A stretch of DNA of 64,000 bases from Sycon ciliatum (taxonomy: Eukaryota > Porifera > Calcarea > Leucosolenida > Sycettidae): the NCBI RefSeq assembly GCF_964019385.1, contig NC_088645.1, positions 16,962,100 through 17,026,099 of the forward strand. Reading direction: 5' to 3'. Of the stretch, positions 1 through 64,000 are shown piece by piece. The notes under the pieces were generated by a model. That model had not been told where the DNA came from. It did no database searches and saw only the letters and a list, made by a program, of their open reading frames with translations. Each line of letters begins with the position of its first letter. The first letter of the stretch is position 1. A program made the translations under genes and the position numbers.

Positions 1-204
1 GTCTGGGAGATAGGTAGCTTGGAGATGGCCGTAGAACGTGCTTTCCTGGACGCAATATTCAGCCATTTCTACTGTCTTCTTCAACTTGATTTATTTCGAA
101 AAAATGTTCTTTTCCACGATTTCTGCACTGGACGCGTTTGGGATCGAAAATCTCACCTGCGCAGACTGGCTGCGCAGTTCACGCGCTGAGATCCCTACCT
201 TTAA
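1..204. other. left flank, no gene seen
   Basis: No protein family, RNA gene or repeat is recognised here. The stretch ends at the TTTAA (200-204) that abuts the foldback element. Confidence 0.4.
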
Positions 205-1060
205 GGGGAAGTATACCCTAAAATCAAATTTTCACCAGTTGTCTTCTGGGTGCTGAGTCGAATGGTCTGGGTCCGAGGAAGCTGCGACGCTCCCTTCCTA
301 CTTGAATCCCAATCGAACTCGCGCACTTCCACCGAAACTGGGTGACTGCGCCCTACTAGATGGGGAATTGTATGCAAAATGTCACTAAAAGCGCCATTTC
401 GTTCTTATAAAAGCACGGATGACCGCGATTGGCCCATATGTTGTACTCTTTTGGACGCTGAGTCGACTGGTTTTGGTCCGAAAAGGCTGCGATGCAGCGT
501 TCCTCCTTTATTCCCAATCAAACATGGTTGAACAAGCGGTCACGTGCTCCTGGGTGCCCAAATCACCTGGTCACCACGCCAGCAGGCGACAAATTTCACA
601 CCAAGGTTCAACTCAAGTTCAACTCGAGTGACAGGAGTGCACCCAAAAAAGGTCAAACAGGCTAGTAAGTTGTACCCTGCAGGCACGGTGACCAGGTGAC
701 TGGTGTACGCAGGAGAACGTGACCGCTTGTTCAACCATGTTCAATTGGGAATAAAGGAGGAACGCTACATCGCAGCCTTTTCGGACCAAAACCAGTCGAC
801 TCAGCGTCCAAAAGACTACAACATATGGGCCAATCGCGGTCATCCGTGCTTTTATAAGAACGAAATGGCGCTTTTAGTGACATTTTGCATACAAATCCCC
901 ATCTAGTAGGGCGCAGTCACCCAGTTTCGGTGGAAGTGCGCGAGTTCGATTGGGATTCAAGTAGGAAGGGAGCGTCTCAGCTTCCTCGGACCAAGACCAT
1001 TCGACTCAGCACCCCGAAGACTACAACTGGTGAAAATTTGATTTTAGGGTATACTTCCCC
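205..1060. mobile_element. 856-bp foldback (long inverted repeat) element
   Basis: Two arms of about 384 bp (205-588 and 677-1060) are inverted copies separated by about 88 bp. The outer ends read GGGGAAGTATACCCT and its reverse complement, and TTTAA flanks both sides (200-204 and 1061-1065), which suggests a target duplication of TTAA/TTTAA type. Each arm also holds a diverged direct repeat about 200 bp apart: the GCTGAGTCGA...GGTC block near 250 recurs near 455. No transposase is encoded. Arm-derived reading frames of 60-75 codons appear as mirror pairs and are a by-product of the inverted repeat. It is a non-autonomous foldback/MITE; the superfamily is uncertain (TTAA would suit piggyBac-like mobilisation). 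Confidence 0.8.
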
Positions 1061-1363
1061 TTTAAGATGATAACCAATCATGTACAACTGATAACCAGTG
1101 ACAGTGTACAGGTTTTGAACAGTATGACGGATAACTCATATGCTGACGAAAGTTCCAATTACACATCACCGACTACCGCCACTATTGCCTTTCATGCTCA
1201 AACGCGAGTACTGGCTGTAGGCACGCCATCTACCTGCTTTCACCTGTGAAGCTGTGTCCATGTTTGACTATCATAGGTTGTGGACATGTATCGCTATTTG
1301 AGCCTGTTTCCCAAGCTGTAACTTAGCATGTGCTCCCACTCCAGTAGTACTATGTGTGCATGT

Positions 1364-1473
1364 GCAGCAGAGAGCTGAAAAAGATGGGGACACTGCAACG
1401 GAATGTCTGGCCAGATATGCAGCAGAGAGCTGAAAAACAAGGGGACACTGCAACGGGATGTCTGGCCAGATAT
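1364..1473. repeat. 55-bp tandem duplication
   Basis: A 55-bp unit starting GCAGCAGAGAGCTGAAAAA is present twice head to tail (1364-1418, 1419-1473), with a few mismatches, followed by a partial third start. No coding role is seen. Confidence 0.85.
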
Positions 1474-1585
1474 ACAGCAGCGCTGGAGAATACCGTTGAT
1501 TAGGCTACAGCTCGGGAAAAAAGCAACACTTATCCTTTGAACCTTCCTATTCCAATATACAGTACATTTAGTTCAATATAACCTG

Positions 1586-1794
1586 CAGTATAACCTGTCA
1601 AGGCGACCACCTGCCCCAGAAGACAACCTGCCCCAGAAGACCACCTGCCACAGAAGACCACCTGCCACAGAAGACTACTGCAACCAGGACCAAGGTATGC
1701 TTTTTTGCAGGCAAACGATCCAGGATAAGAAGACACCTGGCAACAGAGACCACATGTTGAAGGTCCCTATAGAGGTCTTAGACAGGTTTCACTG
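1586..1794 (-). mobile_element. MITE, CAGTGAAACCTGTC family, copy 1
   Basis: The right end reads CAGTGAAACCTGTCTAAGAC on the minus strand and the left end CAGTATAACCTGTCAAGGCG on the plus strand, an imperfect TIR pair; TA follows at 1795-1796. The interior is co-linear with a second copy at 45871-46053 in the opposite orientation. Copy 1 has gained about four tandem 17-bp units (GACCACCTGCCMCAGAA) at about 1605-1675. The TA target and CAGT start resemble Tc1/mariner or pogo-derived MITEs. No transposase. Confidence 0.75.
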
Positions 1795-2014
1795 TATGAG
1801 TAGGTGCTATGACAGGCACTCCTCCATAGCTGTCCTGTTGTGCAGTCATTAGCTGTCATACGTACAACAAACCAGTGTTTCCTCATTATCCAAGACATCA
1901 ACCGCGCCTACCTACAGCAGGACGAATACTCAAATCGTTAATAACTTTCATCTAGTAGCACTCCAAGTATACCGGAATAGGAAATGTCAAATGCTAAGAT
2001 TCAAAGTGTCACTA

Positions 2015-2408
2015 GGGGCGCGTTTGGTTGGTACGAACTAGAACAGGATTCACCAGAACAGCGCGTTTGGTTGGGACTGCACCTGTTCTGGGTCGGCCAG
2101 AACATGTTCTGCTTGCTCCGGCCTCGAGGCCGGAGCAGACCGAGCAGTTTCACTTTTTCACAGTGAAACCTGGCGGGAACATCGATTTTGGTCCCAAATG
2201 ATCACGTGCATACGCTTTTGGTTTGGACTCGTTGTACCGTACAAAGTGACCATGGTGACCCATACACATTTTTGAAGGATGCACCCAGTTTGGCACATTT
2301 TTCCACAAAAATGTGCTCTGTTTCTGGAGTACCGTTTGGTTGGCATGAGGCTGCTCCATGTGCACCAGCTGTTCGATCCTGTTCTAGATCGTACCAACCA
2401 AACGCACC
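2015..2408. mobile_element. 394-bp MITE with GCGTTTGGTTGG TIRs
   Basis: Ends are inverted copies over about 35 bp: GGGGCGCGTTTGGTTGG...CTAGAACAGGAT against the reverse complement of 2372-2408. CTA flanks both sides (2012-2014, 2409-2411), a likely 3-bp target duplication. The GCGTTTGGTTGG motif recurs internally near both ends, and a perfect 22-bp palindrome (GCTCCGGCCTCGAGGCCGGAGC split) lies at about 2116-2137. A 3-bp duplication with GGG...TTTGG ends recalls PIF/Harbinger MITEs; this assignment is an inference. Confidence 0.7.
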
Positions 2409-2571
2409 CTAGATCTGGTCCTTGAACCTGCAAGACATTTTCCAAATAAAATTTTAGACAATCTGTAGCACCACGGCATTACATCTGTGTCGACAATGGC
2501 AGAGGAGACCCAAACCATTGGACAGTAAGAATGGTAGTGCTCGGTAGGGCAGAAATCTACTTTTCTAAGTC

Positions 2572-3840
2572 AGCCTCTCTTGCGCAGACAGCATAAGTGC
2601 TTCCCTGTCCAGGATCTTCAATGAGACCTTACAGACAGACCTAGTACCAGATATTGACAAGTTGGCGAGCATTTGTCCAATATACAAATCTTGTAGTCAA
2701 ACAGACCCCTCCAATTACAGACCCATGTCCCTCCTTCCGATCGTCCACAAACTGCTGGAGCAGATCGTCCACGCCCAGCTACAGTCCATTCATAAAAAAA
2801 TGGGTCCTGGCTCTGGCGAGCTCCCGTATTTGGCGATTTTTCGTGATTTCATCGTACACAGTGCAGTGCTGCGAACTTTGAAATTTGAAAAAGGGTCCAA
2901 AAAGGGTGCCTGAACTGGGGTTCGAACCGCAGAATGCACTGTTGCAGGCGGGGTCAAACGGCCTGGATTTTGATGGTTTTTCCCAATTCAGTGCTTTTGG
3001 GGCAAAACCTGGCCGAAATCCTATTCTTGCTATGGCTTGCTTTTTGGACAAAAAAACTTCAGAAACATAATTGGAAGAGGATTCCATATGGGATTGCAGA
3101 AAAAAATTCTAAAAAAACTCAACGTTTGACCCATTTATGGCCAAAAGCTAGAAGTTCATTTTTTCTGAATGGACTGTAGTGCAGCACATAGCCAAAACAC
3201 CGGAGCTTGGGGTTATGCCCCCTGAGCAGTTCGCATACAGAGCAAACCATTCCTGTGAAGATGCACTTGAGTTGGCCATCGACCGCTGGCAGCGAGCGCT
3301 TGACGAAGGCCTGTACTGTGGTGCTGTGTTTGTCGATATGTCGAAAGCCTTCGACAGGGTTCGACACAACCAACTTCTTCTCGACCTTCAGGCTATTGGC
3401 GTGTCGGGTGTGGCTCTACGGTGGTTCACGAGCTATCTGGCTGATCACTATCAGCGAGTCTCAGTAAATGGCGCCCTGAGCAGTACCACAGAATGCTCCC
3501 GATGTGTCCCGCAGGGGTCTATACTCGGGCCACTCCTGTTTTGCGTTTAAGTACGTGATATACCCGCCACATTTCAGTATTCGCAGTGCCAGCAGTATGC
3601 CGACGACATTACCCATTGCCGATCCAGTACTGATCTCGACGACCTTGTAAGGAAGCTTAGTGCAGACGTCAGTATGTTGGACACATATTTTACTGACAGA
3701 GGGCTTCTGCTCAATCCCCAAAAATGCACTTTCTCGTGATTCGGAGAAAGGGGCAGGTAATTCCACCCACGCTAGCCATTCAGTGTGGACCTAACATGAC
3801 CCCAATGCCGCAAAGCTCACAGTACCTCCGTTTCGCGGGG
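2572..3840 (+). pseudogene. broken non-LTR retrotransposon reverse transcriptase
   Basis: Fragment of LINE ORF2. The first part (about 2572-2781) carries the NYRPMSLLP fingers motif; the second (3179-3730) carries FAYRANHSCEDA, the motif A aspartate in FVDMSKAFDRV, motif B PQGSILGPLLF and the catalytic YADDI at about 3596-3610. It is interrupted by a MITE at 2782-3176, by an in-frame stop at 3548-3550 just after motif B and another at about 3738, and it degrades through frame shifts by 3840. The style (SKAFDRV, PQGS.LGPLLF) suits CR1/Jockey-group LINEs. No endonuclease domain or 5' end is present. It is dead and could not supply transposition functions. Confidence 0.9.
2782..3176. mobile_element. 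395-bp Tc1/mariner-type MITE nested in the LINE
   Basis: TIRs of about 22 bp (CAGTCCATTCATAAAAAAAT at the left; the reverse complement of the right end starts CAGTCCATTCAGAAAAAAT) are flanked by TA at 2780-2781 and 3177-3178. Removing the element and one TA copy brings the two RT halves into the same frame without loss of a codon, which fixes the borders. A B-box-like GGTTCGAACC palindrome lies at about 2919-2928. No transposase. Confidence 0.9.
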
Positions 3841-4550
3841 TTCTGGAGAGCGAAGATGAAACCAGGAAGTCGTAAAATATTTTTACGACTCCCTGGTGCA
3901 AACGAGTAATCGCCATCGCGGCGGATCACGCAGCTTGAAAGCCAACTTACTTGAACGATGGCGACATCAAGTCCAGCGGAATGTGATCAAAGAAGCCGAT
4001 GCAAGGCTGAAATGAGCTGATAAACGACTCGAGAGAGATGACGGCTCGCGTGCAGCAGATGACGACAGCGACGCAGGGTCAAAAAATGAGTGGAGCGAAA
4101 GCGACGCAAACTGAACTCTCTGCTCATTCCATCAACAGTTTCTCTTGTAAAGATGCTGTACATAGGCTGAACTACCTTCGTCCAGTGATTTGCAGTCGAC
4201 ACAAACTGTTCTTGACCTGTTCTAGAAGTGTTTTCGAATCCATTAAAATCCATCACGTAGTTTTTTGTTAACGGAGGAAGTACTACTACGACTAGTTCAT
4301 AGCTGGTATATAGAGAATTATTGTTCCATCAGAGAGGCCTTTGTGGAAATTACAGTTATTACAGAGGTTCAGTGGCTCGTTTGTTTCATACGAAATGAAT
4401 CAATGGATCAGGTGTAGTTTAGAGTCCCGTGAATATCTCAAAGATTCGATTTGTTCACATGGGTCGGGCCTTTTTTTTATTCACGAGTAGCTCCGAGATC
4501 ATAGTGCACCAAAATATGGATCTATCATACATAAATCTCTCCTCCTCCAT
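3841..4550. other. unassigned, TE-like debris
   Basis: It begins after the decayed RT. A near-perfect palindrome AGTCGTAAAATATTTTTACGACT occurs at about 3869-3892. From about 3925 to 4110 one plus frame is open except for a single stop and encodes a basic then Asp/Ser-rich segment (LLERWRHQVQ ... DDDSDAGS), which may be a transposon tail or an exon relic; no family is recognised. Confidence 0.3.
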
Positions 4551-4608
4551 GCGCTCTAAAGCCAATCATTGCTCTAAAGCCGATCATTGCTCTAAAGCCG
4601 ATCATTGC
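4551..4608. repeat. 19-bp tandem repeat, three copies
   Basis: The unit GCTCTAAAGCCGATCATTG is repeated three times with one variant base in the first copy. Confidence 0.85.
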
Positions 4609-6962
4609 TACCCTCGGTAGCAATTACTCACACCAATAATTTCAAACAACGAAGGGGTCACGGGAAAACATTTCCTTCTGGCAGCTGTTTCACCTATCAA
4701 AGGCTCTTCAGAGAATGTGATACTGGATATTGTGATTGGCATAGCAAAATTACTGGGTGAATTCCCCCAGTTGGGACTCCCACTTCTGTCCGTCGCTATG
4801 CTTCGTCAAGACATTATTTGTTTCTCTCTCTTTCGAGCGCATGATTTTGCAATGCTACCCAGAGCGCAAACGCCTCCATGGCAGCTGGAAATCTGTACCT
4901 AGACGTCCCAAGTGTCTGGCGGACAAACTACAAAGACGATGACAACAAAATATAGTGAAGCCACCAAGAAGCCATATTCAAAGCGATAGGGCAGGAAGTC
5001 TTTTTGCTTTGATTGTAGTGGCCAAACAACGACACCGCTTAGGTTTTTCGCAAATATTGGCATTTTGAAAAATCGGCGGGACCCAGTTCTTGCTGCGGAT
5101 GCCTCATATGTCCTTGGTGAGGCAAAACAGCTGAAACAGTACCCCACCCAGCCTATTGCAAAGTAATGCATATAGAATATCACCTACACTACAGCCAATA
5201 GTGAAACAGCTGTATTACATGCATATCGATCATCTTATGCGTAACTCACCTTCTTTTTTTTTGAAGATGGACGAAGGCCACATCTCAAGGTTGGAGAACG
5301 TTGCAGCACGCATCCATTGAGCCATATCCAACTTGCGAGTATGTTACGCTGACTGCTCCTTGGATATGCACAGCGCTCAGCTTGGCTTCTCTCCGCATGA
5401 TCTTTCCAGGCTAAACCTATTTGAAGTGTTTGGATGCGGATGTCTAAGCTGCTGCCATCCATCACAGGTAGACCCACACACAGCTGTAGTGTATTGTACT
5501 GCCAGCAAGTACTACCACCAATGCACTGTACACAAACTGCTCTTGGCCTGGCCTATATCCATGAAGTTGTAACAGTTGTTGTGTCTGTCAATTCGTACCC
5601 GTAGGACGCTTTACGAGTCGGTTGAGAAGGTGAACTAAATATCAGCATATTGACGAGTAGTTGTGAACCAAACAATTGAGTAGCAAGAAGCCGTAAATTG
5701 CTGACTTCTGCACTCCACACACTAACAGCCAAGACAACAGGACGCTGACAGGAAAGCTGCAGTAGAGAAGCAAGTGCCGGAGAACACGACTAACCTTATA
5801 AGCTCTCCACTAGCGGAGGTCGGGTGATGGTTTGTTGCTGCTTTCGTATGAGTGTGCATTAGCGGCTGCTCCGTAAGATACTTCCCGGTGTCTTCTCACA
5901 CTTTTCGTAGAATGTCGTTGAAAATTCGGCGCATGGTCACGATATTGCGCCTGTGTTTGTGACAGTCAATGGCGGTCGTGAGTTGAGTCTTCCGCCTCCC
6001 GAGAATCTCTGCATGCTGCTTCTCTATGACCCACGACTGGCTCTCGTTTAGACTGGCTGTCTTATTGAGGGCTTGACGTTATTGCCCTCGGGCGCGGAGA
6101 GCCGCTGTAAAAGATAGCTCCCGAAGGGTGGCGGAGTGTTGCCGAGCGATGGCGGGTTGCTGAGTGGGAACGGGGAGAGGACAGGCGACGTTAAACCGGA
6201 CTCGTACTATTCGGCGTCGTCGCCGTCGGTCTACTTCATTCCGTCTTGCTTGTGCGAGCGCAATGAATACTATTATATTCAGGGCAGCGAATAGCAGTCG
6301 AGCACTAACACGGATATTGTCCATGCTCGAACAACAAGGCGTAGAGGAAAGTGAATCGGCCGCCTGTCTGCAACACAAGCTGGGTGCTTCCAAGTAACAG
6401 TTCGTTCTAGTTCAAAGCACAGGACTTCCGTTACCCAAACTGGCTTTTTGCTCCGATACCTTCCCACTCCATGTAAGCGGTAGTACTTCCAAACAAACTA
6501 TGAGATACTGGTACACGGAAACCTTTAGGAAAACGAGGAAACTAGAATGAAGAAGAAAAGAGTAGTAACTGCTGACTCGTTGACCATCGACCCGTCCGCT
6601 AGTGGCGCTACCCAGCATTTAGTGCAGATCCGCCAGCGAGAGAAAACCTCGCGTGATGTCTAGTACTGCACTCTCACATCGAATACCGCCATAATATGCA
6701 TCGTAGATCTATGCACCTATCGCCAATGCCAAAGGGAACGTGGAAATGACAAGTCGTCAAAAACAGCGCCCGGAATCACGTATTTGCAAAGGAGCATCAT
6801 TGACATTATTAATTTTTCTGTACATGCAGTCGGTGGCTTTTATAGTGATACCAAGAATATACGTTGACTCACATAGATTTTTGCAATACCTAAGCAGTCA
6901 AAATAATAATACTATTCCTGCATACCGGTATTTGACTCCTTACTGACCTTCGGGCTATATTA
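4609..6962. other. non-coding stretch, no supported gene
   Basis: Only short reading frames occur on either strand, with no recognisable domain, RNA gene or long repeat. A small gene without homology signal cannot be excluded. Confidence 0.4.
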
Positions 6963-7368
6963 GAGAGGTTCCGGGGTACGATTTTTCGTGCCAAAATCCG
7001 TATGGGCGCTACGGATGTTTTCGAGGCGTCTTTCATACGATTATTCGGCACGGAGAATTCATGTCTCCATACGAACCTTACCAAGTTTCGTATGAAGATT
7101 TTGCGTCATCGAGCGCAGAAAGATTTCTCCCATACAATTTTGGTACGAGAAACATCGATTTTCCGCGGGAAGTTTTGATTTCGGTACAAATTTTCAAAAT
7201 AGAAAGGCATAGCGTGGAAATATGAAATGTTTGCGATCGTAACCTAGGCAATGACAGCAAACACCTAAGTTCCGTGCTCCGGAACATTTCACTGCTCGAA
7301 AACGACGTATAAAAATCCGTAGCGCCCCTACGGATTTTGGCACGATTAATCGTACTCCGGAACCTCTC
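6963..7368. mobile_element. 406-bp TA-flanked MITE (GAGAGGTT ends)
   Basis: TA at 6961-6962 and 7369-7370 flanks inverted ends of about 55 bp starting GAGAGGTTCCGGGGTACGAT; the reverse complement of the right end reads GAGAGGTTCCGGAGTACGAT. Each end holds an inner inverted motif ATCCGTA...GCGCTACGGAT. The TIR tip is shared with the element at 31564. A Tc1/mariner-like TA target is inferred; no transposase. Confidence 0.85.
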
Positions 7369-7440
7369 TATTGAGTATTGACTGCTTATATTTGACTCCA
7401 TTTTAGGGATTCAACGCATCCTTTGGCTAGTCGTGATAAA

Positions 7441-7609
7441 TCTAATATTGACTTCGTACTTGGTCAATATAGGAAAGAAAACCTCGTAAAAGACCTCGGC
7501 TTCACCTCGGTCTTTTACTCGGCTTCGCCTCGGTCTTTTACTCCGCTTCGCCTCGGTCTTTTACTCGGTTTTATTTCCTATATTGACCTCGTACTGAGTC
7601 AATATTAGA
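7441..7609. mobile_element. 169-bp foldback MITE with internal 24-bp repeats
   Basis: The ends TCTAATATTGAC and GTCAATATTAGA are inverted, with arms of about 55 bp continuing through CAATATAGGAAA...CGTAAAAGACC. The centre holds three copies of CGGCTTCGCCTCGGTCTTTTACTC-type units. No target duplication is evident. Confidence 0.75.
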
Positions 7610-7789
7610 TACATATACGCAAGAGTAGATAAACAAGAGTCTGCAACTCCGGATCTTTCCTGCATAATCTGCGCCCACGGCGGAATTTTTTGTTGACGTC
7701 ACCTTTTTTCAGAAGAACGCGCATTTTGCCGCAGAGCAGTGTGAGAGCACATAGTGGGCACCGGCCTTGTATTGTAATTCTTTCGTTTC

Positions 7790-7923
7790 TTGAGCACGGT
7801 CCACTATATTTTCATCGGCACATCGCTGGAAATGGTGGGTTTTTAATTAACACGTCATAATATAGAATTTATACCCACCATTTCCAGCGATGTGCCGATG
7901 AAAATATAGTGGACCGTGCTCAA
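7790..7923. repeat. perfect 51-bp inverted repeat (hairpin)
   Basis: 7790-7840 and 7873-7923 are exact reverse complements over 51 bp, with a 32-base AT-rich spacer. Symmetry ends abruptly on both sides. No TIR-type tip or target duplication is seen, so it may be a recent inverted duplication, a tiny foldback element, or a dsRNA-forming locus. Confidence 0.9.
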
Positions 7924-8479
7924 GTAATGGACCATGCCCAAATAAGAGACCGGGGGTCCAACCCTCTTCAAAAAACAAAAGACCGGGTCTATTAATCGAG
8001 GAAATGCGGTATTCAGTATTTACTATGTGTCGTGTGTGTCACTGTGTGTATAGGAGGAGCGGGGTGCGGTGCACGGGGAGATCTAAATGGCTGTACAATG
8101 TGTAGGACCAACACAGACCCTGGTTGAAGTTGATCAAGGTGTGGGTCGATCCTCTTCACTCAGAGTAGAGACAGAGTCGAGCGAGCTGTATTCCCGGTGC
8201 CGAAAGGTGGGCTCGCCACCCCTGTACGGCAACTTCCCCATGTCTAACCCACACTGAGACGAAGTGAATACTGTAGTAGTAGTCATACTTGCCGAAGTAT
8301 AGAAAATAAAAAATAAAAAAGTTGATGGGAGCATCAACTAAATCCGTCCGTCCACTGAAAAATGGAGCAAGTCCGAACTGGTAGAACTAATGCTCATTGT
8401 GGGGATTGGATTGGATTCAGGTCAACCGAAGAACTTCGTATAACAGCATGACACTATCCGGACCTCAAGAAACTGCTAT

Positions 8480-8494
8480 CCCCCCCCCCCCCCC
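8480..8494. repeat. poly-C run of 15
   Basis: Uninterrupted C15, one of a set of long C or G homopolymers in this window. Confidence 0.9.
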
Positions 8495-8610
8495 TCTCCC
8501 CAGCACAAACACAGACAGAGAAAACACTGTCCCGCAGTAGGCTCTCTATTGTCAGCAGGGGAAGCCAGCACAGCTCTGCAGTGACGGTGAATACATATAG
8601 TCCCAGCGGC

Positions 8611-8668
8611 ATCACAGTCGCCACACAATGTTCCCACTCATCACAGTCGCCACACAATGTTCCCACTC
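8611..8668. repeat. 29-bp exact tandem duplication
   Basis: A 29-bp unit starting ATCACAGTCGCCACACAATG occurs twice without mismatch (8611-8639, 8640-8668). Confidence 0.9.
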
Positions 8669-8863
8669 AGGAAGACGAAGTAACATGTTAGTTTCCAGTG
8701 GTAGCATGACACAAACCACCACAAAAATAAGCACCATAGCTATCTGCTGAGAACGGCTTCACAGACAAAAACACCTAAAAGCGATGTAAAAACAGAACTT
8801 TGGACATAGAATCAGGGAAATTCCCTTAAAAGAGTGAAAGGAGTAGAAGATGAACAGAAAAGA

Positions 8864-8940
8864 TGACAAGGCTACAATGGAGGCTACAATGGAGCTTCAA
8901 AGTTCTGAAAAAATCCAAATACTAAAAGAAATTCGTCGCA
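8864..8940 (-). repeat. 3'-flank block shared with 17590-17655
   Basis: Just downstream of the cathepsin L stop codon (minus strand). TGACAAGGCTACAATGGAG is identical to 17591-17609, and about 50 further bases align loosely. Within this copy GGCTACAATGGA is itself duplicated. It may be cathepsin L 3'-UTR that also exists upstream of the gene as a relic. Confidence 0.55.
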
Positions 8941-9003
8941 AGAGAAAATAGGTTCGAGTTAGCTTCTCTCGACCACAACTCCTGTGGGCTCACTGCGAAA
9001 TCC

Positions 9004-15161
<6,158 letters not shown>

Positions 15162-16251
15162 CTTGAAAAGATCTTTTGGAACGTAAAAAGCAGGAAGAAC
15201 GAATGTAGACCAATGGCTTTCCAGAAGGAAACTCCAGCTAGTACAACTACAAGATCCGACTTCGGTAGTTGTGCCGAACGGAGAATTTTCTCGAGTCCTC
15301 TACCCCATCCCCAACCCGGACCCCGGCCCATCGATCCCACAGTGCCAATGCATGAATGCTCATGAGAATCACGAGGCACGCCATGTGCATCATGTGCATC
15401 CGTCAAGGCGTCAACCGCGTCTGAGCAGGAAAATCACATCGGTTCCGGTCAGCTTTAGCTATTCAATGGGATTTTAAGGGAAATTCCATGGCAAACCTGA
15501 CTGTTCTCGCTTTCTGCTGGCTTCAAGTCAAGATGACCACGTGAGTTTTTGACACCATCACTCATCATGCATCAGCATGATGCCATGGCCTAGCGCGGGC
15601 TAGGGCAGGGGCCTAGGATGGCTAGATTCTAGGCTAACGCGCGTATGCCATGCATGATTTTGTCAACTGGTGAGTGGTGGCACGCACGCGTGCACGACAC
15701 TGGCCGCAAAAACTGAACAGTCATGCACGCTCGGCTGTTCCTGAGCTGATAATGAGCCTTGTGAGTGAAGCCTGAATAGCCTTGTGAGTGAAGCCTGAAT
15801 GAAGGCTGTTGCTGAAGCCGAGTGTAGGTTGTGAATGTGAATGTAGAATTCGCTATTCACCTCCAAAAGCAAAATTTACGGTTACCGGTATCTGAATATG
15901 AGGGGAAGGACTGGAATGCAGGTAGGGTGATGGTGACATGGGTGAGTGGAACCAAGAGCGCATAACCTGTACTCTTGGTGGAACTAGAAAGGTAGACAAA
16001 TAAAATAAAAGATCAGCTATGAAAAGTGATTTTTAGTCGATGATGTCTTTATGATGGTACCAATAGGATGACTCGATAGGTGCGAGGGCAAGTTAGTAGC
16101 AGCAAGAGTACTCTTGATAGTAGTGCAATAGACGCTTTATCTTTTTTTAAATTTTTAAATAGCACATACATGTACATGTACCTGTAATATTATGTGAGTC
16201 TGACATACATGTACGTACTCTGCAGAGGCTGGTCATGCATACTGAACTTGA
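15162..16251. other. upstream region of cathepsin L
   Basis: Would hold the cathepsin L promoter on the minus strand. No convincing TATA box or other core element is seen within 200 bp of the start codon. A GTGAGTGAAGCCTGAAT-type short direct repeat occurs at about 15760-15800. Confidence 0.35.
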
Positions 16252-16815
16252 ATGCGAGAACTACTGAGTACTAGTAGTAGTAGTAGACCTCAAACGGAGC
16301 CGAAAGCCTCACTTTTCGCGCACCTCCAGTGGCCCAGCCTCGCATGGCGAAGACACATTCAGTGCCTTCTTGAGCTCCACCACCTTATCAATAGCCAGAT
16401 GACGACCCTGGAGGACCTAGGCTACTCAGTGTCAAACAGCGCCAGGCGCCCCCAACACCTACTCCCACCTGCTAGAGCCAGCACACACACCCGTACCACC
16501 TTTCTCTTTGTCACCACTGCCACATGGAACTCCCTCCCGGCTGCCATTCGTACTGTATCCAGCCCAAAATGTTTTACCGCTCTTGTCCGCACACACTTTG
16601 CTATCACCCGTTATGAGCCCTCTGGTTTCATTCCACGTAGAGTAGCGATGTCATAGAGCACTGTGTTATATTACTACCACCCCGCATCATTCTATTTCCT
16701 ATTTTTATTTTTCTCCTCAGCTTCTTCTTCATAAGCTGTTGACGGAGACTCCCTCGATTTAGGCTAAGGCCTGTCGGTGGAGAATCCATAAATACAAATA
16801 CAAAATACAAAATAC
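16252..16815 (+). pseudogene. LINE 3' end: ORF2 C-terminus, 3' UTR and tail
   Basis: 16252-16656 encodes a C-terminal LINE ORF2 segment: TRTTFLFVTTATWNSLPAA matches the common '..R.F....WNSLP' tail of CR1/Jockey-group ORF2 proteins. It is followed by a UTR with the stem AGGCTAAGGCCT (16761-16772), GGAGAATCC and a tail of AAATAC/AAAATAC units ending at 16815. A separate copy of the same 3' tail lies at 28270-28328. It is 5'-truncated with no RT domain. Confidence 0.75.
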
Positions 16816-17138
16816 CTACTGTCCTCTCTCCAGACTGTCCAGTCCACACCACAGCTATGTGTACATGTATACAGTGGACTTGTACAGTGCTGGCAATTCA
16901 GTGAAATCCGACCCCTGAGCGATGCGTTCGTATTCTAGCGGTCTCTATTTACTACCATTCATGCACCATTCATTGCACCACTCATGCACCATTCATTCAC
17001 CACTTCCCGACCAAGGCCTCAAGGCCAAGGCAAGGGGCATCGCTTTCTCTGTGAACAATACTGTAATCCGCTGTACATGTTTGTTTTTTAAGAGTAAGTA
17101 TTTAAACGTTATGGTGTCTGTTCCCGAAAGGAACTCAC

Positions 17139-17341
17139 TAGGCATTGGCGGATAATGCTCGAAAAGGTGGCAGATTCTGCTCGAAAAACAGTGAAATTGG
17201 CAGAACCATACAAACCTTATGGCGGGCAATTCCTCGAATTCTGCTCCATTTCTTTATCCACATACCAAACATGCATGAAACTTACCAGAAAAAGGACCGA
17301 GTTCTGCCAATTTTTCTGCCGGCATTCTCCTCATACGCCTA
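17139..17341. mobile_element. 203-bp hAT-like MITE, 8-bp TSD
   Basis: Flanked by the exact 8-bp duplication GAACTCAC (17131-17138 and 17342-17349). The left end TAGGCATTGGCGGATAATGC matches the TIR of the element at 19962 at 17 of 20 positions; the right end is an imperfect inverse (TAGGCGTATGAGGAGAATGC). The 8-bp duplication and TAGG start suit hAT. No transposase. Confidence 0.8.
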
Positions 17342-17419
17342 GAACTCACGATGTCCGCCAACACCTGCGGTAAACATGTTTATTCTGTGGGATATAATAA
17401 TTTTGAGCCCGTGGCACGG

Positions 17420-17580
17420 TACACGCAACTCGCAACACACGAACAGTCCCTAGCTACACCACGTACAGTAAATTGTCCAAATTTTTCATCCAGGAGGGCG
17501 TCATCATCATCAGGGATAAATTTGGACATTTGACTGTACGTGGTGTAGCCCAAGACTGTTGGGTGTTGCGAGTTGGGTGC
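17420..17580. repeat. 161-bp foldback, arms about 67 bp
   Basis: 17420-17487 and 17513-17580 are imperfect inverted copies sharing CAACTCGCAACAC, GCTACACCACGTACAGT and GTCCAAATTT. The loop is about 25 bases. A small foldback element is likely. Confidence 0.8.
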
Positions 17581-17589
17581 ACTGAAAAC

Positions 17590-17655
17590 ATGACAAGGCT
17601 ACAATGGAGTTTGAAAGTAATTAAAAAGACATATTAATACAAGTCATATTGCGAG
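17590..17655 (-). repeat. block shared with cathepsin L 3' flank
   Basis: TGACAAGGCTACAATGGAG is identical to 8864-8882, with looser similarity over about 50 more bases. No protease coding sequence could be read upstream of it on the minus strand. Confidence 0.5.
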
Positions 17656-17903
17656 ATAGTGGTAGCGACTTGGGCGATGATTTCATAGGAGCAGATCTTT
17701 TGGAAGGTTCGATGGGCTTCTCTTGTGCTCTGGATGGCAGTCGTGAGTCAGTCGGCGGAAAAGCGCCAGCTCCGGTATGGGGAACACCTTTCCAATAGCA
17801 CAGGACTATACATGAATATTCACTGTTATATTGATTGATTACGAGTGCAACAACGCTTAGTGGTAGTGCATCGATAGCTGGCCATACTGATAATGATAAT
17901 ACG

Positions 17904-18432
<529 letters not shown>

Positions 18433-18483
18433 ATTGAGTTGAAAACGGGAAACGTGCGAAAGAAAAGATTGACTGTAAGGCAA

Positions 18484-18560
18484 GTAGTGTAAGCATCAGG
18501 ACTTGAACCTAGGACCATCGCTTATGGCCAGCATTGCTCTACCACTAAGCTTTGGTGTAA
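18484..18560 (-). ncRNA. tRNA-like pseudogene or SINE head
   Basis: On the minus strand GCTTAGTGGTAGAGC forms a D-arm with an A box and AGGTTCAAGTCCTG an exact B box, about 30 nt apart. The anticodon stem has a mismatch, position 33 is G rather than U, and no acceptor stem pairs. A functional tRNA is therefore unlikely. Confidence 0.45.
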
Positions 18561-19961
18561 TGCCACTAATGGTCATCATTTCAAGAGGAAATAATTTCGA
18601 CGCATCCTGCAGCTTCATTCCTAGAGAGTAGTACTACTAGTAGGGTGGATACACCCATTCCCACAGCACTGCAAAACCAAACCGATTCCTTTTATGTACA
18701 ACGTTTCGGCAAAATTGCCATCGTCAGGTACGAAAATGAAGCAATGATGCAAGAGGAATAATTATTATCATTTACTCTGTGGGACATTAAATGTCACAGA
18801 GTAAATGATCTGTTGTTTCGGATGAAGAGATTATTCACGAGAAAAAAGAATCCTTCGAAGCCAAATAATTCTGGCGATTGCGTTGCCTTGTCTGTGACCA
18901 AGTGGAAGAAAATATTTTACAATTTAGAGACACACACCCCAGCTCACCGTGACCCATGATCACCGCGCTACCAGCTTCCTACCCAGGAATGAATTACTCA
19001 ACTAATCCCCGCGTGAGTACCACAGATAGGTAAACACTACTTCTATCAGCGGTTTGTTTCCAATTCCTTTTCCCTCGTTTGGGTGTCCCTTTTGTGTGGG
19101 TATCCCATGTGCAAAGGACTATCAGCCTTGCTCCGCTGTTTTTTTCTGTGTTGTGCAACAACCTTGTAAGACCGACCTGTAAATATATCCCTTTTATACC
19201 TTGGATTTACCATACTTGTAGTTGGTGCTTAAATGTCCCTTTTATTGAAATGAAAATGAGGATTTCGAAGACTTTTTGTTGGCCATCTTGACTGTGATGC
19301 GAATGGCTGGATTGACACCATTCCACTACCTCAGCCTTTTCGTCTAGATCCGGTTGCCTGAAGAGAATCAAGTACTGCCATTAAGCAAAGGTATTAGATA
19401 TAACGAGTTCAAAAACCAACTCGCGGTAGTGGTGGTGGTGGAGGTGGTGGTGGTGGTGAGTACCGCCAAATACTCCCTGAGCCTCTCCCACTAGCATTCG
19501 GGGTGTACTGGAGATTCCCACCCCGATACCGCGTATCTGCCGATCAGTGGGGCTGGTGGTTGAGTGGAGAGTGAAAAGCCCGCCAAAAGGCACTAGCATG
19601 TTGATGCAGGCAGCAGTAAACAAAAACAAACATTTTTTAAGGTTAAAGTGAAGTTCCAGAGGTGCAATTAGCTATCGTCAAACAGTCGTTCAAAGACATG
19701 TACGGAGACAAGACAAAAACTCTGCAGGTGGCCAGCGCTTGCTCGCAAAAATCACTGTTAGAGCGTAGTGCTCAAACAAGGAACAAATGCTATGCTGGCA
19801 TCGTCAAGGGTTGACTGTATCAATGATAGATAGAACATACGACGACGTTCATGGTTATGTTCTTCTTGCCATGTCTGAATGCACCTAGCTTCGGGTGTAC
19901 CTTCTGCAGCACGCTCTCAATCTGTAGGTCGAAGGCTAAAATAATGGTCGTCGATGAGGAT
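18561..19961. other. non-coding, small hairpin
   Basis: No gene seen. 18767-18809 forms a hairpin (ATCATTTACTCTGTG stem). 18690-18735 read on the minus strand resembles the CCTGACGATGG...CGAAACGTT motif seen near the ends of some retroelements. Confidence 0.4.
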
Positions 19962-20412
19962 TAGGCATCAGCGGGTAATGCTAGCATTAAAACTAGCATG
20001 ATGGGGGTGTTCGCAGAGGGGGGCATTGCCCCGGCATAATGAGGCTTTTTTGGAGAAACTAGCATAATTCGCGATTTTCAGCAGTACTCAGCAGTACTCC
20101 CTGATCAAATGCCTGTACATGTACGTGCCACGTGACCATCCCAACGCAAACTATACCATCGCGTACAACGATGTTGCCTTTGTTGGAGTAGAAGTAGTCT
20201 ACCACCGATCAATCAATTTTTCCACGCATATCTTTATACCTACTTTGGAAACAGACTTTTTCGCGTACTCTCCTGATTTGTTTGCAGTATTGCTAGCATA
20301 AAACGCCCTAAACTAGCATAAAAAGCATTAAAACGAGCATAATATCCTGTTTTTGCTGGCATTCTGAAAAGCGTAATCGGCTGAGTTTACTAGCATTACC
20401 CGCTGATGCCTA
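19962..20412. mobile_element. 451-bp hAT-like element, 8-bp TSD
   Basis: Exact 8-bp duplication ATGAGGAT at 19954-19961 and 20413-20420. TIRs are TAGGCATCAGCGGGTAATGC, perfect at both ends, with subterminal CTAGCATWA motifs (about seven copies) on both sides, as expected for transposase binding. It is non-autonomous. Confidence 0.92.
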
Positions 20413-20675
20413 ATGAGGATTGGTGTAGCCCAGAGACCGTTTGGAGAGTGTTGTGGGTATGTATGGATATATCGGAGGGTTACAGACAGTGGTCACTGGA
20501 GTCAGCACATATTGATCCTACATATTGATACACTGGAAAGGTTCCAGCATGTAGATGTACATGGATGATCATGTGCTCATGCAGTGCACACACGTCTGTT
20601 CTACGTATAAAGTACAGGCACGTACATGTACATACTGTGATACTGTCATGCACAGTGTGTATCTTTACCTTGCAG

Positions 20676-21148
20676 ATGAAGATCAAGTTGGAGTCACTCG
20701 CACCCTTTCAAATTCCTCTGGTCGGTTGTCACTGGAGCACCGATCATGTTTGTACCGATTTGTGTTTGTGGTCATGTCCCTCGCTAGTACCAATGAAGAA
20801 TTTCTCCTTCTCTTTATGGTCTCTCTACGAGACTGAGGATGGAAATTCCCGTATGTCTGCGGTACAGTATTGTTGCCTCCGCAAACTAGATGCGGAATGT
20901 GATGTTATGTGCCACGATAATACATTGATGAGAGATGCCAACTCCAAGAGTCCTATTCGCTCCGTATGTAGTAATGTTACACACAGTGATACCAAGGAGA
21001 ATGTACTTCGAAGTAGTTACAGTCATGGACATCAGTGCTTTTTTCCTGCCTCTCTGGCAGTTTGGATCATTGAGGACGAGGGTACCAGTACGTCTTGCCA
21101 ACCATTCCCTTGTGGAGCATGCACTAGCGCACTGTCAATATCCATGCG
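20676..21148 (+). CDS. candidate internal exon of a Cys-rich protein
   Basis: Open for 157 codons between a good acceptor (TTACCTTGCAG) and a consensus donor (GTGAGT at 21149). The translation has two similar blocks about 50 residues apart: GCHWSTDHVCTDLC and CCLRKLDAECDVMC, i.e. [C/G]C-x7-C-x3-C, with an NVT sequon. This spacing resembles the N-terminal CC repeats of RECK-type secreted or GPI-anchored protease regulators, but the rest does not match clearly. No partner exons could be assigned, so start and end of the gene are unknown. It could also be a chance open frame of unusual length. Confidence 0.35.
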
Positions 21149-22940
<1,792 letters not shown>

Positions 22941-22998
22941 TTGTGTATCCCCCGATAGGCGTTAGCCTTTGGGTAATCCTGAAATAAAGATTAGATTA
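22941..22998 (+). repeat. LINE 3' tail, stem-loop type
   Basis: CGATAGGCGTTAGCCTTTGG forms a short stem, followed by GTAATCCTGAAATAAA and a GATTA/GATTA tail. It shares its plan with 32350-32409 (minus) and 28270-28328. It looks like a severely 5'-truncated LINE insertion. Confidence 0.55.
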
Positions 22999-25083
22999 CT
23001 CTCGTAGTTTTTTTAGAATTGTTCTGGATTGTTTTGTTTTAAAATACACAGCAATAATACCGTCATAACATTGACTATACTAAACGTGCACATTGCCTTG
23101 CATATTAGCAGAGCTAAGCCAAGCGTTGCAATGACCCCACACTAGGATCAACTAGCACCGTGGAGTTTGATTCTCCATTCATTCGCTTGCAGCTGATATG
23201 TTGATGGCGTGGGCTGATTGCGGCACGGAGCCCAGGAGACATGTCATTGCAAGCGAACCGTGTGGACTAGTGATAATAGATAGTGGTAATCGTTGGGCCC
23301 ATGGCCTAGCTAAGTTGCCATGACTCTAGCATTAGCTGCGTGTATGCCTGGCAGTGTTTATCTTCGGTGCTTTATCCTCTCGTGTTGTTTTGGCGAGAAT
23401 GGTATACCCTGAGGAAGGTGGGAGAATGCGCCACGAACAAGACCTTTTGCAGAGGGTATGACTGGCTGGAGGAAAACAACATCGCTAAACCTTGATGAGT
23501 TGTTGTTGTCTACCTATATTCCTCCGTGCAGGCTACATGTAACCACTCGGAGATCAAAGTCATGGCTCACCTTGTCAGATTGACAGCTTGTCTATTGGCA
23601 GTATTGCGTGCTGCCCTTGCGTACCTATTGAACCCCAGGGGGTGATGTGCGTAGATCTACGATGTAGTCTATAGCCTACCTAGGCAACAGTGCACCCGCG
23701 GAACGGAACGTTCCAGAACCTCCGATACGACGTTCAAAGAGTGACCTGTATTAGTGACTATGTACTGCGAACTTTAGCGTTGGATATTGGTTCGTAATCA
23801 TGCTGTTCTTGTTCTGAAGTACGTTTCTATTGGACACTAGATGAGGCCCAGGGCATACGCTGCCCTCCGGATACTACGGCTAAGCATTATTATATTAAGG
23901 TGTATAACACGGTACAGCCTGCAGGGAAGAAAGTGAAAAGGTCCGGAGCTTTCTCAACCTGTCGTATTTTCTACCGCTCTGACACACGGACAGAACTGTC
24001 TGCAGGCACGATTCTCGTACTCGACATGTAGCGGAGCAGCAACACACGTGGGTAGATCTAGTGCTGCTCGTGCGAGTGCAATGGAATTCTGTCGCTCTAT
24101 GACAGGCCGCCACAACGTTCCGTGCTCTTGGATTAATGACATGGAGGCTTCACCAGAACTGAAGCATCCGAGGCAATACTACCAATAGAACGGACCACCT
24201 ATTTGCGTTAATTCTACATTTGCAGGCAGGTACCAGTTCATAAGGCATGTAATGGCCAAGACAGCTCATACCTGTCCGATACACTGGAACGTGAGGTGCT
24301 GGCTACCAGTCACAGGGAGGGCCGCGTCGCCGGACGAGACGGGGGACTCCGCAGTGAATTCGGCCTCTTCTCTAACGTCGACCTCCCGTAGGGAGGGCAA
24401 GATTGTCAACAAAGCCCATGCAGATGCCTGGAGTCCACTGTCATGGTTCTAAGTGCGCTTGCGAGGCTGTACTACTAACGCTTTGTGCGTGTAGGTAGTG
24501 CAGGCATGTTTCATAGGATTCGGTCTGTTACAACACATTACTCTGGCCACCATTACCAGTACCCGTAGGTGGTTGACATGCGCAGGTGATGAAAAGCACA
24601 AGCAAGCATTAGAGACCGTTTCAACTGTGTCTGCGAGGTACCAGATATCAAAATGTCCTATTCAATCCCCGAAGAGTTCTGATTTATCTCAACCGTAGGG
24701 CGTGCGAGGTGCAGAGCTGAATATTTCCTAAGGCGGACTGAGTCCTATTCGTATCGGCAATAGACATAAATGCGGCACACTCCCCACGCACCAGCAGTAG
24801 TTGATCCAGTTGTCACCAGTGCAGGCTGATGATCATTTGATGTAGTTCACTTTGTCTAGATAGCGTTCTGATTCCAGACCGTCTGTTCGGAAAGTACCTG
24901 TTACTTCCTTTTTACACAAACCAGAAGGCAGTAGTCGGTTTTGGAGTTGGTGTTGTCCTGCCGACTGAGAAGATAGCTGTTTTGGTGGCATCCCATTGGA
25001 TTACTTTTCAAGGTATGTCTATGAAATGGTTATCAATTTGTTGCCACATCAATGCTATGTTATCACACGATTGTACATGATAA
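22999..25083. other. unassigned; possible small exons
   Basis: Two acceptor-flanked open stretches (about 24229-24289 with donor GTGAGG, and about 24495-24640) might be exons but show no domain. A 19-bp inverted repeat (TTCGCTTGCA...) spans 23180-23262. Confidence 0.25.
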
Positions 25084-25380
<297 letters not shown>

Positions 25381-27982
25381 CCACGTGTGCGCGCTCTCTG
25401 TATAATAATCTGCCGTTCTATCTCTTTCTGTTTTCTCTCGGTCCCTCAATCTCTCCATGCTGAGGGGCATCCTTCTATTTCAATTTTAGATGGCTTTTAG
25501 TTTTACATACGATATACTTGAAGTACACACATGAGAAGGCGGTCATTTTCGGTCCCCTGCAGCCTGATTGTAGCATTGGGGCTGACGTTGCAATGAGTAA
25601 TGCAGCTAGTCATTTCCCTTCTAAAACATACCTAGCCCGATACAGGAATGTTTCGCTCGGTAATTATATACTCAAATCCGCCCGCGATCCTTGCAATATA
25701 GCAGATAATTATAAACTCCTGGTAATGACATCATGGGGAAGATCTAAAATATTGACCAACAGGCGATGTATCCACTCATGAGAAAGACCAGTAAAATGTT
25801 GGGTTTTCGCCCTCTCTCTGCGACTCACGTACATCCTCCTTCTTCTCTCTGTCCGTCTCTCTCTCTCTCTCTCTCCCTTTCTCTCTCTCTCGCTGTCACA
25901 CACACACACACACACGCGCACGCACACATACACGCATATACATGTACACGCACAAAAACAAAACACACACGAGAGGAAGAAACATCTCCTCGTCAGTCAG
26001 TGTTTCCACCACGTTCATAAGCAAAGCAGTGTACGGTGGGAGATTCGAAATCAGTTGGTTGCTTCTGTAACGCATATCCCATTGCTGTTTTTCAGCGCAC
26101 AGACGCTCTGCTTTCATTCCCGTTTCCCGCCCACAAAACTCGTGGAATGAAAAGTTCCGATATTTCGTTCGTCCACAAGTTGCGTATTGTGCCGCTTCGG
26201 ATTGTATGATTGATTACTCCCATACACAATAGTGTCCATGTAATGTTACTACTGCAGCGCGGAGCCATGAGCTGAGACTAGCAGTAGTACTGTGTCGATC
26301 CGTGTTGACATGCGGTGGGAGCAACTATGACAGGACCTATGCGAATGCGTAAGAACGCAGTAGACTTCTCCTGTACAGGCACCGGCCTAGACTAAAGGCT
26401 AAACCAAAGGCTGGGGAGTAATGCTAGGAACTATTCTAGGGTCTCCGGCTCATCCATTCCAGAGTGTCAGCTCATCCTTGTTGATCACCAGACACCAGTA
26501 CTAGTGGGGACGAGAAACCCCGAACTTGGTGCCGACTCTACTGCAGACCACTAGTGCACTGTCATGTGTTAGGATGACATTCAACCGGGAGGAGCCCTTG
26601 CCGAACACTCATTCTCGTACGCTACTTACTCAACGGCCACTCAGGTGTCTGATGGCAGCACTAATGGCCGTTGAAATATGTTCAGCAATGTTTTCTAGTG
26701 GCCCAGAACCGGTGCAGGATGGTGGCGGACGTTATAGTTAATATGTAATGGATCACTGAAACATGTTGAGCATGCACGCATTGCCGCACACGCGACGTGA
26801 TGGGCAGACGTGATGACATCTCTGAAGCTCCGTGTGGTCCTCTAAATGACATGGCATAAGTCAGGCTACACAACAATGCATTTTGGTCTTGTCTGTTTGA
26901 CTTGGGGTCCAGCGCTCTGATGCTGTACATCATACTGGCACACGACGTCCTGTCAGCAGAAAATAAATTTCGCCTTTGATGGTGACACGCATTGCGTGTG
27001 CCTTTAGTCTTAACCCTACGGGGTCGATAATGCAATCATGTAACTGTTCATGCACGCTCTCACAAAATGCGTGACTAGCACATGGCACGTCTGACCCAAA
27101 GCGGCGCCTGCTCCCTACCGCCGCCTGATTGTGAGCATACGTTCCGCCCAGGCCAGAGTCCGAACTTGACTCTTGTGCAGGGCAGTTACAGGGAGTTTCA
27201 GATTTACACAGCGACGAGAATCAATGACATCGACCTTGAAGATCCTATCATTGCTTTCGCAGATCTCCATGAAAGCACTGGATCTTGATAGCACATGTGG
27301 ATGATCCCATGCCGAACATTGACCGTCCACAGATTACTACACTGTGACGTACATGCACGTGTGTGCATGATTATTATCAGTATCAGTATCAATCGCAGAA
27401 CATGGCCACAATTCGACCACACCTTGTAGAAGATTTCTCCAGGGGGCGTTCCTGATACATTGTGCATGCTACCCTGAGCCATATCTACTTTACAAATTGA
27501 ACTTCGTGTTGGGTTTGCTGGCAAATTTAATTGATTGGAGTACTGCACGTGATCGCTTACATTATGTTTGGCGGCCGAGTCTGGACATTTCAGCAGTACA
27601 GGCACCTTTCTTTATTTTAGTTCGTTGCCTCAACAGTAAAATGTGCTGCTTCTTCCTGAGCAGGGATACATGTTACCATGGATACATTCCCTAGTGCAAG
27701 GGCAGTTGTGATGATAAGACTTGAAATTACTGAGAGGGCAGTTGTTTTTGACGATTTTCACGCCTTTCATACATGTATCGTACGGGTCGTTTGGTTATAA
27801 GGCTTATCTAATGCATGTTACGTGTATTTTACGTTGTAAAGTGGACATTTTGCTGCTCACCGATGGCAACACACCTATCTGCAAGTGATCTAAATTGTGA
27901 CCTGCCTGTTGAGGCGTGAAGTGGGTGTCCTTCCGAATCAGTTGATAAAGTCACTTGAAATTGTAATAATATCCAATTGTCG
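25381..27982. other. unassigned; CT and CA microsatellites
   Basis: Short (CT)n at 25853-25890 and (CA)n at 25896-25916. Acceptor-preceded open stretches at about 25561-25720 and 27181-27290 have protein-like composition but no recognisable family. Confidence 0.3.
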
Positions 27983-28120
27983 TAGCCTGTACTAGCATGC
28001 ACTAGTCTGTACTAGCATGCACTAGCCTGTACTAGCATGCACTAGCCTGTACTAGCATGCACTAGCCTGTACTAGCATGCACTAGCCTGTACTAGCATGC
28101 ACTAGCCTGTACTAGCATGC
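27983..28120. repeat. 20-bp minisatellite, about seven copies
   Basis: The unit ACTAGCCTGTACTAGCATGC is repeated nearly without change (a single C/T variant in the first full copy). Each unit holds GCATGC flanked by inverted CTAG motifs. Confidence 0.97.
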
Positions 28121-28269
28121 AGAGAGACGACGAGTTCTTGTTTTGGAAGTGATGACAAGTTTAGCCATACGTACACGTGTGTCCTGAACACTGAAATGTG
28201 GACATCGTACTCCATTATATTATTTAATGACGGCCATGGCATACGAAAGGTAGTGGACAGGTGTGTAAG

Positions 28270-28328
28270 ACGGAGACTCCCTCGATTTAGGCTAAGGCCT
28301 GCGGAGAATCCATAAATACAAATACAAG
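28270..28328 (+). repeat. truncated LINE 3' tail
   Basis: About 59 bp (ACGGAGACTCCCTCGATTTA...AATACAAATACAA) nearly identical to 16740-16803, lacking only a few bases in the stem region. A dead-on-arrival 5'-truncated insertion of the same LINE family. Confidence 0.8.
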
Positions 28329-28460
28329 ACAGCCTCGCTCTGGCAATGACCGGCGGAACGAGCTAGTGTTTTGCTGCTGCTGCTGTTGGCATTCTTGAAA
28401 TGGTACTACATAATGCACTAGTATTCCCTTGCCATGGGAACACGGAAGAGAAACTATCTG

Positions 28461-28492
<32 letters not shown>

Positions 28493-31400
28493 CGGGCGCG
28501 CATGTGCACGCACTCGTGTGTGTGTGTGTGTACATGTAATACGTCGTGTCAGAACAGCTTCCTGTGTACCAGTTCTAACTAAAACGTCAGCCTTGAGGCT
28601 ACATCATGTATATATACATGTAGTTTGCATGAGTCCTTTACAATGACGAGGGCACTACATCATACATGTTTGGGTTCTATGACTATGTTGCCGACAGCCA
28701 TGCACGGGAAGGCTGGCACACAACACTGAGAGAGTGAGACTTTGTTTGGTAATGACTGTATGCGTTAGAGTTACGCGTGCATGAGGCCACCAGGAAGTCG
28801 GTCCTCTTTGATTTCTCCTGTCCCCTGCTGCCTGTGCGATGTTCGCATGTGCGTGTGGGGTCCTGTACGCATTGGTCCTGGGGCAGTTGTGCATGTTTTA
28901 GCGTGCCATTGTGTTCGTTAATTCTCTTGTTTTCATTGGCTTCCCAACACCGCCTTAAGCTTGAATTGGCCATGGAAACTACGTCAGAGGCTTTCCAGTG
29001 GAGCCATGACAGGCGGCAGGGAAACAAGTAGCATCGCGTGGGGCTAACAGGTGGTAGTATACGAACAGCGTCGACCTTCCCTGCAAGATTCGTCCTGGAA
29101 TTCGCGCCACCGCCTAACACAGTGTCTTTAGCACGGCGGGAATGGCGCTCGGCATCACTTTCGCCATGGCTTAGCCACACTGTGTCGTATACATGTACAC
29201 AGGATGGGCAGTGTAGCTGGTGTGTTAGTTTTCCTGCTGTCAATAACAGTAACGTTGAAAAGTGTGATAGGCCCGCCTTGTTGTAAAGTTTTAAGACACG
29301 TTCCGTTTCAGTAGAGACGTATACCAGGTATACGGGTAGACTTGGATCTACAACAGCTGGACACGTCATCAGTTCGTGAGAATCACCGTTCTTCTCAGAA
29401 CACAGAATTCATCAGCTATGCTATTGTTCACGTCACTTGGAAATCCCGGTGAACACCTATGATGAGTATTTCGGGAAGAGTTGAGGAGCCTACATACATT
29501 CCTTCAGCTTGTACCGATGTACGCATTCGCAGCCGCCGAGGACTCAGACATTGTACATTCTACATGGAGATCAATACACAAGTTGAAAGCATTGCTGCGT
29601 GAAGATGGTTCTCAGTGCCTGAACTCATAGATCATCAAGCTCGTGCTGAGAGCAATGATCAAAATAGTGGTTCCGCGAACACAGTATTGGTTTCTGACGC
29701 AGTCTTCAGTGCTGTCTTGTACATTCATCTTTCGGTCGAATAACAGCTAAATCTCTCTGTTGACATGACTGTAGTTTCTCACCCGTGTATTTTCGAAGCA
29801 GTTTCCGTTACAATGGCCGAGTGAACAGTGAATAGCAAATTGTTGCTTGTTCAGGAGATACTGACGGTGCTGGCATCCTGTACGATCGCTTGCTGATCAC
29901 TTGTGAACGTTGTTGCTGTGGTGGCACTGGAGAGCTGTGGTAAGGATTCTATCGGAGTGGGCTCGGCAGTTTTCACCGCCACAAACACGCAAGGAGGGCA
30001 GTGTGAGAATTTCTGCGGTCGGGTATTCCAAAAAGCTACATGATCAGCTATCGTTTAACTCACTTCTTGAAGTTTAGATGCGAGGAGTGTAGTTCACTTT
30101 CATCGCTGCACGGTGCAGTCTTGTTCAGACATTTCTTGCTCAATGCTCACAGGTGTTATACTATATATGTACTATATACATGCAGTGTTCAGTTGCCGGA
30201 GAAGTGCTCACGTGAGGCACTACTTGCATAGGAAGTTCAGCAACGAGCTCTTGTTCTAATAGGAGAAACAGGGGTGGATATGTCAGCCGGGCGATAGTCA
30301 TTTTCAATTGTCCTGTGGAGCATTTAGGAAGCTGCGCTTGCCAAAACTACCGTCATGTTCAGTACTGTGACGAAACGCAGTTCTGCCACACACTCGCCGC
30401 AGTGCTTTTCCCGGGTGAGCTTCCTAACTTAAGGGTGGTGGTGGTGGTGGTGGTTCTCTTCTACCAACACATGTGGAAAGTTGAATGTGTAGCTGCGCGC
30501 GTGTGTGTCCCCTGTTCAACACATCGTGGACCCTTCAAGACTTGGCAAGGATTTACTCTCTCTCTCTCTCTCCAAGAATAATACGAAGACGGAATAGTTT
30601 TCTTGGCTGTACGTTCGGGTCACGTGTACTGCTACGTTTTGGGGTGCTTTAACGGTCCCAGGTATGGTCCAAGATGAAATACCTGGTATCTTCGGGGCTC
30701 TCCGAGCAAGCTGGGGTATTCAAGGGGTTGCAAGTATCTTAAGGGGCGGCCATTGCCGCACTATAAGTCATCTGTGCTATTCGCTGTGTATGCGTACTTA
30801 GTGTTAGTGGCTGTATCGTCTAGAGCAGTACCCTTTGGGACCGGGGCGCCGCACACCAGCAAGTAAGCGCTCAAAGCTGACGTGAGAAGCAAAGACAGGC
30901 TGCCCATGTGCGTCGCTGTCAACTTTACGAACCGACTCAGTCGACATCGCCTCTCACTCTCCCTCTCTAGGAAACAAGACCTTGTCAAACTAATCCCGGT
31001 ATGTCTGCAGGCGTGTGAGGGTAGCAAGAGAACATAAAACGTGTATGTCCTCTCGCTAATAGTGATGATCTCTCTGCGCCATGAAAGCAGTCTGGTCGCA
31101 TGCGCACGATTGCAAGCAATACTAGCCTTGCCATTCGCCCATTCCTATCTGTTCGCTGTCTACAGTCCATCGCTTCGCCGCTTACATGTAGGTACATTGT
31201 CGTAGCCTATAGCCCAGGGCCTTGCTGTACGTGTGTGAGTCTTTCTGCCCACGTTGAGTTGACACTGGTGCGTTTCCAATGTACCATGTCTTTCTTGCCG
31301 TACTCAGCTTACCATCATTATTATTCATCTAAACTACCAACACTGTGTCTGGCCGCATCGCCGTCGACGATAACGGACTGGTGCAGACAGGCCAGCATCG

Positions 31401-31563
31401 TCTCGCCCAGATCCTGACCGGGGAGGACAGTTGTATGATGATTGTATGAGCTGCACGCCGCCTGAACACCAGAACATCGCATATACGTCTACCTCATCCG
31501 CGGCAGACAATCTGGACTCGCAGTCCTCGTCCTCAGCGGCTCTTGAGGTGAGTGCTGATAATA
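28329..31563. other. unassigned non-coding stretch
   Basis: GT/GC-alternating tract at 28462-28530. A 228-codon minus-strand open frame (28683-29369) exists but has no motif and sits near the length expected by chance. No gene is supported. Confidence 0.35.
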
Positions 31564-31741
31564 GAGAGGTTAAGATGCACGTTATTTCCGACGTGACGCG
31601 AAAGTTCAGCTCGCGTTATTTGCTCGCACGTCGAAAAATCAACGCGAGTGATGTGCTGCTCACGTCGAAATTTGGAGTTTTACGCCAAATTTGACGTGAA
31701 ATTGCGCGTCACGTCGGAAATAACGTGCATCTTAACCTCTC
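31564..31741. mobile_element. 178-bp TA-flanked MITE, perfect 37-bp TIR
   Basis: TA at 31562-31563 and 31742-31743. The 37-bp ends, starting GAGAGGTTAAGATGCACGTT, are exact inverted copies. The first eight bases match the tip of the element at 6963. A second inverted pair (GACGTGA, CACGTCGAAATTTGG / CCAAATTTGACGTG) fills the centre. No coding content. Confidence 0.92.
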
Positions 31742-31743
31742 TA

Positions 31744-32349
31744 ATAACTTACACGTATACTGTACATTCCCGTAGATGTATGTGCTAGCCTACGATTAGC
31801 ATGTGTCCGCCAAAAAGGTAGCCATGTTTACTCTGAAACGAGTGCCATGTTGGCTGATGCCTTCCCAGATTGCGACTTGCAGAATATACGATCCTATTCA
31901 CGGTGGTCGTGATGTACACATGACAGGCGATGGTACGACTCTCAAGGTCAACGAGGTACAGGTCGCCGCTCTCCCGTTTCAAGCCCCTAAACATCGCGCC
32001 ATCTTGACTCAAACATTATACATGAACGCTAGACAACAGATCTTGGCATTCCAAGTACCTGCATGTAGCTATGGAAAGATCAGGGTAACGGCATCTTGGC
32101 TTCCATCTCTCCAAGTCAAAGAACGTGTCAAGGTGCCAGCAGAAGGAGGGGGGGGGTGAAATGGTATGCGGAACGTGTGGGATTTAGAGGAATCCTATGG
32201 GCCCAAAATAAATCAGGAAAGCGTGGCTATGAAGACATTGGAATGTCCATTAAATGGCGGATTGTGTGCTTTCCTACGGAATAAGATTGTAAGTCGGATA
32301 GACACGAAATCGGCATATACATGTACTATGTAGGGTCGAGGAAAAGCCA
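31744..32349. other. no supported gene
   Basis: A plus-strand open frame of 118 codons (31803-32159) shows no motif or splice context. Confidence 0.35.
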
Positions 32350-32409
32350 TTTTAATTTGTAATTTTATTGTTGAAGGATTCCCCAAAGGCGTTCGCCTAT
32401 CGAGGAGGT
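32350..32409 (-). repeat. LINE 3' tail, minus orientation
   Basis: On the minus strand CGATAGGCGAACGCCTTTGG, GGAATCC and an AATAAAATTAC tail follow the plan of 22941-22998. Confidence 0.5.
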
Positions 32410-34412
32410 TTCCAAACTTTCCATAACACCAAATCTGTAAAAGAAGTGATGAGCAATAGGTGAGCAAAGAAAGAGAAAACGTTTAAGGATGACATGACAT
32501 CCCTGCCTCACTGCGGCCAGTATCATAATATGAATAAGGGCAGTATGAGGACAACGAGGCATGATCGTGAGTTACTGTGTAGTGTGAAGTAATTGTATCG
32601 CCCTTCAACATAGTCGTAACATTGCTCTCTTGATCCGTACACAATCGTGTAGATCGTACATCGAGGTCTCTCATGCAGGTATAGTCGAGGGGGTTTCCTG
32701 AATGCCTGAATACAGGATGTGGGAACACTAGTATAAGATAAAGAAGAAGAAAACCGAACCATGCGATGGGTGTTAGAGCTGTGCTCTACCGTTGACGATG
32801 TGGCGGCCCGAGGCCGGCTGTCTTGTAGTAGAGTAAAGCGTAAGCCAGATTTGATAATCCTGTATCAGAACGAAACATGTGCGTCCGCTGAGAATATCCG
32901 CACACATTTTCATTGTAGAATCTGAGCTCTTATGCTATCGTGCGTTAACTGACGCATTCAAACGAAATGCCTGTTTCGCGCTCTAAAGGCACAGATTATT
33001 ACGTCATGTTGGTCGTTGACGTACATGTAAAAGACCCAATAGGTGTACCACTTGATAGTTTCTAAGCATGGTTTGCGAGATATCAACGATGACACCAGGC
33101 GGTGACAATCTCACTTTTGTTACGGCTTGTCGAATCTAGTCGCGCCACCACGGGACTCACTAGACGGAGTTCCAAGATTTACGACTTCGACGTCACCAAA
33201 TACGGGCATTCGCGCTCTCCTGAGGGAGAGATGATATCATCAAGGTGTTCGCTGCACAGTTGAGTGAGAAGGTAAGTTTTATCGCTCCCAGCTGTGTGGA
33301 GATACATGTAGGTTCTGATAGGACATTCATGCGTGCTACGTGGAGGAACCTGGCACCTTATAAGGTAGACCCATTTAGTAATCTATGATGGCTGAGCCCA
33401 CGCAGTGTGATTCAGCGGTTTTAGCAGCATTGGGCTGCGATGGATTTGGTGGCGACTCAACAAACACACTTTGCCGCAGTAACGTTACATGGGATGCATC
33501 CAAGACATTCCAAGGTGACATCACTGTGTGAAGCTTACACTTTTGCAGCACGCGCCATGTGTTGTACACTGTACATGTACATGTATGATCTGCCTGCGCC
33601 GTTCTTGTCTGCACTCGTATCTCGTCCTGGCGGTGAGATACAGAGTTTTCACCCTGGATACAACTTGCCGATATACAGGCACGTATCAGGCGCACTAATA
33701 GGAATAAGCTCCTGCCAGATCAGTGGGGGCTGAGCTCGTACCGATTGGCTCCAAGAACTTTTGCTCCCCGACGGTTAAGTCTTCTGCTCCGGCAATGACA
33801 GCCTGAAGACCATATTTGCACTGATTTCAGAAATACTATGCTCTTTAATGCACATGTACATGTACATGTGCATGTATCCCAGAGCACAGTGGTCTTCATT
33901 AGAAAGCGTCTTGATATGACATCACTAGAGCGGGTTTCCGAATAGACCCCTGAGATTACCTGGGAAGGACAGGTCAATACTATTATGAGATCATCTGGGA
34001 TCGCCACGGATACACGGATACACGGATATTGATGTTTTTCTATGCGAAGAAAGGCTGTGCATCATCATGCCTTCTGCTGTGCACAGAAAAGGCAGTGTGC
34101 CATAATGTGTGCCATAATGTGTGGCATAATGTCCCATGGATTCCTGAGAGTAGGGACCGTTATTCATACATGTAGAAGTGGAAGACGGAAATGGCAGACG
34201 TGTGACCCGCAACGCCGCCGCTCAGTGCCCTCTAGCTCTCGCTCTCTTTCTGCCATGCATTGCCAGCACTGCATGGTCACCACATCGTGTCATCAAATGG
34301 CTGCAAACAGTGTAGCAAGGTCTGAGTGCCAAGCGACTATCGGTCTGGCTGAGACGTTTACTTAGCATGGCATGCATGTACTTACACCATCAGAAACAAC
34401 AGATTGAGATTA
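32410..34412. other. unassigned non-coding stretch
   Basis: No gene seen. Repeated TACATGTA palindromes (e.g. 33570-33585, 33850-33870) and a short GCCATAATGTGT triplication at about 34098-34131. Confidence 0.35.
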
Positions 34413-34997
34413 GTGAGGTTTTGCATTCCGAATTTCGGTACAGCGTTCTTCGGTCATTTGTCGAACATCAAAATGTCGAATTTTCGCACCAACGTTTGTT
34501 TTGCAAGTCGAAAATGATGTGTTTTCATTTCGTGAGCCCCAGCATCAGCAACGTCCTGTCCCGTGCTCCTTTTCTTGCTGATTCCAACGAACTTTGATCG
34601 CCCAAAGAGTCGAGGGCCAAACCTGCCTCCTCAGTCGCCTCAGAAAAACCAACTCCATGGCCAAGTCAAATTTTATGCGTGTCGCCATAGTCTTTTCAGC
34701 CACACAGATGACGGTGAGGACACTCCAGGCGAAAGAGAGTCGACAGGCAGTGGAGAGGAGCAATCAGAGGTAGCTGACGATGCTATGTCGCCAAAGACGC
34801 CTGCCAAGCGATGCCGAGATAAGAAACCTCTTTGAATAAATCACGCGCTAGCGCTCTTCTACAAGAAAATGCATCCGAAAAATATTTTCGGCAAAGTGAG
34901 CTTTTTCCGAACAAACACTCCGAATCTTCGTGGGCATTTTCGACCTCGCTCCCGCGTGCCGAATCTTTTTGCCGAATTTCGGAATGCAAAACCTCGC
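34413..34997. mobile_element. 585-bp TA-flanked TIR element with an internal ORF
   Basis: TA at 34411-34412 and 34998-34999. The ends GTGAGGTTTTGCATTCCGAA and, inverted, GCGAGGTTTTGCATTCCGAA match over about 28 bp. A plus-strand frame, open to TGA at 34833-34835, encodes a Pro/Gln-, then acidic- and Ser-rich tail ending in a basic, NLS-like KTPAKRCRDKK, immediately followed by ATAAAT. It is not transposase-like and may be captured host sequence. Confidence 0.75.
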
Positions 34998-34999
34998 TA

Positions 35000-37427
35000 T
35001 TAACTTCTAATGCTCGGGTGGTAGCTGTGTATGATGACTACGAAATGTATTGTGAACAGCCTACCTAGGATAGACACCAACGCGGTCTGCGGTGATCTTG
35101 TCAAAGGTCATGGTATCAACGAACTGTGGCTGGAGCGTAGGAGTTCCGCGTTCATGATTTTCGTGCGCCAACTATCGCCAATCTTTCACAAATACAATGT
35201 ACATGTATGGCTTGTACTTGTGCAATCGTCATTAAAATTCATCGGGCGGTTCGCTACAAAAAGCAGAAAATCACGGGCAGGATATTGGATAAGGATACAG
35301 TTGGAGAACAACTCCGAACACTGACATGAACGTACAATGTACATATTGTACATGCACACATGCACGCCAAAACACTTGCCGAACGTCAGGACAATGTGTT
35401 GTTGTGTATTGTATGGAACCGCTGCAGTTGTAATTGTACACAGTTTAGTTACGAAGTCTTGTAGATTTGTGTACATGTGTAGCATTGATTGGGACACGAA
35501 AACAAACACACATACACACACGCGCGCGCGCGCACACACATACATGTACGCACACGCGTTCCCCGTCCTTGTTTAGCTAATCTTTCATCGCACTAATACG
35601 ACCAGTACCAGAGCGACCAACAGCCTGTGGCACGTCTACTGACTGTGACCCAGGAGATAGGTGTACATATGTTTTGAAATCATGAGTTGTCCCACGGATA
35701 CACAACGTCCTGTAGTACATGAGATGGCAGTGTGTTTCATGGACCCTAATCTTACACTGCTGCTGCTACTGCTGTTTGGACAGCCAAACCACCGCCACAA
35801 CAAGTATGACAGTCGACGACATCAAGCGCCCCCCTTTCGGCTAGTTTCGCTGGACAAAACAAACTACAACCCTGTATCAGTGTATGAACACGACGACACA
35901 GACGTACATAAGAAAAGCTGCATACGCACGCACTCACACGCGATGGCCCTGCACAGTGCACTGCAGCGCCAACCATCCCTTCACTGCGCCAGTGTGTACA
36001 TAATTGCACAGGTCAGCAGTGTGATGTACACAATGCCACTTCAATGGCAGGAACTGCTCAGTGTTCATGCAGTACTGGGAACTGCCGTTGACCTACCGCT
36101 AGTGACTAGTGTACATATGCATGCACAGTATGCATTCGGGACGGGTGATCGGCCATGCCTGCTGATAAGAAGTGAAAGCTCGAACTCGAAGGCAACGATA
36201 AGATCTGGTCAGCATTAGAAGTGAATGGATACAGCCAGCAATGCATTAGCAGCGTCGCCACCGCTCTGAACACATCCAAGGACTATCAGAGTGCCCATGC
36301 GCCTAATATGTATTCAGTGGATCTCCTAGGTAGCTTACAACCTACATAAATGTACTACATTCGCAGAGTAGAGACCAGAGCGGTCAGTCGCGCGTACACA
36401 CGGCAGTGGACAAACATGCCAGCGTCACTGGCATTTCGTCGCGTGTAGCGCATATGCATACCGCTACCTCTGGCGGCACTATGCCGCTGTGTGCGATGTC
36501 AGCGGACGGCGGAAGAAAAGGCGTGAAGAAAGCTCCGGGCAGCCATTGAAGGTTAATCATGCCTCACTCCGTACGCATGCATAAGACCAAGCCAGGAGAA
36601 GTTCATGCCCACACACGAGTTCTGGCATGGCATACGTACATGTAGACATGCACACGCGTACACGCTACATTGTAGGACGATAGACTCCATCAAACAGGCT
36701 TCCTGAGGATGCTGGGATGGGGCGCCCACATGGTATTGCACTGGTAGATTGGTAGAACTGATGCACATTCATTTACACTCATTCGAGTTCTGTGTGCGCC
36801 TGGAGTGGATCCGCGACGGCGCAGGGCAGGACCTAGCGTCTGCTGTGAGGTTAGACAAACAAGTAACAGTTGTCTGGAGGTGGCAATCTGGTGAATAAGT
36901 AAGTCTGTTTTCTTTCAAGGATCTCATAGCTTCATTTATGTTCCGGTGTGCTGGTCAATAAGCAGACTTGGTCTTCACTCAGCCCTTCGCCTTCCAGCCT
37001 CACAGATTAGTTTCACTATTAGCACGTATCACTCGTAAGTAGCAGTAGTAGTACTAGTACTAGTGACTACCTGCATTGACCACTGACCACTAGCACTGCC
37101 AGTATAGCCTTGTCCAGCCGTGCCCGGCCACACAGCCTAGAACAGTATACACTCACACACAGCTTGGCCATAACTTTGGTGGACGCTTGAACCCAGGACT
37201 CATGCCTAATTGCGAGCGGACAACACAGTATTGCTGAATACAGCTCACTGGAGATCTGCTCTCCGATATTCTCAATCCCATGGAATTCGAGTACAGTGGA
37301 GCGACGGGACATTTCTGGTGTCATTGACAGAAAGGTATGACAATAACATAAAACTGGTATTGCCATTGTATACGCGGTGATAAGAGTACTGTAACTGAAT
37401 GCGCTCTCCCTTCCCGTGTTCATCGTC
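35000..37427. other. unassigned non-coding stretch
   Basis: A CA/CG-alternating tract lies at 35505-35540. A 185-codon plus-strand open frame (35661-36218) has a short hydrophobic LLLLLLF stretch but no family match, and is not supported as a gene. Confidence 0.3.
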
Positions 37428-37497
<70 letters not shown>

Positions 37498-37498
37498 G
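37428..37498. repeat. (CT)n microsatellite
   Basis: About 70 bp of CT with TTTC interruptions. Confidence 0.95.
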
Positions 37499-40400
37499 TT
37501 CCTTGTATCAACTCCCTCATCCTGTAGTAATGTTACCAGGCCTGAACCCTGAGCACAACTTTGATATTGTGCTACGCGTGACAAGTTACAACTACCTTTG
37601 ATATGAGCAAATCTAACTACAATGAGAAGAGTTGTGAGGATAAATGGAAGCCATGGTGGATGGTTAGCTTGTCTATATGTGTGTCTGTGTCCTTCGCCGT
37701 TATACGTTTTGACTTGTCAACGCCAATTACTAAATTAGTCCCCATCCCCATCCTAGCTGTCACGTGCACTGTACTTGTAATTGTACAAACACGCTTGTCC
37801 AGTTACTTCGTCTATCAGTCTGTAAAATGCACCGACTGGCAATTGTGACGTAGACAGCTTGAACTGAACGATGACAGATACAGTGTATGCTAGCGTTCAA
37901 AACCTACTGCCTGGGAACTTTCGTTCTCAACATACATGTACATACGAATAGCGTTACTAGTACGTCGTGTGCTTGTTATGAATAATTGACCTACGAGTAG
38001 AAGTTGTGTGGCTGAAGGTTACCAGAGTTTCCGCAGTTATAGGAATGCTTCGAAGCCTCCCTTTCCGCCTTAGTGTACTGTCTGTTGTGCGATATAGAGG
38101 AGGGGGGATATGTACCTTGACGCTTAGATAGCTGTGAATTAGTTTGAGGCTCTGCGGCGTCTCTCGATCATCTGGCGAATGATTACAAACAGTCTGATTA
38201 CAGTGCAACACGCATCCCATGTACTGCACCTGAATGAGCACAGGCGAAATTCTTTTCTGCTCACGACGGGCAGTGGGGGCCGGTAGCAGCGGCCAGTGCT
38301 TCAGTGGTGCGGCCGAGAGGCACTGCATTATACCTGACCACAGCAATGTGCTGCGTACAGCAAGCCATGGTCGTGTCTTGTCTTATGTGCAGCATTATCA
38401 TAAGATTACCCTATCCAGACTAAATGGTTAATCTCCGTTCTTCCACTCCAAAATGCACACAGTCTTGGCCAGGAACAAGATTCTTTGCGGCAGAATAGCA
38501 GGTGCTAGATAGAGAGCTAGCTCGGATGTACGTTGTTCTTGTAGTTTATAATGTACATGTGCTCGTGGCCGTGTGTAGTAGTGGCCTAGGGTACGTGGCT
38601 ACTACATGTCGATAATACAAGGCTCACTTTCAGCAGGAGTGCATATGACTTGTAAACGGGCAAATGTTGTGGTCTGTGGTCATGGATCATGAGGTTAGGA
38701 TCATGTACACATCTCCAGTTCTACGCTCCAGATCTCACTGACCCCAGCAAGGACCAGTCCGTTCAGGGTATCTCCAAAAAGTTCGCAGTGCATCAGAGTG
38801 CAGAGCGACTAATACAGGAGATGAGAAATCGTTTCTCCTGTTTCTACCATATTGTATCTATTTTTACTTTACACCGCAGTTCAAACGGGAAAGCATTCCC
38901 CCTATGATGACGATGGAAAAGAAGAAAAGGAAAACAAGATATGGGAACTATTACTTGGATATGTGGAGTGAAGGAAAAAGTGAGCCTAGAGTTCTCCTGG
39001 GATAAGGACAACATCCTAGCCGTATCTAGTTTCACTCACTGAGCGATCACCGACTGTATGAATTAGCTCCATGCGATCCTGTGTACAATGTACATGTGCG
39101 TCAACGACATAATATAAGTACTCAATGTCGGTGGCTGTACAGTACAGCGTGACGGCCTACAATTCTACAGAGAGGGCCGCGGGCATACGGCACCATGTGA
39201 TCCTGCTATTGTGCACGGGTCGACAGGAACATGCCATTAGGTACTACACTTCATGCATGTACTAGTTGAGCACATTGTCCCAGAGACACTACTAGTACTA
39301 CCCATGGACATACATGCGGCGTACCGACCTCACAGCCAGCATTAAAAAGTGTGGCCAATGGCTCTGCCCAATGGGCAAATACACGTACATGTACATGTAA
39401 TAGCGATTTTTGGGTATCGATTTCACCTGCACCTGTTTCCTTGCTCAATTTCCCTGTTTCAACGCACAATCGACAACATTCCCAGTTCCTGTGCGCCGAA
39501 CAAGTGATGGGTACTCAAGATGGGTTTTTCCTAGGCAAATCGCACCAGTGACATGATATCTGGGTTTGCATAGCCACCATCTTGCCCCCTTGACTGGTAC
39601 AGATAGTGCAGGCTGAGAAAACTCCTCCTGTCAAGTTAGCTAGTTATCCACAATCTTCACGCAGGCCGTGTCTTACGTCTTGCTGTCAGTCCCACGGAGG
39701 ATTCACTGTACCTTGACATGTCCCACAGATAAAGGGGAAATAATAGAAGGATCACTCCCTGTGGCCATCATAGTCACTACTTGAAACAAGGCAAACAGGA
39801 AGTGAACGGAACGGCCCTAGGGGCATTTATATTGTAGTTATGTAAATTAATTGCTCAATCTGGGTAATTATACAGTGGGAAGCGGAGGTATGACGAGTGA
39901 TTTTGCAGGACAAGGGTCCTAACGAAAACAAGTAAAAAACCATGAATGGTCAATGACGATGCGGCATTTGGTGACGACGACGACGACGACAAAACAGAAA
40001 AAACTTTATCGTGACAGCCAGGGGTCTCAGAGTTTGTTCGGCAATCTAAGCACTCACCGGCTGGAAAGCACGTCACGTGTCAACCATGTTCCTAGTATGT
40101 GAGTGAATGGCAATAGTGCAGTGTGTAGATGGGCTAGATAATTCTATTATCAGTAAGATGTACATGTACATGTGGGACCACTAAAGGATCGATGTTTCTG
40201 CACGGCGACCCTCAGTCAAAGTCCTGAGGCACAATTATGATGGCCACGCCTGGCAGATGGCTAGATACTCTGAAGACGTGCTGGCCTGAAACGTGTGCCT
40301 CCTAATGGGCAGAGACGTAGTGTATCTCAACTTCGCTCTGCGCTGGCATAGAACAGAGAGGGCGAACAACGAGAATACCTTTAACCGTACGTGTTCTTCA

Positions 40401-43400
40401 GCTCTATCTATAGTACAATGTATGTAGGACTTGTGATGACAAATCGGAAGTAGGGCTGTGCCTCCCATCCCTCGTGGCTACATGTTCGCACTAAAGCAAT
40501 CCCTCATACACACACATACATACACACGGTGTCTTCTTGAAAGTCCACAGTGAATTAAACAAGAGCATTAGGTACACGTACATCGCTGCTTGTATGCTGT
40601 TAGCATGGGCGTCAGTTAAAAGTATGGATCACATTCGACGCCAGGCATCGCACCTTTCACAAGCTAAATGCCAATACAACTATGCGCCATATTACCCCTT
40701 ACTGAGAAGGTAGTACACTGATGAAGCTGCGGATATGATTCAGTATGTCTTATGCATACTGACTGACCTGCTACATCAGAATTGTACACATAACATCGTA
40801 CGCGCCGGATGTCCACACCTACACGAGCAGCCCCTTCCACGACCATCCACTATGACGAGACTCTAGCCTAAGCCACACAAAGCCAGACCCTACGACCATG
40901 ATGACCGTGAGATATAAAACGAATAGCGATACGCACTACAACGAATCTCGACAGTTGACAGCTTTCTAGCTGTGCTGACAGACTGCGTCTCCTAACCCTA
41001 TTGAATTCTCTGTCAGCAAGAAGTGTCGGCTAACGGCGGGAATTCTCGTGCTCCGGCCCGATAACGTCTACGTCTTTCTCAGTCTTCTAGTCGACACCAG
41101 CGTCATGTCCATTATCATCAGGACCTGACTGTATATACATATAGCACTGTTTCAGTGCATGGAGCACTATTTGAACGTCATTTGGCATTCTGCTATGTGT
41201 TCCCAGACACTCATTGCTGCAGAAAGAAAGAGTAAAAGAGATATACTGGTCGATGAAAGTTCTAGTGAATTTGATTGTAGCGTCTAGTGCAAGACATAAG
41301 GAACGTGATACCAGCTTGTTGCCGATTTATTGGGAAGGCAAAATGTTAGATGGTTTCCTCTACCAGTTTATACCTCCTCTCTCTTGCTCTGAATGGTGAA
41401 GCGAGGACAGTTGTCTGCCAGTCCACTATCGAATAGTCTCTCCGGCATATGGGCCTGTTGCCAGTGTTGCGTCCCTGCGTCAGCCTGGAGTGTGCGGAGG
41501 TCAGAAAGGACATCGCCATCATACCTTCAACTCTCCACCACAAACAGTAAGGTAACGGATGTGTGCATGTACGTGTAGCATGTGGAGCAAGGCGCTTATA
41601 ATGCACTGTTATATTCGTCATTCGCTCGAGTATAGACCCCCTTTCCTTTTTCCTCTCTCGGTCATGCCATAAATACATAAAATTTAATAATATTATCATA
41701 CTGAACCCCAAGGCAGCTAGTGGTTTCGACCTTGTTACCTCTTCCAGAAGTTCCCACCAGCAGAGCGCAGATTGACTAAACCGATCAAATGAGACATTCA
41801 TGTTGCTCTAACCACGAAACTGCATTACCAACCCTCTGGTTCGTTCACAGTCGTCCCGTGTCTGAGAGGGGGGGGGGGGAGGGGGTTCTGGAGGGGGAAA
41901 CGTTACGGTTTTCCTCATCTGTAGTATCCAAACTACAGTCCACTTCAAAACTATAGACGCGTACCTAGGCAAAAACCGTTATGCCAGCATCTATACCACA
42001 TAAAATCTGTGATCACTTTGTGCATAAATGTTTCCAAATTGGGCGTCTGTTATCCAATCCTTTAGAAACTATATGAGAGTAATTGCGGAGCGATCCTGAG
42101 CAATATTCCGAAAACTATGTACATGTACATGTAGACGGTGTTCTCCTGCACATTCTGGCATGAACCCTAATGTACTCTCTAATGTTACGTGCGTAACCTT
42201 CTAGAACAGTAGAAGTACAATCATGTACTTGGACGTAAATCGATTACTAAACTGTAACGTGGTTTTGACCATGTGTATGTGAGAGCAACACAAAGGGTGA
42301 TCTTCTTGTTCAGCGTCTTGAAGTCGTTATAATTACTGCACAAGTGATATCTACATAAACATTGTAGCACCATGTGTAACATGACGTGACAGTGAAGTGA
42401 CAACTGGCGAGTGCGCTATAGCTGAGAGCGGACAGGAAGCCTGGAGCACGATAGACAATGAAAAGTGTGAGCCCCAATACTCGTCGGCGGGTCTTTCCCT
42501 GTTTGCCGCTGCATCTGCATTGGATACACTGCCGCAGGAGAAAGCGGTGGATTGGATTGACAAAGGTTCCTATTAACATCAGAGAGGCAGTACACTACTA
42601 GAGAGGCAATTATCTCAAATAGGTCCCGACGGATAGGACCACAGGGAAGGCGGCTGTAGGAGAAGAGTTAGCACTTTCACAATGTGACGAGAACTAGACC
42701 GATGCACTGATCAACACGTGTCTGGCTCCGTAGAGCGGACGGAAATGCAAATTTCCCGGCGTAGATGGAGCGCTCTCATAAATCATCATCGCCATCCTGC
42801 TGCTGTTCGTGCCTTTCAACAGTCATGTACAGAAAACGAACATGCGGCATGCAGCTATCACAGCCAATGTGATGACGGCCCAGCACAACCAACAGGGCGC
42901 GCTGTGTCATGGCTTCCGATATTCGCGGCGTTCATCTTGATCGCGCCGCTTGAATGGCAGCAAACATCATCTTGAAAACCTACACAAAGCTTCTTCTCCA
43001 GTGTTCCAGTGTTAGTGCCGAAACGTACCTGAACGCCATGATTGCCCAGTAAGCTTAGAGGTATGTACAACACAGTCATCGTAGGGCTGCTGCATCAGGG
43101 GTTGTAACTTGTATGAAACGTTGGGAATTGAGCGCATCCCCAGGCTAATCGGGGCTAGGCATGACAAGACGGAAGGACCGCAGGGTATCTGGGCTGCTTT
43201 GTACGTCGCCAACACGATATCACTACGTAGCGTTGTGGTTGTTGTTGTTGTTGCTGTTGTTATTGTAGGAAGCAGCTCAGAGCGCTATACAGGATCTCTA
43301 GCCTACATGGGTGAAATGTGATCATGCAATTGTCGCAGCAATAACTTGCAATAGCTGCTTGTATGTAGCATTCCTTACTTTCCCACGGAACAAGACGACA

Positions 43401-44618
43401 CCACCCAGCAGGCGTGTGACTTGTTCGTAACGTTATTGTAATAGCGTAGACGAGTGCGAATTCCCACACGATGATCTGCGAGTAGCTACAGAATGCTCTT
43501 TAGAATATCTTTGCTACTATGCTAGTTCTACCTAGTACTACACGTACAGTATTTGTATTAGTAATGGTTGGGATTATGCAGTGTCCAGGCCCCGCATTTC
43601 TGCCGCCGCGACAGTAAACTACCATTGGACGGAGGAGACATTGGGTTGAGCCAGTCTACGCAGTAGGGCTCATGTACTCCTGTTGTTACTTGTACGCATT
43701 GTGGGGCAGCACACAGGAATGCAACTAGCGAAAGTGTTCGCAACTCTAAACTATGTCCGCTTGTTCAAGGCCAGTTCTCCGCTTGCAGTTACATTGAAGC
43801 CTGAACTCTACATAGTTATATGCGATGGTAGTAATACACTTAGATAATAATAGTACCTGTAGGCTGTATCCTCGAATCACGATGAGTGTTTCCTGCTTAG
43901 CTGATCCTCTGCCCGACCTACTTCTGTGTTTCACAGCAATTGTCAGATAGTTTTTTTCTGTCCTCTACGCCCTTGTACCTTGTTCGAATACCTTGGCAAT
44001 TGTCACCAAATCTCTTGGCCGGCGATAACTGCCATGTCCACGGTGAGATCATCCAAAATGGATGAGTGACTATGGGCCTATGGCTGAGCGGGTGAGTCGC
44101 GCGTGTGCCCTGCCGTCTTAGTTGCCACGCCGTGTTCAGTTCTAAGACAACGATGTTTACAACGTGCATGGCTTGTAGTGTAGTTTCGGGGTCCTTTGTG
44201 CGGCATGATCCAGACCCAGGAACCATCTCCCTGTTTTGCTGTGCGTCATTTGCAAAACACATCTGCACACTAAAGCACCGTTCATGTCCATGTGTGTGCA
44301 TGATGAACGAATTTGATTCGAAGTTTGAACGACAGCTACAAGACTCCTAAACAGACAGAATTGTTGTTTGATCTACTTGAGTCATTCACTGTGGAACGCA
44401 CCAATTAAAGACTAAGAATGCAACCTTCCCATCAAGCACCAAAGCAAACTGGCCCTTCACAAAGCGTTTATGTGAGATGACCGACGGTTACTTCTTAGTT
44501 CGGATAGACTTGACACGACTCGTCAAACTCACAGAAAAAGCCAAAACGTCTACAAGCAGATATCATGCGAACAAGGTGTTAGTTGATACCACTAGTAATA
44601 ATACTAGTATTCTACTGT
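37499..44618. other. long stretch without a supported gene
   Basis: No recognised domain, RNA gene or TE border was found. A G12 run at 41869-41880 with further G-rich sequence, a GAC/GTT triplet run (39975-39990, 43232-43264), and scattered TACATGTA palindromes are the only visible structure. Confidence 0.35.
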
Positions 44619-44657
44619 GCTAGGCTGAGCTCTAGGCTGAGCTCTAGGCTGAGCTTT
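44619..44657. repeat. 13-bp tandem repeat, three copies
   Basis: TAGGCTGAGCTC repeats three times. Confidence 0.85.
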
Positions 44658-45870
44658 GCTCTGTGCCGTTACATGTGACCTGTAGGCAGGTACAGTGTAC
44701 TATTCGTTTTCACTTTTCCATCTTGCATCGCTCCCAATTACTAGAACGGAACTGTGATGCACGGTTTCAATGTTAATTCCAATTGAGTCGAGGAACATGG
44801 AACACGGTTACACCCGCCTTGTAGGTCTACTCGCACCCGCTTGCATATCATTGATCGTAACAATAGCTACATGTACATGTACGTAACACGTGCATGGCTG
44901 CAGCCGAACACTGATATAGTCGCACCACTTAACCCTAACACAACTCCATTGACTTGAGTTTCAAACTTTCATAGACCTTCGGGAAGTAGGGCACTCAAAA
45001 ACGTGTCTCCAGTCACCACGATGTGTGATTTACCAATTCCACGTGTACCCTGTATACAGTGTACGTATTCCATCATTCCAGCCCGCTCTGCTACCTTTCC
45101 TGTTTTTAACGTCGGCATACATGTACGTCAGCTGGAGGAGGGGTTGCAACGTCTCCTGTTACCTTGGGACATTGGTATTTCAGTTCCAAGGTGGGCAGTG
45201 CGAACGAGGCACAAGACAGGACAAAAACTGGGGCACTATTCATCTCTTCCTGGAGTGTGTGCGAACTACATGTACAAACATGGACACAATGGTAGTATTT
45301 CTAAACGCATATCGCACGGACATTCCTTTACCTTGGCCTGGGCAGTTGGGGCAGCCATGCGCGATCGCATTCATGTCGATTTGGACGATCAAGCACTCAA
45401 ACAGCAGAACGCCACTATAATGTACTACATACCCTGGCGGTGTAGTCTTTGAAAGTCATTGGGAGTTTGGTGGCATAGCTGGCTGGACTTCTCCACAACT
45501 GTTACTTGGCACAAGACACTGTCAACTGTAGCGATATGTGTGGCTGTGGCTGAGTGTACACGATCATGTACATTCTAGATATACAGTACATGGTGGCACA
45601 CTGTTGTAACCTTTCCACTGACTACTGGTCTTAGCACTGGTCTTCAGGAAGACGCTGCGTAAAAGAACGATGCAATCAGTAACGCCCTGCTGCCTTCTCA
45701 AGAGCAATACCTGCTAACCGAGCATAGCTAATGCCCGAGTTTAACGCTTAGGCCACCACCCGCGGCCTGGAATCTAACGTTCTTTTCCCGTGGGAAACCA
45801 TAGCCCATACAGTCATGTATTTGTGATATCGACAACAAACAATGAATGGCACCTAGTACATGTACATGTA
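44658..45870. other. unassigned non-coding stretch
   Basis: Two overlapping plus frames of 149 and 131 codons (45003-45452) are open together, which argues against either being coding. A box-A-like TGGCCTAAGCG on the minus strand near 45753 lacks a B box. Confidence 0.35.
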
Positions 45871-46053
45871 CAGTGAAACCTGTCTAAGACGACCACTCAA
45901 GGGACATTCAAAATGTGGTCTCCATTGCCAGGTGGTCGGTCTCCTTATCCAGGGTCATTTGACCGGAAACAGCATCCCTTGGTCCTGGTAGCAGTGGACT
46001 TCTGGGGCAGGTGGTCGCCTTATCCGAGTGGTCGCCTTGACAGGTTTTACATG
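45871..46053 (+). mobile_element. MITE, CAGTGAAACCTGTC family, copy 2
   Basis: Starts CAGTGAAACCTGTCTAAGAC with TA at 45869-45870 and ends ...CCTTGACAGGTTTTACATG with TA at 46054-46055. Co-linear with 1586-1794 in inverse orientation, lacking that copy's 17-bp tandem expansion. Confidence 0.8.
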
Positions 46054-46055
46054 TA

Positions 46056-49000
46056 TTACATGTACATCAAATACTCAGTACACTGTACGCTGTAAGTTTT
46101 CAAACATGTACATGACGTACATGTACATGTATCTCCGTGTTCTACCCACATTCCACTACAAGTACAATGAGGTGTGATGCATGTACGTACATTGTACATG
46201 CGTCTCCGATCACCACGTGATCATGAGGCTTCATCGAGATCAAGAGAAGGAATATTACTATACGTACATGTATAATAATTGTTATGGGCAGCAACAACCT
46301 ACAGAAAGGTATAAAAGAACATGTAGTTACAATTTTCAAGAGCGTCCTTAATTATTGTGGGAGCAGGAAATGTGCCAGTCCTACAGCAGTACGGATCGGT
46401 CGACATAAACTACATGAAACTTCCACATGTAGCAATTATCAGATATCCTTTCAGTTAGGAGTGACGTCAAGATGGCTTTGTCAACGTGATTATAGCAAGG
46501 ACTTTAACATGGCGCTATTGAACTGTGGGTATAATGAACTCCGCGTGTGGGAGATTTGCTGCTGGTATACTCCACTCCAGTATCTGTCCTTTCGCGTCTC
46601 AACTTTACTTGCCCGCGGGCTAATGACTTATGTACAATGTAGTGCTGAATGGAGAAAACAAAGCGAAAGTAAGACAGTAAGAGCAACTGTGTGTTGAGGC
46701 GAGACCGTCCTGTCAGATCACACATACTTCTACGTGTACCTTCGACAGTATTGAATATCTCGGCACTTGCCGCTTGCCAGCGATTGGGTGTTAAAAAAAA
46801 TATTATGAAGAAGATGACTGTGTGTGTGTGTCCACTCCAGTCATATCATCTGTGTTATTCAATTGATGGCCAGGTCTGGGCTTGGGGACCAGGATTTTCC
46901 CATTCCCTCCAGGCTGTCAGATGGCTGGCTTGTGAAGCCTTTCCAGACTTGAGAAGGGCCCTTAATAGCATCAGCGGATCACTATGGGTCCAATACGGCA
47001 AGAGGGTTACACAACGTTGTCCGAGAACTAGATTAACACCAGGTACTACTAGTAGATGTACCTGCGCCGACAAGGGAGTCAGGTGAAATCTGCCCGGGCT
47101 GTCCGTACTGGGATAGTCTGCTGAAGCAGTCCGAGCGTGCCTTTGCTACTGCCTGGCATTGCGGCACTCAAAACTACTTCGAGAGGGAAATAATTGATAG
47201 CATTAGGTGCTGAGGAGGATATCATCGCTGTCTGTACGTGCACGAAGAGATCTTAGAGCTGGAGTGGAGAGACTGGGCAATCCAATGTCATGATGTCACG
47301 CGCCATGCTTGTTTGTTTACAATTGATGGATGACGACGCCAGGCAAGCTTGAGAGTGTCGTGCTCTCTCGGTGTGATGCCAGTTCAAATCCTTTGTTTAT
47401 CCTGCCATCAAACGAATGGCCGACGCAAGCACGCGACCACCCCGGGAGGGATGAAGGGAATGTTTTTGTTTCCATTATCAGCACAACTTCTAATACAACT
47501 TAGCACTAGTATTCGGCGATCCTTGCCCGGCCCGGTCTCCCTTCGCTAATCTCCTTGTATGTGTTTCCAGTCCGGATCCAGGAAAAGTAGTATGAAGCAC
47601 TGAAAAGGTTTTGTTTACAAACTACAGCGTGTACAATGCGTGTTTGCGTTGTGACGTACTGTGACGTGCTGTGCGAGAGAATTCTCGTATTAGCCGTGCC
47701 TTTGTCGTTGTCATTTTTCCCGTCACTAGCAGGCCACGTTCGCCACGATCCGCCAAAATCTTTGCCAAGACCTGTCCCATCAGCTTCAGCTGCCAACTGG
47801 ACTATTTCAGATCAGGCCTGGCCGCATTCCAACGTCGTCCAGGGCCGATGACGTGAATTGGTATGACTTCAACTCAAGTACACAGTGCAGTGGTGTACGG
47901 CAGCCATGCACTGAACTATCCGTGTTGTCAGTGCGATTGCTCGCTGCTGAACGTCTAGATCAGAACAATGAATGGAAAAACTCCCGTGGTATGTTTTGCG
48001 ATACAAAGAACACTGCCTCAGCTGGTTACTGTTTTACAGTATTTTAGTAAACTGTTATAGTGCCAGTCCATGCAACACAGTGTTCGGTGCTAAGTGGCGC
48101 TGCGCACCTCTACTATGACTGGAAAAGTAGTTATTATCCCTGCTACGATACAAGCCATTTACACGACCATGAGCTGCAAACTACTTGGTTTTCAGGAAAT
48201 ACTTGCACTAAAGATGCCCAGAATCACTCACTCCAGTGACACTTGGAGAAAAAGATCTAACCTTTCCATACGCCTTTGCCTGGTGATTGAATAGTACTTC
48301 AACGCTACAGTAATGAATCGGTGAAGTTACTTCTTACTTAAGTCCTGTGCATGATGTCGTTGTGCAGTGCTGGTGATGGAGTGAATATGGAATTCTACAG
48401 AAAACCTACTTCAATAAAGTACAACAATAATTATAATCGCTCTTGAAGAGTCGAGCGTGGAAGAGAGTAGCACTGTTTTTGTTGGGGGCCAGGGGGCGTC
48501 TGCGCTGACATGACAAGGCGGACCATATCGCTCTTCGCAATCAATCATCCCAGTCTGCGCCGACTGAAACCAATAGATTAGTACGTAACCGACTGCTATC
48601 TCACACCTCAGGCTAACCACGGCCGCACTACCACACGAGTACTGTCCCTCGTTCACGCTCACTCTCTACAAATCAGCACTGACAATACGCCTACCAACGC
48701 TATCGGAGTCAGTACTTCTCATGTCATTGTGCTGGGCAAGAGAGGAATAACGAAGCTGAGGAAAACAAACTGCGCAAGATCTCTCTAGTGACTGAGAGAT
48801 GAAAGGATTGAGATAGCCTGCCAGTGACTGATCAGATCATGGAACTGGAAGATGAATTAGGCGAGAAAGAAAACAGAGATGCGAAAGAACAAGAAGCTAT
48901 GATACTGACAGGTTCGTGATGACATTCGCCTTGATTCCACGTGGACACCGTGGGCCAGTATTGTGTGTTGATGACAAAGTTAGTTGACTGGCGATGAATA

Positions 49001-50476
49001 CTGCTGTCAGCTGCTGCCAAGACAAGTGTGATCAGATGGGTTATTACCCCTATTCAAATCAACGACAAGTGACTGTGGATGTCTGACGTTATTTCCATGT
49101 GGCCATGGATGTCTGGCCCGCTCTGCGAGAAAGACGAGTTTGGTTGCTTTGCAAGCCGTAGATTACGCTAGAGTATTAACTGGAAACCCACTGGTGTCGT
49201 CATTGGCGAGCCATGTAGAGTTACTTATGTACCTTTGGGCAGTGTGCGAAGAACCAACAAGCCTACTTGTCTGCCTTGTCCGAGGTCTGAGCCAGAACGT
49301 GACTGTGTGTACTGCATCTCCTTGTGTCACAAAATACTGGCGTGATGTTCGATCTCCCTCTCTTTTTTTGCAGACTGCATGGAACTAAGTTACTTCTTTG
49401 CTCACATAGTCGCACCACACATGCCTCTACAAATACACTTGGTGTATATACTGGCAAGTGATGAGAAGGGAGTTTTTGTGACACCACTCAAGAGCGATAA
49501 GCCATTCACTCTGCACGCCCTGGATGGATGGATGGATCTACAGCCTGTGCCGGAGTAATTCGACAAAGCAAACCTGGGCCTTTGTATTTCCCCGCAATTT
49601 CAGCTGTTGTAGTTGTAACACTGATTTGCTTGTCGGCACGCGTATACCCACTCGTGGACTCTTCTCTTCAGAGCAAGTGAACCAGACTAGGGCGGTGCGC
49701 GCTTGAAATGACCTGCCCTGTTCATTTGTCACATCTCGAGCACGGCGCACAGCGGGGTTACTACAACAAGAACATTGACAATTTCGCAGATACAGTCATG
49801 TACCCACGGTAGCCACAGAATACCTGCAACCGAGTGACACTGGAAATGGCCAAACAATAATAATATCGTGTTGATTGAAGTGGTGCCGCATGACATTCAT
49901 GTACCTCTCGCTAAACTGCACGAAGGCGCGTGAAGGCTGCGTAGAGCCCGACACAACAATACTGCAACACTCACTTGTAAATGCTGGAAGAGCGTAGCAC
50001 AAATACCAATGCCTACTAAGTACAATGTACAACAATCAATCCAATCAAGAGCAACAGCCTTCCCTGCATCTGGCTTCCGAACAACGACGTTATCATGGCA
50101 ACTGCAGGTCTGCACGTGATGTCAATAGAATGCAAAGGAAAGAAGTTTAGAAGGGAAAGTCGGAATATGGGAAAGATATTTGCTGGGAAATGATAACTGC
50201 TGCATCATACCGTGTTGCATACTTGAACGTAGCAGACACACATTGGAGATCCCCAAACTAGCCAAAGGTGTCTATCATCGCCACGCACCGAGCCAAGCCA
50301 AGGTCGAGGTCAAGCTCAAACATGTTCCGGCGCCAGAGAGGAGCAAGCATGCAGATGATGACAGCGGGATGCTGTACATGATGAAGACTGTCTTCTGAGC
50401 ATTGTTGGCATTATGTCGAGTTTTGGCATCTTCGCAGCCATGGCTAGCACACTCCGTCAATCCGACATAGGAAATA
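46056..50476. other. unassigned non-coding stretch
   Basis: No supported gene; open frames up to 137 codons lack motifs. TACATGTA palindromes are dense at 46050-46130. Confidence 0.35.
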
Positions 50477-50909
50477 CCGTACTCGCACGATTACGGATTA
50501 GAGCCCTCTCTCGAATAGGACCCCAGTCTAAGAGCCAGTGGAAAAATAAAGCCCTCTCTTGAATAGTGCTCCCCCTCCCCCCCCCCCCCCGAGCTTGTAA
50601 CCAAGCGCAAGTGCCTGTTTGGTGTTCTTTTGGTAACGTTCTTGTCTAACGTTATGTCATTGAACTAGAGTGGTTGGTTTCAGGATCAAAATCGCAGTTT
50701 TTGTCGCTCTTTCTGTAGAATTGTGGTAGTTTACAGTGTTTAGGCTCTGTTTTTCTTCGCCATCTTTGTTTTTATGCGGGATGAAGTAAATGTACCATTA
50801 TTTTAAAAAAAAAGTTGTCTCTTGAATAGTGCCCTCTCTTGAATAGTGCCCCATCTGTGATGGACGTTGAAAAAATAGTGCCCCAGGGGCACTAATCGCG
50901 CGAGTACGG
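50477..50909. mobile_element. 433-bp TA-flanked MITE (CCGTACTCGC ends)
   Basis: TA at 50475-50476 and 50910-50911. The ends CCGTACTCGCACGATTA and, inverted, CCGTACTCGCGCGATTA differ at one base over 17. About four copies of CCCTCTCTTGAATAGTGCC-type subterminal repeats lie inside, plus a C-rich run near 50573-50590. No transposase. Confidence 0.88.
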
Positions 50910-51704
50910 TAGATCAGATGCATATGGGCGCACAAAATGATAATGAAGTATTGAATACTCCCAGTACTTGAACTGAACGTGGTAGGGCGAGTGTAAAATT
51001 GTTTGTCACCAAGTGTAAAGGGCATATGGCGCGCTCTGTTTACACGTCATTAGGCTTAGATCTACCAATTCACTAAACCGTGTATGTAGTATAGGCGATT
51101 GTAACGCCATTACTCTCCTTCTCGTTTGCATGATGAGTTGTTGACTGACAAGTGGTGTAGAGTAGAGAATGAAATCAGCAATCTCAATCTGACTCTTCAG
51201 TCTACAGACTACAGTCGACTCATAACAGTCACGTAGTCGTAGGTCTACATGATGATGATGCAGACCAGGCGATCGGGCGGCCCGAAAGACATCTCGCTTG
51301 CTGCTAGCTTGGTCGGACACTACAGTGACACTACACTCTCAGAGCGCCAAGACAGACGCGACTTCTCCCGCCCCTCATAACACAATATCCTGGAGAGCGG
51401 GTAGCGATCAGCCGACCAGCGACTGGTGCGCCGCGCTCGCTTCTTGAGGCATGGAATTGAAAACGAAAGTGCTCGCGTCAGTACGGCGTTTCAACGCGGC
51501 TTCAGTAGACCTGCCTCAGCCTGCCTGCTCGCGTGGCTGATGACCGAGCTTTGGGCTTGAGGCCGTTTATCAATATCGGCCAGGAAGCGGTCTACCACGG
51601 CTTTTCTCCGCTAGTGAATACCGACTTGAGGCCGTTTGTCATACAGGCACTCGCCCGTGGTACGCGCGCATTGCATGCCTTGCTTCGTGTCATGAACGTG
51701 CCCG

Positions 51705-51711
51705 TATATAA
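51705..51711 (+). promoter_or_regulatory. TATA box upstream of the astacin gene
   Basis: TATATAA in GTATATAACCCC, 62 bp before the ATG at 51773, a fitting distance for a start site near 51735 and a short leader. If right, the in-frame ATG at 51692 is not transcribed, which decides the start codon. Confidence 0.5.
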
Positions 51712-51772
51712 CCCCCATCAACGCCATTCTGTTTTCTGTTATTTGCTTCTGTTGTTCAGAGTGCAGGCGAGG

Positions 51773-52157
51773 ATGGAGGCGGACGACAGGCAGTCCTCCG
51801 CGAGCACAAGAAACAGTACCAGTGTGTCAGGTTCAAGGTGCGTAGAGGTCACGACCTGTTCCAGATGCCAGCAGTGTCTAGCATCCTCCATTCGTGCAGA
51901 TAGCTTAGCGCTGCTCCGTTCAGCACAACGTGGAACTGAGGCGGCTGAGGCGGCACGGCCAGCTACATCAGCAAGGCCAGAGCATGGTCTCTGTCACAGA
52001 TCCGGACGACAAAATGGCAGAAGAATATGGACGTTATGGCCGAGCATCTTCTCGGCCTCGCTATTACTGCTACTGGCAATTGGACTGTGTCAGGGCAGAG
52101 CAACGTTACCTGCGGAGAATAGCAGCAGCAGTCTCGGACAACCCATGTCTGAAACAG
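51773..52157 (+). CDS. astacin exon 1 (N-terminus, membrane segment)
   Basis: Codes residues 1-128 plus one base; donor GTGAGT at 52158. It is Ser/Arg/Ala-rich with a CSRCQQC cluster, then the hydrophobic segment. The open frame continues upstream without a stop to about 51533, so the start is inferred from the TATA box and is the least certain point of the model. Confidence 0.75.
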
Positions 52158-55100
52158 GTGAGTTACATTTCTAGTTCATGTTCCATATTCACGTAATAAA
52201 TACTTGAAATTAATTGTTTTACTGTTCTGAACAATCCTTAGTGAATACGCCTAGGGAGATACAGGGCTTACTTTGTTTTGTGTGGATGGCAAATACCATG
52301 ATGTTGACGTCTGCTCACAGGCTCTCAGCATGAGGCCATTAGAGGTACAATGAAGTGGTCTTCAGAAGTAGTGCGCGACTCCAGCAATATAGCTACGTGT
52401 AGCGAACAGTTCTAATATGCTTGGTCGTTCCTATTGCCATTTTTGGCTGATTTATGGCCTCTGTACTAGCCGACGCGAGGCATCTGGCTCCAGGCCTGGC
52501 TTCGGATCGTGTAAGCAGGGTGTTTTGCGTTCGTTTGGAAGTAGTATGTGTTGATCGGAAGCGGTGAGCAAACGGCAATCATTCCTCCAGAACGTTCTGT
52601 GGTAAATCAAAGGAAATCTCTAATAATAATTATTATTAGTTTATTTTGTTGAAGCTGGCATTGTGGCCCTCGTGGGCATATCATTACCTAATAGCGCTTT
52701 AGTAACAAGTAAATCCTCGGATTTCAAGAGACTTCGGACAAACAGACGCCGGAATTTAGTGTTTTCTGCGGCTTGGTGTTAGTGGTCGTGATGGGGCTGT
52801 GCGTGTGTGTGTGAAGAAACACAGCACCCTCCACTGGTAACAGTGCCCCCCAGGGATAACAACTCGGCTGGCCTCTCTCCTCTTCTTCACCCCGCAGTGG
52901 CAGTGCCTGGCACACAGCATTCCCCATAGCACTCTTGCCGCAATTAGCTAGAGGTTTGACGAGCACTACAAGTCCTAGAGAATGGTGGCGGGCTAAGTAA
53001 AGGTTGGCATGGAACAGGATAAGCCTGTCTGCCACCTGCCAGTATCAACAAGAGGCAAGCGCATGGAGTTTGGCTTGTCTAAGTGTGCAGAGCAATAGGC
53101 AGGGCCGCAAGACTTAGTATTCCAGCGGAAGATGATATTTCAAACTACTCCCATGGCTCTGGTCCCTTGCATGCCCCCTGCATTAGCATAATCAATGCGA
53201 AGACTACAAGTACGGTACAATACCGTCATGTACATGTGCATGGTAGATAATGAGGGTTACACATGAGAAGATTGCTGATTTGCAGAGCGCATGAGTGCGT
53301 TGAAATGAATACCATCCTGGACACAGTGCTACGGCAAAGGTGTGAACGCACTCGTCATCCGTGGATCGAGTTTCCTTTTTGCCTCCCTTGACCTTGGGAG
53401 CAATTGCTTAAAGGTGATATCGCTACCGTCCTGTGCACAGCGCATACAAGTACAATGTAGCAGCGATTTCATTCCGAGTTGGTAGCTAGGGAAACTGCTA
53501 CTTAAACTTAAAGAACTTATCCTCGGATTGAATTACACCATTTGCAGGTATTTTGGACACGCACCATGATGCAAGTGGATAGTGTTGAATGAGAATGGAA
53601 CCATGGCAATAGACGTACATGTACATGTAGATGTACTAGCATGGTCCTAGAGTATACGTGCATGTGCTTGTCCTATCTACATGTTGGTGTAAGTGAAGGT
53701 GAAGGGATGCCGTAGTGTCTTGGCATGCAGTACTGCGTGCGGTTCTTGGGAGGCAGATGTGGACATTGCAGCTCATGGGTTTGTCGTTGTTCAAGTGTGA
53801 TGTCGTAACATGGTGTAACACAGCTTTTCATGACTAGGACACTGCTCAGTCACTGCTGTGGTATGCTTGACACATGCCACAGGGTGTCTGTGCACAGTCC
53901 TGCTCGGGCCACAGCTTGGTTGTAATGGACGCTACACACACACCTGCACCTGCTGCATACTGCATACTGCACATTGCATGCCTCTACTGAAACTCAACTA
54001 ACGTGTCTATGTACACGTACAATCATGTACATGTGTAGGATAATGTATGTGTCCAGCTGTGACACTGTGTTCTTGTGACCGCACATGTACGTGTACATGT
54101 ATGTAAGTAATCGTAGCACTACAACGATACATGCTGCTACAAATGGCAGCATGCCACCTACTGTGTTCTCACTACCACCAACTCGCTAGCCATGTGCTGC
54201 TGCATCAGTTTACTCCTGTGTGCCCCGGTCACAGTATGGATCAGCTAAGTAGTACTGGTACATAACTGGAGTACATGCATGCACAGAATTGTTATAGCCA
54301 AAAGGGCTGCTTGTACGACTATGTCTATGAGTACTCAATATATACGTGTTCCTGACATCTTGGCTGGAAACAGGTGGCAAAGACAGACCACCAACGGCAA
54401 CTCCCTTCTCACAGTATCAAACACAAATCATTTCCGTGCATTCCAAGCTGCTCTGTGTCAGCACGGGACATGTTTGTGTTTGATGAGATTAGGAGTGTGC
54501 TGAAATGAAGAGTTGTTCAGTTTATTTGTACTGGAACATCTTGTGGCTGTTTATGGTCTAGTGTGGTTTTGTTGGAACAGGTAATGTCCACAGGCACAGC
54601 ACTTTGGCCGAGTAATGACTAATGGGTTCATATGCCAGTCACGCCAGTAGCAGTTATGCGTGAAACTAGTGGTATGGTTTAGTGTTGAATAGCTACTAGT
54701 ACCTGCTGCAATAGTAAACTATAATGATCTGAGCATCATTTCCTGGAGTAAAAAAATGATATTGCTGTATCAGTGCACTAGTAGTAGTACCCTGCACTTG
54801 TTCAGCAAAATAGACTTGAGAGCAGCTAGTGACTAGTGTGTGTGTTTGTGTCTGGAAATATAGCATGGTGTGAGTTTGACTAGGTGTGACAAGGGTCTGC
54901 TAGTACTGTACTTCTTCTCTGCAGTGTACGAGTGTGTAGTATGGTCAGCTCAAAACTGCTTTCACTGGTGCCTGTGACTGTGTTGGAGAAGGGCAGGTTT
55001 TGCTCAGCACATGTAGTAGATCAGCTAAACAACTAGCTTCTGAGTCCTGTCCTGACCAGTGTTGTACAGTCATGTGCTTGTACTCTCTGAGCAGCAGTTC

Positions 55101-57360
55101 CATAAACACACTGTTCTATATCAGGCACGTCACCATGACAAGGTGTGACTTTTCTCAGCTTCACGCCTGTGTCTTTATCATGTGTCATCTAGTCACAACC
55201 CTATTTCACGCCAGCTCCAACAACTGACAAGACTGCGTAGCTGGGGCTGTTGCTATAAATAATTATGTACTAGTAATATCTGGAATGTAGTGCTAGGGAC
55301 ATGGAATCACGCTATGGAACAACCTGCAACTATAAAATCTAATGATGAACTAGTGGTACTGTAAAGGATGCTGGCTGTCACTGGGCCATGCTCTGTAATC
55401 AAGTTTTAGTTGTTGTCACTTTGTTTTGATTTGATGGCAGCAATGAGTAACTCTGCGATAGTCTGCTACTGACTGTGAGTGAACCTGATTGAGCATTGAC
55501 AGCATTGACAGCATTTTTCTCTTGCAATGCTGCTTGCAATCATTTGCCTTTCCTGTCAGCGATTGATGATGCACAATACAAGTAGGATTGCCAAGAATGC
55601 CTGCAGATGAGCCAGGTTGGAATGTACTGTATAACACCTTTATTTCGGTGTAATTTAAATTTCGGTAACTTCGGTACTGTAGTCCGAACAGAACACTTTG
55701 TTATACAGACTTGGGCAAGCAATAGTGTTATTAGTGGGGGGGGGGGGGGGGGGGACGTACATGTATAATGGACTAGCTTGTGCCACTGCCGGGGCAGATA
55801 TACTAGAGAGGGTTCATCGATGACATCATCAGCATTACTACTAAGACATGGGCTCTTATCTTACTGCCGTGGAAGTTGGTGCCTGCATATTAGGCTACTG
55901 TTGAGTGTTTGAGCAGTATCAGCCGAAAGCAAGAATAATAAATTAGGAGATAGCATAAGCATAGCAAGAGAGTGTGGCAGACAAGAGGAGATGCCAGATG
56001 GCGGCTGAGCTATTTCTGCAGTATACCAGTGAGTGAGTCAGTGGGGTAGTATAGTAGTCACCAGTACTTGATGACCAGGGCATGGTGGTGTGTCTATGAC
56101 TCATCTAATAATTATTATGAGCACTCCCTGCCATGCCACTCAACCCCCTGCTGCTGCTGGTGGTCCTACTCTGCATGATATACATGTACATTGTACATGC
56201 ACTGGTAACAGCGCAGACTGCCCTCTCACCCCTTCCATCAGAGAAGTGCTACTACTAGTAATACTAGTGCTAGTACTGAGTGCAAACTAGAAATTCTCCA
56301 CTGTCAGTCCTAGTCACATGGCCGGGCTGACTAAGAGTAACACATTGTGAGCATGTACAAAGTCAGTATCACGAAAGCCATGCTCCAGTACTTGAGCGTG
56401 CTGGCACGTACTTGTGACTTTGAAGCGACTGTACAATCGGTACAATCGGCTCACGCCCTATGACCGCCGTGGCAGAGCCAAGTGTTCTGAGCCCTGTATT
56501 CCAAATATTCCAACGCGGCAACACCTCAACACAGGGTCCATAGTACTGCTAAGTCATACACTGTATTCGGGTACTTCTAATCCACTGTATTGGGTGCTCT
56601 GGTATACGATACTGATGAATAACCTTGTCCAATTATAGCAAATGGCAAGTCACTTTAGTAGCCAGTTACTGGGAGTCCCTGATCTACCCTGTCACTGTCT
56701 GAGCAAAGTGCCTAAGTATGTTACTAAGTGCTGAATTCCTCAACTCATCTAATTTGCCTCAGTGATAAGTTGGTTAGTTGTGTTGTCGTATGGCCAGCAG
56801 AGTGTCAAAGGGTGTTTCCCCTAGCCTGGCCATGGAACCAGAAGTCCGAGAAGAGGGGAGAAACTCGATACTGTGCCGGCTACACCCACTCCATTCCTCC
56901 AATCATGAGCCATATGCCAGTGTGCATGTATGCACTTGTCTCTTAGTCATGCAAGTGCCTTCCTACTGCCTTGAGTCAGGATTGCATCCTGATAGTTATG
57001 TCTGTTTAGTCTAGACTCTTCAGCTAAACCTTTCCTCTGACGTCTGTAGACTGGTGCTGTTTGCTATAATTTGCAAAGAGATCAGTTCGTCAGCCAGTGC
57101 TGCTGAAACGTGCACAACTGTTCACCTTAGTACAGTGCGTGGAATTATGATTTTGGAATTAGATACTAGTCTTGTGCCTTGGTGAGCTGGCTTTGGACCG
57201 GGCATTGTTGCATGCAGCCTGGCCTCATCAGATGCACACACATGTTGCTCAACTTCTTCAGAATGACAATCTGACTTGGGCTATTGTATTGGAGAGTGCC
57301 ACTTCCAAGCGCCCTGTTCTAAGAGAGAGAGAGATGAGAGATGAGGGGATGTGTCCAAGA

Positions 57361-57445
<85 letters not shown>

Positions 57446-60400
57446 GAAGCTCTAAGAATGACCATGTACAAAACAAACTTGGACAGTTTGGGCCAGAGAG
57501 CTGGACAGGGGCCCAAGAGCTGTGTAATACTTGTAGCTAGTCCAGTATGTGCCAAGTGGTATCCACTGTCTAAGCCGAAGTGCCCTCTGAAAGATCAGTG
57601 CTCATAACCTACTCTCCGTTGACAAGAGCTTCAGGAGCATGCTTCCATGTTCTCTGTACCTATCTTGCCATAGCACTGCAGAATGCTATTGTCTAGTGTT
57701 ATGCTAATAGTGACGCAGACACAAATAGCAGTTGTATTGTAGTTCACATTGAACAGTGCTTGAGGCAGTGTGAGTTGTAGTCTTGACCCACGCACAACAA
57801 TGTCGATTTCCAAGTAGTCATTGCTGCAACTGTGAAACCCACTGACCTCAACGCCCACACAATGTCTTTTGCATAATACTGTCCTGTGGGGGGGGGGGGG
57901 GATTGGAAATGGGGAAATATGAGATAGGAAGGCAGTCGGCTTCTTTTACGCTGACATGCAGGTGTTCTGCATTGTCCACAATCATGTACGGCACTGCGAT
58001 GCCATGGTGCAGTGCATACATATAGTCTGTCTGGTTACATGTATATTACATCACCAGACATCAAGGTATTAATTTGCACTAGTGCTCTGCACACTGGCTG
58101 CAGTGACATTGAATGATTAGGAGTGGCGTCGTAACCTCTTGCAATGTGTTAATATAATCAGCCTGGCATGACAGCTCCATGACATGCACACAGCTTGGGT
58201 CCAGTATACCCTTGCGATTGGATAGCCAACGTAAATTCACCCAAAGTCAATGCATAGCTTAGTGGTCATAGACGCTCTGCCAGTGTGTAGCGGCTATGTG
58301 TACGTTTTATTGTATTTGTCCTGGTTGGTGTAACTATGTACATGTACATGTGTGGTCAGTGAGTGTTGGCGTGTATGATAGACATGTCGATCTGCCCAGT
58401 CATGTATTGTCTCCTCCATGGTCACACATACTGGCCTACATGATAGGTAGTACAATGTCATGTACTGCAGTATTAGATCCTGCTGCATTTTCTAAGAGAA
58501 AATCAAAAATCCAGCCGACTCCTTCATGTGTCCTGAAATCTGATCGGAGAGTACATGTCATGTAGATCTGTTATGGCTCTTACTACCAATCTCACCCAAT
58601 AGCATCCACCTACTCTATCCAGCCTGGCTAATATTATCATTGCGATAGCAATAAATTGTGACGATTTGATGTAGTGAATCGCTTGTGGAGTCAGTTTGAG
58701 GACGTGACACCAACCAGGCAGCTGCTGCTTTGCCCGAGGCAATGAATAGATTGTCATTCCTTAGTTAGTGTTCACTGTTGCCTGCCAGCATACCTCTAGC
58801 CAGCAATGGGACCTCAGAGAGAAGTCAAAGACATAAAGCCACTATGCTGATACATGCTCGTACACAGTGGGATTTTGATTGTCTGCACACAGTCTACCGT
58901 ACTGGGACTGAACCATCCATATACAGGTACAGCTGTTTGGCCTGTAGGCTATAGCAGTTGGCTTACAAGTACTATTGGGCAATAAAAGCTGTGGCCACAG
59001 GGGTGCACATGTAGTCACAATTGCATTGGTTTCTTGACGTGCAGCGACCGCCACGCCATGGATAATATAAAGGAGATAATTATGTCGTGCGCAAACTACA
59101 GTTTCCCTTGCTTGAAGGGTTTGACATGATGCTTAGCAAGTCAAGGCAGTCAGTGTGGTTGAGAAGAAGCATACGCAGGCATGTACCTGCGAGAATGCCT
59201 TTAGTCACCACCTCGGCTGGAACCACTCTATTTTAGGCGCAGTGTTGTCAGCAGGTGTATCCCTAGAGGCTACACCAGCATGGATATTGTGCATGTAACG
59301 AAGAAGGTAGAATGTTGCTCTGCTCCTGGACTCTGATCAGCTATAAAACATCTGCCCTGTAGCCAGCATGGTTACTGCCTCAGTCATTCCCAAGAGCTGT
59401 GTGTACACGCATTCCTCGGTGGTCTTGCCTGAAGCAGAAAATCCGTACCAGTGGAATTGCCCATGAAATGCTGGATGGCGTCCATGGTGAAAGGCAAAAG
59501 AAACTTTGGTCGATTGTCTTGTGAAGGCATTGTTTGTGTTATACGACGCATAGTTCACTGTTACTGATTGGACAAAATACTCAAACTTATACCCCGCTGG
59601 CTATTGGGTATCTCATGTGCTTCGAGTAGGAACAGTTTCCAAGGATCATACACAATTGGTCATTAGCCACTTTTGAAGGGTAGCAATTTCCGGTCGACTC
59701 TTTTTTTAATGTGTATTCGCCTTCTAGCGTTTCCGGGGGCAATAAGAATTGTATGCATGACAGATAAACACAGATGAGGATGAGCTGTGAATGTGAAAAT
59801 CGGGGTGCAGCAGAATCTACTTTACAAGCGCCTGCAGGCTATGCCTTACTGCTCAGATGTCTGTGTGTTATACAGTTTCATTTATGCAGCTATATCAATT
59901 GGCTCGTTGAAGTGTTTCGTAGACACCAACAAACCAGTTACACACATTACCGTAGTCGCCTCTGTCTCTCTTTCTATATCTGTCTCTTTCCCAACGATCT
60001 CGTCCCTGTACACGCTTGAAGTGCCTGCATATGCTGCTGGATGAGATCATGGATTTGTTGTCCTCCTCGGCAGACTGCAGTACTGTTGTGTGCATTTACG
60101 GTTATGCCATGATCTAAACTGAACCATTTTCTCTTCCCGTATGTGTGTGTGTTGCTATTCGCAGACTGGAGAAGACTCTACGATGAACCGATGGTAGAGG
60201 AAGACGAGATAGCTGAGATCCTGTCACGAGAGCCAGTACGTTCAGTTGGAGATGTACTGGTATCAGACATCAGTATAGCTGCCAAAGCCACAACAGCAAA
60301 ACAAGAGAACGACAGCAGACATGGCAGTGGTGATAAGTACGCCGGTAAACCCAGGCCAGACAGCCGGAGAAGTGCTGGGAAAAGCAGAAATCAGAGACGA

Positions 60401-62503
60401 GAGTATGCGTCAAGCTTCGACTGGGAACCAAAGCAACATCACCCGCGGAGACATCGGGGCCATAAACAACGCTGGAGGCGCAATATAGGCAGCTCATCCG
60501 CTGTGGAGCTGTGGCCAAATGGTACCATTCCATTTGCCTTCAGCAGCCGCCTGAAAAATGGTAAGTTTTGGAATGTTGTATACCGTTCAGTGGTGCTCAA
60601 GGAGCCTTCAAGCGGCGGGCTTGTGTTGCTACGGTGCAGCTCAATAAACAGCCCCACCCTCCCTCGCCCCCATCCCCACCCCCCTCGCCCAGCAATGCTC
60701 ACTCTGGAAATTCAGATTTTGCTTGGAGCATAGAAATGCAAGTGCCCCGTGTGAAAATAGAATAGAGCACCTGTGTATACGTGTGTGTGTGGGGGGGGGG
60801 GGGGGGAGGGGGAGTTAGACCAAACACTATTATTATCTGTGTTTGTTTCTGATGCCGGTATATTCCTAAGCTTACTGTCTTTCATGTGTGTGTGCTTGTG
60901 TGTGTATGGGTATGTGATTGTGTGTCTACAGCAAATCGTAATGGAACCAACACTGGAGATTACGACCTGATACGCATGGCGATTCGGAAAGCCATGCGCA
61001 TTTGGGAGGACAACACGTGCATTCGATTCGTACCATACACACAGAAGCTCTACCAGAATTGGATAGTTTTCAAGCCACCAGAACCAGGCAATGAGAACAG
61101 GTAAGGCGGTACAGAGAGACCCTGATCGAATTCATCAACTACTTCATTATGTGAGACTTTGCTACACAGTCTAGACTCCTTTTCTTTGTACTGGGCGGAT
61201 GGATCCACAAGCAACAAAACGGGACTGTATTCGTATTGGAATAAACGTAATTGTGATAATTTTTGCGGTCTGCATGTGTTTGATGATGTGGCGAATGATG
61301 CCTGTTGAGTTGCTCACTTTGTGCTTGGATGCTTCTTGTTGTCGGTGTTGTGTACACAGGCGCTGCTCGTCCTACATCGGTATGAACTATGGCATACAGC
61401 CTATCTATCTGGGACGCGACTGTCAATATGATCCGGGCGTTATCATGCACGAACTCGGACACGTCATCGGCTTCCATCATGAGCAGAAGCGGCCAGACCG
61501 CGAGAAGTTTGTGCGCATCTTCTGGAAGAACATGGTGGCTGGTAACTCGACGCGCGAGCAGTTTGACATCAACTGGCAGATCAAGACGTACAACGAGTCC
61601 TATGATCTGGACAGCATTATGCATTACGGCAACTACTACCTGAGTAAGCGGCCGGGCTTCTTGAAGACACTGGAGTCCAAGGAGAACCCAGACCGACGTC
61701 TTGGACAGCGCGAGCGCCTGACATTGTCCGACATTGCACGGACAAACAAGATGTATGGCTGCCCGTACCCGGAGCAGTGCATCACAAGAAAACACCCGAT
61801 CAGATCGGGTCGTCTAGTCTCACTCATGGTCAAGCACGAGATCAGCAAGAACCTTGAGCACACCACAAAATGGCTGAGCTGTCGTCGTCAAGACGGCCGG
61901 TGTCGACGCATGAACTGCGGTCAGCTGGCCGAGGGCGACTGCAACAGCTATCCACGCCACTGCGGCAGCGAGCTGTTCATCATCGAGCGCGCGCCGGGCC
62001 GCCTAGCCAATCACAAGGTGTACGGCACCGGGCCAGTCATGCTGCGCGCTCACGTGCAGCCGCATGTTCGTGGCGGACGACGGCGTCGCCGTAGCAACAG
62101 CACGCAGCACGGCTTCCTGACCTGCTACCAGAAGAACGGACGACGTCAGAAGGAGTGCCGCATCGTGCCCTGTGAGAGCAACAACCCGTATAAGGACTGC
62201 CCGCTGGCCAGGTTCTTCTTCCTGACGGCGCGACGGAACGCGACACGCAATCTCAGCGGAAACATACAGGCCATGGACGCCACGGCTGCTGCTATGGAGG
62301 ATGAGATCCTAGAGAACACCAAGGTCGGCCTGTGTCAGGAGGATGATCACAATCGTATTCAGTGCGTGCACTGCCAGAGCAAGAACCTGTGCATGCTGGA
62401 AGACTGTGGCACACGACAGCAACCCAGTGCTGTGTGCGAGGAGTTCTTCATACAGCTACGCCAGTGGACTATGGCTGTACAGAATAGTATAAATACGACT
62501 TGA
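51773..62503 (+). CDS. astacin/tolloid-type metalloprotease with Cys-rich C-terminus
   Basis: Coding exons join(51773-52157, 60165-60560, 60932-61100, 61360-62503), 2094 nt, 697 residues; phases 1, 1 and 2 all close. M12A zinc endopeptidase, secretory pathway. Residues 89-107 form a hydrophobic segment (SIFSASLLLLLAIGLCQG), a late signal peptide or type II anchor. The pro-region (about 108-234) has SVGD158, a likely aspartate switch, and a furin-type site RWRR234. Catalytic domain 235-451 starts NIGSSSAVELWPNGTIPFAF; zinc site HELGHVIGFHHE with His347, His351, His357 and Glu348; Met-turn SIMHYG with Met404 and Tyr406; four Cys at the family's disulfide positions (NTC, RRC319, RDC338, YGC451). 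The remainder (452-697) has 16 Cys, an R5 patch (557-561), no CUB or EGF domain, and looks like three repeats. Upstream Met residues exist but lie before the TATA box. Substrate unknown. Confidence 0.95.
52158..60164 (+). other. astacin intron 1, about 8 kb
   Basis: Phase 1 at both ends, so no missing exon is required. It contains a 20-bp perfect palindrome (CTAATAATAATTATTATTAG, 52620-52639), a G20 run (55735-55754), (GT)n at 57367-57444, a G run near 57888 and many TACATGTA motifs. No TE borders or nested gene were recognised. Confidence 0.8.
57367..57444. repeat. (GT)39 microsatellite
   Basis: Uninterrupted GT repeat of 78 bp within astacin intron 1. Confidence 0.96.
60165..60560 (+). CDS. 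astacin exon 2 (pro-region and start of the catalytic domain)
   Basis: 396 nt, acceptor CTATTCGCAG, donor GTAAGT at 60561. It holds the acidic DEPMVEEDEIAEIL helix, SVGD, a long Arg/Lys/His-rich stretch, the furin site and LWPNGTIPFAFSS. Confidence 0.95.
60932..61100 (+). CDS. astacin exon 3
   Basis: 169 nt, acceptor GTGTCTACAG, donor GTAAGG at 61101. It encodes NRNGTNTGDYDLIRMAIRKA through MRIWEDNTCIRFVPYTQ, the N-terminal catalytic subdomain. The upstream intron carries a G16 run beside a GT tract (60780-60806). Confidence 0.95.
61360..62503 (+). CDS. astacin exon 4 (zinc site and C-terminal extension)
   Basis: 1144 nt including TGA; acceptor GTGTACACAG. One exon encodes the zinc site, Met-turn, catalytic-domain end and the full 246-residue Cys-rich extension. 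It is clearly more GC-rich than its flanks. Confidence 0.97.
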
Positions 62504-63435
62504 GCTAGATAAACATTTGTACTCTATTGTCCCACTTCCTCCTCTAATAATCTATTATGACTATCACTTTATGAACTGAAACCTGATCCTGTCGTTTGAG
62601 AAACAGGTGTTGATACACGTGAACAAACACAACTTGACCGAGAAGTGACGATGCGTAATCACCGCAAACACGTCGACTGATGATGTTGATATTTACGTCC
62701 TATACCGTATACGACCATGACTTGACTTTTCCTGAAGGCGTTCGTCTGTGCGCCAAGATCTGCCGCTTCACTCCCGCTTCAGCTGGTAAAGATCGGGATC
62801 AGCGGGCACCAAGACAATGACTCCGTGCATCATCCCGGGATCCCGGGTCTCAGACCTTCCTGCGCAGATTTACATGCACTACACATTACTACGGGCAAAC
62901 ACGGCAACAGAGCATTTCTTCAATTCTTGATAATATTATAATTATGGTATCTCCCTCTCCCCCCTCCCCAACCCTTTCCCCCTCTGATCCCAGCAATACC
63001 ATTATCGAAACACTCTGTAAGAATGCTAGATAGTATTGCCATATTCACCATCACCATCATTACTGCCTGGTCAAGCTACTTATTGATATATTAGTATATT
63101 GGTAACAAGCACCCGATCCACCACCCAGCTATAACACAATAGACTCACTCAATGATATGGAATCCACCCGACTCTGAGAGCACAGTGCCTTTCCGAAGTT
63201 TCCATGAAGTTATCGCCCAAAATAGATCTATTAGGGATCCCCCCCCCCCCCCCCCCCCCTCACTATGCAAACATGTAGTGCCCATCACCATCCGTCCCAT
63301 ACACTGAGTCGACTGCGAATGAAAAGAGTTTTGTTCTTGAACCTCCTATCTAATTATTTTTTACTCCATTTCCAACATGAAGAAACCTGTTACACAGTAC
63401 CCTGGGCAGTGTTATGGTGTGACATTCCATGCCTC
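62504..63435. other. 3' flank of the astacin gene
   Basis: Presumed 3' UTR start. No canonical AATAAA is seen in the first 500 bases. A C21 run lies at 63239-63259. Confidence 0.4.
63239..63259. repeat. poly-C run of 21
   Basis: The longest C homopolymer of the window. Confidence 0.95.
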
Positions 63436-63591
63436 CATGCATGCTGTCGCCTGTGAATTCCGCAACTCGGCGGATTGCAGAATTAAAGCAGAATATAGAA
63501 TGATTTGCAGAATCGCCGCTGTGAGCTGCAGACTTCTGCACAGAATTTCGGGTATTCTGCCGCGGAATTCACGGGGACAGTGCATGCCGAT
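63436..63591. repeat. 155-bp foldback with GTGAATTCCGC arms
   Basis: The left arm GCATGCTGTCGCCTGTGAATTCCGC (split) and the inverted right arm, which shares GTGAATTCCGC exactly and CTGTC.CC outside it, enclose repeated GCAGAAT motifs. A small MITE is likely; its GGCGGATTCTGC-like core recalls 17139-17341. Confidence 0.5.
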
Positions 63592-64000
63592 ACACTGTAC
63601 GTTGTGTTCGAAAATGACTCATTAGTAGTGTTTGGCAAGCTGCAACAGTACAATTTGTCAAACTACAGTGTATGTACGTGTCGTCAAATACATGAAACAC
63701 ACATGCGCACACACACATGCGCACACACACACGCACACAGACTCAGACCTCAGACATGCCCATCGCGGAAGCGATGATAGCGAACAGCTATGTTAGACAT
63801 AGCAACTTGTGCTGGGAGTACACCATTCAACAGCTTGCAAGGCTGATGAATTGACCGCCACTAATTTTTAGCCTGGTATCCACCACACAGCTGATTCAAG
63901 TGACTTTTTGTGGTCAGTGAATCCCTATTTTTCACTTTTCCATTTTTTACACACACACACGCACGCGTACGCACGCACACACAAATACAACAATCATACG
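63592..64000. other. right flank, CA-rich
   Basis: CA/CG microsatellites (63697-63740, 63949-63983). No gene seen. Confidence 0.5.

Follow-up and report, generated by a model that had tools for sequence, protein, structure and literature searches.

The window, by which we mean the whole 64,000-nucleotide stretch of DNA analysed here, contains an astacin gene whose C-terminal tail is, as judged by sequence comparison with its paralogs, a real domain without a recognised family. The tail is a new variation on astacin architecture. The product is probably a pro-astacin, either secreted or signal-anchored, joined to one three-repeat, disulfide-stapled beta-trefoil, which would serve as a binding or targeting domain.

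Gene model and catalytic domain

The window gene was modelled with a putative first exon and three further exons (Table 1); its splice borders are GT-AG and the phases are consistent. Pfam Astacin (PF01400) matches the translation of exons 2 to 4 as far as YGC, with an E-value of 1.5e-45 over profile positions 2-188 of 189. The HExxHxxGxxH motif, the family glutamate and the Met-turn SxMHY are all present, as HELGHVIGFHHEQKRPDRE and SIMHY. By this match and these motifs the product is an astacin (peptidase family M12A) with a full catalytic domain.

Exon 1 is the least secure exon of the model. Its hydrophobic stretch, IWTLWPSIFSASLLLLLAIGLCQG, is a putative signal peptide or signal anchor. 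Counted from the ATG at 51773, 84 residues lie upstream of this stretch and the true start codon may therefore differ. The numbering used in the preliminary description (YGC451, C491, C572, 697 aa) agrees with a start at that ATG. In the putative prosegment encoded by exon 2, SVGDVLV is a possible aspartate-switch region and the basic RWRR resembles a cleavage site, both read by eye. We propose that the product would be made as a proenzyme and be secreted or signal-anchored.

Table 1. Coordinates of the window gene and of the features of its product
Feature	Position in window	Strand	Remarks
Exon 1, putative	~51773-52157	+	ATG and hydrophobic stretch IWTLWPSIFSASLLLLLAIGLCQG; ORF, donor ACAG/GTGAGT at 52158, phase matching exon 2
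Exon 2	60165-60560	+	Prosegment, RWRR, start of catalytic domain; splice borders; Pfam Astacin match starts here
Exon 3	60932-61100	+	Astacin catalytic domain, N-terminal subdomain
Exon 4	61360-62503	+	Remaining catalytic domain and entire extension; stop 62501-62503
Zinc motif HELGHVIGFHH, then EQKRPDRE	61448-61480 (zinc motif)	+	Read from translation
Met-turn SIMHY	61613-61627	+	Read from translation
C-terminal extension, 246 aa (P0002)	61763-62500	+	Proposed single Cys-rich beta-trefoil
Repeat 1 (VSLMV / KWLSC / CRRMNC / ELFII)	61799-61999	+	
Repeat 2 (VMLRAHV / GFLTC / CRIVPC / RFFFL)	62006-62233	+	
Repeat 3 (VGLC / QCVHC / C..C / EFFIQLRQW)	62294-62470	+	
RRRRR patch, inside repeat 2	62078-62092	+	Extension residues 106-110

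Elsewhere in the window there is a second peptidase gene, cathepsin-L-like (9007-15299, minus strand), with an I29 propeptide exon (Pfam 6.3e-16) and a C1 peptidase exon (2.2e-47). A large cathepsin-L-like exon array was also seen on contig C8 (35.16-35.47 Mb, L049-L053). Four of the five array loci compared read CGSSWAFS, with the active-site Cys changed to Ser, and one reads CGSCWAFS; we take the Cys to Ser change to match that of silicateins. This likeness is a hint of a sponge, and an astacin locus with CUB domains elsewhere in the genome suggests an animal. The window further holds a reverse transcriptase (RVT_1) fragment (3152-3547, plus strand, 6.3e-16), probably a LINE remnant, and a long TG/CA microsatellite (57300-57450) that produces artefactual CVCV/HTHT frames on both strands. 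An Rfam scan of the 64-kb window gave no matches.

The C-terminal extension

The extension contains 16 cysteines. The preliminary description had divided it into three Cys-rich segments, and direct reading confirmed the spacing given for each: C-x6-C-x4-C-x7-C-x6-C before ELFII in the first, C-x10-C-x4-C-x8-C before RFFFL in the second and C-x9-C-x2-C-x5-C-x4-C-x9-C before EFFIQ in the third. Its statement that all 246 residues share an exon with the zinc site is borne out by the gene model. The tail had also been described as lacking any recognised domain, and we likewise found no Pfam family in it at E<=5, whether CUB, EGF, MAM, TSP1, ShK or any other. NCBIfam returned a lone match (E 0.86), taken as chance. 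PDB sequence searches gave nothing credible: the best E was 0.99 with the module, one module alignment returned no matches and another a best E of 1.3, and a stacked repeat alignment matched nothing.

The run of five arginines (Arg5) noted previously is present, but in the proposed fold it belongs to repeat 2, within the loop joining beta1 to beta2, and not between the first two modules, where it had been placed. It is spelled with differing Arg codons (CGA CGG CGT CGC CGT) and so is not a microsatellite. None of 13 paralog modules has the patch (0/13). As a guess, it is possibly a convertase site. The window module as a whole has 38 K+R vs 23 D+E.

A family of related modules in the same genome

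The genome searched comprises 538 Mb in 313 contigs, and locus counts from it are lower bounds. A search for COX1 gave no match. Pfam Astacin matches at least nine loci. Two further loci, each with a tail and a truncated catalytic part, were found by searching with a paralog tail, bringing the astacin-like loci to at least 11; the tail is present in 8 of the 11 found. It occurs once each in the window gene and in L003 (contig C9), and twice in each of six genes (L005, L006, L007, L008, L023 and L024) clustered within ~100 kb at C7:15.73-15.84 Mb. The total is thus 14 modules, one in the window and 13 in other genes. The architecture noted in the window gene by the preliminary description therefore recurs in seven more astacin-like genes of the same genome.

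The genome searches with tails score first-look candidates only. With the window tail, only the window tail itself was returned at E<=0.001; with the L003 tail, the window tail was not among the matches listed at E<=10. Three astacin loci, L002 (C1), L009 (C5) and L010 (C1), are absent from the matches listed in the tail searches. L002 has a weak EGF-like stretch downstream, below the Pfam cut-off, and L010 has CUB and FXa-type EGF domains close by. L013 (C1 5.73 Mb) is a degenerate, tolloid-like astacin exon, HHLGHVAGLAIH (Pfam 2.4e-7), adjoining CUB and FXa-type EGF exons. L012 (C5 12.18 Mb) is an astacin spread over more exons, with SCLHYS in place of SIMHY; Pfam matches to a 347-aa frame downstream of it are not credible (best E 0.13).

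Against a profile of the 13 other modules, the window tail reaches 33.4 bits. Full shuffles of the tail reached 11.7 bits at best, and none of the 995 scored (1000 made) attained 33.4; shuffles with the cysteines fixed reached 16.4 bits, again with 0/1000 at 33.4. BLASTP of the window tail against the L003 module gave 41.6 bits (E 2e-9 for this one comparison) at 24% identity. At the level of sequence, these scores show the window tail to be homologous to the other 13 modules. Nine cysteine columns are invariant in the alignment of 10 modules (10/10) and nine in that of 14 (14/14). Every one of the 14 modules consists of three repeats, and in each the third departs from the first two in the same manner.

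Known families gave little. Across the 14 modules, Pfam returned no beta-trefoil or lectin family at E<=10, a nominal limit since HMMER filters remove most matches above ~E 0.1. The paralog modules had sub-cut-off Pfam matches only, to zinc-finger-like and THBD models. The L003 module was scanned once against viral contigs and once against a prokaryote genome collection, and neither scan, each reaching close relatives only, returned a relative. Four further genome matches were considered as tail relatives (L018, L025, L032 and L033, E 0.5-5.5) and dropped: L025 and L033 have stops inside the matched stretch, the L032 match lies within a 2342-aa frame that is Tudor-like to the eye, and the L018 frame is 64 aa long. 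A family model from the 14 modules would let others detect the domain.

Threefold repeat and fold of the tail

The preliminary description regarded the three segments as apparently related to one another. The window sequence by itself gave no significant likeness: the three pairwise scores were matched or exceeded by 149, 546 and 382 of 2000 shuffles, rising to 1334, 970 and 1672 of 2000 when Cys-Cys pairs were scored zero. The relationship did emerge from paralog profiles, for repeats 1-2 and 2-3 only. These profiles were built from 11 of the 14 modules, split by eye into repeats, with the near-copies L007a, L008a and L008b left out. Profiles 1 and 2 align with a score of 17.0, reached by 0/200 column shuffles and by 0/200 with Cys columns held, and profiles 2 and 3 with a score of 18.0 (0/200 and 0/197, respectively). 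Profiles 1 and 3 score 9.7, attained by 44/199 shuffles and 53/198 Cys-fixed ones, and thus have no detectable likeness. A threefold repeat is therefore supported, with repeats 1 and 3 linked via repeat 2 only. The lack of an internal repeat signal, named beforehand as an outcome that would count against related segments, is not what the paralog profiles returned; nor did Pfam yield a confident hit to a known domain, the other such outcome. For the two tails of L005, the BLASTP alignment is shifted by one repeat (E 3e-4). Such a shift is consistent with an internal repeat and also marks the strong divergence of these two tails.

AlphaFold2 gave a low-confidence model of the window module from 10 rows (pLDDT 32.5, pTM 0.19). 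Run on L003 with 14 rows, it gave a best model with a pLDDT of 77.2 and a pTM of 0.79, and the five models ranged from 74.5 to 77.2 in pLDDT. The L003 model has 12 main strands in three like units, each opening with a short bridge followed by strands beta1 to beta3, then a short helix and finally beta4. In the alignment, seven of the eight strands of the window model overlap L003 strands. Three units of four strands is the layout known for beta-trefoils. The tail is most likely one beta-trefoil, on the modelling of its paralog, with the three segments as its lobes; the label comes from reading the strand count, order and threefold regularity of the L003 model.

Two cysteines are invariant in 18/18 aligned repeats (six modules; all 14 hold 42 repeats) and, by the L003 model strands, sit on the middle hairpin. 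For window repeat 3, alignments disagree over which residue is the second cysteine of the pair, C210 or C215. In each lobe, a disulfide between the two would hold the beta2-beta3 hairpin together.

It is unlikely that the tail is an all-beta Cys-rich domain of three four-strand units with a different fold, for example a beta-prism or one not yet described; in that case, too, the tail would bind. Three times four strands is by itself compatible with a beta-prism, and the known beta-trefoil families give no sequence match. Against this, the order and spacing of a V-x-L strand, an L-x-C strand, a hairpin, a short helix and an F-x-I strand resemble those of beta-trefoils, this layout being typical of the FGF, MIR and ricin types. 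Much harder to credit is a tail of three independent small Cys-rich modules, for instance derived EGF, TSP1 or ShK-like ones, despite Cys-rich segments spaced ~60-80 residues apart. Neither the Pfam results for the window tail nor the zinc-finger-like and THBD matches of its paralogs point to such modules, and the unit is always three repeats, with the same divergent third, in all 14 modules. AlphaFold2 also folds the three repeats of L003 as a single domain. What survives of the "three modules" first proposed is thus a three-repeat Cys-rich unit, most likely not separate modules.

Catalytic loss and tail retention in the cluster

Within the cluster, L005 keeps HELLH, and in L006, L007 and L008 it is replaced by HQLLH. 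The glutamate at this position is described in PMC9848320 as the general base/acid needed for catalysis, so this residue is gone from the HQLLH genes. Missing from L023 and L024 are the first zinc His and ~75 of the 135 codons that make up the catalytic part of the zinc-site exon, the Met-turn included. Hence either the catalytic glutamate or more than half of the catalytic part of the zinc-site exon is gone in 5/6 cluster genes. Both tails are kept in 6/6, in open frames of 477-599 aa; the single stop counted in the L007 match is, by frame, its terminal stop.

Rates were estimated as dN/dS by the Nei-Gojobori method, with no significance test. Among L006, L007 and L008, dN/dS was 0.14-0.24 for the catalytic part, 0.15-0.22 for tail A and 0.17-0.31 for tail B. 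In these HQLLH genes the tails are no more constrained than the catalytic part. Between L023 and L024 the values were 0.42, 0.56 and 0.65, respectively, and constraint on these truncated genes appears weak. The latter values would fit a reading in which the HQLLH and truncated copies are decaying pseudogenes, uninformative on the tail. We judge this quite improbable, given the open frames of all six genes and the low dN/dS among the three HQLLH genes, whose proteins appear to be maintained.

Between L005 and L006/L007/L008, dS was 0.28-0.39 for tail B and 1.6-1.7 for tail A. The far lower value for tail B suggests gene conversion, and it is likely that tail B of L005 was converted with the copies of the other three genes. 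In the module tree, L005b adjoins L006b/L008b inside the b clade. On a broader reading, which we put forward tentatively as a possibility, an undescribed family of disulfide-stapled beta-trefoils is the main astacin accessory domain of an early-branching animal lineage, and the cluster has moved to two-domain pseudoprotease binders, with the second domain spread by gene conversion.

Proposed function

In animals, astacins shape matrix and signalling; where they cut is presumably decided by their accessory domains. A tail that is kept where the protease looks dead would offer a clean case for the role of the accessory domain alone. Since both tails are retained despite the catalytic losses, the putative binding part seems to be what matters in the cluster. 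Duplication of the domain alongside loss of protease machinery points to a role for the tail apart from the protease. In the window protein the tail would most likely act by binding, and would tether the protease to, or aim it at, a ligand on a surface or a component of the matrix. At a guess, the basic Arg5 loop and the excess of K+R in the window copy may add binding to acidic glycans.

It is distinctly unlikely that the tail instead regulates its own catalytic domain, by inhibition or dimerisation and without an external ligand. Its place in the catalytic exon behind a short linker would suit such a role, as would the similar constraint on catalytic part and tails in the HQLLH genes. However, L023 and L024 keep two tails although so many catalytic codons of their zinc-site exon are gone that little would be left for the tails to regulate. 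We favour a binding or targeting role.

Comparison with known systems

In the open-licence literature searched we found no paper pairing 'astacin' with 'beta-trefoil', and nothing on the tail domain beyond PMC9848320. Ricin-type domains are beta-trefoils. If the same holds for the tail, its fold is an old one. The Figure 1 legend of PMC9848320 gives many astacin partner domains, the ricin-type lectin included; as a fold, a beta-trefoil next to an astacin thus has a precedent. The word trefoil is absent from the text of that paper. The trefoil proteins dealt with in PMC3204972 are of the trefoil-factor type, another family.

R-type (CBM13-like) lectins are built of three repeats of four strands, as is proposed for the tail. 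They have a short helix ahead of the last strand of each repeat, also found in the L003 model, and they carry a (QxW)3 motif. By reading, QxW is absent from repeats 1 and 2 of the modules, and a terminal QW occurs only in repeat 3. Ricin_B_lectin matched 0/14 modules in Pfam at E<=10. Unlike R-type lectins, the tail would carry a cysteine pair on the hairpin between beta2 and beta3. Beta-trefoils of the FGF-like and MIR-like kinds presumably share the V-x-L ... L-x-C ... F-x-I rhythm of the tail, and we take the basic loop of the window tail to recall heparin-binding FGFs. The tail differs from these in being disulfide-rich, attached to a protease and without a sequence match to them.

Snake-venom metalloproteases are among the metzincins that PMC9848320 credits with a Cys-rich C-terminal domain. 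That part may aim the protease, but the likeness to the tail is functional only, as Pfam shows no sequence relation between the two and the repeat architecture differs.

A further comparison is with other astacins. BMP1/tolloid, the meprins and nematode and cnidarian astacins bear CUB, EGF, MAM or ShKT accessory domains at the C-terminus. Like them, the window gene combines PF01400 with HExxHxxGxxHExxRxDR, SIMHY, a prosegment-like region and a C-terminal accessory domain. Unlike theirs, its tail has no Pfam family, and in the cluster the tails are doubled and the catalytic part is disabled in five of six genes. The accessory domains of other astacins tether or aim the protease, and we propose the same job for the window tail.
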